The notes under the pieces: model-generated | Seen by the model: the letters and a program-made list of their open reading frames with translations, nothing else | Told to the model about the DNA's origin: nothing | The model's database searches: none | DNA from: Gammaproteobacteria bacterium | Lineage (GTDB): Bacteria > Pseudomonadota > Gammaproteobacteria > Steroidobacterales > Steroidobacteraceae | Reading direction: 5' to 3' | DNA length: 54,662 bases | Assembly (NCBI GenBank): GCA_028870275.1 | Contig: JAGWPY010000032.1 | Coordinates: 1 to 54,662, forward strand | In this document: positions 1 through 54,662 of the stretch, piece by piece | Numbering within the stretch: the first letter of the stretch is position 1 | Layout of the letters: every line of letters begins with the position of its first letter | Translations under genes and position numbers: made by a program

Positions 1-119
1 CGCGGCGAGCCCTCGGCGAGGATGTCGAGGATCTTCAGGCGCGGGACCGTGACCTTGAGGCCCGCGTTGCGCAAGCCCGAACTCTCGGCCGTCGTGGTAT
101 TTTTCTGTCGCTGCGCCAT
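1..119 (-). CDS. fur: Ferric uptake regulator Fur (N-terminal fragment)
   Basis: This is the start of a gene that runs off the left edge; about 39 residues are visible. After a polar leader the translation reads GLKVTVPRLKILDILAE, the first winged-helix segment of Fur family repressors, which bind DNA as Fe(II)-loaded dimers and shut off iron uptake genes. The ATG at 119 has a CGGGAG ribosome site just upstream. The divergent neighbour is bamE, the fur/omlA arrangement known from Pseudomonas and Xanthomonas, which supports Fur over Zur. The metal-binding and dimerisation parts lie outside the window and cannot be judged. Confidence 0.85.
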   Translation of the reverse strand, partial: MAQRQKNTTTAESSGLRNAGLKVTVPRLKILDILAEGSP

Positions 120-133
120 GCTCCCGCATCCGG

Positions 134-154
134 TATGATCGACGGCCGATTATC
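134..154. promoter_or_regulatory. Divergent fur/bamE promoter region
   Basis: Between the two divergent start codons I see a TATGAT -10-like box on the plus strand at 134-139, about 40 bases before bamE. On the minus strand a GATAAT box at 154-149 lies about 30 bases before fur. Neither has a convincing -35 box, so this is a weak prediction. Confidence 0.3.
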
Positions 155-179
155 AGCCATTTGACGGCCGCACACCACC

Positions 180-551
180 TTGACCAAGCACTTCCTCAGA
201 ACCGCACTCGCCGCCTGCGCGCTGGCACTGCTCGCCGCATGCGTCTATCGGATCAACATCCAACAGGGCAACTACCTCGATCAGGCGGCCGTGAACCAGG
301 TCAAGCCGGGCATGACGCGCAGCCAGGTCCGTTATCTTCTCGGCACGCCCCTGGTCTCGAATCTGTTCGACACGTCCCGATGGGATTATGTCTACTATTT
401 CAAGCGCGGGCACAGCCGGCACGTCGATCAGCGGCGCGTCACCGTCTTCTTCGACGGCGACAAGGTCACGCGGATCGACAAACCCTCGGACGCGCTGGCC
501 GCGGAGCAGGAAAAGAACCTCGCCAAGATCAAGAACGGCCGGATCTATTGA
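180..551 (+). CDS. bamE: Outer membrane assembly factor BamE (SmpA/OmlA lipoprotein)
   Basis: This 123-residue lipoprotein of the BAM complex stabilises BamD-BamA during beta-barrel insertion at the outer membrane. An N-terminal signal ends in the lipobox LLAAC (Cys21). The SmpA/OmlA domain follows, with the motif VKPGMTRSQVRYLLGTP at about residues 41-57 and a WDYVYYF strand. The best in-frame start is TTG at 180, since no ATG precedes the signal peptide. Length matches the family. It is divergent from fur, and its last 23 bases overlap the end of rnfH on the other strand. Confidence 0.93.
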   Translation: MTKHFLRTALAACALALLAACVYRINIQQGNYLDQAAVNQVKPGMTRSQVRYLLGTPLVSNLFDTSRWDYVYYFKRGHSRHVDQRRVTVFFDGDKVTRIDKPSDALAAEQEKNLAKIKNGRIY

Positions 552-816
552 GGCCGCCGGCCGCCCGACGCCTGCGCGCGGATTTCGGGTCCTCGCGCAA
601 AGCCCGGTAGATCTCCACCCGATCGCCCTCGATGAGTCTATGGCAGGCCGGAACTAGGCGACCGTGGATCCCGTGCCCGTGCGAGAAGTCCACGCCGGCG
701 AAATCGGCATCCGTGGCCGCGAGCTGCAGCGCATCCTCGATGCAGGCCCCTTCGGGCAGCCGATAGGTCTTGGCGATCACGCGTCCGGGCAGCGCGTGAA
801 CCACCTCGATCAGCAT
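529..816 (-). CDS. rnfH: RnfH family protein (UPF0125, ubiquitin-like fold)
   Basis: This 95-residue protein carries the UPF0125 signature: [12 protein letters not shown] at the N-terminus, [11 protein letters not shown] in the middle, and [22 protein letters not shown] at the C-terminus. The family has a beta-grasp fold and was once called RatB; its function is not established. The ATG at 816 overlaps the ratA stop by 7 bases, so the two are co-translated in the usual ratA-rnfH order. Its tail overlaps bamE convergently. The name is firm and the role is not. Confidence 0.88.
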
Positions 817-1268
817 CGATCGGCGACCGGCGCCCCCGCCGCAGTGTAGACCTGGCGGGCACGCGCCACGAAGGCATCGACGATCGTCCCGCAGAGCGCC
901 TCGAACACCGGGTTCATGGCCGCCGCGGTCAACACACTCTTGAACTCGAAATCGACCCGGAAACTGACGCGCGAGCCCGCCGAGCCCGACTCGAATCGCC
1001 AGTGACCCTGCAGCCGGCGGAACGGGCCGCGCACCAGGCGCATGGTGATCTCCGCTCCCGGTCGCAGGGCGTTGCGGGTCGTGAACTCCGTGCGCAGCAG
1101 GCCACGCGCGATGCTGATCGAGGCCATCACCTCGGCGACGCCGGCCGGCTCGACGTGGGCTGCCGTGCACCAGGGAAGGAACTCCGGATAGCGATCGACG
1201 TCGTTGACGAGTTCGTACATCTGCTGCGCGGTATAGGGCACCTGCGCGCTTCGTTCGACAACCTTCAA
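810..1268 (-). CDS. ratA: RatA family START/coenzyme Q-binding protein
   Basis: This 152-residue SRPBCC (START-like) protein has the family markers [23 protein letters not shown] near the N-terminus, [10 protein letters not shown] in the middle and the terminal helix [10 protein letters not shown]. coli RatA was described as a toxin blocking 70S formation, but most relatives (Coq10-like) act in ubiquinone handling, so the toxin role should not be assumed here. I chose the TTG at 1268 because GGAGGA lies 5 bases upstream and the protein then has the family length. It is followed by rnfH and divergent from smpB. Confidence 0.88.
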
Positions 1269-1364
1269 TCGGTCCTCCCGCGGCCGATCGGCCGCTACCG
1301 CCCGGGAATTTTCCGGCAAAACGGCGGGCAATACAAAGGCGCACCCGGTAGACTTGGCAAGCAC

Positions 1365-1835
1365 GTGAAAACCCAGGAAAAAATCCCGCCCATCGCGGTC
1401 AACCGCCGAGCGCGCTTCGACTATTTCATCGAGGAGCGGCTGGAGGCCGGGCTCGCGCTCGAAGGCTGGGAGGTCAAGAGTCTGCGCGCCGGCAAGGCGC
1501 AGATCGCCGAGGGTTACGTGTACCTCAAGGACGGCGAGGCCTTCCTGTTCGGCGCACACCTGACTCCGCTGGTCTCGGCCTCCACCCACGTCCAGGCGGA
1601 CCCGACCCGAACGCGCAAACTGCTGCTTAACCGCCGCGAACTCGATCACCTCGTGGGCGCGGTCGAGCGCCGCGGCTACACGATCGTGCCGCTCGAGCTC
1701 TATTGGAAAGCCGGGCGCGCCAAGCTCGCGATCGGGCTCTCCAAGGGCAAGAAACAGCACGACAAGCGCGCGACCGAGAAGGAGCGCGACTGGCAACGCG
1801 ACAAAGGTCGGATCCTGAAGTCGCTGCGGCGCTGA
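1365..1835 (+). CDS. smpB: SsrA-binding protein SmpB
   Basis: This 156-residue partner of tmRNA in trans-translation rescues ribosomes stalled on broken messages. The beta-barrel reads [35 protein letters not shown] across several strands, followed by EGYVYL and KLLLNRREL. The basic C-terminal tail ([17 protein letters not shown]) enters the decoding centre in studied homologues. The chosen start is GTG at 1365, directly before [10 protein letters not shown], giving normal SmpB length. Its RNA partner ssrA starts 86 bases downstream on the same strand. Confidence 0.95.
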
Positions 1836-1902
1836 AATCGCGGTCGGCGGTTGAAATCGGCCGGCTGCGCCCCGATGGTTCGCTTCCGAAGAGGCGAGAG
1901 GG

Positions 1903-1908
1903 TACACT
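1903..1908 (+). promoter_or_regulatory. Probable -10 box of ssrA
   Basis: TACACT lies 13 bases before the mature 5' end of the tmRNA, the right distance for a short precursor leader trimmed by RNase P. The possible -35 (TTCGCT at 1879-1884, 18-base spacer) is poor. Confidence 0.4.
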
Positions 1909-1921
1909 GCCGCTTCGAATG

Positions 1922-2277
1922 GGGGCCGACCGGTTTCGACACGGGTGCTGAACCTCCAGGTGCGTACCGAGGTGCAGGTTACCTCGTTAAACTGACTTGC
2001 AAACTCATAGTTGCCAACGAAGACAACTACGCTCTAGCCGCCTAATCGCGGCTGAACCTCGACCGGCCCGTGCTGGTGCGGACGACTCGGGGGTAGCGCT
2101 CACCAGCTAGCGGGATAAACGGGTCCTGGGTGGATCCCGCGAATCGTCACAGGGCTGGCTACCGGCTTTCCCTGCCCGTCGGGGCAGCCAGCGGCGAGAT
2201 CAATAGACTGGGCTACGTACGTAGGTCTTGGAACGTAGGGCTTGTGGACGGGGGTTCGATTCCCCCCGGCTCCACCA
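1922..2277 (+). ncRNA. ssrA: tmRNA (SsrA)
   Basis: This is transfer-messenger RNA of 356 nt, one-piece type. The 5' strand GGGGCCG (1922-1928) pairs with CGGCUCC before the encoded CCA (2275-2277), forming the tRNA-like acceptor stem, and the T-arm shows GGTTCGATTCC (2253-2263). The tag reading frame starts at GCC 2013 and ends at TAA 2043-2045, encoding ANEDNYALAA. That is the E. coli tag with D and E exchanged, and it keeps the ALAA degron read by ClpXP. smpB lies just upstream. Confidence 0.97.
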
Positions 2278-2299
2278 ATTCTCGACACGCGTGACCGCG

Positions 2300-2335
2300 G
2301 CGGCCGCGGCGCGGCTGGTGTGCGATCGCGGCCGC
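2300..2335. terminator. GC-rich inverted repeat after ssrA
   Basis: GCGGCCGCG (2300-2308) and CGCGGCCGC (2327-2335) are perfect complements around an 18-base loop, between the 3' end of ssrA and the convergent MFS stop. There is no T-run, so a terminator role is only plausible, and NotI-like words arise easily at this GC content. Confidence 0.3.
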
Positions 2336-2353
2336 GCAGCGACTCCCGGCGGG

Positions 2354-3661
2354 CTAGGCCTCGCGTGCCGTCTCGGGCGCCGCCGCATCGGGCCGCGCGA
2401 GCGCTCCGGCCGCGAGCGCCGCCGCGATCGCGACGAGGTAGCCACCGGCCGCGGTCAGCGCAATGGCCGGCCCTAGACCGGCCGCGGCGCCGAAGCCGTA
2501 CTCGCTCGCAAGCGCCACCGCGGTCGGGCCGAGGCCCGCGCCGACCGCGACGTTCAGGAAGAAGCTGACCGCCATCGCCAGCCCGCGCGAGCCGTTCGGC
2601 ACCACGTCGAGGATCGCCGAGAAGCCGGCCGCGGTCACGATGCCGGACAGCGCGAAGTACACCGGCACCGCGGTGAGCACGACCGTGAACCGCGGCGAAT
2701 TGATCATCCACGCGATCGGCAGGATTGCCGCGCCGGCGACCAGGCAGACGGCGAGCTTGCGCGGCAGCCCGCCGCGCGCGCCCGCGAAATCCGCGAGCGA
2801 GCCGCCGAGCAGCACGCCAGCGCCAAAACCCGCGGTGAGGAACATGCCGAGCTGCACGCCGATCTGCGCGGCATCGCGGTGGAACGTGCGGATCAGCAGC
2901 GAGGGTGCCCAGGCGCCAACGGCGTTGTCGACGAATGAGGCTGCCGCGACGACCAGGTAGATCGGCGTTACGCGACGCCAGGCGCTCGCAGCGCGGCCGG
3001 CGGCGGCGGCCTCCTCGCGGTGGCGCCGGGGCTCGCGGATCGCGAGGATCAGGAGCGCCCACGCCAGGCCCGGAGCGCCGAGCAGGATCAGAACCAGCCG
3101 CCACGGCGCGTACGCCACGAGCGGCGTGCCGGCGAGAATGCCCGAATCGACCGCCTCGAGCACGCCGCCGCCGATCAGGATCGACGCGCCGATGCCGATC
3201 GCGATGCCGCTCAGGAAGCAGCCGACCGCGGTACCGCGTCGCGACGGCGGAAAATAATCGCTGATCAGCGAGATCGCCGCCGGCGAGAGTACGGCCTCGC
3301 CGAGCCCGACCACGACGCGGCCGGCGAACAGCTCCGCGAAGCCTCGCGACAGCGCGCAGGCGAGCGTGCCGAGGCTCCAGACCACCACGCCGCAGAGGAT
3401 CAGGTTGCGGCGCGAGACCCGGTCCGCGAGGTAGCCGAGCGGGATCCCCGCGACGCCGTAGACCACCGCGAACGCGGTGCCGAGCAGCAGGCTGACCTGG
3501 GTGTCCGAGATGCCGAGGTCGCGGCGGACCGGATCGACCAGCAGGCTCAACACCTGCCGGTCGGTATACGAGAGGATCGCGGTCGCGATCAGGATCGCGA
3601 CAACGGTCCATGCATATCCGCGGCCAGGGTAGGCCGCGTCGTCCGGGCGCCGCTCAGGCAT
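2354..3661 (-). CDS. MFS transporter, Spinster-like
   Basis: This 435-residue major facilitator has about 12 hydrophobic helices. The first helix reads WTVVAILIATAILSYTDRQVL, where the TDRQ pattern is typical of Spinster-like and organic-acid MFS carriers. The loop 2-3 motif A appears as GYLADRVSRRN and a motif C-like stretch as GIAIGIGASILIGGG. A second half begins near the VTPIYLVVAAASFVDN helix. The substrate cannot be read from sequence. It starts 42 bases after the TonB receptor stop on the same strand, suggesting co-transcription and import of the receptor's ligand across the inner membrane. Confidence 0.87.
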   Translation of the reverse strand: MPERRPDDAAYPGRGYAWTVVAILIATAILSYTDRQVLSLLVDPVRRDLGISDTQVSLLLGTAFAVVYGVAGIPLGYLADRVSRRNLILCGVVVWSLGTLACALSRGFAELFAGRVVVGLGEAVLSPAAISLISDYFPPSRRGTAVGCFLSGIAIGIGASILIGGGVLEAVDSGILAGTPLVAYAPWRLVLILLGAPGLAWALLILAIREPRRHREEAAAAGRAASAWRRVTPIYLVVAAASFVDNAVGAWAPSLLIRTFHRDAAQIGVQLGMFLTAGFGAGVLLGGSLADFAGARGGLPRKLAVCLVAGAAILPIAWMINSPRFTVVLTAVPVYFALSGIVTAAGFSAILDVVPNGSRGLAMAVSFFLNVAVGAGLGPTAVALASEYGFGAAAGLGPAIALTAAGGYLVAIAAALAAGALARPDAAAPETAREA

Positions 3662-3703
3662 CGCCCAGGCCCCCGGCCGCCGCCGCCACCGCAGCCGCCG
3701 CGC

Positions 3704-5992
3704 TCAGAATTTCACGCTGAGGTCGGCGCCGATCGTGCGCGGCTGGTTGGTGGCGACGCGGTTGAGGATCGAGATGTTCGCCGACAGCGCGCCGGTGTTC
3801 GACAGCAGCGCCCGCTTGTTGGTCAGGTTGTCGATGAACAGCGTCGCGCTCCAGCGGTCCGCCTCGACGCCGGCGCGCGCGGCGACCAGGTCGTAGGAAG
3901 GCAGCGTGTTGCGCGTGTAGGTGATGTCCTGGATCGAGCCCACGTAGCTGTTGGTCGCGCGCGCCACGAACGCGAGCGCGTGACCAAACGGACGGCGGTA
4001 GGCGATGCTCGTGTTGGCGGTGATCTCGGGCACGTCGAGCAAGCGGTCGCCCGAGACCACGCCCGCGGCCGTCACCGTGGTCGAGTTCGTCGCGTGCGTA
4101 TAGCCGAGGTTCTGCGACAGCAACCAGCCCTCCGCGAGGTTCAGTGCGAGCTCGACCTCGGCGCCATAGGCCTTCGCCTTGCCCGCGTTGGTCGTGAACT
4201 TGTAGCCGCAGCCCGGCGCCACCTGCTGCTGCACGTCGTTCCACAGCTCGTAGTACACGTCGCCGTTCAGCGAGACGCGCGAGTCGAATAGCCGCGCCTT
4301 CTCGCCGAGCTCGTAGCTCCAGACGCTGTCGGGGCCGAACTGCGTGGGCGCCGGCGTGCACGGCGGCGGAATCGGCGAGTTCGGACCGCCAGGCCGGAAG
4401 CCCTTCGCGATGGTCGCGTACACGGTCAGGTCGTCGTTCGGGATGTAGGCCAGGTTCACCTTCGGCGTGACGCCGGAGTTCGCCGCGAGGCCGTGCAGCG
4501 TCGCGCTGGTGCCGTTCGCGGAGATGCCGCTGACGCTGGTCGCCGAGTTGCTGTGATAGGTGAAGTAGCGCGCGCCGACCGTCGCTTTCAGGTGATCGGG
4601 CAGCAGGTAAGAGGTCTCGCCGAACAGCGCGTACTGGTCAACGCCGAGCGCGCGATGGTTGTCGGCGAGGTTGTTGGTGCCGAACAGCGCGGTGAAACCG
4701 TCGTAGTAAGAGTAAACGTGCGAGGTCGCGCGGAAGTTGCTGTAGTAGCCGCCCATGAGCCATTGCCAGGCGCCGTCGCCAGTGGAGGCGACGCGCAGCT
4801 CCTCGCTGACCTGGCGCGAATAGTCGTCCTCGGAAATCGAGCCGGCGCCAAGGCCGCCGGCGGCGGTCGAGAACGGGAAATTCGCCGGCGGGCCGAGGAA
4901 GCCGCCGATGTAATACTGCATCGCCTCGGAGATGTCCTGCGTCTGCAGCTGGCGGCGCGTCCAGTTCGAGGTCGCGGAGACCACCTGGAAGCCGTCGAAT
5001 TCGTACTTCACGTTCAAGTGGTACAGGTTGAACACGTCCTGGAACGGCTCGGATACGTCGAACGGCTGGTAGTGCACCTCGTTGCCCGGCGGCACGTCGA
5101 TCGTGTTCGGAGCGCCCTGGTTGATTCGCTGATACATCACCCCGGCGCTCACTCTCAGCCGGTCGGTGGGCTGCACGAGCAGCGTGGCGCGGCCGCCTTT
5201 CAGGATCTCCCAGTTCGACTGCTTGATCCGCTGCGCGACTGGCGCCGCGGCGACGTCGCCACGGAGGGTGCTGTTGTTTGTTTCCAGCGGGAACGGGTTC
5301 AGGACGTCGCGGTCGATCCAGCCGGCGATGTGCTTGTCAGTAACCACGACGCGCAAGGCCGAGTTGTTCCACAGCGGCGCGTTCAGCATCGCGTTGAACG
5401 TGTGGTTGAAGCCGCCGCCGTCGGTGCCGGAGCCGATCGCCTGCGCGCTCGCCGCGAAGCTCCGCGGATCTGGCTCGTTCGTCACGAGCTTGACCGTGCC
5501 GCCCATCGAGCCGGCGCCGTAGAGCGTTCCCTGCGGGCCGCGCAGCACTTCGATGCGGTTCAGGTCGTACAGGTCCGGATCGATCACGACCTTGCCATTC
5601 TGCGCCATTGCGGGCGGCGTCAGCGCGGTCTCGTCCAGATAGAAGCCGACGGTCGGCGACTCGCCGCCGGTCGACGTGAGGCCGCGCATCTCGAACTCCG
5701 TCTGGCCCGGTCCCGAGGTCTTGAACGACAGGCCCGGAACCTGCTGCGCGACCGCGACCATGCTGGAGAGCCCCGCGGCGGTCAGGTCCGCGCCGCTCAG
5801 CGCAGTGATGCTGATCGGCGTACTCTGCACGGTCGAGCGGCGCTTCTCGGCGGTGACCACGATCTGCTCGAGCTCGTGCCCCGAAGCGGAGGCACCGCCG
5901 GCGGCCTGCGCGCTGCTCTGCGCAACCGCGAGCCCCGCGCACAACGTCATGCCGGCGACTGCGGCGCCGACCGCGGCCTTGGGTCTTGTCAT
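3704..5992 (-). CDS. TonB-dependent outer membrane receptor
   Basis: This 762-residue receptor has an N-terminal signal peptide (cleavage near AVAQSSAQA). The plug domain opens with LEQIVVTAEKRRSTVQSTPISITAL and includes VLRGPQGTLYGAGSMGGTV. A 22-strand barrel follows, ending in LSVKF with the terminal Phe expected for BAM recognition. The plug style is that of sphingomonad-like receptors for organic compounds rather than a recognisable siderophore receptor; the ligand is unknown. The ATG at 5992 has AGGGGA upstream. Its leader contains a TAGAAT box (6068-6063) and an inverted repeat (6016-6022 with 6038-6044), so it may have its own promoter within the cluster. Confidence 0.92.
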   Translation of the reverse strand: MTRPKAAVGAAVAGMTLCAGLAVAQSSAQAAGGASASGHELEQIVVTAEKRRSTVQSTPISITALSGADLTAAGLSSMVAVAQQVPGLSFKTSGPGQTEFEMRGLTSTGGESPTVGFYLDETALTPPAMAQNGKVVIDPDLYDLNRIEVLRGPQGTLYGAGSMGGTVKLVTNEPDPRSFAASAQAIGSGTDGGGFNHTFNAMLNAPLWNNSALRVVVTDKHIAGWIDRDVLNPFPLETNNSTLRGDVAAAPVAQRIKQSNWEILKGGRATLLVQPTDRLRVSAGVMYQRINQGAPNTIDVPPGNEVHYQPFDVSEPFQDVFNLYHLNVKYEFDGFQVVSATSNWTRRQLQTQDISEAMQYYIGGFLGPPANFPFSTAAGGLGAGSISEDDYSRQVSEELRVASTGDGAWQWLMGGYYSNFRATSHVYSYYDGFTALFGTNNLADNHRALGVDQYALFGETSYLLPDHLKATVGARYFTYHSNSATSVSGISANGTSATLHGLAANSGVTPKVNLAYIPNDDLTVYATIAKGFRPGGPNSPIPPPCTPAPTQFGPDSVWSYELGEKARLFDSRVSLNGDVYYELWNDVQQQVAPGCGYKFTTNAGKAKAYGAEVELALNLAEGWLLSQNLGYTHATNSTTVTAAGVVSGDRLLDVPEITANTSIAYRRPFGHALAFVARATNSYVGSIQDITYTRNTLPSYDLVAARAGVEADRWSATLFIDNLTNKRALLSNTGALSANISILNRVATNQPRTIGADLSVKF

Positions 5993-6065
5993 CGTTGCAT
6001 CCCCTATTTACGTTCGTGGACGGCCCGGCGATCGTCTCGTCCACCGCAGGACCGTTCCGCGCATT

Positions 6066-7124
6066 CTATGCGGGATCCGGCGACTTTGCCGCCGGCTCGG
6101 CATTGAGCGCGTACTTCATGATGCGCCCGTGCCGCCCTTCGCGGTCGCGCTCCAGCTCGTAGACGTCGCCCACCGGTCCCCGGCGCCGGCCGGCGACCGC
6201 GGCGATCGCAGCGCGGTCCGCCTCGTCGAGGCGCAGGCTCGCGCACTGCATGTGCGCCGGCAGATGCGCGGCGCTGACCGCGCCGACGATCGCGGCCGCG
6301 ACCTGCGGGCGGTCCAGGACCGCGACGGTTGCGACCGTCGCGATGTCGTAGCGATGTTTCGCGGCGATCGCGGCGAGCGCCCGCAGAAGCTCCTGGAACA
6401 GCGCCCAGCCGCCGAAATCCTCGATGATCAGCCCATATTTCACCAGCGAACGGTTCGCCACCTCGCCGCCCGGGTCGGCGCGGCCGAGCCAACGCTCGGA
6501 CAGGAATCCGCCAGCGACCGTGCCGTAGCAGAGCAGCGCGATGCGGTTCGCGCGGCAGAACTCGACCATCCGAGCTGCCGGCCGCTCGTCGAGGAGCGAG
6601 TACTGCACCTGGTGCGCGGCCACCGGCACGCCGGCCGCGACGATCTCGGCGAGGCGCGCGGTGTCGAAGTTGGTCGCGCCGATGCGCGCGATCTTGCCGG
6701 CGCGACGCAGCCGCTCGAGCTCGAGCGCGACCTCGACGTAGCGGGACACCGCGTAGTCCCACCAGTGGAACTGCACCAGGTCTAGCCGCTCGACGCCGAG
6801 CCGCGCGAGCGACCGGTCGATGATCCTCTCCACGTATCGGCCGTCGACGCGCTCGAGGTCCGGCAGGTCCGGCACGAACTTCGTATGCACCTGCAGCCGG
6901 CGCGCGAGCTGCGGATACGTGCCGCGGAAGCGGCCGATCAGCTCCTCGACGCCGGTGTAGATGTCCGCGCAGTCGAACGTCGTGATCCCCGCCTCGACGA
7001 AGGCGGCCATGTCCAGGACGGCCTGCCGCGGGGCGACGGCGCCGTGGCCGCCGGCGAGATGCCAGCCGCCCTTGATGATCCGCGAGATCGAGTAGCCGTT
7101 CGCGAACGAGTGCCGCGGGATCAC
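6066..7124 (-). CDS. Aldo/keto reductase family oxidoreductase
   Basis: This 352-residue NAD(P)H-dependent TIM-barrel reductase shows the catalytic tetrad in context: FDCADIYTG (Asp and Tyr), VHTKF (Lys) and LVQFHWWDY (His). IGATNFD and a C-terminal AAIVGAVSAAHL segment fit cofactor binding. The opening GYSISRIIKGGWHLAGGHG is typical of the AKR subfamily often annotated for sugars or steroids; the substrate is unknown. The GTG at 7124 overlaps the upstream stop as GTGA, so translation is coupled to the TIGR04076-like gene. Confidence 0.87.
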   Translation of the reverse strand: MIPRHSFANGYSISRIIKGGWHLAGGHGAVAPRQAVLDMAAFVEAGITTFDCADIYTGVEELIGRFRGTYPQLARRLQVHTKFVPDLPDLERVDGRYVERIIDRSLARLGVERLDLVQFHWWDYAVSRYVEVALELERLRRAGKIARIGATNFDTARLAEIVAAGVPVAAHQVQYSLLDERPAARMVEFCRANRIALLCYGTVAGGFLSERWLGRADPGGEVANRSLVKYGLIIEDFGGWALFQELLRALAAIAAKHRYDIATVATVAVLDRPQVAAAIVGAVSAAHLPAHMQCASLRLDEADRAAIAAVAGRRRGPVGDVYELERDREGRHGRIMKYALNAEPAAKSPDPA

Positions 7125-7513
7125 GCGCCGCGCCCGGCCGCGGCGCCCGGCCCGGCTGGCTCCGCGGCCTGCACCGCGGTCACGTCCACGCGGCGGAAAT
7201 GCCGTAGTCCGGTGCGCGTGATCCGCAAGCGCGTCGGGCAGTTCGGGTCGGGACAGGCAACCTCGGCATCGGTGGACATCCAGTCCTCGGGCACCGTGAC
7301 CCGCTGCTTCGCAGGCAGCAGCGGCAGGAGCGCCGCCAGCGAGTAGATCGAGAAGCCCTGCCCCGGAGGCAGTTTCAGCATCTCGCCGTGCAGCTCGAAG
7401 TAGTCGCCGGGGCGCGCGCCGCAGTAGACCTTGGCGCCCGGTGGCACGATTACCTCGACGCGCAGGTCGTACAGGTCGAAGCCACCTGCCTGCGCCGCAA
7501 CCACATCGCTCAT
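7121..7513 (-). CDS. TIGR04076 family protein
   Basis: This 130-residue protein resembles the TIGR04076 family of small uncharacterised proteins. Visible markers are VEVIVPPGAKVYCGARPGD with a following FELHGE strand, the central SIYSLAALLPLLPAKQRV, and VACPDPNCPTRLRI near residue 90, matching the family's CPDP motif. Its function is unknown. It sits between two oxidoreductases with 4-base overlaps on both sides (ATGA upstream, GTGA downstream), so the three should be made in fixed ratio. An Ala/Gly-rich C-terminal tail follows the conserved part. Assignment rests on motif memory only. Confidence 0.7.
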   Translation of the reverse strand: MSDVVAAQAGGFDLYDLRVEVIVPPGAKVYCGARPGDYFELHGEMLKLPPGQGFSIYSLAALLPLLPAKQRVTVPEDWMSTDAEVACPDPNCPTRLRITRTGLRHFRRVDVTAVQAAEPAGPGAAAGRGA

Positions 7514-8508
7514 GGTCCACCCCTCTCCTCGTGCGCGGCGCGCGCCTCTGCGACCTGGTCGGTGATGCTGATCGCCGTGCGCAGCGCGAGGAGACCGTCC
7601 TCGCCGCTGACCGGCGCAGGGCCGCCCGTCGCGGCCGCGGCGAGAAACGCCTCGATCTCGTCCCGCAGGGCGTCGCCCTGATCGTAATTGGTCTCGTCGA
7701 TCGCCACCTGCGGAGTGCCGTCCGCGGCGGTGCCGCCCTTGCGGATCACCGTGCGTACCTTCTGGTGCAGGTCGAGAGACACGTAGGCATCGTCCTGGAA
7801 GAGTCGCAGGCGGCGCTCGGTCTTCAGGCTCACCCGGCTGGCGGTCGCGTTGGCGACGCAGCCGTTCGCAAAGCGCAGGCGCGCATTGGCGATGTCGATC
7901 TCCCCGGAGAACACGCTGGTGCCCACCGCATCGACCGAGACCACCGGTGAACGTACGATCGACAGGATCAGATCGATGTCGTGAATCATCAGGTCGAGCA
8001 CGACGTCGACGTCGGTACCGCGCGCCTTGAACGGCGCGAGCCGCGCGGACTCCACGAAACGCGGCACGGCGAGGAGCGGCTGCAGCGAACGGACGGCGGC
8101 GTTGAACCGCTCCAGATGCCCGACCTGAAGAATCCGGCCGGCGCGCTTCGCCGCCGCGATCAGACTCTCGCCCTCGGCGACGGTGACGGTCATCGGTTTC
8201 TCGACCAGCACGTGCGCACCTCCTTCGAGGAACGCGTGCGCGATCGGGTGATGCGTCGGGGTCGGCGTGACGATGCTGACCGCGTCGACGCGACCGACCA
8301 ATTCGCGGTAATCGGTGGTCGCCTCGCAACCGAGCTCGGCCGCGAGGGCGGCGGCCGCGGCGCCATTCGAATCGGCGACCGCGACCAGGCGGGAGCGGTC
8401 CAGCGCCGCGTACTTCTGCGCATGAAAGCGGCCGAGATAGCCGACGCCGACGACCGCGGTGCGCAACCGCCCGTCGGGACTGGGTTTTTCTGCCCTCACC
8501 CGCCACAT
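7510..8508 (-). CDS. Gfo/Idh/MocA family NAD(P)-dependent oxidoreductase
   Basis: This 332-residue dehydrogenase has an N-terminal Rossmann fold (VVGVGYLGRFHAQKYA), the EKP motif (HVLVEKPMTV) with the catalytic-region Lys, and GHLERFNAAV. A C-terminal alpha/beta domain includes TDVDVVLDLMIHDIDLIL. That last motif and ERFN are typical of the branch often found near lpxA/lpxB and related to the UDP-GlcNAc 3-dehydrogenase GnnA; no GnnB-like aminotransferase is present here, so this remains inference. The start is either ATG 8508 or GTG 8499; a TACAAT box overlapping the ATG favours GTG. It heads the coupled minus-strand cluster. Confidence 0.85.
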   Translation of the reverse strand: MWRVRAEKPSPDGRLRTAVVGVGYLGRFHAQKYAALDRSRLVAVADSNGAAAAALAAELGCEATTDYRELVGRVDAVSIVTPTPTHHPIAHAFLEGGAHVLVEKPMTVTVAEGESLIAAAKRAGRILQVGHLERFNAAVRSLQPLLAVPRFVESARLAPFKARGTDVDVVLDLMIHDIDLILSIVRSPVVSVDAVGTSVFSGEIDIANARLRFANGCVANATASRVSLKTERRLRLFQDDAYVSLDLHQKVRTVIRKGGTAADGTPQVAIDETNYDQGDALRDEIEAFLAAAATGGPAPVSGEDGLLALRTAISITDQVAEARAAHEERGGP

Positions 8509-8551
8509 TGTACCGCGCCGCGGCGCGGCACGGAGCGGAATCGTCTACAAT
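8507..8551. promoter_or_regulatory. Divergent promoter region with two TACAAT boxes
   Basis: The minus strand carries TACAAT at 8512-8507 and the plus strand TACAAT at 8546-8551. Each is followed by only 7 or 6 bases before an in-frame start codon (GTG 8499 minus, ATG 8558 plus). -35 boxes are not convincing in the GC-rich 34 bases between. The spacing suggests leaderless messages in both directions. Confidence 0.5.
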
Positions 8552-8557
8552 TGAGTG

Positions 8558-8851
8558 ATGCGGATCTCGAGCCTATTGGGCCATTACGGCGGCTGGCGCC
8601 AGGAACTCGTGGCCCTGCTCGCCTGGCTGGCGGCCGGCGCACTGATCCTGCCGTTGCTGATCTATCTCTGCGGCGTGAGTTTCCTGGGGCCGCTCGACGG
8701 CGGCGGCCTCGGCCGCACCTATGGAACCGTCTTCTCTGGGCTCTACGGCGGAGCGCCATCGTCCTGGGTCGTGCTCGTCGGGCCGTACGCGCTCTTTCTG
8801 CTGTTGCGACTGCTGCGCCTCTGGTGGCGGGTCGGGGCCGCGGCCAACTAA
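8558..8851 (+). CDS. Small membrane protein, unknown function
   Basis: This protein of about 97 residues has two strongly hydrophobic stretches (LVALLAWLAAGALILPLLIYLCG and VVLVGPYALFLLLRLLRLWW, each readable as a membrane helix). A Gly-rich link (GGGLGRTYGTVFSGLYGG) joins them, with a short cytoplasm-like basic end. I do not recognise a family. A GTG sits immediately before the ATG; ATG 8558 is preferred because the TACAAT box ends 6 bases upstream. The next gene, an HDOD-GGDEF protein, starts 75 bases downstream on the same strand, so a sensory link is possible but unproven. Confidence 0.6.
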   Translation: MRISSLLGHYGGWRQELVALLAWLAAGALILPLLIYLCGVSFLGPLDGGGLGRTYGTVFSGLYGGAPSSWVVLVGPYALFLLLRLLRLWWRVGAAAN

Positions 8852-8926
8852 AGAATCCCGCGCGGCGGACGTTAACCGGAATTGAGCGGACCGCCCAATC
8901 GGTCCGCAGGAGACCGGAGTCCGAGC

Positions 8927-10471
8927 ATGACCGTCGATTTCGCCCAGGGGCCGCTGGCGACGATCAGTCTGCCATCGCCGCCGGGCGTGGCGGCACGGAT
9001 CATCGACCTCGCCCAGGATCCCACGACCGAGATGGATCAGGTCGCGAAGGTGATTGGCATGGATCCGGCGCTCACGGCGAAGGTCCTACGCATCGCCAAT
9101 TCCCCCCTGTATGCGCAACGGCGCCGAAGCGAGAACCTGCGCCAGGCGCTGGTCGTGCTTGGACTGAACGCGACTCTCGCGCTCGCCCTGAGCTTCACGC
9201 TGGTGAAGTCCCTGCGCGGCACCCGTCCCAATGGTCTCGACTACCCGCGGTACTGGCGACGCGCACTGCTCAGCGCGACCGCGGCCCGCGCGCTGATCGA
9301 TGCACTGCGCCGACCCCGGGCCGAGGAATGCTTTCTCGCCGGGCTCCTGCAGGACGTCGGCATGCTGCTGCTCGACGCCGCGCATCCTGCACTCTATGCC
9401 GGCGCAGCGGCCACGCAGTCGGACCATGCTTCGCTGGTCGAATTCGAGCTGCAGCGGGTGAAGACCGACCACGCTGCGATCGGTGCCGCGGCGATGCGGC
9501 GCTGGCGCCTGCCCGAACGGATCGCGCGGGCGATCGGCGCCAGCCACGGCTCCAGGCCCCGGCCGGCGGTCGATGACGAGGACCTGTTCGATCACTGCGT
9601 GGCTCTGTCCGGGCCCATCGCGGACCTGTTCCTCGCGCCCGAGGACAGGCGCGAATTCGCCGAGGAGGCGCTCGCGGTCGAACGGGGCACGGGACTCGAC
9701 AAGGCTCACTTCGGCCAGGTGCTCGCATCGATCGGCGCGATCATTGCCGATACGGAGCAGTTGTTCGACGCGACACTGCTCGACCCGCAGGAGACCGAGC
9801 GGACCCTCGAGCAGGCGCGCGAAGTGCTGATGATCCGCAATCTGCAGGTGCTGCGCGACATCAACGTGTTGAGGGCGGTCGCCGAAAGCTCCTCGACGCG
9901 CGCCCAGGAGCTCGAAGAGGCATCCCGCCGGGATGCCCTGACCGGCGCCTACAATCGCGCCTACCTCGATCGCATCCTGGCGAGCGAGTTCGAGAATTCG
10001 CTGCGCCACGGCTGGCCGCTCAGCGTGGCCTTCGCGGACCTGGACAATTTCAAGTCGATCAATGACCGCTTCGGCCACGCGGCGGGAGACGCAATCCTGC
10101 GCACTACCGCGCGAATCCTGCGCGAGAACACCCGGGAATCCGATCTTCTCGCACGTTACGGCGGCGAGGAATTCGTCGTGGTGCTGCCGGCGACCGATTC
10201 GCTCACCGCGCGCCAGGTCTGCGAGCGGATCGTCGTGGCCTTCCAGGAGACTCGGCACGAGATCGGTTCGACGCACGCCATCGTCACGATCTCGATCGGC
10301 TGCGCAACCCACGGCGCCCGGTCGCCATTCACCGACGTCGACTCCCTGGTCGATGCCGCGGACCGCGCGCTCTACACCGCGAAGATGCGCGGTCGCAATC
10401 TGGTCGTGCCGTTCGAGCGCGGCGCGACCGACCTCGCGCCGTCGGCCGCGCGTCTGCGCCGCAGCGTCTGA
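8927..10471 (+). CDS. HDOD domain diguanylate cyclase
   Basis: This 514-residue protein pairs an N-terminal HDOD domain (about 15-215) with a C-terminal GGDEF domain (about 330-490). HDOD markers are VIGMDPALTAKVLRIANSPLY and FLAGLLQDVGMLLL, where Gln replaces the His of true HD hydrolases, as expected for HDOD. GGDEF begins at DALTGAYNR. The active-site motif GGEEF (412-416) is intact, and an RESD inhibitory I-site lies five residues before it, so c-di-GMP synthesis with product inhibition is predicted. The protein appears soluble. I chose ATG 8927 (GGAG upstream) over a TTG 45 bases earlier. The likely input is a phosphorelay or unknown cue. Confidence 0.9.
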   Translation: MTVDFAQGPLATISLPSPPGVAARIIDLAQDPTTEMDQVAKVIGMDPALTAKVLRIANSPLYAQRRRSENLRQALVVLGLNATLALALSFTLVKSLRGTRPNGLDYPRYWRRALLSATAARALIDALRRPRAEECFLAGLLQDVGMLLLDAAHPALYAGAAATQSDHASLVEFELQRVKTDHAAIGAAAMRRWRLPERIARAIGASHGSRPRPAVDDEDLFDHCVALSGPIADLFLAPEDRREFAEEALAVERGTGLDKAHFGQVLASIGAIIADTEQLFDATLLDPQETERTLEQAREVLMIRNLQVLRDINVLRAVAESSSTRAQELEEASRRDALTGAYNRAYLDRILASEFENSLRHGWPLSVAFADLDNFKSINDRFGHAAGDAILRTTARILRENTRESDLLARYGGEEFVVVLPATDSLTARQVCERIVVAFQETRHEIGSTHAIVTISIGCATHGARSPFTDVDSLVDAADRALYTAKMRGRNLVVPFERGATDLAPSAARLRRSV

Positions 10472-10478
10472 AGACGGA

Positions 10479-12113
10479 TCAGTTCTCGCGCGCGGGGGCG
10501 TTGCGCTGGCCGTGCCGCCAGTCCGGGAACCGCTCGATGCTCGCCAGCCGGATGCCGACCGCAAAATAGAGTCGTAGGTCCTCGAGCGTGCCACGCACGT
10601 CCCAAGTGGGCAGGTACCGGTCCGCCGGACGCAGATACGCCCGAGAGAAATACCGGTCGACCTGTTCACCGCCCCAGACGGGCCCCATCGCCGCATCGTC
10701 GGGACCGCCGATCGCGTACAGCGAGGGCAGGCCGCGGCCAGCGAACACTGCGGCGTCCGAACGCGCGAACCTCAGGCGCATCGGTTGCGGGTCACCGTGG
10801 ACCAGGCGACCCTGGAGATCGGCGGCCGCGACCAGGAAATGGTCGAGCTGTGACTCGCCGAAGGCGAACGAGGACACGTCGCGCGTCGGCCCGCCGACGT
10901 GCAGCATCTCGAGATCGATGTCGGCGACCGTGCTGGTGAGCGGACAGCGCGGGTGGTCCGCGTACCAGGCGGCGCCCAGCGAACCGTATTCGCCCGCTGT
11001 CGTCGCCAGGAACACGATCGATCGCTGCGGTTCGGCGCGCGCGAAACGTTGCGCGAGCAGCAGCAGACCGGCCACGCCGGTCGCATCATCCACCGCCCCG
11101 GGCAGCGCCGCGGATCGCCCGCCTTCGCTCACCCGGCCGAGCTGGTCCCAGTGGGCGCTGTACAGGACGCACTCGCGCGGATGCCTGCGGCCCTTGACGA
11201 AGGCCGCGACGTTCTGCGAGTCGAAGCGCCGCACGGTCTCGCGTACCGACGCCTGCGCCTCGAGACCGAGATCGAGGGCGCGGAAATCGGCCGCCTGCGC
11301 GCGGGCCGCCGCGACCGCGAAATTCTCGCCCGCGGCCGAGAACACCTGCCGAGCCGCCGACGCGCTCAGCCAGCCCTCGACGAGCGGCTCCGAGGCATGG
11401 CCATCGGCGGCGGGAGCCTCGATCAGCCCCCCGGTGTAGCGGTTCATCAGGGCCGACCAGGGTTCGGCGGCCGGGGAGTCGACCTGCAGCAGCAGCACGC
11501 CTCGAGCGCCGTGACGCGCGGCCTCGGCGAACTTGTAGCGGGCGAGGCCGTAGTTCTCGATCGCGCTGCGCCCCGCGGTGCTCACGCCGGGCGGCAGCCC
11601 GTCGAGCACGAGCACCGTGCGTCCTCGCACGTCGGCGCCGGCGTAGTCGTGGCGATTCAGCTCCAGCGAGTCGATGCCGTAGCCGACGAACACGACGCGG
11701 CTCGCGCGCAGCGACCCCGAGCCGCTCTCCCTGGGGGTCCACAACAGCATGCCGGACGGATAGGCGATCCGTATGGCGGCGCCCTCCTTGCCGGTCGGCG
11801 AGAATGCCAGGCGAGGCGCGACCGCCGGCCGGAGTTCCACGAGCGGCACCTGCTGCGTGTAGGAGTCGCCGAAGGCGGGCTTCAGGCCGAACTCGCCCAG
11901 ACGCCCGGCCAGATAGGCGACCGTGGCATGCGCCCCGGCGGTGCCGGGCCGGCGGCCGTCGAATCGCGCCGACGCGATCGTCGCCAATTCGCGACGCAGG
12001 CCCGCGTCGTCGAATTCGACCGCGACCCGGGGTCGCGGCGGCGCATGGGCGCAGGCGGCGAGCGCGCACACTCCGCCGAGGGTCAACGAGCGGAGCGGAC
12101 GCGGCCAGCGCAT
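10479..12113 (-). CDS. M28-like lipoprotein, probably inactive peptidase
   Basis: This 544-residue lipoprotein (lipobox LAAC, Cys21) has an inserted apical PA-like region (about 130-250) and an M28 aminopeptidase fold. Two metal-site motifs remain: SAHWDQLG (His321, Asp323) and GAVDDATG (Asp342). Others are changed. The usual Glu-Glu pair reads TTAGEYGS (Gly374-Glu375), so the general base is lost. The ligand Asp of the NxD segment is Glu402. RSDHF reads RSDAA (Ala454), and YHxPxD reads YLRPAD (Leu494), removing the last His ligand. The C-terminal WDVRGTLEDL still matches the family. A periplasmic non-catalytic role is inferred. ATG 12113 follows CCCGGAG. Confidence 0.82.
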   Translation of the reverse strand: MRWPRPLRSLTLGGVCALAACAHAPPRPRVAVEFDDAGLRRELATIASARFDGRRPGTAGAHATVAYLAGRLGEFGLKPAFGDSYTQQVPLVELRPAVAPRLAFSPTGKEGAAIRIAYPSGMLLWTPRESGSGSLRASRVVFVGYGIDSLELNRHDYAGADVRGRTVLVLDGLPPGVSTAGRSAIENYGLARYKFAEAARHGARGVLLLQVDSPAAEPWSALMNRYTGGLIEAPAADGHASEPLVEGWLSASAARQVFSAAGENFAVAAARAQAADFRALDLGLEAQASVRETVRRFDSQNVAAFVKGRRHPRECVLYSAHWDQLGRVSEGGRSAALPGAVDDATGVAGLLLLAQRFARAEPQRSIVFLATTAGEYGSLGAAWYADHPRCPLTSTVADIDLEMLHVGGPTRDVSSFAFGESQLDHFLVAAADLQGRLVHGDPQPMRLRFARSDAAVFAGRGLPSLYAIGGPDDAAMGPVWGGEQVDRYFSRAYLRPADRYLPTWDVRGTLEDLRLYFAVGIRLASIERFPDWRHGQRNAPAREN

Positions 12114-12133
12114 CACCAGAGGACTCCGGGACT

Positions 12134-12424
12134 CTAGCGAACCAAGGCGTACCGCAGGATCATCGCGCAGATCACCGCGACCGTGGCGATGTGCGCGAAC
12201 GACCGCCAGGCGCGCAGTTGCAGCTGCCCGAGGAAACTCGCCGCGGCCGCGGCAGTCAGACAAGCGAAGCCGACCAGCAGCGAGACCAGCCGGGGAACGG
12301 TACCCGCGAGCTCCGGGTGCGATCCGGACATCGACGAGTAGATGATCGAAAGTACCGCGAGGCTGAAGGTCGCGGAGACGGAGGTTCCGAGCAGGATACC
12401 GAACAGGACCGTCAGCGGACGCAT
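12134..12424 (-). CDS. Small membrane protein, unknown function
   Basis: This 96-residue protein has three hydrophobic segments: TVLFGILLGTSVSATFSLAV, VSLLVGFACLTAAAAASFLG and HIATVAVICAMILRYAL. It is probably an inner membrane protein; I recognise no family. ATG 12424 is preferred over a TTG nine codons upstream. It lies 20 bases upstream of the M28-like gene on the same strand and is divergent from prc, so it may be co-transcribed with the lipoprotein gene. Confidence 0.6.
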   Translation of the reverse strand: MRPLTVLFGILLGTSVSATFSLAVLSIIYSSMSGSHPELAGTVPRLVSLLVGFACLTAAAAASFLGQLQLRAWRSFAHIATVAVICAMILRYALVR

Positions 12425-12439
12425 GCGGGAAATCTCGGA

Positions 12440-12445
12440 TACAAT
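12440..12445 (+). promoter_or_regulatory. -10 box upstream of prc
   Basis: TACAAT lies in the divergent region, about 66 bases before the prc start codon. No good -35 is seen. An AGGAG ribosome site at 12497-12501 serves the GTG start. Confidence 0.4.
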
Positions 12446-12511
12446 GCCCAATCAGCCATTATTCGCCACCCCCGTTCGGGTCGGACGTTAGTTTACAGGA
12501 GAATCGGAACG

Positions 12512-14680
12512 GTGATCACCAAAGCGTCGAATGCCGCGCGCTCGCGCTGGATGACCGGCATGGCCGTCGGCCTGGGCGCAGTCGCGCTCGCGGCCCTGCT
12601 CGGCGCTGCGATGACCTCGACGCATGCGACCACGGCGGCGACGAACGGTTCCCCGCCCGCGCTCGCCCCAACCGCCCAGGAAGGCTATGTGGCCCGCCGG
12701 GTCGCGGACATCGTCGCGCGCGAACACTATCGGCGCGAGCCGCTCGACGATCAGCTCTCCAGCCTGATCCTCGATCGCTACCTGAACACGCTCGACGGCG
12801 AACGCAGTTATTTCTACGCAAGCGACATCGCCGAGTTCGATCACTACCGGTATGAGCTGGACGATGCGATCCGCTCGGGCGACATGTCGCCCGCCTTCGC
12901 GATCTTCCGCCGCTACCAGCAGCGCACCACCGAACGCATGAACTACGCGATCGGACTGCTCGCCAAGGAGCCCGATTTCAACGTCGACGAGTCCTTCGCG
13001 TTCGACCGGTCCAAACAGCCCTGGCCGGTCGACCAGGCGGAGATGGACGAGCTCTGGCGCAAGCGGGTCAAGAACGACGAGCTTTCCCTGCTGCTCGCCG
13101 GCAAGAAGTGGCCGGGGATCGTCCAGACGCTGCGCGATCGCTACCAGCACGTGATCCGCAGGATCGACCAGACCAAGCCGGAGGACGTGTTCGAGGCGTT
13201 CATGAACGCATACGTACTTTCGCTCGACCCGCACTCGAATTATTTCTCGCCGCGGGACTCCGAGGAATACAACATCCAGATGAGCCTGAGCTACGAGGGC
13301 ATCGGCGCCTCGCTCCAGATGCACGACGACTATGTCACGGTGGTCGACGTGATCCCCGGCGGCCCGGCCGCGATCAGCGGCAAGCTCGCCCCGAACGACC
13401 GCATCACCGCGATCGGCGAGGGCCCGAAGGGCGACATGGTCGACGTGATCGGCTGGCGGCTGGACGACGTGGTGCAGAAGATCCGCGGCCCCGGCGGCAC
13501 CCAGGTTCGGCTGCAGATCCTGCCGGCGGGCGCGGCGCCGGGCTCGCCGCAGAAAGTGCTGACCTTCACGCGCAATCGCATATCGCTCGACGCACAGGCG
13601 GCTCAGGCGAACATGCGCGAAGTCGAGCGGGACGGCCGCAAGATCAAGGTCGGCGTGATCAAGGTGCCGAGTTTCTACCAGGACTACGACGCGAACCGCG
13701 CGGGGGTCAAGGATTACCGCAGTACCACCCGGGACGTGAAACGGCTGATCGACAAGCTGCGCGGCGAAGGCATGCAGGTGTTGATCATGGACCTGCGTGG
13801 CAACGGCGGCGGCTATCTGCCCGAGGCCGAGTCGATGGTCGGGTTGTTCATCCACCGCGGACCCGTGGTCCAGCTGCGCGACACCACCGGCCACATCGAG
13901 GTCGACGACGACCCGGACCCGGCGATCTTCTATTCCGGTCCCCTGATCGTGCTGGTCGATCGCCTCAGCGCTTCGGCGTCCGAGATCTTCTCCGGAGCGC
14001 TCCAGGACTACGGACGCGCGGTGATCGTCGGCCAGGAGACCTATGGAAAGGGCACGGTGCAGAACGCGCATCCCCTCAATTACTCGCTCTTCGGCCACAA
14101 GCCCGACCTCGGTCAGCTCAACGTCACCATCGGCAAGTACTATCGGGTCACCGGCGGCAGCACCCAGGATCGGGGCGTGATGCCCGACATCGCCCTGCCC
14201 TCGCTGATCGACATTCACGAAGTCGGCGAGAACACGCACGATCGCGCGCTGCCCTGGGACCAGATCCAGCCCGCCGACTTCACGGCAGAGGCCAACCTGG
14301 CGCCGGTGATCGCGGAACTGGGCAAAATGCACGACGTGAGGACCCGCGACAGCGCCGATTTCCGTTACCTCGACGCGGACATCGCCGCGGTGGACGCCAT
14401 GCGCGCCGAGAAGACCTTGTCCCTGTCGCTGAAGGTGCGCCAGGCCGAGCAGGCTCGGGAGGACGCCGCGCGCCTGGCCCGGGAAAACGCCTGGCGGGTC
14501 GCCCACGGCAAGGCGCCGTTGAAGTCCGTCGATCAGATCAAGCACGACGAATCGGCCGGGATCATCCTCGCCGAGGCCTCACAGATCGCCGCGGATTACG
14601 CCACCCTCCCCGCGGGGACGCCGGTTCCGGCGCCGGCCCGGGCGGTGTCGGGTGCGCAGCGCGCCCCGGGCGGTCACTGA
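12512..14680 (+). CDS. prc: Periplasmic carboxy-terminal processing protease Prc/Tsp (S41)
   Basis: This 722-residue tail-specific protease trims or destroys periplasmic proteins with apolar C-termini and, in E. coli, works with NlpI on peptidoglycan hydrolases. It has an N-terminal signal or anchor helix (about 13-32), a helical N-domain, a PDZ domain (about 262-350, YEGIGASLQ through NDRITAIGEG) and the S41 catalytic domain. The Ser-Lys dyad is Ser488 (in SASASEIFSG) and Lys513 (in YGKGTVQ), 25 residues apart as in E. coli Tsp. A C-terminal DUF3340-like helical region follows. The frame is open far upstream, but GTG 12512 follows AGGAG and precedes the signal. Confidence 0.94.
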   Translation: MITKASNAARSRWMTGMAVGLGAVALAALLGAAMTSTHATTAATNGSPPALAPTAQEGYVARRVADIVAREHYRREPLDDQLSSLILDRYLNTLDGERSYFYASDIAEFDHYRYELDDAIRSGDMSPAFAIFRRYQQRTTERMNYAIGLLAKEPDFNVDESFAFDRSKQPWPVDQAEMDELWRKRVKNDELSLLLAGKKWPGIVQTLRDRYQHVIRRIDQTKPEDVFEAFMNAYVLSLDPHSNYFSPRDSEEYNIQMSLSYEGIGASLQMHDDYVTVVDVIPGGPAAISGKLAPNDRITAIGEGPKGDMVDVIGWRLDDVVQKIRGPGGTQVRLQILPAGAAPGSPQKVLTFTRNRISLDAQAAQANMREVERDGRKIKVGVIKVPSFYQDYDANRAGVKDYRSTTRDVKRLIDKLRGEGMQVLIMDLRGNGGGYLPEAESMVGLFIHRGPVVQLRDTTGHIEVDDDPDPAIFYSGPLIVLVDRLSASASEIFSGALQDYGRAVIVGQETYGKGTVQNAHPLNYSLFGHKPDLGQLNVTIGKYYRVTGGSTQDRGVMPDIALPSLIDIHEVGENTHDRALPWDQIQPADFTAEANLAPVIAELGKMHDVRTRDSADFRYLDADIAAVDAMRAEKTLSLSLKVRQAEQAREDAARLARENAWRVAHGKAPLKSVDQIKHDESAGIILAEASQIAADYATLPAGTPVPAPARAVSGAQRAPGGH

Positions 14681-14692
14681 CCCGCCCGGGGC
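14663..14692. terminator. Bidirectional hairpin spanning the prc stop
   Basis: An 11-base perfect stem (14663-14673 with 14682-14692, core CCCCGGGCGG/CCGCCCGGGG) encloses an 8-base loop that contains the prc TGA (14678-14680). It lies between two convergent genes. There is no T-run, so Rho-independent action is uncertain. Confidence 0.5.
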
Positions 14693-14707
14693 CCGTCCGG
14701 CTCGCGC

Positions 14708-15748
14708 TCAGCGCAGCAACAGCGTGAACAGGTCCCAGTAGTCCTCGGCGAGCACGTTCCACTGGGTCGTCGAGCCGGCCTTCGCCGCACGGGCGGGCGA
14801 CAGGGAGTCCGCGGTCGGGACCGTGTCGGCGGGATTGCGGTACTCGCAGACGGCACGCAGCCGCTCGAGCTTGGCCTTGACGAGCACGTTGATCCTCGCC
14901 TGACCGTTCACCGCGGCGACCGCACCCTGGATCCTCTGCATGTAGCCGTCGCACTCGGCCCGCGAACCGAAGGTCATCTCCTGGACACGACGGGCGACCG
15001 CCTCTTTGGCCCTTGCGGCGATCCCGAACCCATCGACGGTCTCGCACAGCAGCTCGGCGTAGCCGATGATCGCGAGGTTGATGGTGCGTCGTGCCGGCAG
15101 GGAAATGCCGGGGAACGGTGCCGCCGGTTCGCCGACGATCGCATTGCGCTCGAGCTGCAGATCACGGACGTCGCCATCGGCCGCGGCCACCTCCGAGCGC
15201 AATGACTGGAGCGCCTTCTGCAGTTCGCGGCGGCGGAAATAGTGCCAGAACGCTCCGAGCCTCGCATGCTCGTTCTCGCCCGAGGACAGCCGCACGCGCA
15301 GCTCGTCGGCACGCACCCGCGCGTCGCGCAGACGTTCGTCCGCCGCGGATAGACGCGACGAGCGTTCCGCCGCGCACTGTTCGCGGAATCTCGCGGTCTC
15401 GCGCTCCTCCTGCTGCCGCGACAGATCGCCGGCGAAAGTCGCGAGCCGCTGATGACAGATCTTCCAGAGCGCGCGCAGCTGATAGAACACGAGCGCGCTG
15501 AACCCGGCGCCCGGGTCGGCGAGCAGTTCGCCGAGCGCGTCGAGCTGTTCCTGGACGCGGATGGTCGCGCCCTCCTGTTGTTTCAGGCGGTCGCGCATCA
15601 GATGAAATTCGTCCTGCAGATCCGCGTAGGCCTTCTTAAGGCCCGCGCGATTCTGGAAGAGCTGCATCAAGCGCTCGTCTTCGGCACCAGCCGGGGCGCG
15701 CTCGCTGCGGAACGGATTCAGTCGGTCGATCAAGCTTGAGTCCCGCAC
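14708..15748 (-). CDS. Coiled-coil protein of unknown function
   Basis: This protein of about 346 residues has no family I recognise. Residues about 30-200 are charged and heptad-like (LMQLFQNRAGLKKAYADLQ onward, then many Glu/Arg/Leu repeats), predicting a long coiled coil. The C-terminal half is globular-looking, with INLAIIGYAELL, EAVARRVQEMTFGSRAECDGYM and a Trp-rich end (TQWNVLAEDYWDLFTLLLR). No signal peptide or membrane helix is seen, so it is cytoplasmic. The start is uncertain: GTG 15748 has GGAG 9 bases upstream, while GTG 15763 and a downstream TTG are alternatives. It sits 28-43 bases downstream of the DUF1249 gene and may be co-transcribed. Confidence 0.7.
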   Translation of the reverse strand: MRDSSLIDRLNPFRSERAPAGAEDERLMQLFQNRAGLKKAYADLQDEFHLMRDRLKQQEGATIRVQEQLDALGELLADPGAGFSALVFYQLRALWKICHQRLATFAGDLSRQQEERETARFREQCAAERSSRLSAADERLRDARVRADELRVRLSSGENEHARLGAFWHYFRRRELQKALQSLRSEVAAADGDVRDLQLERNAIVGEPAAPFPGISLPARRTINLAIIGYAELLCETVDGFGIAARAKEAVARRVQEMTFGSRAECDGYMQRIQGAVAAVNGQARINVLVKAKLERLRAVCEYRNPADTVPTADSLSPARAAKAGSTTQWNVLAEDYWDLFTLLLR

Positions 15749-15791
15749 TCCATGATGCTCCACGGGCAGTCAGGCGGAGCCTTCCCCACGA

Positions 15792-16238
15792 TCAGAATCG
15801 GTGACCGCACTCCGCGCAGTACTCGAGCCACTTGTTCAGCATCATGTTGCGCGCCCAGCGGCGGTCGAGCTCGCGCGCGAGCCGCTCCTGCCAGCGGCGC
15901 ATCGCCGGATGTCGCTCCACCCCGCGCAGGGCGCGCACCTCGGCGAGACGGGCGTCGTGGTACACGCAGACTTCGAGATCCGGTTCGTGGGTCGTCCCGC
16001 CGTCCTCCCGAAACTCGTACGTCAGACGCAGCAGGCTCGTGTAGCGCGAGTGCTCCAATGGAATGAGATACAGATCGCAGCCGTCGCCCACGCTGGACGA
16101 GGCTGGCGAGCGCACGGCGCGGGGATCGGCGACCAGCCAGGACATGCGCAGATAATTACTCTCGTAGAGCGTCATGAGGCCGACGAAACCACCGGGTTTC
16201 GCGCGCCATGAGGTCGGACAGAGCTGATCGGCGATCAT
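15792..16238 (-). CDS. DUF1249 (YqiB-like) protein
   Basis: This 148-residue protein matches the DUF1249 family of E. coli YqiB: an N-terminal LMTLYESNYLRMSWLV helix, the SRYTSLLRLTYEF strand pair, DLEVCVYHDARLAEV, and a C-terminal helix ending NKWLEYCAECGH. YqiB lies near cpdA in E. coli and its function is unknown. It is probably cytoplasmic. The ATG at 16238 is six bases after a TATAGT box, so its message may be leaderless. The following coiled-coil gene is on the same strand. Confidence 0.85.
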   Translation of the reverse strand: MIADQLCPTSWRAKPGGFVGLMTLYESNYLRMSWLVADPRAVRSPASSSVGDGCDLYLIPLEHSRYTSLLRLTYEFREDGGTTHEPDLEVCVYHDARLAEVRALRGVERHPAMRRWQERLARELDRRWARNMMLNKWLEYCAECGHRF

Positions 16239-16244
16239 GGTCCG

Positions 16245-16250
16245 ACTATA
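16245..16250 (-). promoter_or_regulatory. -10 box adjacent to the DUF1249 start
   Basis: TATAGT on the minus strand is followed by exactly six bases and then the ATG at 16238, so transcription would start at or next to the A of the start codon. Confidence 0.45.
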
Positions 16251-16268
16251 CCACGCGACTATGCAGCG

Positions 16269-17093
16269 TCACGGACGCAGCCGGCGTTCCACGCCGGTAC
16301 GGTCGAGGATGCGGCTGGACATCTCCTCGATCGAACATTCGGTCGAATCGATCACCGGGATCCCATGCCGCTCGAACAGCGCCTCCGCCGCCCGCACTTC
16401 GAAGGCGACCTGGCCGGCCGAGGCATAACGGCTGTCAGGCCGACGTTCGTTGCGGATCTGTTGCAGACGTTCCGGTCTGATCGTCAGCCCGAACAGCTTC
16501 CGAGCGAACGGTTCGAGCGCCTTCGGCAGGGTGCGCGACTCGAGGTCCTCCTCGGTGAGCGGATAATTCGCCGCGAAGATGCCGTATTGCATGGCCAGAT
16601 ACAGGCAGGTGGGCGTTTTGCCGGAACGCGAGATCCCCACCAGGATCAGGTCGGCCCGCGCATAGCCGCCGACGTGCGAACCGTCGTCGTTCGCCAGGGC
16701 GTAGTTCGTGGCGTCGATCCGCAGCGCGTATGCGTGGCCGTCGGCCATTCTGTGCGCGCGGCCGACGGCGTGACTCGACTGCGTCTTCAACTCGTTTTCG
16801 AGGGGCGCAAGGAACGGGTCGAAGAAATCGAGAAAGAACCCCTCGCTGCCGCGGACGACGTTGCGCACGTCCTCCTGCACGAGCGTGCTGAAGACGATGG
16901 GCCGGATGCCCTCCTGTTCGCCGACCAGATTGATCTTGCGAACGGCCTCGCGCGCCTTGTCAACCGTGGAGATAAATGGCACAGTGATTTGTCGAAACTC
17001 GATGCCGTCGAATTGCGTCATCAGGCTGTGACCCATCGTTTCCGCGGTAACTCCCGTCTGGTCAGAAACGAAGAACACGGTTCGCTTGTTCAA
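16269..17093 (-). CDS. ppsR: PEP synthase regulatory protein (kinase/pyrophosphorylase, DUF299)
   Basis: This 274-residue bifunctional regulator uses ADP to phosphorylate and inactivate PEP synthase, and uses phosphate to reverse the modification. The N-terminus TVFFVSDQTGVTAETMGHSL and the P-loop GISRSGKTPTC identify the DUF299 family; PSRP rather than the PPDK regulator is inferred from the divergent ppsA gene. I chose TTG 17093, directly before NKRTVFFVSD, with a GGGGT element upstream. A longer reading frame would run into the shared promoter region. Confidence 0.93.
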   Translation of the reverse strand: MNKRTVFFVSDQTGVTAETMGHSLMTQFDGIEFRQITVPFISTVDKAREAVRKINLVGEQEGIRPIVFSTLVQEDVRNVVRGSEGFFLDFFDPFLAPLENELKTQSSHAVGRAHRMADGHAYALRIDATNYALANDDGSHVGGYARADLILVGISRSGKTPTCLYLAMQYGIFAANYPLTEEDLESRTLPKALEPFARKLFGLTIRPERLQQIRNERRPDSRYASAGQVAFEVRAAEALFERHGIPVIDSTECSIEEMSSRILDRTGVERRLRP

Positions 17094-17178
17094 GGGTGAC
17101 CCCGTGATTGCGCGCCGACGCGGGCGCATCCACCTCGACAGTGTTCCATCATAACCGGCACCGGACAAGCACCTCTCC

Positions 17179-19539
17179 ATGAAGCCCTATATCGTTCCGT
17201 TCGAGAAGCTCAAGGCCACCGACGTCGACCTGGTCGGCGGCAAGAACGCGTCGATCGGCGAGATGATCGGCCATCTCGCAGCGCTCGGCGTGTCGGTTCC
17301 GGGCGGGTTCGCCACCACGGCGCACGCCTACCGCGACTTCCTGTCGCGGGACGGACTCGACGCTCGCATCCGCGATGAACTCGCCGGACTCGACGTCGAT
17401 GACATTGGCCGGCTCACCGAGGTCGGCGCGAAGATCCGCGGCTGGATGCTCGCCACGCCCTTTCCGGAACGCCTGCACAGGGAACTGATCGATGCCTGGC
17501 GCTCGATGGGCCAGGGAGCGGAATTCGCGGTCGCCGTGCGTTCCTCGGCCACCGCCGAGGATCTCCCGGATGCCTCGTTCGCGGGACAGCAGGAGACCTT
17601 CCTCAACGTTCGCGGCGAGGAACACCTCCTGCGCTGCGTGCACGAGGTCTACGCCTCGCTGTTCAACGACCGGGCGATCGCCTATCGCGTGCACAGCGGC
17701 TACGACCACGAATCGGTCGCCCTCTCGGTCGGTGTCCAGCACATGGTGCGCAGCGACCTCGGCTGTTCGGGCGTCATGTTCACGCTCGACACCGACTCCG
17801 GCTTTCGCGACGTGGTGTTCCTGACCGCGGCCTACGGCCTGGGCGAAACCGTCGTTCAGGGAGCGGTGAACCCCGACGAGTACTACGTCTACAAGCCCGC
17901 CTTGCGCGCGAACCGATCGGCGATATTGCGACGGAACCTGGGCGGCAAGGCGATCAAGATGGTGTACGCGGAGCCCGGTTCTGCGACCCGGGTTCGCACG
18001 GTCGATGTGAGCGAGGCGGATCGCCAGCGATTCGCGCTCGACGAGGCGGACGTGCTCGAACTCGCCCGCCAGGCGCTGATCATCGAGGAGCACTACGGCA
18101 CGCCGATGGACATCGAGTGGGGCAAGGACGGCTCCACCGGCAAGATCTACGTGCTACAGGCGCGCCCCGAGACGGTACAGAGCCGCGCCGGACGCAGCAT
18201 CCGCCGCTACACTTTGAAGGGGCGGTCCAGACAGCTCGCGAGCGGTCGCAGCATCGGCCAGCGGATCGGCGCCGGGCACGCGCGCGTGATCACCGACCTG
18301 AAGGACATGTCGCGCGTGCGCGCCGGCGACGTGCTGGTCGCGGACATGACCGACCCGGACTGGGAGCCGGTGATGAAACGCGCGTCGGCCGTGGTGACCA
18401 ATCGCGGCGGCCGCACATGCCACGCGGCGATCATTGCGCGCGAACTGGGCATACCCGCCGTGGTCGGCTGCGGCGACGCGACCCGGACCATCGCCGATGG
18501 CCAGGCGGTGACCGTCTCCTGCGCGGAAGGGGACACCGGTTACGTCTACGAGGGCATGCTGGAATACGACGAGCGCAACGTCGAACTGGACGCGCTTCCG
18601 GAGATCCCGGTGCGCATCATGATGAACGTCGGCAATCCGGACCGCGCGTTCGACTTCTCGCGCATCCCCAATCGGGGCGTCGGTCTCGCGCGCCTCGAGT
18701 TCATCATCAACCGCATGATCGGCGTGCACCCCAGGGCCCTGCTGGAATACGACAAGCAGAGCGCGGAGATCAAGGACGCGATCTCGCGGCAGATCGCCGG
18801 CTACGCCGACCCGGTCGAGTTCTACGTCGACAAACTGGTCGAGGGGATCGCGCAGATCGCCGCCGCTTTCGCGCCCGAACCCGTGATCGTGCGTCTCTCG
18901 GACTTCAAGTCGAACGAGTACGCGAACCTGATCGGCGGAAAGGCGTATGAGCCGCACGAGGAGAATCCGATGCTCGGATTCCGCGGCGCCTCGCGCTACG
19001 TGGATCCGGCATTCAAGCCCTGCTTCGAGCTCGAGTGTCGGGCGCTACGCCGGGTACGCGAGCAGATGGGGCTGTCCAATGTGCAGGTCATGGTGCCGTT
19101 CGTGCGCTCGCTCGCCGAGGCCGCGGCGGTCACGTCTCTCCTCGCGGCCAACGGCCTCGAGCGGGGCGTCAACGGCCTGAAGCTGATCATGATGTGCGAA
19201 CTGCCGACCAACGCCGTGCTCGCCGACCGTTATCTCGAATACTTCGACGGCATGTCGATCGGCTCGAACGACATGACCCAGCTGACGCTCGGCCTGGACC
19301 GCGATTCCGGGGTGGTCGCGCGATTGTTCGACGAGCGCGACGACGCGGTGAAGGCGATGATGGCCATGGCGATCCGCGCGTGCAAGGCCCGCGGCAAGTA
19401 CATCGGCATCTGCGGCCAGGGGCCCTCGGACCATCCGGAGCTCGCGCGATGGCTGCTCGAGCAGGGAATCGACAGCCTCTCCCTCAACCCGGACAGCGTG
19501 GTCGAGACCTGGATGTTCCTGGCGTCCGCCGGTGGCTGA
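17179..19539 (+). CDS. ppsA: Phosphoenolpyruvate synthase
   Basis: This 786-residue enzyme makes PEP, AMP and phosphate from pyruvate and ATP for gluconeogenesis. The N-terminal ATP-grasp-like domain shows [11 protein letters not shown] and [20 protein letters not shown]. The swivelling phosphohistidine domain carries GGRTCHAAI with catalytic His415 and the regulatory Thr413 targeted by PpsR. The C-terminal PEP-binding barrel ends with [16 protein letters not shown] and [12 protein letters not shown] with its catalytic Cys. Length agrees with E. coli PpsA (792). It is divergent from ppsR and ends 9 bases from the orn stop. Confidence 0.97.
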
Positions 19540-19548
19540 GCGTCGTCC

Positions 19549-20100
19549 TCACAAGGGCCGCAGCAGCCGTTCCCGGTAGTACTGCAGTTCGCGGATCGAC
19601 TCGCGGACGTCGTCGAGCGCGAGATGGGACGACCCTTTCTGGAACCCCTGCGCGATCGCCGGCGCCCAGCGTTGCGCGAGTTCCTTGAGCGTGCTCACGT
19701 CGAGATTGCGGTAGTGGAAGAACTTCTCCAGTTTCGGCATGCGTCGCGCGAGGAAGCGTCTGTCCTGGCAGATGCTGTTGCCGCACATCGGCGAGCGGCC
19801 CCGCTCGACCCATGCATCGAGGAACTCGAGCGTCGCGGCTTCGGCCTGCGCCTCGTGGATACGGCTCTCGCGCACGCGCGCGGTCAGTCCCGATCCGCCG
19901 TGCTGACGGCGATTCCATTCGTCCATGCGCTCCAGGGCGGTGTCGTCGTGATGGATGGCGATGACCGGCCCCTCGGCGAGCACCTGCAGGTGCTTGTCCG
20001 TCACCACGGTCGCGATCTCGATGATGAGATCGGAATCCGGATCGAGCCCGGTCATCTCCAGGTCGATCCAGACGAGGTTCTCTGCGGATTTCGTCGGCAC
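19549..20100 (-). CDS. orn: Oligoribonuclease
   Basis: This 183-residue DEDDh exonuclease degrades 2-5 nt RNA and pGpG, so it also completes c-di-GMP turnover, relevant to the HDOD-GGDEF cyclase in this window. Active-site blocks visible are [11 protein letters not shown] (Asp, Glu), [12 protein letters not shown] (Asp) and [11 protein letters not shown] (His, Asp). I chose GTG 20100, with AGGGGGG upstream, giving E. coli length (181); an in-frame start 63 bases upstream would overlap rsgA. It is divergent from rsgA, a common neighbour. Confidence 0.95.
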
Positions 20101-20161
20101 AATGCCCCCCCTGCGAACGGAGCCCGGCCACGATGTTAGCAGAGCCGCAAGGCGCACTCGC

Positions 20162-21055
20162 ATGAACGCCGTCGAGCGTGGCCGTGGCGTGGTGCTCGCG
20201 GCCTACGGGCGCGGCGCGCTCGTGCACGATGGTCTGGCGCCCCGCCGCTGTGGCCTGGTTGGGCGCCGGCTCAAGCCGGTCTGCGGCGACGTGATCGGCT
20301 GGCGCCGGGATTCGGCCAGCCTCGAGCCCCAGATCGAATCGATCGAGCCGCGGCGCAATTGCCTGGAGCGGATCGATTCCCGGGGTCGTCCGGAACCCGT
20401 GGCCGCGAACATCGACCGAGTCGCCATCGTGGTCGCGCCCGAACCGCGACCGGACTGGTTCCTGGTCGACCGCTACTGGGCGGCGGCGCTACATCATGGA
20501 ATCGAGGCCATTCTCCTCGTCAACAAGTGCGATCTCGCCGCCGACGGGATGGCCGAGGAGATCGCCTGTCTGCAGGGACTCGGACTCCCCTGCCTGACCC
20601 TGTCCTGCCGCACCGGCGAAGGCATCGATGTCCTGCGCGCGGCGACCGGGACGGGCGCAACGCTGATCGTCGGTCAGTCGGGAGTCGGGAAGTCCAGCCT
20701 GGTCAATCGGCTGGCGCCGGAGGCCGCCGCGACCACCGCAACGCTCGGTCGGGACCGCGAAGGCCGGCACACCACCACGACCGCGCGCCGCTATCCGTTG
20801 AGCGATCGGGCCGCAATCGTCGACGCACCCGGAGTGCGCGACTTCGCGCCGCCGGCACGGCTCGACCGCGCCGCGGAGCACGGCTTCGTCGAGATCCGAA
20901 GTCGATCTGCGGACTGCCGGTTCGCCGACTGCCGTCATCTCGAGGAACCGGACTGCGCCGTGCGCAGCGCACTCTCCCGTCAGGAGATCTCTGCGCGCCG
21001 CTACGAAAGCTATCGTCGGCTCGCACGTCTATACGCGATGCTCGCGAAGCACTGA
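20162..21055 (+). CDS. rsgA: Ribosome small-subunit biogenesis GTPase RsgA
   Basis: This 297-residue circularly permuted GTPase checks late 30S maturation. The motif order is the permuted one: NKCD (G4) comes first, then [12 protein letters not shown] (G1), GRHTTTTAR (switch) and DAPGVRDF (G3). A short OB-like N-domain precedes, and a zinc-binding C-terminal finger follows ([16 protein letters not shown]). The chosen ATG 20162 yields a compact version slightly shorter than E. coli RsgA (350). Confidence 0.95.
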
Positions 21056-21074
21056 GGTCGGCGCATCATCCCGG

Positions 21075-21090
21075 CCGCGCGCTCGCGCGG
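21075..21090. terminator. Hairpin between convergent rsgA and recR
   Basis: CCGCGC (21075-21080), loop GCTC, GCGCGG (21085-21090) abuts the recR stop and lies 19 bases after the rsgA stop. There is no T-run. Confidence 0.35.
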
Positions 21091-21690
21091 TCAACTCACC
21101 GCGGTGCGGCCCGCGAGCGCATGAGCGAGGGTGCCACCGTCGACGTACTCGAGCTCGCCGCCCACCGGCACGCCGTGCGCGATCCGCGACGCGCGCAGAC
21201 CACGACGCAGGGCGATCTCGCCGAGGTAGTGCGCGGTCGCCTCGCCCTCGGCGGTCGGATTGGTCGCGAGGATCACCTCGGCGATTTCGCCCTCGTCGAG
21301 CAGCCGTTCGAAATCGTCGAGTCCGAGTTCGGATGGACCGACTCCGTCCAGCGGCGAAAGGTGCCCCATCAGCACGAAATAGCGCCCGCGGAATCCGCCG
21401 GACTGCTCTATCGCGACCACGTCCGCCGGCGACTCGACCACGCACAGTTGGGCTGGGTCGCGCTGCGCGGATGCGCAGATCCCGCACAACTCCTCTTCGC
21501 TCAACATGCGGCAGCGCCTGCAATGGCCGACCGTATCCAGCGCCTCGACGAGCGCCTGGGCGAGCCGGCGGCCACCGTCGCGATCCCGCTCGAGCATGTG
21601 AAAGGCCATTCGCTGGGCGGACTTGGGTCCCACCCCGGGCAGGCAGCGGAGCGATTCGATCAGGCGGGCGAGCGCCGGCGTGTACTTCAT
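21091..21690 (-). CDS. recR: Recombination protein RecR
   Basis: This 199-residue component of RecFOR loads RecA at gaps and stalled forks. It has an N-terminal helix-hairpin-helix ([20 protein letters not shown]), a four-Cys zinc finger ([16 protein letters not shown]), a Toprim domain ([15 protein letters not shown]) and a Walker B-like C-terminal region ending [17 protein letters not shown]. Length is normal. It ends the dnaX-ybaB-recR unit, starting 22 bases after ybaB. Confidence 0.97.
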
Positions 21691-21712
21691 CTCGAGGAAC
21701 CGCGGATGCTGC

Positions 21713-22039
21713 TCAGAAGGGAAGCTTCATTCCCGGCGGCAGGTTGAGCCCGGACATCAGGCCCGCATATTTCTCCTCGGTGCGCGCGGCGATTCGCCGG
21801 GTCGCATCGTTGATCGCCGCGGCAAGCAGGTCTTCGAGCATGTCCTTGTCCTCGCCGAGCAAATTCGGCTCGATCGAGACCTTGCGCACCTCGTGGCGGC
21901 CGTTCATCACGACTTTGACCATGCCCGCTCCGGCTTCACCCGTCGCTTCGAGATCGGCGAGTTCCGCCTGCGCCTTCTTCATGTTTTCCTGCATCTGCTG
22001 CGCCTGGCGCATCAGATTGCCGAGTCCGCCCTTCATCAT
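21713..22039 (-). CDS. ybaB: Nucleoid-associated protein YbaB/EbfC
   Basis: This 108-residue DNA-binding protein has the family helix [19 protein letters not shown], the strands [16 protein letters not shown], and the loop [12 protein letters not shown]. It forms tweezer-like dimers that bind DNA; in many bacteria it is always paired with dnaX and recR, as here. The first codons are ATG ATG. It starts 23 bases after dnaX. Confidence 0.95.
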
Positions 22040-22062
22040 GGTCGCGTCACCTCGATGTCGAT

Positions 22063-23709
22063 TCAGTGTCCTGGTTTGATCGACGTGCCGTCGATCTGCG
22101 CGCCGAAACGATCGCGAAGGCCCCTGACGGCCGGATCGTCGGCGAACGCCGAGGCCGCCTGCGCGGCACGGTCCTGTTCGGCGAGCACCCGCTGGCGAGC
22201 GGGGGTCGCAATCCCGGCATCGGCGGCGTCGAACATCACCCGGATGGTCCGCCCGAAGTGGCGGCTGAGCCCCTGGACGAGTCGTTCCTCGATCTGCCGG
22301 GTGCGACGGTCCGCGGCGGACGGATCGAGGCGCAACTGCAGCACGTCACCTTCGAACGACGCCGGCGCGCAATTGAGCGCGAACTGCCGCACCATGCCGG
22401 TGAGTCCGGCCGCCTCCACGAGCGCGGCCCATCCGGCGGCGTCGCCGGGCGGCGGCATGACTCGCACGGGTGGCGGCTCGGCGGGATCGGCGCTCTGCGC
22501 CGCCGTGCCCGAAGCCACCGGCCGGGCAGGCTGTTCCCCCGCTCGCGGGGAAGCGCTGGCCGCAGCCCCGGGTGTCGCCTGCACCGCCCCGCGCGCACTC
22601 CCCGCGGACGCCGAGCCGGCCTCGTCCGGACGGAACGCGAGCATGCGCAACAGCGTCATTTCGAACCCCATCCGTGGATCAGGCGCGAGAGGCAGGTCGC
22701 GCCGGCCGAGAACGGCGATCTGATAGTAGAGCTGAGCGTCCTCGGCGCTGATCGCCTGGGCGAGACGGGGCAGGTCCGCATCGACGAACTCCGCATCGCC
22801 ATGCGCGGCGTCGGGCACGGCCTGCACGATGCAGATGCGTTGCAGGAAAGCCGCCATCTCGGCGAGCGCGCGGTCGTAATCCGGTGCGTCTCGGTCGAAT
22901 TCGCGCACCGCGGAGATCATGCCGGCCGCGTCGCCGCGCGCGAGCGCATCGACCAGGTGGGCCACGTGGCGCCGGTCGATGGTGCCGAGCATCGCACGCG
23001 CGTTGGCGCCGCTCAGTTCGCCCCCGCCGAAGGCGATGAACTGGTCGAGCAGGCTCAATGCATCGCGCATGCTGCCATCGGCCGCCCTCGCGATCGCAGC
23101 CATGGCCTCCGGCTCGAATCGCAGGCCCTCCTCGCCGGCGATATAGCACAGGCGCTCGCCGATCATCGCCGCCGACAGGCGTTTCAGGCTGAACTGCAGG
23201 CAACGCGACAACACCGTCACGGGCAGCTTCTGCGGGTCGGTCGTCGCGAGCAGGAACTTCACGTGAGGCGGCGGCTCCTCGAGCGTCTTCAACAGCGCGT
23301 TGAACGAGTGGTTCGAGAGCATGTGCACCTCGTCGATCAGGTACACCTTGTAGCGGCCGCGGGTCGGCGCGTACTGGACGTTGTCGAGGAGATCGCGGGT
23401 GTCGTCGACCTTGGTGCGCGACGCCGCGTCGACCTCGATCAGGTCGACGAACCGACCTTCGTCGATCTCGCGACAGGTCGCGCAGACTCCGCAGGGGTTC
23501 GAACCGACTCCAGTCTCGCAGTTCAGGGACTTGGCGAGAATTCGCGCGACCGTCGTCTTGCCGACCCCGCGGGTGCCGGTGAACAAGAACGCGTGGTGAA
23601 CCTTGCCGGTGTCGAGCGCGTTCGCGAGCGCGCGCAGCACGTGTTCCTGCCCGACCATCTCGGAGAACTTGCGGGGCCGCCATTTACGCGCGAGGACGAC
23701 GTAGCTCAT
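22063..23709 (-). CDS. dnaX: DNA polymerase III subunit tau/gamma
   Basis: This 548-residue clamp-loader ATPase has domain I with Walker [10 protein letters not shown], the zinc-binding cysteines ([16 protein letters not shown]), Walker B DEVH and the sensor stretch [25 protein letters not shown]. An Ala/Pro-rich linker (about 365-420) leads to a C-terminal tau-like domain. No A-rich slippery heptamer is visible in this GC-rich gene, so an E. coli-type frameshifted gamma form is not predicted. ATG 23709 lies 7 bases after a TAAACT box. The ffs and tRNA-Ser genes lie just upstream on the same strand. Confidence 0.96.
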
Positions 23710-23716
23710 GCCTGAC

Positions 23717-23722
23717 AGTTTA
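23717..23722 (-). promoter_or_regulatory. -10-like box just upstream of dnaX
   Basis: TAAACT on the minus strand lies seven bases before the dnaX ATG. It falls between the 3' end of 4.5S RNA and dnaX and could give a leaderless dnaX message separate from read-through. The -35 is not evident. Confidence 0.35.
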
Positions 23723-23763
23723 GCCGGGATCGGCGCTGCGCGCGGGGCGCATCGCGTAGAGGA

Positions 23764-23877
23764 GGCGGCCCGCGCCAGCAGGACTTCGGCGCCCGACTAA
23801 GTGCCGTTACCGCTGCTCCCTTCCGGGCCTGACGGGGTTCGCGGCCAGTCGTCGCGAAGATGCAAACGCGAGCCGCC
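23764..23877 (-). ncRNA. ffs: 4.5S RNA of the signal recognition particle
   Basis: The minus strand contains the conserved SRP domain IV hairpin GTCAGGCCCGGAAGGGAGCA, with the GGAA tetraloop and the asymmetric internal loop recognised by the Ffh M domain. Flanking strands pair outward: CGACT with AGTCG, TTCG with CGAA, and the terminal GGCGGCTCGCG (5' end, 23877) with CGCGGGCCGCC (3' end, 23764). This closes a single rod of 114 nt, the length of E. coli 4.5S RNA. Ends are set by the terminal helix and may be off by a few bases. ffh lies elsewhere in this window. Confidence 0.93.
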
Positions 23878-23897
23878 ATGGACTCGCCGCGTGAGTT

Positions 23898-23989
23898 TGG
23901 CGGAGAGGGAGGGATTCGAACCCTCGAACACCTTTTGGGGTGTTACTCACTTTCCAGGCGAGCGCCTTCGACCACTCGGCCACCTCTCC
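23898..23989 (-). tRNA. tRNA-Ser (anticodon GGA)
   Basis: This 92-nt class II tRNA has acceptor GGAGAGG/CCTCTCC, D-arm GGCCGAGTGGTCGAAGGC, anticodon loop CTGGAAA (anticodon GGA, reading UCC/UCU), a long variable arm (ACACCCCAAAAGGTGT), T-arm GGTTCGAATCC, discriminator G and an encoded CCA (23900-23898). All are typical of serine tRNAs. It precedes ffs by 20 bases and shares its promoter. Confidence 0.97.
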
Positions 23990-24013
23990 GCACCGCGCTC
24001 ACGGCGGGCGGCA

Positions 24014-24042
24014 AGAGTACCGGAGCGGGATCGCCGCGGCAA
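24014..24042 (-). promoter_or_regulatory. Sigma-70-type promoter of tRNA-Ser and ffs
   Basis: On the minus strand TTGCCG (24042-24037) and TACTCT (24019-24014) are separated by 17 bases, with transcription expected about 20 bases before the tRNA 5' end. The region after the -10 is very GC-rich, as in stringently controlled stable RNA promoters. Confidence 0.6.
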
Positions 24043-24070
24043 ATCCGCGCCACCGGGCGCGACGGCCGGA

Positions 24071-24346
24071 CTAGCCGCCGGCTGCGACGCCGCGAGCCGC
24101 CTCGCGATATTTCGGCGGCTGTTCGAGGCAGGCCCCCTTCTGCAGGGGGGCGGCCACCGTGGGCGCCGGAGGGATCACCAGATGTTCTTTCACGTCGGGC
24201 GAGTCCATGCCGGCGGGGACCCGCAACGGCGCGGCGCTGTGCGCGGCCTGATAGTCCTCGATCGTACGGCAGTCCGGCCGCAGCATGTGGCAACCGGAAG
24301 CGAGGACGACGATGGGCAGGAGAGCGAGACGAAAGGGAAACTTCAT
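24071..24346 (-). CDS. Short BamC-like lipoprotein
   Basis: This 91-residue lipoprotein (lipobox LASGC, Cys19) has an extended Pro-rich mature part. The stretch DYQAAHSAAPLRVPAGMD with a following SPDVKEHLVIPP resembles the unstructured N-terminal segment of BamC that wraps around BamD. The two globular helix-grip domains of full BamC (about 340 residues) are absent. Location supports the link: it overlaps the dapA stop by 4 bases (ATGA), and bamC follows dapA in E. coli. It is likely an outer membrane lipoprotein with a BAM-related role, by inference. Two extra cysteines (24+ and 73 region) could form a disulfide. Confidence 0.7.
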   Translation of the reverse strand: MKFPFRLALLPIVVLASGCHMLRPDCRTIEDYQAAHSAAPLRVPAGMDSPDVKEHLVIPPAPTVAAPLQKGACLEQPPKYREAARGVAAGG

Positions 24347-25236
24347 GCGGCTTTTTCCTCGAACGCGACGCCGGCCGCGTGCAATGCACGCTCCACGCTC
24401 TCGCGATGCACGGCGGACAATTCGACGAGCGGCAGGCGGATGCCGGGGCCGATCAGCCCCATCCGCGACAGCGCCCACTTGACGGGGATCGGATTCGGTT
24501 CGACGAACAGGTCGCGATGCAGCGCCCGCAGCGTCGCATCGATCGCGCGGGCGCCCGGCAGGTCGCCTCCGGCGGCCGCCCGGCAGGCCGCGCTCATCCG
24601 GCCCGGTGCGACGTTGCCGGTGACCGAGATCACGCCCCGGGCGCCGATCCCGATCAGCTCGATCGCGGTCGGATCGTCGCCCGAGAGCAGCGCGAAGCCC
24701 GGCGGACAGGCGGCCAGCAGCTCGCGGCCCCGATCGAGAGAGGCAGTCGCCTCCTTGAGCGCGACGATGCGCGGATGTGCCGCGAGCCGGGCCACGGTCG
24801 GCGGCAGGAGATCCACGCCGGTGCGACCAGGCACGTTGTACAGGATCACCGGCGCGGCCGAGGCGTCGGCCGCGGCGCAGAAGTGGCGATAAAGCCCTTC
24901 CTGCGGGGGCTTGTTGTAGTACGGGGTCACGAGCATGACGCCGTCGACCCCCAGGCGCGAGAGCTCGCGGGTGCGCGCAACGGTCTCGGCGGTCGCGTTC
25001 GTGCCGGCGCCGACCACCACGCGCAGGCGCCCGTGGCAACGCGCGACCGCGGTACGCGTGAGTTCGCCGATCTCGGCCGTAGAGAGGGCCGGGGATTCTC
25101 CGGTAGTTCCCGCGATCACGAGCCCGTCGGAGCCCTGCTGCAGGTGAAAATCGAGCAAACGGTCCCAGGCGGGCCAGTCCAGCGACCCGTCGGCCGCCAT
25201 CGGGGTCACCACTGCGACCAGGCTACCGGAGAACAT
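24343..25236 (-). CDS. dapA: 4-hydroxy-tetrahydrodipicolinate synthase
   Basis: This 297-residue TIM-barrel aldolase condenses pyruvate and aspartate semialdehyde, the first step of lysine/meso-DAP synthesis. The motifs GTTGESPAL and TPYYNKP are present. Tyr133 (ILYNVP) and the Schiff-base Lys161 (VALKEATAS) fall at exactly the E. coli positions. I chose ATG 25236, with GAGGTGG upstream, over a 30-codon extension. It is divergent from gcvR. Confidence 0.96.
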   Translation of the reverse strand: MFSGSLVAVVTPMAADGSLDWPAWDRLLDFHLQQGSDGLVIAGTTGESPALSTAEIGELTRTAVARCHGRLRVVVGAGTNATAETVARTRELSRLGVDGVMLVTPYYNKPPQEGLYRHFCAAADASAAPVILYNVPGRTGVDLLPPTVARLAAHPRIVALKEATASLDRGRELLAACPPGFALLSGDDPTAIELIGIGARGVISVTGNVAPGRMSAACRAAAGGDLPGARAIDATLRALHRDLFVEPNPIPVKWALSRMGLIGPGIRLPLVELSAVHRESVERALHAAGVAFEEKAA

Positions 25237-25350
25237 CGTCCACCTCGCGGCGCCGGGAGGCACCCGCAAAAACCGTAACAATAGGTGGCCTGGGCGGTCC
25301 AAGGCAAGCGGCTCCGGCTCGCGCACGTCGCCAGACGATGCGAACCTTAG

Positions 25351-25356
25351 TAGAAT
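25351..25356 (+). promoter_or_regulatory. -10 box upstream of gcvR
   Basis: TAGAAT lies 30 bases before the gcvR ATG in the dapA/gcvR divergent region. No clear -35 or strong ribosome site is seen. Confidence 0.35.
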
Positions 25357-25386
25357 CCGCCCCGGACAAGAAAGCTCGGCCCGTCA

Positions 25387-25917
25387 ATGAAACAGCACAT
25401 CGTGATCTCCGCGGTCGGCGCCGACCGCATCGGCATGGTCCACGAACTCGCCAAGACGGTCGCCGACAGCGGCGGCAGCATCAGCGAGAGCCGCATGACC
25501 TCTCTCGGCAACGAGTTCGCCATGCTGCTGCTGGTGACCGGCAACTGGCACACCCTGGCCAAGCTGGAAGGCGAATTCAAGAAGCTCGGCGATGCGACCG
25601 GACTCGACATCCGGCTGCGCCGCACCGAGGCGCGGGCCGCGCGCAACGACATGCTGCCCTACTCCATCGACGTCGTCTGCCTCGATCAGACGGGAATCGT
25701 CGCAGCCATGTCCGGCTTTTTCTCGCAGCGCGGCATCGACATCGCCGAACTGTCGACGCGCTCTTACGCGGCCGCGCACACCGGCGCGCCCATGTTCTCG
25801 CTGCAGATGATCGTCAATGTGCCGAGCCGCCTTCACATCGGCGTGCTGCGCGAGGAGTTCCTCGACTTCTGCGACCATCAGAACCTCGACGCGATCTTCG
25901 AACCCGTCAAGAACTGA
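25387..25917 (+). CDS. gcvR: GcvR-like glycine cleavage system regulator (two ACT domains)
   Basis: This 176-residue protein has tandem ACT domains: HIVISAVGADRIGMVHELAKTVADSGGSI at the N-terminus and SIDVVCLDQTGIVAAMSGFF from about residue 93. In E. coli GcvR binds glycine and controls GcvA acting on gcvTHP; in this lineage the gene is simply linked to bcp, as in many gammaproteobacteria. It starts at ATG 25387; bcp begins 5 bases after its stop. Confidence 0.88.
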   Translation: MKQHIVISAVGADRIGMVHELAKTVADSGGSISESRMTSLGNEFAMLLLVTGNWHTLAKLEGEFKKLGDATGLDIRLRRTEARAARNDMLPYSIDVVCLDQTGIVAAMSGFFSQRGIDIAELSTRSYAAAHTGAPMFSLQMIVNVPSRLHIGVLREEFLDFCDHQNLDAIFEPVKN

Positions 25918-25922
25918 ACCCG

Positions 25923-26387
25923 ATGAGCAAGATCGAAATCGGCCGCAAGGCGCCGGCCTTCGCACTCCCGGGCACCTCGGGCCCGTTCGCCTCCGCGGAC
26001 GCGCTCGGCGGCCCGTTGATCGTCTATTTCTACCCTCGCGACAACACTCCGGGCTGCACCCGGGAAGGCGCAGCCTTCGCGGCGCTTCACCCGGCGCTGC
26101 GGCGGGCGAAAGCGACGGTCGTTGGAATCTCGCCCGACGGCCCCGAGTCGCACGCCCGGTTCCGCGAGAAAATGCGCTTTCCGTTCGACCTGTTGAGCGA
26201 TCCCGAACAGAAAGTGTGCAAGCTCTACGACGTGATCCGGGAGAAGAGCCTGTACGGCCGGCGATTCATGGGCGTGGAGCGCAGCACCTTCCTGATCGAC
26301 GCCAAGGGCGTGCTGCGCGCAGAGTGGCGCAAGGTCCGGGTCGATGGGCACGCCGAGGCGGTACTGGCGGCGGTGAAGGCCCTGTGA
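25923..26387 (+). CDS. bcp: Thioredoxin-dependent peroxiredoxin (BCP/PrxQ)
   Basis: This 154-residue peroxiredoxin reduces hydroperoxides. The peroxidatic Cys45 lies in YPRDNTPGCTREG. The resolving Cys five residues later, as in E. coli Bcp, is replaced by Ala50; Cys99 (EQKVCKLYDV) is the only other cysteine and could serve as the resolving thiol, as in Xanthomonas-type PrxQ, or the enzyme may be 1-Cys. The C-terminal RSTFLIDAKGVLRAEWRKV fits the thioredoxin fold. ATG 25923 follows gcvR by 5 bases; the stop overlaps the next gene as GTGA. Confidence 0.94.
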   Translation: MSKIEIGRKAPAFALPGTSGPFASADALGGPLIVYFYPRDNTPGCTREGAAFAALHPALRRAKATVVGISPDGPESHARFREKMRFPFDLLSDPEQKVCKLYDVIREKSLYGRRFMGVERSTFLIDAKGVLRAEWRKVRVDGHAEAVLAAVKAL

Positions 26388-27838
26388 CCGCCCGGCGGCG
26401 GCCGCCCGGCGCGGCCGGACGGGCGGACGCCAAAGCCGCCGTCGAGCGGCGCATCTTCGTGCTCGACACCAACGTGCTCATGCACGATCCGACGGCGATC
26501 TTCCGCTTCGAGGAACACGACGTCTACATCCCGATGACCGTGCTCGAGGAACTCGACGCCGGCAAGAAGGGGCTTTCCGAGGCGGCGCGCAACGTGCGCC
26601 AGGTGAGCCGCTTCCTCGACGAACTGATGCGCGGTGCGACCAAGTCGCAGATCGACCGCGGCCTCGCGCTGCAGGCCGACGCTCCGGTGAACCATGGCAA
26701 GCGTCCTCCCGCGGGACGATTGTTCTTCCAGACCGCGCTACTCGAATCGGCGCTTCCCGAGAGCCTGCCCGGCCACGGCGCGGACAACGCGATCCTGGCG
26801 AACACCCTCGCCCTGCAACAGAAATTCCGCACGGCGCGCGTCACGCTGGTCTCCAAGGACATCAACCTGCGCATCAAGGCCGCGATCGTCGGAGTGCATG
26901 CCGAGGACTACTCGAGCGACCAGACGATCGAGGACGCGGACCTGCTCTCCTCCGGTGCGCACGAACTGCCCGCGGACTTCTGGGAGACTCACGGCCGCGG
27001 CATGGAGTCCTGGCAGCATCACAGCCGCACCTACTACCGGGTGCGGGGCCCCCTGGTGAAGGATTGGCGCAGCAATGAATTCGTCTACGACTCGGGCCCC
27101 GATGGCCTCGAAGCGATCGTGCGCCGGATCGAGGGCGACGCCGCGATCCTCGAGCTCACCGTGGACTATCGCACCGAACGCAATGGCGTCTGGGGAGTGG
27201 CGGCCCGCAACCGCGAACAGAATCTCGCGCTGAACCTGCTGATGGACCCGGAAATCGACTTCGTCACGGTCCTGGGTCCCGCCGGTACGGGCAAGACCCT
27301 GTTGACGCTCGCCGCCGGCCTCGCCCAGACGCTCGATCACAATCGCTTCGGCGAGATCATCATGAGCCGCGTGACCATCCCGCTCGGCGAGGACATCGGC
27401 TTCCTGCCGGGTACCGAAGAGGAGAAGATGGAGCCCTGGATGGGCGCCCTGATGGACAACCTCGAGGTGCTCACCCAGAGTCAGTCCGGCGGCTCCTGGG
27501 GGCGCGCCGCGACCAACGACCTGCTGCGCCACCGGATCAAGATCCGTTCGCTGAACTTCATGCGCGGCCGGACCTTCCTGAACCGGTTCATCATCGTCGA
27601 CGAAGCACAGAACCTCACTCCGAAACAGATGAAGGCGCTGGTCACGCGCGCAGGCCCCGGCACCAAGATGGTCTGCCTCGGCAACATCGCGCAGATCGAC
27701 ACGCCCTATCTCACCGAGACCACTTCCGGGCTCACCTACGTGGTCAACCGCTTCAACGGCTGGGCGCATGGGGGCCACATCACGCTGATGCGCGGCGAAC
27801 GGTCGCGGCTCGCGGATTTCGCGTCGGAGACACTGTGA
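26384..27838 (+). CDS. PIN domain-PhoH ATPase (PhoH2-like)
   Basis: This 484-residue fusion has an N-terminal PIN ribonuclease domain (IFVLDTNVLMHDP, first acidic residue Asp28; later DNAILANTL and LVSKDINLRIKA supply other acids) and a C-terminal PhoH P-loop ATPase (GPAGTGKTLLTLAAGLAQ near residue 300, Walker B FIIVDEAQNLTP). This is the PhoH2/YlaK architecture, shown in actinobacteria to unwind and cut RNA. The GTG at 26384 overlaps the bcp stop, so the genes are coupled. Its cellular role here is unknown. Confidence 0.93.
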   Translation: MTARRRPPGAAGRADAKAAVERRIFVLDTNVLMHDPTAIFRFEEHDVYIPMTVLEELDAGKKGLSEAARNVRQVSRFLDELMRGATKSQIDRGLALQADAPVNHGKRPPAGRLFFQTALLESALPESLPGHGADNAILANTLALQQKFRTARVTLVSKDINLRIKAAIVGVHAEDYSSDQTIEDADLLSSGAHELPADFWETHGRGMESWQHHSRTYYRVRGPLVKDWRSNEFVYDSGPDGLEAIVRRIEGDAAILELTVDYRTERNGVWGVAARNREQNLALNLLMDPEIDFVTVLGPAGTGKTLLTLAAGLAQTLDHNRFGEIIMSRVTIPLGEDIGFLPGTEEEKMEPWMGALMDNLEVLTQSQSGGSWGRAATNDLLRHRIKIRSLNFMRGRTFLNRFIIVDEAQNLTPKQMKALVTRAGPGTKMVCLGNIAQIDTPYLTETTSGLTYVVNRFNGWAHGGHITLMRGERSRLADFASETL

Positions 27839-27895
27839 GTCATCGGCGGGCGGGCGCTGAACCAACCGGGCGATTCGCTGGTCCAAGGTTGATCC

Positions 27896-29482
27896 ATGCG
27901 CGCTGAACATTCCTCACCCGCCCGCCGCCTGGCCGCGTTGTGCATCGCGGCGTTCTTCGGACTCGCCGCGAGCATCGGCTACGTGAGCGGCGCCGCGGCC
28001 GACGACGTGTTCGCAAAGACGCCCGAGGCCGTCGGCACCGAGGGCCAGTTGCCGGACCTCGGCAGCGCCGCGAATGCCGCCATCAGTCTCGAGGACGAGT
28101 ATGAGGTGGGGCTCGCCTACACCCGGCAGATGCGCCAGCAAGGCGAGATTCTGAACGATCCGGAGGTGGCCGAGTACATCCAGGACATCGGCCATCAGCT
28201 GTCCAGTTACGCCGAGGAGGGGCAGCATCAGTTCTCCTATTTCGTGATCAAGGACCCGGACATCAACGCGTTCGCGATCCCGGGCGGCTTCATCTTCGTC
28301 AACAGCGGTCTGTTCCTGCAGACCGCGAACGAGAGCGAACTCGCCGGCGTGCTCGCCCACGAGACGGCGCACGTGACCCAGCGCCACATCGCGCGCCAGA
28401 TCGTCGATCAGTCCCATTCGGGCCTGATCTCGACCGCCGCGATGCTCGCGGCGGTCCTGATCGGCGCGACCGCCGGGGGGCGGTCGCCCGACGCCATGGA
28501 GGGGGCCATCGCGGCCACCCAGAGCGCGGCGATCCAGCACCAGATCAATTACACGCGCTCGCAGGAAGCCGAGGCCGACCGCATCGGCATCTACACCATG
28601 GCGAGCGCGGGCTTCGATCCGCTCGGCATGGCCGACTTCTTCGAGAACCTCACGCGCAACTCCGCCAATCCGGCGCGTGTCGACGCCTACGGCTTCCTGA
28701 TGGACCACCCGGTCACCTCGGACCGCATCGCCGAGGCGCGCAACCGCGCCGCGCAGATCGGCCGGATCCACCACGTCGACTCGATCAGCTACGGCCTGAT
28801 GCGCGAGCGCCTGCGTTCCCTGGTCGGCGATCCGAACGCAGCGGTGACCTACTACGAGAACCTGCTGAAGAACGGCGGCGGGCGCGATCTCGACGACCGC
28901 TACGGTCTCGCGGTCGCCGAGACCTATGCCAAGAACCCGGCGCCGGCAATCGGCTCGCTCAAACAGCTGCTCGCCGAGTATCCGAAGGTCACCCAGCTCT
29001 ACGGCGCGCTTGGCCAGGCCTACCTCGCCGACGGCAAGGCCAAGCAGTCCCAGCAGGTCCTCGAACAGGCGCGCGAACTCTTCCCGCGCAACGTGCCGAT
29101 CACGATCCGCCTCGCCGAGACCTACATGCACGAGGGCCTCAACGCGCGCGCTCACCGCATCCTGCTCGACCTGTTCAATGTCGTCGAACCGACGCCTGAC
29201 CAGACCAGGCTGATCGCCAAAGCGGCTCACGCGGCCGGCGACACGGCCGATTCCTACTACTACATGTCCGAGTTCTACATCATGAACGGACAGCTCGATC
29301 GATCCTCGAACGAGTTGCATCTGGCGCTCGCCCTGCCGAACCTCAATCCGATCCAGCGTGCGCGGTTCAGCGCACGGCTCGAGCAGGTCAGCGCGGCGCT
29401 CGCCGAGCAGCACAAGAAGAACAGGAAGGGATCCGGCGACGGCGACGGCGGCGGCCGCGGCGGCGACGGCGACGGCAACTGA
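27896..29482 (+). CDS. bepA: M48 family metalloprotease/chaperone BepA
   Basis: This 528-residue periplasmic metalloprotease monitors outer membrane assembly, notably LptD and BAM substrates in E. coli. A signal peptide ends near SGAAA. The M48 domain has HETAH (His155, Glu156, His159) and the third ligand Glu224 in RSQEAEADRIG. A C-terminal TPR region (about 310-490, for example GALGQAYLADGKAKQS) follows. A Gly/Asp-rich tail (GDGDGGGRGGDGDGN) is extra relative to E. coli. ATG 27896 follows AAGGTTG. mlaA starts 20 bases after it. Confidence 0.93.
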   Translation: MRAEHSSPARRLAALCIAAFFGLAASIGYVSGAAADDVFAKTPEAVGTEGQLPDLGSAANAAISLEDEYEVGLAYTRQMRQQGEILNDPEVAEYIQDIGHQLSSYAEEGQHQFSYFVIKDPDINAFAIPGGFIFVNSGLFLQTANESELAGVLAHETAHVTQRHIARQIVDQSHSGLISTAAMLAAVLIGATAGGRSPDAMEGAIAATQSAAIQHQINYTRSQEAEADRIGIYTMASAGFDPLGMADFFENLTRNSANPARVDAYGFLMDHPVTSDRIAEARNRAAQIGRIHHVDSISYGLMRERLRSLVGDPNAAVTYYENLLKNGGGRDLDDRYGLAVAETYAKNPAPAIGSLKQLLAEYPKVTQLYGALGQAYLADGKAKQSQQVLEQARELFPRNVPITIRLAETYMHEGLNARAHRILLDLFNVVEPTPDQTRLIAKAAHAAGDTADSYYYMSEFYIMNGQLDRSSNELHLALALPNLNPIQRARFSARLEQVSAALAEQHKKNRKGSGDGDGGGRGGDGDGN

Positions 29483-29502
29483 AGTCCACCTAAGGAAACC
29501 CG

Positions 29503-30258
29503 ATGATCGGAAACGTCCGCCCGGCTCTCGCCGTGCTCGTGTTGATCGCTGCGGCCGCGACCAGCGGCTGCGTGACCCTGCCGCCGAATGCGCCCCGTTC
29601 CGCCAAGGATCCGCTGGAGCGCTGGAATCGCGGGGTCTACCGCTTCAACGACGTACTGGACCGTGCGGTTGCCAAGCCCGTCGCCCGCTCGTACGTACGG
29701 GTCGTGCCGAAGCCCATGCGCACCGGGGTGAGCAACTTCTTCGCGAATCTCGAGACGCCGTCGGTGATGATGAACGACGCGCTGGAGGGGCATTTCAAGG
29801 CCGCCGCCAGCGACCTCGGGCGATTCCTGCTCGACTCGACCGTCGGCATCGCCGGCCTGCTCGATCCGGCGACCGCCGTCGGTCTCGACCACAACACGGC
29901 GGACTTCGGCGTGACCCTCGGAACCTGGGGAGTCCACCCGGGTCCGTTCATCGAGTTGCCCCTGCTGGGGCCCTCGGACTTGCGCGACGCGCCGGCCGCG
30001 GTGGTCGACACTTACGCGAACCCGACCCAGTACGTGAGCGACACGGCCGCCAAATATTCACTCTGGGGCGTGAACCTGGTCCGAAAGCGCGCCGATCTGC
30101 TGCCCCTGGATGCGACCCTGAAGACCGTGTTCGACCCCTACGCGTTCGTTCGCGACGCGTATCTGCAGCATCGTGCCTACGAGGTCTCGACTTCGCGCGG
30201 CGACGACTCGGACGACTCGCCGGACGACCCGGATTCGGGCGGCGCGTCGCCGCGCTGA
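29503..30258 (+). CDS. mlaA: Outer membrane lipoprotein MlaA (VacJ)
   Basis: This 251-residue lipoprotein (lipobox TSGC, Cys23) sits in the outer membrane and extracts mislocalised outer-leaflet phospholipids for the Mla pathway. Family blocks are DPLERWNRGVYRFND, RVVPKPMRTGVSNFFANLETPSVMMND split over two segments, DFGVTLGTWGVHPGPFIELPLLGPSDLRDA likewise, and YSLWGVNLVRKRADLLPLD. An acidic Ser/Asp tail ends the protein. It converges on the mlaFEDCB operon, so both halves of the pathway are adjacent here. Confidence 0.95.
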   Translation: MIGNVRPALAVLVLIAAAATSGCVTLPPNAPRSAKDPLERWNRGVYRFNDVLDRAVAKPVARSYVRVVPKPMRTGVSNFFANLETPSVMMNDALEGHFKAAASDLGRFLLDSTVGIAGLLDPATAVGLDHNTADFGVTLGTWGVHPGPFIELPLLGPSDLRDAPAAVVDTYANPTQYVSDTAAKYSLWGVNLVRKRADLLPLDATLKTVFDPYAFVRDAYLQHRAYEVSTSRGDDSDDSPDDPDSGGASPR

Positions 30259-30260
30259 CA

Positions 30261-30278
30261 AGGCCCGCGTTCGGGCCT
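30261..30278. terminator. Bidirectional hairpin between mlaA and mlaB
   Basis: AGGCCCG, loop CGTT, CGGGCCT forms a perfect 7-base stem in the 19-base gap between the convergent mlaA and mlaB stops. No T-run follows on either strand. Confidence 0.5.
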
Positions 30279-30592
30279 CAAACCGTCGGCAGCAGGTCCT
30301 CGACTTCGCTCAGGCGGGCAAGTTGCTCGAGCGCCGGCGGCAGGTGCTCGTAGCGCAGGGAACGGCCCGCGGAACGCGCCACGCTCAGCCACTCGATCAG
30401 CAAGGCGAGACCCGCGCTGTCGCCGGCCGTGACGCCCTCGAAGTCGATCGTCAGGCCCTCACTGGCCACGATCGCACGGCTGCCGGCCTCCAGGATATCG
30501 CCGACGGAGTCGACCGTGAGCACGCCGCTCACGGTCGCGCGTCCCTGCGCAAGGGATTCGAAGACCGCCTGAGACAAGGTGGCGCGACTCAA
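30278..30592 (-). CDS. mlaB: MlaB-like STAS domain protein
   Basis: This 104-residue STAS-domain protein is the cytoplasmic accessory subunit of the MlaFEDB ABC transporter, needed for MlaF stability and ATPase activity. The strand-helix signature IDFEGVTAGDSAGLALLIEWL carries the conserved DSAG. It starts at TTG 30592, overlapping the mlaC stop as TTGA, which explains the lack of a separate ribosome site. It is last in the operon. Confidence 0.85.
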   Translation of the reverse strand: MSRATLSQAVFESLAQGRATVSGVLTVDSVGDILEAGSRAIVASEGLTIDFEGVTAGDSAGLALLIEWLSVARSAGRSLRYEHLPPALEQLARLSEVEDLLPTV

Positions 30593-31287
30593 CCGTGGCG
30601 GCTCGCGCCGCCCTTGGCCTCGACCGGCTTCGGCGGGCCGCTTGCTTCGCGCTCCAGCCGGCTGATCACCTCGTCGAGCCCGCGCTGCTGGATCTCGGAC
30701 GCGAAGTCGGTGCGGAAACTCTTCACGTAGGAGATACCCTCGATGACCACGTCCCAGGCCTTCCAGCCGGTCGCGGTTCTGTGCAACGTGAAATTGACCG
30801 GCACTTTCTCGCCGTTCTCGCGCTTGACGAAGGTCCGTACGGTCGCATTGCGGTCCGCCGGATCGCCCCGGTAGGGAAGGATCTCGAACCGATCCGCGGT
30901 GAAATCGATGAGTGCGGCGCCGTAGTTGTGCAGCAGCGAATGGTAGAAGGCGTCGACGAAGCGCTTGCGCTGCTCGGCCGTGGCGTTGCGCCAGGCCGGC
31001 CCCAGGACCAACCGGGCGGCATACTCGCTGTCGAAATTCGGCAGGAGCACATTGGCAACGAGCGCGTCGAGCTTGGCCGGATCCTTCGCGTACATCGCCC
31101 GGTGAGCGTCGAGCTCGTCGAGCATGCGCTTGGCCGAGTTCGCGACGATCTGTTCCGGGCCCTGCTGTGCGTTCTCGGCCTGGGTCGGCGCGGCCGCGGC
31201 CAGCGAGGCGGCACCGGGGCCCACGGCGAGCGCGGCGCCCAGGGCGGCGATCAACAGGGATTTCGAGAAAGGTTCGCGCGTGTTCAT
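30589..31287 (-). CDS. mlaC: Periplasmic phospholipid-binding protein MlaC
   Basis: This 232-residue periplasmic shuttle carries phospholipid between MlaA and MlaD. It has a signal peptide ending near LAAAAP, then the family segments LVANVLLPNFDSEYAARLVLG, WRNATAEQRKRFVDAFYHSLLHNYG, and VNFTLHRTATGWKAWDVVIEGISYVKSFR. A basic, disordered C-terminal tail (PPKPVEAKGGASRHG) is extra. Its start overlaps mlaD by 4 bases. Confidence 0.94.
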   Translation of the reverse strand: MNTREPFSKSLLIAALGAALAVGPGAASLAAAAPTQAENAQQGPEQIVANSAKRMLDELDAHRAMYAKDPAKLDALVANVLLPNFDSEYAARLVLGPAWRNATAEQRKRFVDAFYHSLLHNYGAALIDFTADRFEILPYRGDPADRNATVRTFVKRENGEKVPVNFTLHRTATGWKAWDVVIEGISYVKSFRTDFASEIQQRGLDEVISRLEREASGPPKPVEAKGGASRHG

Positions 31288-31793
31288 TTCGGTTGTCCTG
31301 CGGCCGGCGCATCGGACTTGGACTGGCCGGAATTCTTGGAGAAATTGGCGAGAAACTGTCCGATCAGGTTCTCGAGCACGAAGGCCGACTGGGTAAAGTC
31401 GATCTGATCGTGATTCTTGAGGAAGGTCTCCGATCCACCCGGGCTCAGGCCGATGAACTTGCCGCCGAGCAGCCCCTGGGTATAGATGCTCGCGTCGCTG
31501 TCGGTCGGGATCTGGTTGAACTTCGAATTGATGTGCATCGAGACCACCGCCTTGTAGTCGCGCGAGTCGAAACCGATGCGCGCGACGCGACCGATCTCGA
31601 CCCCGGCCATCGAAACCGGCGCGCCCACCTTGAGATCGCCGATGTTGTCGAACTTGGCGGTAACCTCGTAAAAGGGTTGCGAACGAAACGACAGTCCGTG
31701 GCTGGTCGTCTGCGTGGTCAGGAAGAACAGCGCCGCGAACCCCAGCAGAACGAACAGTCCGGTGCCCAGATTCAAAGCGCGCGACTTGCGCAT
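31284..31793 (-). CDS. mlaD: MCE-domain protein MlaD
   Basis: This 169-residue inner membrane protein has one N-terminal helix (TGLFVLLGFAALFFLTT) and a periplasmic MCE domain: YEVTAKFDNIGDLKVGAPVSMAGVEIGRV across two strands, then YTQGLLGGKFIGLSPGG. It forms a hexameric ring through which lipid passes between MlaE and MlaC. Length matches E. coli MlaD (183). It lies 10 bases after mlaE and overlaps mlaC. Confidence 0.95.
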   Translation of the reverse strand: MRKSRALNLGTGLFVLLGFAALFFLTTQTTSHGLSFRSQPFYEVTAKFDNIGDLKVGAPVSMAGVEIGRVARIGFDSRDYKAVVSMHINSKFNQIPTDSDASIYTQGLLGGKFIGLSPGGSETFLKNHDQIDFTQSAFVLENLIGQFLANFSKNSGQSKSDAPAAGQPK

Positions 31794-31803
31794 ACCCAGC
31801 CCC

Positions 31804-32568
31804 TCACTTGATGAAAAACGCCGTGATCAGGTAATCCAGGAACAGCACGATGACCGCCGAGGTCACCACCGTGCGGGTCGTCGCGGCGCCGACGCCCTCG
31901 GCCGTCGGTGCCGAATGATACCCCTCGTAGACCGCGATCAGACTGCAGGCGACGCCGAACACGCAGCTCTTGACGATCCCTTCGTTGACGTCGCGCAAGT
32001 CCACCGATGACTGCATCTGCGACCAGAAACTGCCACTGTCGACGTGCATGAACTGAACCCCGACGAGCTGCGCGCCGTAGATGCCGATCAGACTGAAGAT
32101 CGCCGCGAGCAGCGGCATGGCGATGACCCCGCCGAGGAAGCGCGGGACGACGACCCGTCGCACCGGATCGACGGCCATCATCTCCATCGCCGAGAGCTGG
32201 TCGGTTGCGCGCATCAGGCCGATCTCGGACGCGAGGGCGGTTCCCGCGCGGCCGGCGAACAGCAGCGCCGTGACGACCGGACCGAGTTCCTTGACGAGAC
32301 CGATCGCCGCGGCGGTGCCGAGCGCCTCCTCGGAGCCGAACCGCTCCAGGAGCTGAAAGCCCTGCAGGCCGAGCACCATGCCGACGAAGAGTCCCGAGAG
32401 CATGATGATGACCAGCGACAGCGCCCCCGCGTTGAAGACCTGATCGACGATCAGCTGCAGACGGCCGAGAGCCCGGGGAACCTGCGCGAGAATGCGCAGC
32501 AGGAACCGAACCGTGTCCCCGAGGCGCGCCAAGGATTCGAGAAGGCTCGCCCACAGTTCGCCGATCAC
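31804..32568 (-). CDS. mlaE: Mla transporter permease MlaE
   Basis: This 254-residue permease subunit of the phospholipid ABC transporter has an N-terminal amphipathic segment, about five membrane helices, and the family core GLVKELGPVVTALLFAGRAGTALASEIG (two halves), MRATDQLSAMEMMAVDP and the C-terminal FLDYLITAFFIK. Its start overlaps the mlaF stop by 4 bases. Confidence 0.96.
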   Translation of the reverse strand: MIGELWASLLESLARLGDTVRFLLRILAQVPRALGRLQLIVDQVFNAGALSLVIIMLSGLFVGMVLGLQGFQLLERFGSEEALGTAAAIGLVKELGPVVTALLFAGRAGTALASEIGLMRATDQLSAMEMMAVDPVRRVVVPRFLGGVIAMPLLAAIFSLIGIYGAQLVGVQFMHVDSGSFWSQMQSSVDLRDVNEGIVKSCVFGVACSLIAVYEGYHSAPTAEGVGAATTRTVVTSAVIVLFLDYLITAFFIK

Positions 32569-33386
32569 GCCGAGGCCTCCCCGTCGCGGGCCAGCAACTC
32601 CGTGAAATAGTCCGGAGCCGGATAATGGAACGGCACGGGCCCGTCGGCGAGACCGCCGACGAACTGGCGCACGATCTCCGACGGGTTGGACCTCAGTTCC
32701 TGGGGGCCGCCGTGCGCGACCACCTTGCCGCCCGACAGCAGATAGATCACGTCGGCGACCGAGCCGATTTCGTGCACGTCGTGCGAAACGACGATGCTCG
32801 TCAGTCCGAGCGCGTCGTTCAGTCGGCGGATCAGACGCAGGATCACCCCCATCGAGATCGGGTCCAGTCCGACGAACGGTTCGTCGTAGATCAGGATCTG
32901 CGGATCCATCACGATCGCGCGGGCGAGTGCCACTCGACGGGCCATTCCGCCGGAAAGCTCGGCCGGCATCAGTTCGGCCGCGCCGCGCAGGCCGACCGCC
33001 TGCAGCTTGGTGAGCACGAGCTGACGGACCAGCCGTTCCGGCAGACGGGTGTGTTCACGCAAGGGGAAGGCGACGTTTTCGAAGACGTCGATGTCGGTGA
33101 GCAGGGCACCGTTCTGGAACAGCATGCCCATGCGCCGGCGCAGGGCATACAGGCCGGGGCGGTCGAGCGCACCGACCTCGGTCCCGTCGACCCGGACCGA
33201 GCCCGAATCGGCGGCGATCTGGCCGGTGATCAGTCGCAGCAGCGTCGTCTTGCCGGTGCCGCTCGGCCCCATGACCGCCGAGACGCGCCCACGTGGAAAA
33301 TCCAGGCTCAACCCGTCGAAGATCGCCCGGCCGCCGGCCACGTAGCGCATGTCGCGGATCTCGATGATGGCGGATGCTTGATTCAA
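32565..33386 (-). CDS. mlaF: Mla transporter ATP-binding protein MlaF
   Basis: This 273-residue ABC ATPase has Walker A GPSGTGKTTLL, the signature LSGGMARRVALARA, Walker B ILIYDEPFVGLDP and the H-loop SHDVHE. The C-terminal extension RQFVGGLADGPVPFHYPA, which clasps the neighbouring subunit in E. coli MlaF, is present. The start is the weakest point: TTG 33386 gives family length, but GAGGAG lies 25 bases upstream, and the open frame continues to 33629. It is first of mlaFEDCB. Confidence 0.93.
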   Translation of the reverse strand: MNQASAIIEIRDMRYVAGGRAIFDGLSLDFPRGRVSAVMGPSGTGKTTLLRLITGQIAADSGSVRVDGTEVGALDRPGLYALRRRMGMLFQNGALLTDIDVFENVAFPLREHTRLPERLVRQLVLTKLQAVGLRGAAELMPAELSGGMARRVALARAIVMDPQILIYDEPFVGLDPISMGVILRLIRRLNDALGLTSIVVSHDVHEIGSVADVIYLLSGGKVVAHGGPQELRSNPSEIVRQFVGGLADGPVPFHYPAPDYFTELLARDGEASA

Positions 33387-33709
33387 TGGCGACGTCGCTG
33401 CGACCGCTCCTCGAGGGACGGATCGAGCGCGCGACGGACTCCTTATCGTTGACGTTTGGCGATTCCCGCCGCTCCCTTCCCGGGCGGCTCCTCCGGGTAT
33501 GACCCGCCGCGCGCCGATCCGTTCCATCGTCGGCGGCAGCGGCGGCGGGCGGCAAGAATAGCAAAATCGCGCGCGGCGCGGCCGGAGAGCGCGCGGCTGC
33601 CCGGCCACGGCCCCTCCCTCCCTTGGCAAGTCGATCGAATCAGGACTAAAATTGTCCTAGTTACCGGATCGTACCGATCCCAAGTCAACGGAGTACGGGG
33701 AGGTTCGCG
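33387..33709. other. Intergenic region between mlaF and the suf regulator
   Basis: These 323 bases hold no gene I can support. They contain the suf promoter and operator (33623-33658) and, on the minus strand, a TATTCT box (33560-33555) with a GC-rich start region that could serve mlaFEDCB, leaving a leader of about 160 bases. Two purine-rich ribosome-site-like words on the minus strand (AAGGAG near 33443, GAGGAG near 33413) have no suitable start codon behind them. Confidence 0.5.
33623..33658 (+). promoter_or_regulatory. suf operon promoter with overlapping operator
   Basis: TTGGCA (33623-33628) and TAAAAT (33647-33652) are spaced by 18 bases. The inverted repeat AGGAC-TAAAATT-GTCCT (33642-33658) lies exactly over the -10 box. 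An Rrf2-type repressor bound there would block RNA polymerase, and the regulator gene is the first gene downstream, so autoregulation is inferred. Confidence 0.65.
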
Positions 33710-34174
33710 ATGCTCCGAATGGGCAAGCTGACCGATTACGCCACGGTGGTGCTCGCAACGCTCGCGCAGGACCCACCGCGGCAATTCGCCGCGGCCGAGC
33801 TCGCCGAACGCACGCGCCTCAGCGCGCCGACGGTGAGCAAGGTGCTGAAGGAGCTGCAACGCGCCGGGATGGTCGTCTCGGCGCGCGGCGCGCACGGCGG
33901 CTACCGTCTCGCCCGCCGCGCGGAACTGATCACCGCCGCGCAGATTCTCGACGTGTTCGAGGGTCCTATCGCGATCACCGAGTGCAGCACCGCCGCGAGC
34001 CAGTGCGGAATCGAGCGGTCCTGCCGGGTCGGCGGAGCGTGGCAGCGGATCAACGCGGCCATCCGCCGGGCTCTCGAGGACGTGACCTTGCAGCAACTGA
34101 TCGGCGCGGATTCGACGGCCTTGCGCGTCTCGACGCTCGCCGCCGAGATCCGCGTCGGCTTCGCCCAGGTCTAG
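33710..34174 (+). CDS. SUF system Fe-S assembly regulator (Rrf2 family)
   Basis: This 154-residue Rrf2/IscR-like repressor has a winged helix (LTDYATVVLATLA, then LSAPTVSKVLKELQRAGMV, and the wing GAHGGYRLAR). Three cysteines, Cys92, Cys99 and Cys105 (TECSTAASQC...RSC), are placed as in IscR for a [2Fe-2S] cluster. It resembles the TIGR02944 SUF regulators. ATG 33710 has GGGGAGG upstream. Cluster loss would relieve repression of the downstream suf genes; this is inference from IscR. Confidence 0.92.
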   Translation: MLRMGKLTDYATVVLATLAQDPPRQFAAAELAERTRLSAPTVSKVLKELQRAGMVVSARGAHGGYRLARRAELITAAQILDVFEGPIAITECSTAASQCGIERSCRVGGAWQRINAAIRRALEDVTLQQLIGADSTALRVSTLAAEIRVGFAQV

Positions 34175-34213
34175 GCTGCGGCAAGGCCCCACGAACCACA
34201 GACGGGAACACGA

Positions 34214-35658
<1,445 letters not shown>

Positions 35659-35662
<4 letters not shown>

Positions 35663-36456
35663 GCGCCGCGGCGGGAACGGACGAAGGAGGATCGGGGAAG
35701 ATCGTGCTGAAGATATCCAAGCTGACCGCCGGCATCGCCGGCAAGACCATCCTGACCGGAGTCGACCTCGAGGTGCGCGCGGGCGAGGTCCACGCGATCA
35801 TGGGTCCGAATGGATCCGGCAAGAGCACGCTCTCCAAGGTACTCGCGGGGCGCGAGGACTACGAGGTCACCGGCGGCGATGCGCAATTCGAGGGCCGCGA
35901 CCTGCTCGCGATGCCGCCGGAGGAGCGCGCGCGCGCAGGTCTGTTCCTCGGGTTCCAGTATCCGGTCGAGATCCCCGGCGTCAACAACGTCTACCTGTTG
36001 AAGGCCGCGCTCAACGCACGGCGCAAGGCCGCCGGCCTGCCCGAGGTCGATGCCTACGAGTTTCTGGCGCTGATCAAGGCGAAGATGAAGTTCATGCAGA
36101 TGGACGAGTCCTTCCTGACGCGCGGCGTCAACGAGGGGTTTTCCGGCGGCGAGAAGAAACGCAACGAAATCCTTCAGATGCTGGTGCTCGAACCGAAGCT
36201 GGCGCTCCTCGACGAGACCGACTCGGGCCTGGACATCGACGCGCTGAAGATCGTGGCCCGGGGGGTCAACAGCCTGCGCGGATCGGACCGCTCGATCGTG
36301 CTGATCACCCATTACCAGAGGTTGCTCGACTACGTCGAGCCGGACCACGTGCACGTGTTCGCCGGCGGCCGGATCCAGAAATCCGGCGACAAGTCGCTCG
36401 CGCTCGAACTCGAGAGCCGCGGTTACGACTGGGTCCGCGAGGATCGCGTGGCATGA
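35659..36456 (+). CDS. sufC: Fe-S assembly ATPase SufC
   Basis: This 265-residue ABC-type ATPase drives SufBC2D. Walker A is [10 protein letters not shown], the Q-loop [12 protein letters not shown], the signature [14 protein letters not shown], Walker [13 protein letters not shown] and the H-loop [11 protein letters not shown] 35659 has GAAGGAG 7 bases upstream and overlaps the sufB stop; GTG 35704 is an alternative that would remove a Gly-rich leader. Confidence 0.97.
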
Positions 36457-37774
36457 GCTCGGAGCCAGGCTCATCCACGGTCGCACCGACGCCGGCACTC
36501 GAATCCTTCGCCGCGCTGTTGCGGAAGCGACCGACCGACATACTCTCGCCACGGCGCGAGCAGGCGATGCGGCGCCTGCTCGGTCTCGGCCTGCCCGGTT
36601 CACGCGACGATAGCTGGCGCTATACCAGCCTGCGCGCGATCGCGGCGCGTCGCTTCGGCGAAGCGGCCGTACCGGCGGGCCACGAGACCACGGCGCCGAG
36701 ATCCTGGCTGAGGGACTGCGGCGGCGAGCCACTGGTGCTCTGCAACGGCTACCTGCGGCCGGTGACGGCCGCCGCGCGGCCCGGTCTCGAGATCCGGAGC
36801 CTGCGCGAACTCGCCGCCGCGGATCCGCAGTTCCTGGCCTCGAAACTGACGAGCGCCTCGGACGCCGAGGACGAACGCTGGTCGATGCTGAACGAGGCGC
36901 TGCTGACCGACGGACTGTATCTGCGCATTCACGCTCCCCTCGCCGAGCCGCTGCTGATCGTGCATGCGGCCGAGGGCGGGCCGACCGACGCGGCGATCCA
37001 TTCGCGCCTGATCGTCGATCTCGCCCCGGGGGCGCGCGCGACCATCCTCGAACACGACGTCGGCAGTGCCGGACCCGCGGTTCTCGCCAACCGCGCCACG
37101 CGGATCGAACTGGCGCGCGGCTCCGAGATCGAGCACTACCGGATCGTGTCGGCGGAACCGAAGGGCCTGCGTTTCGACGCGCTCGAACTGCACCAGGGCC
37201 GCGACAGTCGCAGCCGCCTGTACACGGTGGTGCTCGGTGGCGGCCTGGTGCGCGCCGACGCGCGCGTGCGTCTCGACGAACCGGGCGCCGAACACGAGGG
37301 GGCCGCCCTGCTGGTCGGACGCGACGCACGCCACGTCGACTGCGTGCACGGGGTGGTGCACGCCGCCGCGCACACGCTCAGCCGGCAGACTTTTCGGGCG
37401 ATCGGCGCAGGCACGAGCCGCGTGGTGGTCAACAGCAAGGTACTGGTCGAGAACGGCGCGGCGGGCTCCGAATCGCGGCAATCCTGCCGGGGCCTGCTGC
37501 TCTCGCCGACCGCGGAGATCGACACCCGTCCGCAACTCGAGATCAACGCCGACGAGGTCAAATGCGCGCACGGCGCCACCACGGGCCGGCTCGACCCCGA
37601 CATGTTGTTCTACCTGTTGTCGCGCGGCATCGACCGCAGCGCCGCCCAGAGCCTGCTCGTGTTCGCCTTCCTCGACGACGTGCTCACCGGCATGGGTTTG
37701 GCGAATGCGCGCCGAGCGATCGAGGATGCGCTGATCGCCGAGCTCCCCGACGCCGAACTGCTGAGGGCCTTCAG

Positions 37775-37778
<4 letters not shown>
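36453..37778 (+). CDS. sufD: Fe-S cluster assembly protein SufD
   Basis: This 441-residue beta-helix paralogue of SufB is required for iron acquisition by the scaffold. Recognisable parts are [19 protein letters not shown] near the N-terminus and the C-terminal [24 protein letters not shown] with the family's CxHGAT motif, then [10 protein letters not shown]. It overlaps sufC by 4 bases and sufS by 4 bases. Confidence 0.95.
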
Positions 37779-39031
<1,253 letters not shown>

Positions 39032-39042
39032 GCGACACGAGC

Positions 39043-39498
39043 ATGGAACTCAAAGATCTCTATCGCGACGTGATACTCGATCACAACCGCAACCCGCGCA
39101 ATTTCGGCCCTCTCGCCGACGCCTCGGCCGACGTCGAGGGGTACAACCCTCTGTGCGGCGACCGGCTGAAGCTGCATCTTCGCATGGCCGACGACCGGGT
39201 CGCGGACATCCGCTTCGAAGGCGAAGGCTGCGCGATCTCGACCGCGTCCGCGTCCCTGATGACCGAGGCCGTGAAGGGCCGCACCCGCGCCGAGGCGCTG
39301 GACCTGTTCCAGCGGATTCACGCGCTGCTCACGGACGATGCGGCGACCGACGTCGAGACTCTCGGCAAACTCGCCGCGCTGTCCGGCGTGCGGGAGTTCC
39401 CCGCGCGAGTGAAGTGCGCCAGCCTCTGCTGGCACACGCTCGCCTCGGCGCTGGAATCGACCTCGCCCGAGCCCCTGCCTGCCGTCTCGACGGAGTGA
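39043..39498 (+). CDS. sufU: SufU-type Fe-S assembly protein
   Basis: This 151-residue IscU/NifU N-domain family protein starts ELKDLYRDVILDHNRNPRNFG. It has the three cysteines expected of SufU: GYNPLCGDR (with Asp), EGCAISTASASLM and RVKCASLCWHTL. The spacing between the second and third is the longer SufU type. In Gram-positive bacteria SufU is a zinc protein that accepts persulfide from SufS. It lies 11 bases after sufS; its stop overlaps sufT. Confidence 0.94.
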   Translation: MELKDLYRDVILDHNRNPRNFGPLADASADVEGYNPLCGDRLKLHLRMADDRVADIRFEGEGCAISTASASLMTEAVKGRTRAEALDLFQRIHALLTDDAATDVETLGKLAALSGVREFPARVKCASLCWHTLASALESTSPEPLPAVSTE

Positions 39499-40058
39499 GC
39501 GAACCTGCCATGCGTTCTCACGAGAATGAACCCATCGTCGTCCAGCGCGAAATCAAGGCGATCGCGATCCCGGCCGGAGTCGAAGTGAACCTCAAGGTCG
39601 GATCGGTCGGCTACGTGACCCAGGCGCTGGGCGGCAGTTTCACGGTCTACATCGACGGGAACCTGTTTCGCATCGCCGGGGTGGATGCCGATGCGATCGG
39701 CATGACCGCGGCGAAGCCTCCGGAACTGCCGCCCGGAGCATCGGAGGAGGACATTCGCAACGTGATCTGGAATCAGCTGAAGACCTGCTACGATCCGGAG
39801 ATCCCCGTCAACATCGTCGATCTCGGCCTGATCTACGAGTGCACACTCGCATCGGACGCGGATGCGCGCCGAGTGCACGTGAAAATGACCCTGACGGCTC
39901 CGGGCTGCGGCATGGGCGAAGTGTTGGTCCAGGACGTGCGCGACAAGATCCTGATGGTGCCGACGATCGACCAGGCGGACGTCGAACTGGTCTTCGACCC
40001 GCCCTGGAACCACACGATGATGTCCGAAGCGGCCCGCCTGCAGACCGGCATGATGTGA
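39495..40058 (+). CDS. sufT: Fe-S assembly protein SufT
   Basis: This 187-residue protein has an N-terminal SufT-specific segment (AIAIPAGVEVNLKVGSVGYVTQALGGSFTVY over two strands) and a DUF59/MIP18 domain (YDPEIPVNIVDLGLIY, then LTAPGCGMGEVLVQDV with the conserved Cys). SufT helps mature Fe-S proteins under high demand in other bacteria. GTG 39495 overlaps the sufU stop as GTGA; ATG 39510 is an alternative. Confidence 0.93.
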   Translation: MSEPAMRSHENEPIVVQREIKAIAIPAGVEVNLKVGSVGYVTQALGGSFTVYIDGNLFRIAGVDADAIGMTAAKPPELPPGASEEDIRNVIWNQLKTCYDPEIPVNIVDLGLIYECTLASDADARRVHVKMTLTAPGCGMGEVLVQDVRDKILMVPTIDQADVELVFDPPWNHTMMSEAARLQTGMM

Positions 40059-40381
40059 CTACGGCCGCGATGCGCTGGATCGACGCAGGAGCCGAGCAGT
40101 CGCTTGCCGAGGGACAGGCGATCTCCGTGCCTGCCGAAGGCCTGTTCATCGCACTGGTCCGCTGCGAGGGCGAGATCCGTGCGCTCGAAGACGTCTGCAC
40201 TCACGACGGCTCGCAACTGACCGGCGGGGCGATCGAGGGCTGCGAGATCATCTGTCCTCGGCACGGCGCGCGCTTCTGCGCACGCACTGGCGCCGCGCTC
40301 ACGCCGCCCGCCTACGAGCCCGTGCGCACTTTCGAAACCCGCATCGAGAACGGCCGGATATGGATTCGCATCGACGATTGA
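40055..40381 (+). CDS. Rieske [2Fe-2S] ferredoxin-like protein
   Basis: This 108-residue Rieske protein has CTHDG and CPRHGARF, giving the Cys-X-His and Cys-X2-His cluster ligands. It is related to small Rieske ferredoxins and NirD-like proteins and lacks a signal peptide, so it is cytoplasmic. GTG 40055 overlaps the sufT stop as GTGA; ATG 40070 is possible. Its place at the end of the suf operon suggests electron supply to cluster assembly, or a client; this is inference. Confidence 0.92.
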
Positions 40382-40893
40382 CGCTGCTGCGCCATGCCGA
40401 GGCTCAAGCCCCCGACCCTCATCGGGAGGACCGCGAGCGAGCGCTCACGCGGCGAGGCATCCGCGACGCCGAAGTGATCGCGCGACGACTGCTCGCGCGC
40501 GGCTGGGTTGCCGATCTCGTGGTCACGAGCACGGCGACGCGCACCCGGCAGACCGCCGACCTCCTCGCCCGGGTGTTGGCGCTCCCCCGGGCACGTTTGG
40601 TCGCGGACGAGCGGCTCTACGAGGCCGACCCCGCGACCATCTGGCGGGTCGCCTGCGAACGGGGCGCCGAGGTCCGGCATCTGCTCATCTGCGCTCACAA
40701 CCCCGGATCGAGCGAGCTCGCCTCGCGTTTCGGACCCGTGCCGCAGCGGCGGCGTCTCGGAACGGCCGCGTTCGCCAGCGCCCTGTTCGAGGCGCCGGAC
40801 TGGGCCTCGGTCGCGCCCGAAGAGGCGATCGCCTGCGTCTGCGACGACCCGGCGGCCGAGTCGCCGGCGGATCGCCGCTCCGCTCAGCTCTGA
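40360..40893 (+). CDS. SixA-like histidine phosphatase
   Basis: This protein of up to 177 residues belongs to the histidine phosphatase (phosphoglycerate mutase-like) superfamily: [10 protein letters not shown] holds the nucleophile His, [14 protein letters not shown] the basic motif, and [15 protein letters not shown] the second His. It resembles SixA, which dephosphorylates HPt domains and PtsN-system proteins in E. coli. ATG 40360 overlaps the Rieske gene by 22 bases; an in-frame TTG at 40378, overlapping its stop as TTGA, is an equally likely start and fits SixA N-termini better. It converges with hslR, overlapping by 10 bases. Confidence 0.85.
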
Positions 40894-41282
40894 TCGCGCG
40901 ACAGGCGCAGCAACAGCCGCCGGTCGCGCTTGTCCGGCCGAGCCGGCGGCCGGGGTCGGGAAAGATCGGCAAGCCGCCTCTGTTCGGCCAGGTGCGCTCG
41001 ACGAGCGGCGCTCTGCGCGGTCTCCCGATAGGCGCTGCGCGCCTCGGTGGCCGGGCCGCGGCGCAGCGGCAGGGAGAGCACTTCGAACTCGGCGACCATT
41101 CCGTCGAGCGAGATCCCGACGAGTTCGCCCTCGGCCAGGCGCCTCGAGGGCTTGGCGCGCTCGCCGCCGACGTGAACCTTGCCGCCGGTGACCGCGGCCG
41201 CGGCGAGCGAGCGGGTCTTGTAGAAGCGGGCGTGCCAGAGCCATTTGTCGAGACGGCGATGGCCTGCGGAATCCTCGGACAT
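40884..41282 (-). CDS. hslR: Heat shock protein 15 homologue HslR (S4 domain)
   Basis: This 132-residue RNA-binding protein starts with the S4 domain [28 protein letters not shown] (in two helices and a turn). It has a basic C-terminal extension rich in Arg. In E. coli, Hsp15 binds 50S subunits carrying stranded nascent chains and recycles them. ATG 41282 has GGGGAGAG upstream. It is divergent from kbl. Confidence 0.92.
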
Positions 41283-41335
41283 GCTCTCCCCTGCGAAGGC
41301 CGCCGTCGCCTCGGACGCGTGCGGCACGGCCCGTC

Positions 41336-41341
41336 TATAAT
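41336..41341 (+). promoter_or_regulatory. -10 box of the kbl-tdh operon
   Basis: A consensus TATAAT lies 40 bases before the kbl ATG in the hslR/kbl divergent region. The -35 is weak (TCGGAC at 41311-41316, 19-base spacer). Confidence 0.5.
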
Positions 41342-41381
41342 ATGGCCGCTACGGACCCGTCGACAATCGGCCCACCCGAGG

Positions 41382-42578
41382 ATGAACGTGCGCCAGGAAT
41401 ATCTGCGGCATTTGCGAAGCGAAACCGAGGCCCTGGAAGCGGCCGGACTGCTCAAACGGGAACGGGTGATCGGCTCGAGCCAGGGCCCGGTGGTGCGGCT
41501 CACGGACGGCCGCGAACTCGTCAACCTCTGCGCCAACAACTACCTAGGTCTCGCCTCCCACCCCGACCTGATCGAGGCGGCCCACCGCACGCTCGACCGC
41601 TACGGCTACGGAGTGGCCTCGGTGCGCTTCATCTGCGGAACCCAGCAGGTGCACCGCGAACTCGAGACGAGACTCGCCGCGTTCCTGGGGATGGACGAGG
41701 CGATCCTCTACTCCTCGTGCTTCGACGCAAACGGCGGTCTGTTCGAGACTCTGCTCGACGAACGCGACGCGGTGATCAGCGATGCGCTCAACCACGCGAG
41801 CATCATCGACGGCATCCGCCTGTGCAAGGCTCGGCGGCTGCGCTACTCCAACAACGACATGGGCGAGCTCGAGAACCGCTTGCAGGAGGCGCGCGACGCG
41901 CGCGTGCGCATGATCGCCACCGACGGCGTGTTCTCGATGGACGGGTCGATCGCGCGGCTACGGGAGATCTGCGACCTGGCCGACCGGTACGACGCTCTGG
42001 TCATGGTCGACGACTCGCACGCCACCGGCTTCGTCGGCGAACGCGGCCGCGGGACGCCGGAACTGTGCGGCGTCTCTGGACGGATCGACGTCCTCACCGG
42101 CACGCTCGGCAAAGCGCTCGGCGGCGCGAGCGGCGGCTACGTGGCGGCGCGCCGCGAAATCGTCGGCTGGCTGCGTCAGCGCTCCCGGCCCTATCTGTTC
42201 TCCAACAGCATTCCGCCCGTGGTCGCCGGCACCACGCTGCGGGTGCTGGACCTGCTCGAACGTTCCGCGGACCTGCGCGAGCACCTCGGCGAGAACGCCC
42301 GGCGTTTCCGCGCGGGCATGACCAAGCTCGGATATACGCTGCTCCCGGGTGAGCATCCGATCATTCCGATCATGCTCGGCGATGCGCCCCTCGCGGTGCG
42401 GCTCGCCGAGCGCCTGCTCGCCGAGGGCGTCTACGTCGTCGCGTTCGCGTATCCGGTGGTGCCACAGGGCAAGGCGCGCATCCGCACGCAGATGAACGCG
42501 GCCCACACGGCGCAGCAACTTGACCTCGTGCTCGAGGCGTTCGCCCGGGCCGGTCGCGAACTCGGCATCATTCGATAG
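41382..42578 (+). CDS. kbl: Glycine C-acetyltransferase (2-amino-3-ketobutyrate CoA ligase)
   Basis: This 398-residue PLP enzyme of the alpha-oxoamine synthase family cleaves 2-amino-3-ketobutyrate with CoA to glycine and acetyl-CoA, completing threonine breakdown started by Tdh. [34 protein letters not shown] and Lys244 in GTLGKALGG (same number as E. coli Kbl) are visible. ATG 41382 has GAGG upstream. tdh follows 9 bases later. Confidence 0.97.
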
Positions 42579-42587
42579 GGGGCGATC

Positions 42588-43619
42588 ATGAAGGCATTGG
42601 TCAAGGCTCGCGCCGAACCCGGCATCTGGCTCGAGGACGTGCCGGAGCCGCAGGTCGGCCACAACGACGTGCTGATCAAGGTGCGCCGCTCGGCGATCTG
42701 CGGGACGGACATGCACATCTACAACTGGGACGACTGGGCGCGGCGGACCATCCCGGTGCCGATGGCGGTCGGCCACGAGTATGCCGGCGAGGTCGTCGAG
42801 ATCGGCAGCGAAGTGCGTGGCGTCGCTCCGGGAGACCGCGTCTCCGGCGAAGGACACATCACCTGCGGTCATTGCCGCAACTGCCGCGCCGGACGCCGCC
42901 ACCTCTGCCGCAATACCCAGGGCGTCGGCGTGAACCGCCCGGGGGCGTTCGCCGAATACCTGTCGATCCCGGCGGCCAACGTCTTCAAGCTTCCGGCCGC
43001 GATCGACGACGAGGTGGCATCGATCCTCGATCCGTTCGGCAATGCGACCCACACCGCCCTCGCCTTCAACGTGGTCGGCGAGGACGTGCTGATCACCGGA
43101 GCGGGGCCGATCGGCATCATGGCCGTGGCGATCGCCCGGCATTGCGGGGCGCGTCACGTGGTGATCACGGACGTGAACGACTACCGCCTCGAGCTCGCCC
43201 GGCGCATGGGAGCGACGCGCGCGCTGAACGTCTCGCGCGAATCGCTGGACGGAGCGATGCGCGATCTCGGCATGGAGGAGGGATTCGACGTCGGCTTCGA
43301 GATGTCGGGGAACCCGGCGGCGCTGCGCGAGATGCTGCGCACCATGAACCATGGCGGCAGCATCTCGATGCTGGGCATTCCGCCGGGTGAAACCGCGATC
43401 GACTGGAATCAGGTGATCTTCAAGGGTCTGGTGATCAAGGGAATCTACGGACGCGAGATGTTCGAGACCTGGTACAAGATGTCGAGCATGCTGCAGAGCG
43501 GACTGGACGTCCGTCCGGTGATCACCCATCGGCTCGGCATCCGCGACTATCGAGAAGGGTTCGAGATCATGAACTCGGGCCGGTCGGGCAAGGTGATCCT
43601 CGACTGGGCGGCCGTCTAG
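42588..43619 (+). CDS. tdh: L-threonine 3-dehydrogenase
   Basis: This 343-residue zinc medium-chain dehydrogenase oxidises threonine to 2-amino-3-ketobutyrate with NAD. Catalytic zinc residues Cys38, His63 and Glu64 and the structural zinc cysteines 93, 96, 99 and 107 are all present. The Rossmann motif is [13 protein letters not shown]. It forms a two-gene operon with kbl and converges on sppA with a 4-base overlap. Confidence 0.97.
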
Positions 43620-45469
43620 CCGCCCGGCATCTCGCACCAGCAATAGGCATATACGGCCCGCGGATCGTCGAAACGCGCCAGCGAGCGAGCCTGTTCCAGC
43701 AAGGGACCGAAGCGGTGCTCGAGCGCCGCCGGGGTTGCGACGAGGCCAGCCGCACCGGCGAGGCGCAGCGCATTCGAGCGCAGCTGCATCATCAGCTCGT
43801 CGCGTAAGCCGAGCTGCGGTTCCAGGTAATCGACGCCGTAGGAGCGGCCCATGTCGGCCAGACGGGCGGCGGCGGCGATGGCGTCGCGTATTCCACCCAG
43901 ATGGTCGACCAGACCGAGACGTTGCGCATCGACCCCGGCCCAGACCCGTCCCTCGGCGATCTTCTCGACGTCGGCGACACTCTTCTTGCGGCCTTCCGCG
44001 ACCCGCTGGAGAAAAGTCGAATAGGCGTGTTCGACCGAACTCTGCATCAGCGCCTTCTCGGGATCCGTGAGCGCACGATCAAAACGTCCCATGCCGGCGA
44101 GCGGTGTCGTGCCGAGCCCATCGACCGCGACGCCGAGCTTGGCGAGCGTGGCCTGGAAGGTCGGCACCACCGCGAACACACCGATCGAGCCCGTGAGGGT
44201 CGTCGGGCTCGCGAAGATCTGGTTCGCCCCCGAGGCGATGTAATAGCCTCCAGAAGCCGCGTAGGAACTCATCGAGGCCACGACCGGTTTGCCCGCGCCG
44301 CGCAGACGTCGCACCGCGCGAAGGATCTGCTCGGACGCGAACATACTGCCGCCGGGGCTGTCGATGCGCAGCACCACCGCCTTGACGGTGGGGTCGAATT
44401 GCGCCTGACGCAGCAGCGCCGAGGTGCTGTCACCGCCGATGGTTCCGGGCGGCTGGCGCCCATCGAGAATCTCGCCGGAGGCGACCACGACCGCGATCCG
44501 ACGATCCGGCTTCGACTGGAACAGGTGCTTGGCCCGGACCGCGGCCAGATACTCGTCCATCGAGATCGCATGGTAGGAATGGGTGTCGCGATCCTCGCCG
44601 ACCAGCGCGGCGATTTCATCGTCGATCTGGCGGCGGGTCTTCAGTCCCGTGACGAGCCGTTGCTGCAGGGCGAGCTTGGCGAGGTCACCGTCGAGGGCCT
44701 GGAGCTGGGCAGGCTCCTCGGCGACGAAGTCGGCGATCGCGCCCGGCGGCAGGGACCTCGCGAGCGTCACGTCGCGCTGATAGGCGCCCCACAGGGCCGC
44801 CAGCCAGGCCGAGGACTCCTGCCGCTCGCTGGCGGACATGTCCTTGCGCGAGTATTCGTCGGTATAGCTCTTGAACGTACCGGCCCGGAACACGTTCACG
44901 TCGACGCCGAGCTTGTCGATCGCGTCCTTGAGGTACATCCGATAGTACGCGAAACCCTCGATCGAGACCGAGCCGAGCGGATCGAGGTAGACCTCGCCGG
45001 CCTGGGCCGCAAGGTAGTACTGCGTCTGATCCATCGAGTTCGCGGTGGCGATCACCCGCTTGCCCGAGGCCTTGAAGTCACGGATCGCCGCGGCGACGTC
45101 TTCGAGCTTGGACAAACCGGACGGAGCGAGATCGTCGGGTTCGATCACCAGGAGGCGAATGCGCGGATCGCTCTTCGCCGCTTCGATGGCATCGACGACG
45201 TCGCGCAGCAGCGTCTGGTGAGCGCTGCCGCCGGAGACCTCGCCGAAAGCCCGGCCCAGCGGGTCGACCGAGACCTGCTCGACCAGCGCTCCCTTCGGGT
45301 CGATCACGAGTGCCGCCTTGGCCGGCACGATCGGGATCGACGTGTGCAGGGCGGCGAGCAGGAAACCGAAGATCACCAGCAGCAGCAGCAGGTGCAAGGT
45401 GCGACGGATCCCATCGAGGATCCGCCAGACCAGGGAGAACATCCCGGTGACCGTCGATCCGAGTCCCAC
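43616..45469 (-). CDS. sppA: Signal peptide peptidase SppA (67K type)
   Basis: This 617-residue inner membrane serine protease degrades cleaved signal peptides. It has an N-terminal membrane helix ([17 protein letters not shown]) and tandem S49 domains. The catalytic Lys200 ([18 protein letters not shown]) is in the N-half, and Ser406 ([13 protein letters not shown]) in the C-half, as in E. coli (Lys209, Ser409). RIDSPGGS and TLTGSIGVF are typical. It lies 47 bases downstream of rplS. Confidence 0.95.
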
Positions 45470-45516
45470 CTTCCGTCTCCAGCTGCCGCCGCGGGCGAGC
45501 GAGGCGTTTTGGCGCC

Positions 45517-45861
45517 TCAGATCTTCTCTTCGATCCGCGCCGCCTTGCCGGACAGTTCACGGAGATAGTAGAGCTTCGCCCGGCGCACCGCACCGCGACG
45601 CTTCACGCTCACTTCGCTGATCCACGGACTGTGCGTCTGGAAGACGCGCTCGACGCCCTCGCCGTGCGAGATCTTGCGCACCGTGAACGAGGAGTGGAGG
45701 CCGCGGTTCTTCTTCGCGATCACGACGCCCTCATAGGCCTGCACGCGCTCGCGATCGCCTTCGACGACCTTGACCTGCACGACCACGGTGTCGCCGGGAT
45801 TGAACTCCGGGAAGTTGGCCTTCGCACGCTCGGCGTTCAGCTGCTGGATGATGCTGTTCAT
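45517..45861 (-). CDS. rplS: 50S ribosomal protein L19
   Basis: This 114-residue L19 has [50 protein letters not shown] and [18 protein letters not shown]. It is last in the classic rpsP-rimM-trmD-rplS operon, starting as ATGA over the trmD stop. Confidence 0.98.
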
Positions 45862-46643
45862 TTTTGCGACCTCGTCATTGAATCAAATCCGTTGCGGCCG
45901 TCGCGCCCGGCGCGTTCGGCCAAGTATTCCTCGAGCAGTACCCGTTCCTCGGCGCTCATGCCGCGCCGCTCGATCAGGTCCGGCCGGCAGAGCCAGGTGC
46001 GTCCGAGCGCCTCACGCAGCCGCCAGCGGCGTATCGCCGCGTGATCGCCCGACAGCAGCACCTCGGGCACCCGCCGTCCGTCGAACTCCGGTGGCCGCGT
46101 ATAATGCGGCCAATCCAGCAGTCCGTCACTAAAAGACTCCTGTTCCACCGACTGAGCGCTGCCCAGCGTGCCAGGGATCAGCCGGGCGATCGCATCGATC
46201 ACGACCAGCGCCGCAAGTTCGCCGCCGGAGAGCACGTAGTCACCGATGGACCAGCGCTCGTCGATCCGGGTCTCCAGCAATCTCTCGTCCACGCCCTCGT
46301 AGCGGCCCGCCAGCAGAATCAGTCCTCCCGCCGCCGCCGCCTCGCGCGCCAGGCCCTGGTCGAACCGGCGACCGTCCGCGCCCAGATAGACGCGCTTTGC
46401 CCCGGCCTCGAACCTCGCCGCCGCCTCGCCAAGAGCCGCAGCCAGCGGCTCCGCCTTCAAAACCATGCCCGGTCCGCCGCCATAGGGCCGGTCGTCCACG
46501 GTCCGGTGCACGTCGTGCACCTGATCGCGCGGATCGATGCAGTCGACCAACAGGCCGCCTCGCTCCACGGCCCGCCCGACCACGCCGTAGGCGAGAGCCT
46601 CGCGGATCATCTGCGGGAAGACCGTCACGACCGCGATCCGCAC
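45858..46643 (-). CDS. trmD: tRNA (guanine-N1)-methyltransferase TrmD
   Basis: This 261-residue SPOUT methyltransferase makes m1G37 and prevents +1 frameshifts. Motifs visible are [41 protein letters not shown] and the knot segment [14 protein letters not shown], with [19 protein letters not shown] towards the C-terminal domain. GTG 46643 lies 4 bases after the rimM stop. Confidence 0.97.
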
Positions 46644-46647
46644 GTCC

Positions 46648-47157
46648 CTACTCCGCGTCCGTCCAATCGACCAGGACACGCCGCTGCGTCAGATCGACCT
46701 GCCGCAGGTGCCGCGGCACCGCGGGAATCCACAGTTCAGTCGCCCCGCGCACCACCATCAGGGGATGGGCCGGCGACTCGACGAAATGATCGAGAACGCC
46801 GAGGTCCCGACCTGCGAGGTCGACCACGCGGCAGCCGATCAGGTCCGTCCGGTAGTACTCGCCCGGCCCTTCCGGCGGCAGTGCAGCACGTGGCACGCAG
46901 AGTTCGGACCCGGCCAGTCCGGCCGCCGCATCCCGGTCGTCAATCCCGGCGAACTTGGCGGTCAGCTGACCGCCGCTGCGCCCCGTGGACTCGATCCGCA
47001 GGGATCGGCACATGCCCCGCCGGCGAAGACACAGGGAGTCGTACGCGAACAGCCGCTCGTCCGGGTCGGTGTCCGAGCGGACCTTGACCCACCCTTTCAC
47101 CCCGAACGGCGCGGTCACCAGGCCCAGCGCGACGAGCGGAGCATCCGCCTCGCTCAT
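46648..47157 (-). CDS. rimM: Ribosome maturation factor RimM
   Basis: This 169-residue 30S maturation factor has an N-terminal barrel (VALGLVTAPFGVKGWVKV) and a C-terminal PRC barrel (EYYRTDLIGCRVVDLAG, HPLMVVRGATELWIPAVP). It lies between rpsP and trmD in the usual order. The spacing from rpsP is 16 bases. Confidence 0.96.
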   Translation of the reverse strand: MSEADAPLVALGLVTAPFGVKGWVKVRSDTDPDERLFAYDSLCLRRRGMCRSLRIESTGRSGGQLTAKFAGIDDRDAAAGLAGSELCVPRAALPPEGPGEYYRTDLIGCRVVDLAGRDLGVLDHFVESPAHPLMVVRGATELWIPAVPRHLRQVDLTQRRVLVDWTDAE

Positions 47158-47173
47158 CGCAGTCGACTCTCGG

Positions 47174-47425
47174 TCAGGCCGCCTGCTTACGGAAGGTCGT
47201 CAGCAGCTGCTGGACGCGATCCGACATCCGGGCACCCTGTGCGACCCAGTGCTCGATGCGCGCCACGTCCAGCCGCAGCTTGACCTCGGCGCCGCGTGCG
47301 ACCGGGTTGAACAGCCCGACGTTCTCCAGGCTCGTGCCGCCTTGACGCTTGCGGCTGTCGGTCACGACGACGTGGTAGAAGGGCGTCTTCTTGCCGCCGC
47401 GTCGGGTCAAACGGATCGTCACCAT
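47174..47425 (-). CDS. rpsP: 30S ribosomal protein S16
   Basis: This 83-residue S16 starts [20 protein letters not shown], then [16 protein letters not shown] and [17 protein letters not shown]. It is first gene of the rpsP-rimM-trmD-rplS operon, with a recognisable promoter upstream. Confidence 0.98.
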
Positions 47426-47458
47426 CGTTTTGATGCACCTTGGGTAAACTAGCCGCTT

Positions 47459-47488
47459 ATTTTAGCGCCTGAGCACTTGACTCGGCAA
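47459..47488 (-). promoter_or_regulatory. Promoter of the rpsP operon
   Basis: On the minus strand TTGCCG (47488-47483) and TAAAAT (47464-47459) are 18 bases apart, about 33 bases before the rpsP ATG. The leader contains a purine-rich AAGG segment near 47437. Confidence 0.6.
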
Positions 47489-47524
47489 GACCGCGCGAAC
47501 GGCCGCACGCACCATGCCCCGGTG

Positions 47525-47555
47525 GCGGCCGGAAATGCGCCGCAGCCCCGGCCGC
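47525..47555 (-). terminator. Hairpin directly after ffh
   Basis: GCGGCCGG (47525-47532) pairs with CCGGCCGC (47548-47555) around a 15-base loop, touching the ffh TAG. It would separate ffh from the rpsP promoter on the same strand. No T-run. Confidence 0.4.
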
Positions 47556-48919
47556 TAGGGCCCGAATCCCGGCGGCATCCGCCCCGCCATGCCGCGCATC
47601 ATGTTGCGCAGCATTCCGCCCTTGGCGAGCTTTTTCATGGTCTTCTGCATCTGGTCGAATTGCTTCAGGAGGCGATTGACCTCGGGAAGCTGAACGCCGG
47701 CGCCGCTCGCGATGCGCCGCTTGCGCGAACCATCGATCAGGTCGGGGCGGCGGCGCTCTCGCGGCGTCATCGAATCGATGATGCCGATCTGCCGCTTCAG
47801 AGCCTTGGCGTTCACCGCGCCGGCGGCGCGCGCCGCGTTGGCCTGGAGCTGGGCCGGAAGCTTGTCGAGCAGAGCGTCCATTCCGCCCATGCGCTGCAAC
47901 TGAGCGAGCTGTTCGCGAAGATCGGCGAGGTCGAAGGACTTGCCCGAGCCGATCTTCCGGGCGAGCTTGTCGGCCTTCTCTTGGTCGACCTGCTCCTGAA
48001 CCTGCTCGACCAGCGAGAGCACGTCGCCCATGCCGAGGATCCGAGAGGCGAGCCGCTCGGGCTGGAACAGCTCGAGCGCCGCGGATTTCTCGCCCGTGCC
48101 GATGAACAGGATCGGCTGTCCGGTCACCTGCCGCACCGACAGGGCCGCACCTCCGCGCGCATCGCCATCGGCCTTGGTGAGGATCACGCCGGTCAGGGAC
48201 AGCGCGTCGTTGAACGCCTTCGCCGCGTTCACCGCATCCTGGCCCGCCATGCTGTCGACCACGAACAGGCGCTCGTGCGGCCGGATCGCCGCCTCGAGTT
48301 CGCGGACCTCGGCCATCATCTCGGCATCGACGTGCAGTCGGCCAGCGGTGTCGAGCAACATCACGTCATACGCCTGCAGCGTCGCCTCGCCGAGCGCCCG
48401 ACGGGCGATCGCGAGTGGCGCCTCGTCGGGCGTCGCCTCGGCGAATCCCGCGCCGACCTGGCCGGCGAGCGTCTTGAGCTGCAGGATCGCGGCGGGACGA
48501 TAGACGTCGGTGCTCACGAGCAGCACCTTCTTGCCCTCTTTTTCGATCAGCCAGCGCGCCAGCTTGCCCGCGCTGGTGGTCTTGCCGGCACCCTGCAGCC
48601 CGGCGAGCATCACCACCACGGGGCGTTGCGCACGAAGATTGAGCCCCGTGCTCGGTTCGCCCATGAGCCGCGTGAGCTCGTCGTGAACGATCTTGATGAA
48701 GGCCTGGCCCGGGGTGAGGCTGCGCGTGACCTCGGCGCCGATCGCGCGCGCGCGGACGGCGTCGGTGAACGACTTGACGACGGGCAGCGCGACGTCGGCC
48801 TCGAGCAGGGCGAGGCGCACCTGGCGCACCGTTTCGGCAACGTTGTCGTCCGTCAGGCGGCCGCGGCCGGAGACCGTGCGCAGGGCCGAGGAGAGTCTTT
48901 CGGTGAGTTGGTCGAACAT
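47555..48919 (-). CDS. ffh: Signal recognition particle protein Ffh
   Basis: This 454-residue SRP GTPase has an N-domain (MFDQLTERLSSALRTVSGRG), a G-domain (GLQGAGKTTSAGKLA, DTAGRLHVD, TKADGDARGG) and a Met-rich M-domain ending MRGMAGRMPPGFGP that binds 4.5S RNA, which is also encoded in this window. The ATG at 48919 lies 8 bases after a TATACT box and lacks a clear ribosome site. It is divergent from the ccsA-like gene, the standard neighbour. Confidence 0.97.
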   Translation of the reverse strand: MFDQLTERLSSALRTVSGRGRLTDDNVAETVRQVRLALLEADVALPVVKSFTDAVRARAIGAEVTRSLTPGQAFIKIVHDELTRLMGEPSTGLNLRAQRPVVVMLAGLQGAGKTTSAGKLARWLIEKEGKKVLLVSTDVYRPAAILQLKTLAGQVGAGFAEATPDEAPLAIARRALGEATLQAYDVMLLDTAGRLHVDAEMMAEVRELEAAIRPHERLFVVDSMAGQDAVNAAKAFNDALSLTGVILTKADGDARGGAALSVRQVTGQPILFIGTGEKSAALELFQPERLASRILGMGDVLSLVEQVQEQVDQEKADKLARKIGSGKSFDLADLREQLAQLQRMGGMDALLDKLPAQLQANAARAAGAVNAKALKRQIGIIDSMTPRERRRPDLIDGSRKRRIASGAGVQLPEVNRLLKQFDQMQKTMKKLAKGGMLRNMMRGMAGRMPPGFGP

Positions 48920-48927
48920 GGCCGCCT

Positions 48928-48933
48928 AGTATA
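48928..48933 (-). promoter_or_regulatory. -10 box adjacent to the ffh start
   Basis: TATACT on the minus strand is separated from the ffh ATG by eight bases, leaving almost no leader. The -35 is not evident. Confidence 0.4.
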
Positions 48934-49015
48934 GGCAACTAGGAGAGGCGAAGTCCTTGTGTCATGATCCGGTCAGAACAAATCCCGGGTCGGCGCCACG
49001 GCGTCCAGGACTGAA

Positions 49016-49807
49016 TTGATCGTACCCATCGCACTCTTCCTGCTGTATGCCGCAGGCGCATGGCTGATGCTGCGCAGCGTCGAGGACCGCCGCCTCGAAC
49101 CGCTCGCCTGGGCCTTGAGCCTCGGCGCCCTGTTCGCCCACAGCGACGCCATTGTGCATCTGATGCGCACCGTCGGCCCGTTCTCGATCGGATTGCTCGA
49201 AGCCATCTCGTTGCTCGCCTGGACGCTCGCCGTGCTCGCCTGCCTGATCGCGCTCGAGCGTCAGTACCGCGTGCTGGGTGCGATCCTGCTCGGCAGCGCG
49301 GCGCTCGGAGCGACCGCGACCGGCAGCGGCCGGCGCTATCCGGTCGATGCGGTACCGGCCTGGGAGCTGTCGGCGCACATCCTGCTGTCGATGGCGGCCG
49401 CCGCCCTGCTGTTCGCCGCCGTGGTCACGGCCTCGATGCTCGTGCTGCTCGACCGGCGCCTGCGAACCGGGCGAATCGCCGACCTACCGGGCCTGTTGCC
49501 GCCGATCGACGTGCTCGAGAAAGTGATGTTCAGGCTGATCGGTGCCGGGTTCGCCCTGCTCACCCTGTCCCTGTTCACCGGTTTCGTGTTCGTGACCAAT
49601 CTGTTCGAGCAGCACCTCGTGCACAAGACCGTGCTGTCCCTGATCGCCTGGGTGGTGTTCGGCACGCTCATCTTCGGACGCCTGCGCTACGGCTGGCGCG
49701 GCCGAGCCGCCGTGAGGTTCACCCTGTTCGGCTTCGCAACGCTCACGTTGGCGTATTTCGGCTCCAAGTTCGTGCTCGAGGATCTGCTCGGGCGGCACTG
49801 GGGATGA
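49016..49807 (+). CDS. CcsA-like cytochrome c assembly membrane protein (YpjD)
   Basis: This 263-residue protein has about eight membrane helices and belongs to the CcsA/YpjD family related to haem-handling proteins. DAVPAWELSAHILLSMAA and HLVHKTVLSLIAW supply the conserved His residues. The E. coli ypjD gene has the same neighbours, ffh and corE/yfjD, but its role is unclear. It begins with TTG 49016; no nearer ATG is in frame. Its stop overlaps the next gene as ATGA. Confidence 0.88.
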   Translation: MIVPIALFLLYAAGAWLMLRSVEDRRLEPLAWALSLGALFAHSDAIVHLMRTVGPFSIGLLEAISLLAWTLAVLACLIALERQYRVLGAILLGSAALGATATGSGRRYPVDAVPAWELSAHILLSMAAAALLFAAVVTASMLVLLDRRLRTGRIADLPGLLPPIDVLEKVMFRLIGAGFALLTLSLFTGFVFVTNLFEQHLVHKTVLSLIAWVVFGTLIFGRLRYGWRGRAAVRFTLFGFATLTLAYFGSKFVLEDLLGRHWG

Positions 49808-51114
49808 CGCCGAGCGGCACCGCGTCCGCACCCGCATCCGCGCCTCTGTTCGTCGCGCTGGCGCTCCTGCTGCTGCTTGCGGCCTTCTTCGCCGGAAGCG
49901 AAACGGCACTGATGAGCCTGAACCGTTACCGCCTGCGCCACGCGGCCAAGGCCGGGCAGCGCGGCGCAAGGCTCGCCGAAACCCTGCTCGCGAAGCCCGA
50001 CCGATTGATCGGCCTGATCCTCCTGCTCAGCACCGTCGTGAACGTGGTAACCCCGACGATCGTCGGCATCATCGCTTTCCGTCTCGGCGGAGGAGTCCTG
50101 GTCGCGGCCGGGGTGGTCGCCTTGACGTTCGTGATGCTGATCTTCTGCGAGGTCGCACCGAAGACCTACGCCGCTCTGCATCCGGAGCGACTGGCGATCC
50201 TCGCTGCCTACGTGTACACGCCTCTGCTGCGCGGACTCTATCCGTTCGTGTGGGCGACCAACCTGCTCGCCAACGGCGCCCTGCGCGCGCTCGGCACCTC
50301 GCCGCCACAGAGCTCGCATGCCTTGAGCGGCGAGGAGTTGCGCACCGTGGTCGCCGAGGCCGGAGCCATGATCCCGCAACGGCATCGGCAGATGCTGGTC
50401 GGTATCCTCGACCTCGAGAAGGTCACGGTCGAGGACATCATGGTGCCGCGGACCGAGATCGTCGGCATCGATCTCGAGGACGACTGGGATGACATCGTCG
50501 AGCAGTTGCGCCAGAGCCAGCATACGCGGCTGCCGGTTTACGAAGGGGAGATCGACCGGATCGTCGGCGTGGTGCACCTGAAGCGCATCGTCCAGGTGCT
50601 CGCGCGCGGCCGGCTGGACCGCGAAGCGCTGATCGAGGCGGCGACCGCGCACGACACCTACTTCGTCCCCTCGGGCACGCCGCTGCACACCCAGCTGTTC
50701 AATTTCCAGAGAGCCAAGCGCCGCCTCGCCTTCGTGGTCGACGAATACGGAGACATCCAGGGCCTGGTGACGCTCGAGGACATCCTCGAGGAGATCGTCG
50801 GCGAGTTCACCACCGATCCGGCGACGATGATGCACCAGGACGTGCGCAGCGAGGCCGACGGCAGCTTCGTCGTGAACGCGGCCACGACCGTCCGGGCGTT
50901 GAACCGGTCGATGCGCTGGGCGCTGCCGATCGACGGCCCGAAGACCCTGAACGGATTGATACTCGAATTCCTCGAGACGATTCCCGAGCCCGGCACGACC
51001 TTGCGGGTGGCCGGTTACACCCTGGAAGTACTGCAGACGGCGGACAACGCCATCAAGACCGTCAGGGTCCGCCCACCGGCCGCGCGCGGCGCCCCACCTC
51101 TCGAGACTGGCTGA
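49804..51114 (+). CDS. CNNM/CBS/CorC-HlyC domain transporter (YfjD/CorE-like)
   Basis: This 436-residue protein has a DUF21/CNNM membrane domain (FVALALLLLLAAFFAGSETALMSLNRYRL split over helix and motif; later FCEVAPKTYAALHPERLA), two CBS domains (VEDIMVPRTEIVGID; FVVDEYGDIQGLVTLEDILEEIVGE) and a C-terminal CorC_HlyC domain. Relatives affect Mg or Co efflux. It is coupled to the ccsA-like gene by ATGA and converges with radA. Confidence 0.93.
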   Translation: MTPSGTASAPASAPLFVALALLLLLAAFFAGSETALMSLNRYRLRHAAKAGQRGARLAETLLAKPDRLIGLILLLSTVVNVVTPTIVGIIAFRLGGGVLVAAGVVALTFVMLIFCEVAPKTYAALHPERLAILAAYVYTPLLRGLYPFVWATNLLANGALRALGTSPPQSSHALSGEELRTVVAEAGAMIPQRHRQMLVGILDLEKVTVEDIMVPRTEIVGIDLEDDWDDIVEQLRQSQHTRLPVYEGEIDRIVGVVHLKRIVQVLARGRLDREALIEAATAHDTYFVPSGTPLHTQLFNFQRAKRRLAFVVDEYGDIQGLVTLEDILEEIVGEFTTDPATMMHQDVRSEADGSFVVNAATTVRALNRSMRWALPIDGPKTLNGLILEFLETIPEPGTTLRVAGYTLEVLQTADNAIKTVRVRPPAARGAPPLETG

Positions 51115-51130
51115 GCGCACGCGCCGGCGA

Positions 51131-52495
51131 TCAGGCGCCCCGTTCGGCCGCGAATGCCTCGACGAGGCGGCGCACGCCGTGCACCCGCATGCCCTCGGGC
51201 GGGCGCTTCGGCACGTTCGCAAGGGGCACGATGGCGGTACGGAAGCCGTGCTTGGCCGCCTCCCTCAGCCTCTCCTCGCCGAACGGCACCGGCCGGATCT
51301 CCCCGGCGAGACCGATCTCGCCGAAGGCGATCGCCTCATGCGCGACCGCCCGGTCCTCCAGGCTCGATCGGGCGGCCAGCACGATGGACAGGTCGGCGGC
51401 GGTCTCGGCGATGCGCACGCCGCCGACGACGTTCGCGAACACGTCGTGCAGGTGCAGCGCGAGCCCGCCATGGCGATGCGCCACCGCGAGCAGCATGGTC
51501 AGCCGATTGCCGTCGATACCGACGGCGACCCGGCGCGGATTGCCTCCCGGGCTCGCATCGGCGAGCACCTGCACCTCGATCAGCAGCGAGCGCGTGCCCT
51601 CGCGCAACACCGTCACGACGCTGCCGGGGGCGGCCTCCGGCCCGCGGGACAGGAACATCGCCGAGGGATTGCTCACTTCCCGCAGGCCCTGCTCGGCCAT
51701 GGCGAACACGCCGATCTCGTTCGCGGCGCCGAACCGGTTCTTGACCGAGCGCAGCACGCGGTAGCGGCTACCGGTATCGCTTTCGAAATAGAGCACCGTA
51801 TCGACCATGTGTTCGAGCACTCGCGGTCCGGCGATCTGGCCTTCCTTGGTGACGTGGCCGACCAGTACGACCGCGGTTCCGGACTGCTTGGCATGGCGAA
51901 CCAGCATGGCCGTGCACTCGCGCAGTTGCGCGACCGCCCCAGGCGCCGACTCGACCGCCGCGGACCAGGTCGTCTGGATCGAGTCGACGATCAGCACGTG
52001 CGCCCCGCACTGTGCCGCGGCTTCGATGATTCGTTCGACGCCGGTCTCGGCGATCAGCCGGGTGCCGGAGCCCGACAGGCCCAGACGGCGCGCGCGCAGG
52101 GCCACCTGCTGCAGCGACTCCTCGCCGGTCGCGTAGAGGACAGGACCCGAGGATTCGAGCGCCGCCGCGGTCTGCAGCATCAGGGTGGACTTGCCGATTC
52201 CGGGATCGCCGCCGAGCAGGGTGACCGACCCCCTCACCAGCCCGCCGCCCAGCACCCGGTCGAGTTCCGCCGAACCACTGCCGGTGCGCGGCGGAGCCTC
52301 GAGCGATTCGGTCGCGAGCGTCGAGGTCGCCGACGCCGCGCCACCGGGTGCGGTCGCGCGACGGGCCGCGCCACCCGCCGGCACGCTGTGCGAGGCCAGC
52401 GTATTCCACTCGCCGCAGGCGGGACACTGACCCTGCCACTTGGGGGAGGCATCGCCGCATAGACGGCATATGAATACCTCTTTCGACTTGGGCAT
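51131..52495 (-). CDS. radA: DNA repair protein RadA
   Basis: This 454-residue RecA-like branch-migration ATPase has an N-terminal zinc finger (FICRLCGDASPKWQGQCPACGEW), Walker A GGDPGIGKSTL, Walker B ADVLIVDSIQ-type segment (HVLIVDSIQTTW), the RadA-specific KNRFG motif (VKNRFGAANEIGVF) and a Lon-like C-terminal domain (DLSIVLAARSSL, GEIGLAGEIRPV). ATG 52495 has AAAGGACG upstream. It is divergent from the kinase gene. Confidence 0.96.
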   Translation of the reverse strand: MPKSKEVFICRLCGDASPKWQGQCPACGEWNTLASHSVPAGGAARRATAPGGAASATSTLATESLEAPPRTGSGSAELDRVLGGGLVRGSVTLLGGDPGIGKSTLMLQTAAALESSGPVLYATGEESLQQVALRARRLGLSGSGTRLIAETGVERIIEAAAQCGAHVLIVDSIQTTWSAAVESAPGAVAQLRECTAMLVRHAKQSGTAVVLVGHVTKEGQIAGPRVLEHMVDTVLYFESDTGSRYRVLRSVKNRFGAANEIGVFAMAEQGLREVSNPSAMFLSRGPEAAPGSVVTVLREGTRSLLIEVQVLADASPGGNPRRVAVGIDGNRLTMLLAVAHRHGGLALHLHDVFANVVGGVRIAETAADLSIVLAARSSLEDRAVAHEAIAFGEIGLAGEIRPVPFGEERLREAAKHGFRTAIVPLANVPKRPPEGMRVHGVRRLVEAFAAERGA

Positions 52496-52553
52496 CGGCG
52501 TCCTTTGCTTCGTTTTGTGAGCTTAGCATTGCTTTGGCGGCCGCCCGATCACC

Positions 52554-52559
52554 TATACT
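52554..52559 (+). promoter_or_regulatory. -10 box upstream of the Ser/Thr kinase
   Basis: TATACT lies 35 bases before the kinase ATG. A TTGCTT at 52529-52534 could be a -35 with a 19-base spacer. Confidence 0.4.
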
Positions 52560-52594
52560 GCGTCAGGCTGCTGGCTGCGGATTATGTTGACTGC

Positions 52595-54028
52595 ATGAGA
52601 AAAATGGGATTGATCTCGGCGATCGCCGCACGTCTTCGCATCGGCGCCCGACCGGATCCGGCGACCCCTGTCCCGGTCATCGGCGCCGACACCGCGCGCC
52701 TGCTGGACAATTTCGAACAGCGATTCGCCGAACTCAAGGCGCGCAAGCCGAACGCCACGGTGCTCGGCGACCTGTACGCGCTCGCGAGTCAGCTCGAGCA
52801 GCGCGGCCGACGCCCTCAGGCCACCGCGGTGTTCCGCCACCTGGCGCGCGTCGATGCGAACTTCCGCGACGTGGCGACCCGCTTGAAGCGGCTGATGGAT
52901 GCGGATCGCGCGCCCTCGGCCCCCTCCGCCAACGGCGTCCCCGCTCGTAGGGCGGCGTCCCCGGCGGGCACATCGCAGGCGAGCGTCACCAACGCCCCCG
53001 TGAAGCGCGCCGTCCCGGCGGCGGATGGCCGCGCGGCGCGCCCGTCCGGTCAACTGGCGGACAAGAACGCCGGCCGCGACGGTGGCGCGGCGGGAGGCCG
53101 GAACGCGACCGGCTCGGGACCCGTGGCGAATCCGCACAAGGCCCAGGACTCGACGCAGGCCCAGGACTCGACGCAGGCCCAGGGCACGCCGGCCCAACTC
53201 GGCCGCTATCGGCTCGAGAGGGAGATCGGCCGTGGCGCCATGGGCGTCGTGTATCTCGGTCGCGACCTTGCGATCAATCGGCTGGTCGCGATCAAGGCGA
53301 TTCCGCTGGCGAGCGAATTCACGGATTCCGAACTGGCCGAGGCGCGCGCCCGCTTCTTTCGCGAGGCCGAGACCGCCGGCCGGCTCAATCACCCGAACAT
53401 CGTCACCATCTACGACGTCGGCGAGGAGCGCGGCCTCGCCTACATCGCCATGGAGTATCTGAAGGGTCGGCATCTCAGCGATTTCGCGCAATCGAACGCG
53501 CTGCTCGAGCCGCGCCAGATCCTCGAGCTGGTGCGGCGCACGGCCGATGCGCTCAATTTCGCGCACAAACAGCAGGTCGTCCATCGAGACATCAAGCCGG
53601 CGAACCTGATGTTCGACGGCGCGAGCGACGTGCTGAAGATCACCGACTTCGGCATCGCGCGCATCACCGATTCGACCAGCACACGAACCGGCATCGTGCT
53701 CGGTACGCCCTCGTTCATGTCCCCCGAACAGCTCGAAGGGCGAAGCGTGAGCGGACAATCGGACCTGTTTTCCCTCGGCGTCAGCCTGTTCCAGCTCCTG
53801 ACCGGTCATCTGCCGTTCACCGCCGACTCGATGACGGGCCTGATGCAGCAGATTGCGGAGCGGCCCCATCCACCGCTGCGCGCCTTCCGGCCCGACCTGC
53901 CCGCCTGCGTCGAGGCGGTCATCGATCGCGCGCTCGCCAAGGCTCCCGAGGCGCGTTTCGAGACCGGCGCGCACATGGCCGCGGCGCTCGAAGACTGCAA
54001 GGCGCAGATGCCGGGGGGTGCCCCGTGA
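52595..54028 (+). CDS. Serine/threonine protein kinase with N-terminal helical domain
   Basis: This 477-residue protein has an N-terminal helical, TPR-like region (about 25-110: NFEQRFAELKARKPNATVLG, ASQLEQRGRRPQATAVFRHL). A disordered Ala/Pro/Gln linker (110-200) carries a tandem repeat. A Hanks-type kinase domain occupies about 203-470: GRGAMGVVYLGRD, VAIKAI, HRDIKPANLM (Asp near 331), DFGIAR, and SPEQLEG. All catalytic residues are present. No membrane helix or sensor follows, unlike PknB-type kinases. The start could also be ATG 52604. A PP2C gene follows 40 bases later, forming a kinase-phosphatase pair. Confidence 0.9.
   Translation: MRKMGLISAIAARLRIGARPDPATPVPVIGADTARLLDNFEQRFAELKARKPNATVLGDLYALASQLEQRGRRPQATAVFRHLARVDANFRDVATRLKRLMDADRAPSAPSANGVPARRAASPAGTSQASVTNAPVKRAVPAADGRAARPSGQLADKNAGRDGGAAGGRNATGSGPVANPHKAQDSTQAQDSTQAQGTPAQLGRYRLEREIGRGAMGVVYLGRDLAINRLVAIKAIPLASEFTDSELAEARARFFREAETAGRLNHPNIVTIYDVGEERGLAYIAMEYLKGRHLSDFAQSNALLEPRQILELVRRTADALNFAHKQQVVHRDIKPANLMFDGASDVLKITDFGIARITDSTSTRTGIVLGTPSFMSPEQLEGRSVSGQSDLFSLGVSLFQLLTGHLPFTADSMTGLMQQIAERPHPPLRAFRPDLPACVEAVIDRALAKAPEARFETGAHMAAALEDCKAQMPGGAP
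53141..53183 (+). repeat. 18-bp tandem repeat in the kinase linker
   Basis: The unit GCCCAGGACTCGACGCAG occurs at 53141-53158 and 53159-53176, with a partial third copy (GCCCAGG) at 53177-53183. It encodes in-frame AQDSTQ repeats in the disordered linker before the kinase domain. Confidence 0.9.
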
Positions 54029-54068
54029 GCGTAGCATCGAGAACAATGGGACCTGAATCTTGACGATC

Positions 54069-54662
54069 ATGACCAATCTACGGGGACGAATCGCGAGCGT
54101 GGCGCTGACCGACACCGGCAAGGTCCGCGAGCACAACGAGGACATGATCGCGGCCGAGCCGGACATCGGATTGTTCGTGCTCGCCGACGGCATGGGCGGA
54201 TACAACGCCGGCGAAGTCGCGAGCGGCATCGCGGTGAAGACGATCGTGAACCTGGTTCGCGAGGCCGCCGGCCGCGAGGATCTCGCCGCCCGCGACGCCG
54301 ACACCGGCCTCACCCGCCGCAGCATCGTGTTGCGTGACGCGATTCACAGAGCGAACAAAATCATCTATCACACCTCGCGCACCCAGCCACAGTGTGAGGG
54401 GATGGGAACCACCGTGGTCGCCTGCCTGTTCCACGACAACCGCGTCTCGATCGCCCATGTCGGCGATTCGCGGCTGTATCGGCTGAGAGACAACCGGTTC
54501 GAGCAGCTCACGCTCGATCACTCCCTGCTGCAGGAACTGGTCGACCGCGGGTTCTATTCGCAGCAGGAAGCTCAGCGCGCGACCAACAAGAATTACGTCA
54601 CCCGGGCCTTGGGCGTCGAACAGGCGGTCGAGGTCGAGATCACCGAGGATGGGGTGCAGAAG
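54069..54662 (+). CDS. PP2C-family protein phosphatase (partial)
   Basis: The first 198 residues are present and the gene runs off the right edge. PP2C metal-site motifs are intact: VREHNEDMIAAE, FVLADGMGGYNAGEVAS, GMGTTVVACLF and VSIAHVGDSRLYRL, followed by LDHSLLQELVDRG. It resembles Stp1/PppA soluble phosphatases and would reverse phosphorylation by the adjacent kinase. ATG 54069 is chosen; an upstream ATG at about 54045 is closed by a stop after a few codons. Confidence 0.93.
   Translation, partial: MTNLRGRIASVALTDTGKVREHNEDMIAAEPDIGLFVLADGMGGYNAGEVASGIAVKTIVNLVREAAGREDLAARDADTGLTRRSIVLRDAIHRANKIIYHTSRTQPQCEGMGTTVVACLFHDNRVSIAHVGDSRLYRLRDNRFEQLTLDHSLLQELVDRGFYSQQEAQRATNKNYVTRALGVEQAVEVEITEDGVQK

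Follow-up and report, generated by a model that had tools for sequence, protein, structure and literature searches.

A predicted lipoprotein with an M28 fold and a dismantled peptidase site, probably retained for a non-catalytic role, in a genus of Steroidobacteraceae

In a 54,662-nt contig of a gammaproteobacterium from the family Steroidobacteraceae (GenBank assembly GCA_028870275.1, JAGWPY010000032.1; referred to here, over its whole length, as the window), we found a gene whose product, P0001, is probably a selected pseudo-peptidase lipoprotein that has kept the M28 fold, lost its peptidase chemistry and been maintained for a non-catalytic job. The catalytic motif is missing, the gene is intact and it evolves under purifying selection, the combination by which a pseudoenzyme is recognized. 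A first-pass annotation made from the DNA letters had already preferred a selected pseudo-peptidase over a decayed gene, and this reading is supported by the occurrence of the gene in 23/23 genomes of the genus, by synteny, by open frames, by omega values well below 1 in the clades that lack the general base, and by a near-complete genome (G015) with no second M28 found. Judged from sequence, the genus appears to contain a well-marked clade of bacterial pseudo-peptidases in which intermediate stages can still be seen. Features of the locus are collected in Table 1, with residues of P0001 numbered from the ATG at 12113.

Table 1. Features of the M28 locus in the window.
Feature	Position	Strand	Remarks
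Probable M28-fold pseudo-peptidase lipoprotein (P0001)	10479..12113	-	544 aa + stop; ATG at 12113; GGAG 10 nt 5'
Predicted signal peptide, ending at LAAC lipobox (Cys21)	12051..12113	-	translation and lipobox pattern
His321 codon, HxD motif, kept in query	11151..11153	-	Arg in 4/21 genus rows
Asp342 codon, bridging ligand	11088..11090	-	kept in 50/50 tree rows
Gly374 codon, replaces general-base Glu	10992..10994	-	alignments to 1amp and family alignment
Glu375 codon, ligand, kept in query	10989..10991	-	family alignment
Glu402 codon, replaces ligand Asp (conservative)	10908..10910	-	1amp and family alignments
Ala454 codon, replaces His of RSDH	10752..10754	-	1amp and family alignments
Leu494 codon, replaces last ligand His of YHxPxD	10632..10634	-	family alignment only
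Small hydrophobic protein	12134..12424	-	96 aa from conserved ATG; directly 5' of M28 gene, 20 nt gap
Prc/Tsp-type S41 protease (TSP_NTD, PDZ, S41, DUF3340)	12512..14680	+	divergent to M28 gene; start codon provisional
351-aa protein near prc	14708..15763	-	conserved across genus; without Pfam hit (E ≤ 0.01)

Site residues, fold and relatives

P0001 matched the M28 family (PF04389) at 98.6 bits against a curated cut-off of 21.3. A PA-like region scored only weakly (15.5 bits, below the PF02225 cut-off of 23.9), and no TPR family was found in a Pfam scan with E up to 1. Residues 18–21 fit the lipobox pattern, which makes P0001 a predicted lipoprotein. The strict pattern recurs in 14/21 rows of alignment A1; the other seven comprise one sequence that is cut (L064) and six in which a Cys was seen by eye, and Cys21 is nearly invariant in that alignment.

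The first-pass annotation had named four replaced site residues (G374, E402, A454 and L494) and four remaining ones (H321, D323, D342 and E375) in an intact reading frame; translation of the 544-aa open frame places all eight exactly there. The catalytic roles given in Table 1 are those that we take these positions to have in M28 enzymes. In phmmer and profile alignments to 1amp, the Vibrio/Aeromonas aminopeptidase, G374 falls on the first Glu of the EE pair and E402 on a ligand Asp, and the A454 column lies on the His of SDH. These alignments end before the last ligand, so that L494 was mapped through the family alignment only. For the latter we used the best 80 of 526 related stretches returned by a scan of genome contigs, one of which (L094) was genus member G022 itself. 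All 79 other loci have Glu in the general-base column of the EE motif and His in the L494 column, where the query has Gly and Leu; P0001 thus lacks the base expected of an active M28 enzyme as well as a complete set of co-catalytic ligands. No relative of P0001 was found in a scan of viral contigs.

The four replacements do not weigh equally. Nine site positions were followed (321, 323, 342, 374, 375, 402, 453, 454 and 494), and the full nine-residue string is present in 75/79 of these loci, the exceptions being L122 (Val342), L146 (Glu402), and L153 and L169 (both Gln454); constancy of Asp342 is partly selected for, because one scan pattern spans it. In L146 the D402E change, and in L153 and L169 the H454Q change, stands alone in an otherwise intact site. 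We therefore rejected the idea that Glu402 or Ala454 could by itself prove inactivity, and the argument is carried by Gly374 and Leu494. According to the title of PDB entry 3bxm, a human M28 enzyme carrying E424A is inactive. With neither the base nor the last ligand, two-zinc peptide hydrolysis would be impossible, and we infer that P0001 is catalytically inactive.

The AF2 model of P0001 (pLDDT 92.8, pTM 0.90) predicts an M28 fold, with lower confidence at residues 171–190 (blocks 77 and 76), and the fold comparison lists contained one domain family, though there may be others. Its pocket geometry does not count as independent evidence, because the input alignment consisted almost entirely of intact-site sequences. 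Against 1amp the model gave Z 30.1 and rmsd 2.8 with 267 residues aligned, and the bacterial M28 aminopeptidases as a group (1amp, BSAP 6hc6 of B. subtilis and Aneurinibacillus 2ek8) are alike in fold at Z of about 30 over 267 to 389 residues. Like them, P0001 keeps the HxD motif, the bridging Asp and the ligand Glu; unlike them, it lacks the general-base Glu and the last ligand His and carries a lipobox. Transferrin receptor 1 is an M28-fold protein that is not known to act as a peptidase. In this receptor the peptidase fold is used for binding, and its structure 3kas aligned to the P0001 model with Z 30.2 over 434 residues. It differs in being a eukaryotic receptor with 14–18% identity to P0001, and catalytic loss in the two proteins was presumably independent.

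Orthologues and the order of losses

Matches to P0001 were found in 23/23 genomes of the genus. Many of the fetched orthologue loci lie on contigs that stop early, and at least 2 flanking genes are shared with the window in every one of the other 22 genomes. On one side of the M28 gene lies a GFO/IDH oxidoreductase gene, often with an HDOD-GGDEF gene in between. On the other side follow the small protein, the Prc/Tsp protease, the 351-aa protein, a DUF1249 protein, a kinase-pyrophosphorylase (PSRP) and PEP synthase, the last named by eye. In L059, L060, L062, L066 and L079 no HDOD-GGDEF gene was found between GFO and M28; the window has one beside its M28 gene. The small hydrophobic protein, which has no Pfam match, is probably the operon partner of the M28 gene; it was found in 19/20 genus loci with a contig reaching that far, the exception being L079.

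The 21 genus sequences of the 50-row tree form one clade (100/100) next to an intact homologue (L073), and again do so (100/100) in a tree of 57 rows. Their frames are open, with L064 cut by a contig end; in the G016 match, the one reported TAG lies upstream of the 548-aa frame that was used. The nine positions read HDDEEDDHH in 29/29 outgroup and paralogue rows of the 50-row tree. Within the genus, the His at 454 is lost in 21/21 rows, Glu374 in 18 (always replaced by Gly, Ala or Thr), and His494 in 16, with Arg the commonest replacement (n = 9). Asp402 is changed in 8/21 rows (4 to Glu), His321 is lost in 4/21 (all to Arg), and Glu375 (one further Asp being counted as kept) and Asp453 are lost in 2/21 each. 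Only Asp323 and Asp342 never change (0/21). The fewest changes needed are 1 at position 454, 1 at 374, 3 at 494, 2 at 402, 1 at 321 and 2 at 375; these counts are minima, because not all deep forks within the genus are resolved.

The losses are nested, since His494 is missing only from tree rows in which Glu374 is missing too. Within the genus the site has been dismantled in such steps: the His of SDH is gone from all rows, the general base from a subset, the last ligand only from base-less rows, and each of Asp402, His321 and Glu375 from a smaller number of rows. The expectation that orthologues would share the same four changes as the query is borne out for the loss of the site but not for the residues that replace it; these differ between species, and we rejected a single set of four changes common to all orthologues. 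Nor is the genus uniformly dead: in three rows (L067, L068 and L079) the losses are confined to the SDH stretch, base and ligands being retained, and these rows have an omega of 0.050, close to that of an intact outgroup (0.045). One of these, L079:8269-9834 (-) in genome G006, is missing a loop of ~11 residues after HxD, and the small hydrophobic protein was not found upstream of it.

Partial copies were left out of the tree and read separately. L086 (G014) has Ala374 with His494 kept and L088 (G013) has Gly374 and Asp375 with His494 kept; with 18/21 tree rows and the partial copies of these two remaining genomes, the base is lost in 20/23 genomes. A second, divergent fragment of the M28 gene lies near a GFO gene in G022 (L087:7209-8036 (-); Arg321, Gly374, Gln402 and His494) and may reflect a strain mixture or a duplication. 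Outside the genus, two M28 genes (L153:3137-4861 (+) and L169:5986-7713 (+)) have Gln for the SDH His and other site positions intact. A shared origin of this change with the loss in the genus was rejected, as these genes did not group with the genus in the 57-row tree.

Selection and evolutionary rate

Codon-based maximum likelihood gave omega of 0.159 for the four most broken sequences (L059, L060, L062 and L063), which lack His321, the base, Asp402 and the last His. Forcing omega to 1 with kappa held lowered lnL from -3981.15 to -4140.77, a cost of 159.6 (2*delta lnL 319). Another base-less set (L072, L074, L076, L077 and L078) gave 0.080 and the query's clade of seven 0.136. Two intact outgroup sets gave 0.045 and 0.013; the outgroup trees are long, namely that of the latter set (outB) and those of a three-genome comparison (M28 0.017, Prc 0.014). 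The N- and C-terminal halves of the M28 protein had similar omega, and the neighbouring Prc gave 0.037 at three of the four most broken loci and 0.035 in the five-row base-less set. For seven pairs, six of them base-less, no resampling upper bound on NG86 omega exceeded 0.38 (60 resamples per pair); with dS close to saturation in several pairs, the NG86 and YN00 estimates are rough. Purifying selection, expected of a selected pseudo-peptidase, is thus present in the base-less clades (omega 0.08–0.16), but outgroup homologues with an intact site are more strongly constrained.

This weaker constraint is also seen against neighbouring genes. The median ratio of M28 dN to neighbour dN, genus vs outgroup, was 2.88 vs 0.84 for Prc, 2.67 vs 1.36 for GFO, 3.97 vs 1.63 for PSRP, 3.82 vs 1.66 for PEP synthase and 2.20 vs 0.83 for DUF1249, which as a ratio of medians is 2.0 to 3.4 times the intact outgroup's. 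The comparison covered 17/21 genus rows (without L061, L063, L064 and L070) and 4 outgroup loci, and for all five neighbours the genus and outgroup ranges were separate, the outgroup being represented by 3 to 6 pairs only. Part of the pattern could therefore be slow decay: the gene would be on its way out, catalysis having become unnecessary, with constraint relaxing and the low omega reflecting gradual loss. Site changes that vary between lineages fit such a course, as does the fate of conserved columns. Among the 145 columns that are conserved across 18 outgroup rows (of 22), 69 stay conserved in 17 base-less rows (L063 left out) and 30 become clearly variable, including site-motif positions 324, 338, 402, 454–456 and 494 and also a middle-domain patch (173–217), which, at a guess, touched substrate; 15 columns are newly conserved. 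On the other hand, omega remains at 0.08–0.16 within base-less clades, the gene has not been dropped from any of the 23 genomes, and the tree rows keep open frames apart from the contig-cut L064. On balance we regard decay as unlikely, and retention of a non-catalytic protein as the probable course.

The rate shift may have begun early. In the base-keeping pair L067/L068, M28 dN was 0.14 vs 0.04 for Prc, which hints that the shift preceded loss of the base; the outgroup-like omega of the three base-keeping rows speaks against a large shift there. The small hydrophobic protein also evolves fast, with NG86 omega of 0.29, 0.70 and 0.62 for the three pairs of L059, L060 and L062, values that are rough for so short a protein.

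Possible roles and significance

A protein that has lost its cutting machinery and is yet kept by evolution suggests a different, non-cutting job. The retained M28 fold, its pocket perhaps remodelled, could act as a binding or scaffold module at a membrane, a plausible role that takes the argument one inference further. The narrow choice of residues at 374 once Glu is lost and the preference for Arg at 494 hint at such remodelling, although the few states at 374 may only reflect single-step codon neighbours. By adjacency, the small hydrophobic protein and Prc are candidate partners. A more specific proposal, which we consider tentative and rather unlikely, is that an M28 protein converted at the Prc locus would serve as a non-catalytic substrate-binding or adaptor subunit of periplasmic proteolysis or of a membrane complex, with the small hydrophobic protein as partner.

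Less probable still is a special case by analogy, in which P0001 would deliver substrates to the neighbouring Prc/Tsp in the manner of NlpI (with Prc) and LbcA (with CtpA), lipoprotein adaptors described in passages of PMC5686067 and PMC11021448. Here too a predicted lipoprotein is encoded beside a Prc-type protease gene, and neighbouring M28, small-protein and prc genes occur both in the genus and, elsewhere in the family, in other genera (L073, L083, L085, L089 and L090). In those other genera, however, the block is the same with an intact M28 site, so that adjacency does not track catalytic loss and is older than it, and adjacency itself shows no interaction. Two further loci, L084 and L091, have prc nearby without a small protein being found, and neither gene was recovered in L092 or L093. 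The known adaptors also carry a TPR domain, in place of which P0001 has an M28 fold.

Alternatively, P0001 could still be a catalyst with altered chemistry, holding one metal on His321, Asp342 and Glu375 or using a migrated residue as base. The query does keep these three residues and Asp323, a Glu-to-His mutant of the base in a related aminopeptidase is functional according to the title of PDB entry 2anp, and passages of PMC7522609 and PMC10211241 describe, respectively, some M28-type proteins that bind one zinc and migrated catalytic residues in some pseudoenzymes. Position 374 of the query is Gly and not His, though, sister rows lose His321 and Asp402 as well while under selection, and constancy across genus rows is confined to Asp323 and Asp342 among the nine positions. 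We hold this explanation to be improbable. An assembly or sequencing artefact, conceivable for a genome of 237 contigs that is 86% complete, was rejected as negligible given the recurrence of base loss in 20/23 genomes.

Term searches of the open-access literature yielded, among the matches listed, no described bacterial M28 pseudo-peptidase, and the outline and term passages of one review (PMC11266112) contain 0 mentions of M28 and transferrin receptor. Bacterial pseudoproteases from other families appear in print, CspC of C. difficile among them. To these the genus contributes, at a single syntenic locus, a series of stages: an intact sister, three members lacking only SDH-region residues, members lacking the base and, finally, members lacking base and last ligand. 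With it the order and cost of active-site loss become directly testable.

Two genus members also encode intact-site paralogues, L080 in the window's own genome (G000) and L081 in G008, the latter genome's intact paralogue being recovered in the contig scan as L131. Both are similar to P0001 in length (550 aa) at about 40% identity, with an M28 domain in L080. They differ from it in having all nine site positions intact, at another locus without common neighbours, and no lipobox Cys was seen in them by eye. In G015 (98% complete), one of the two PF04389 matches is the orthologue and the other a protein with 96 bits for M20 and 30 bits for M28, and no other M28 was found besides the base-less orthologue; automatic names such as 'M28 family peptidase' can therefore mislead. 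G012 has 2 PF04389 matches.
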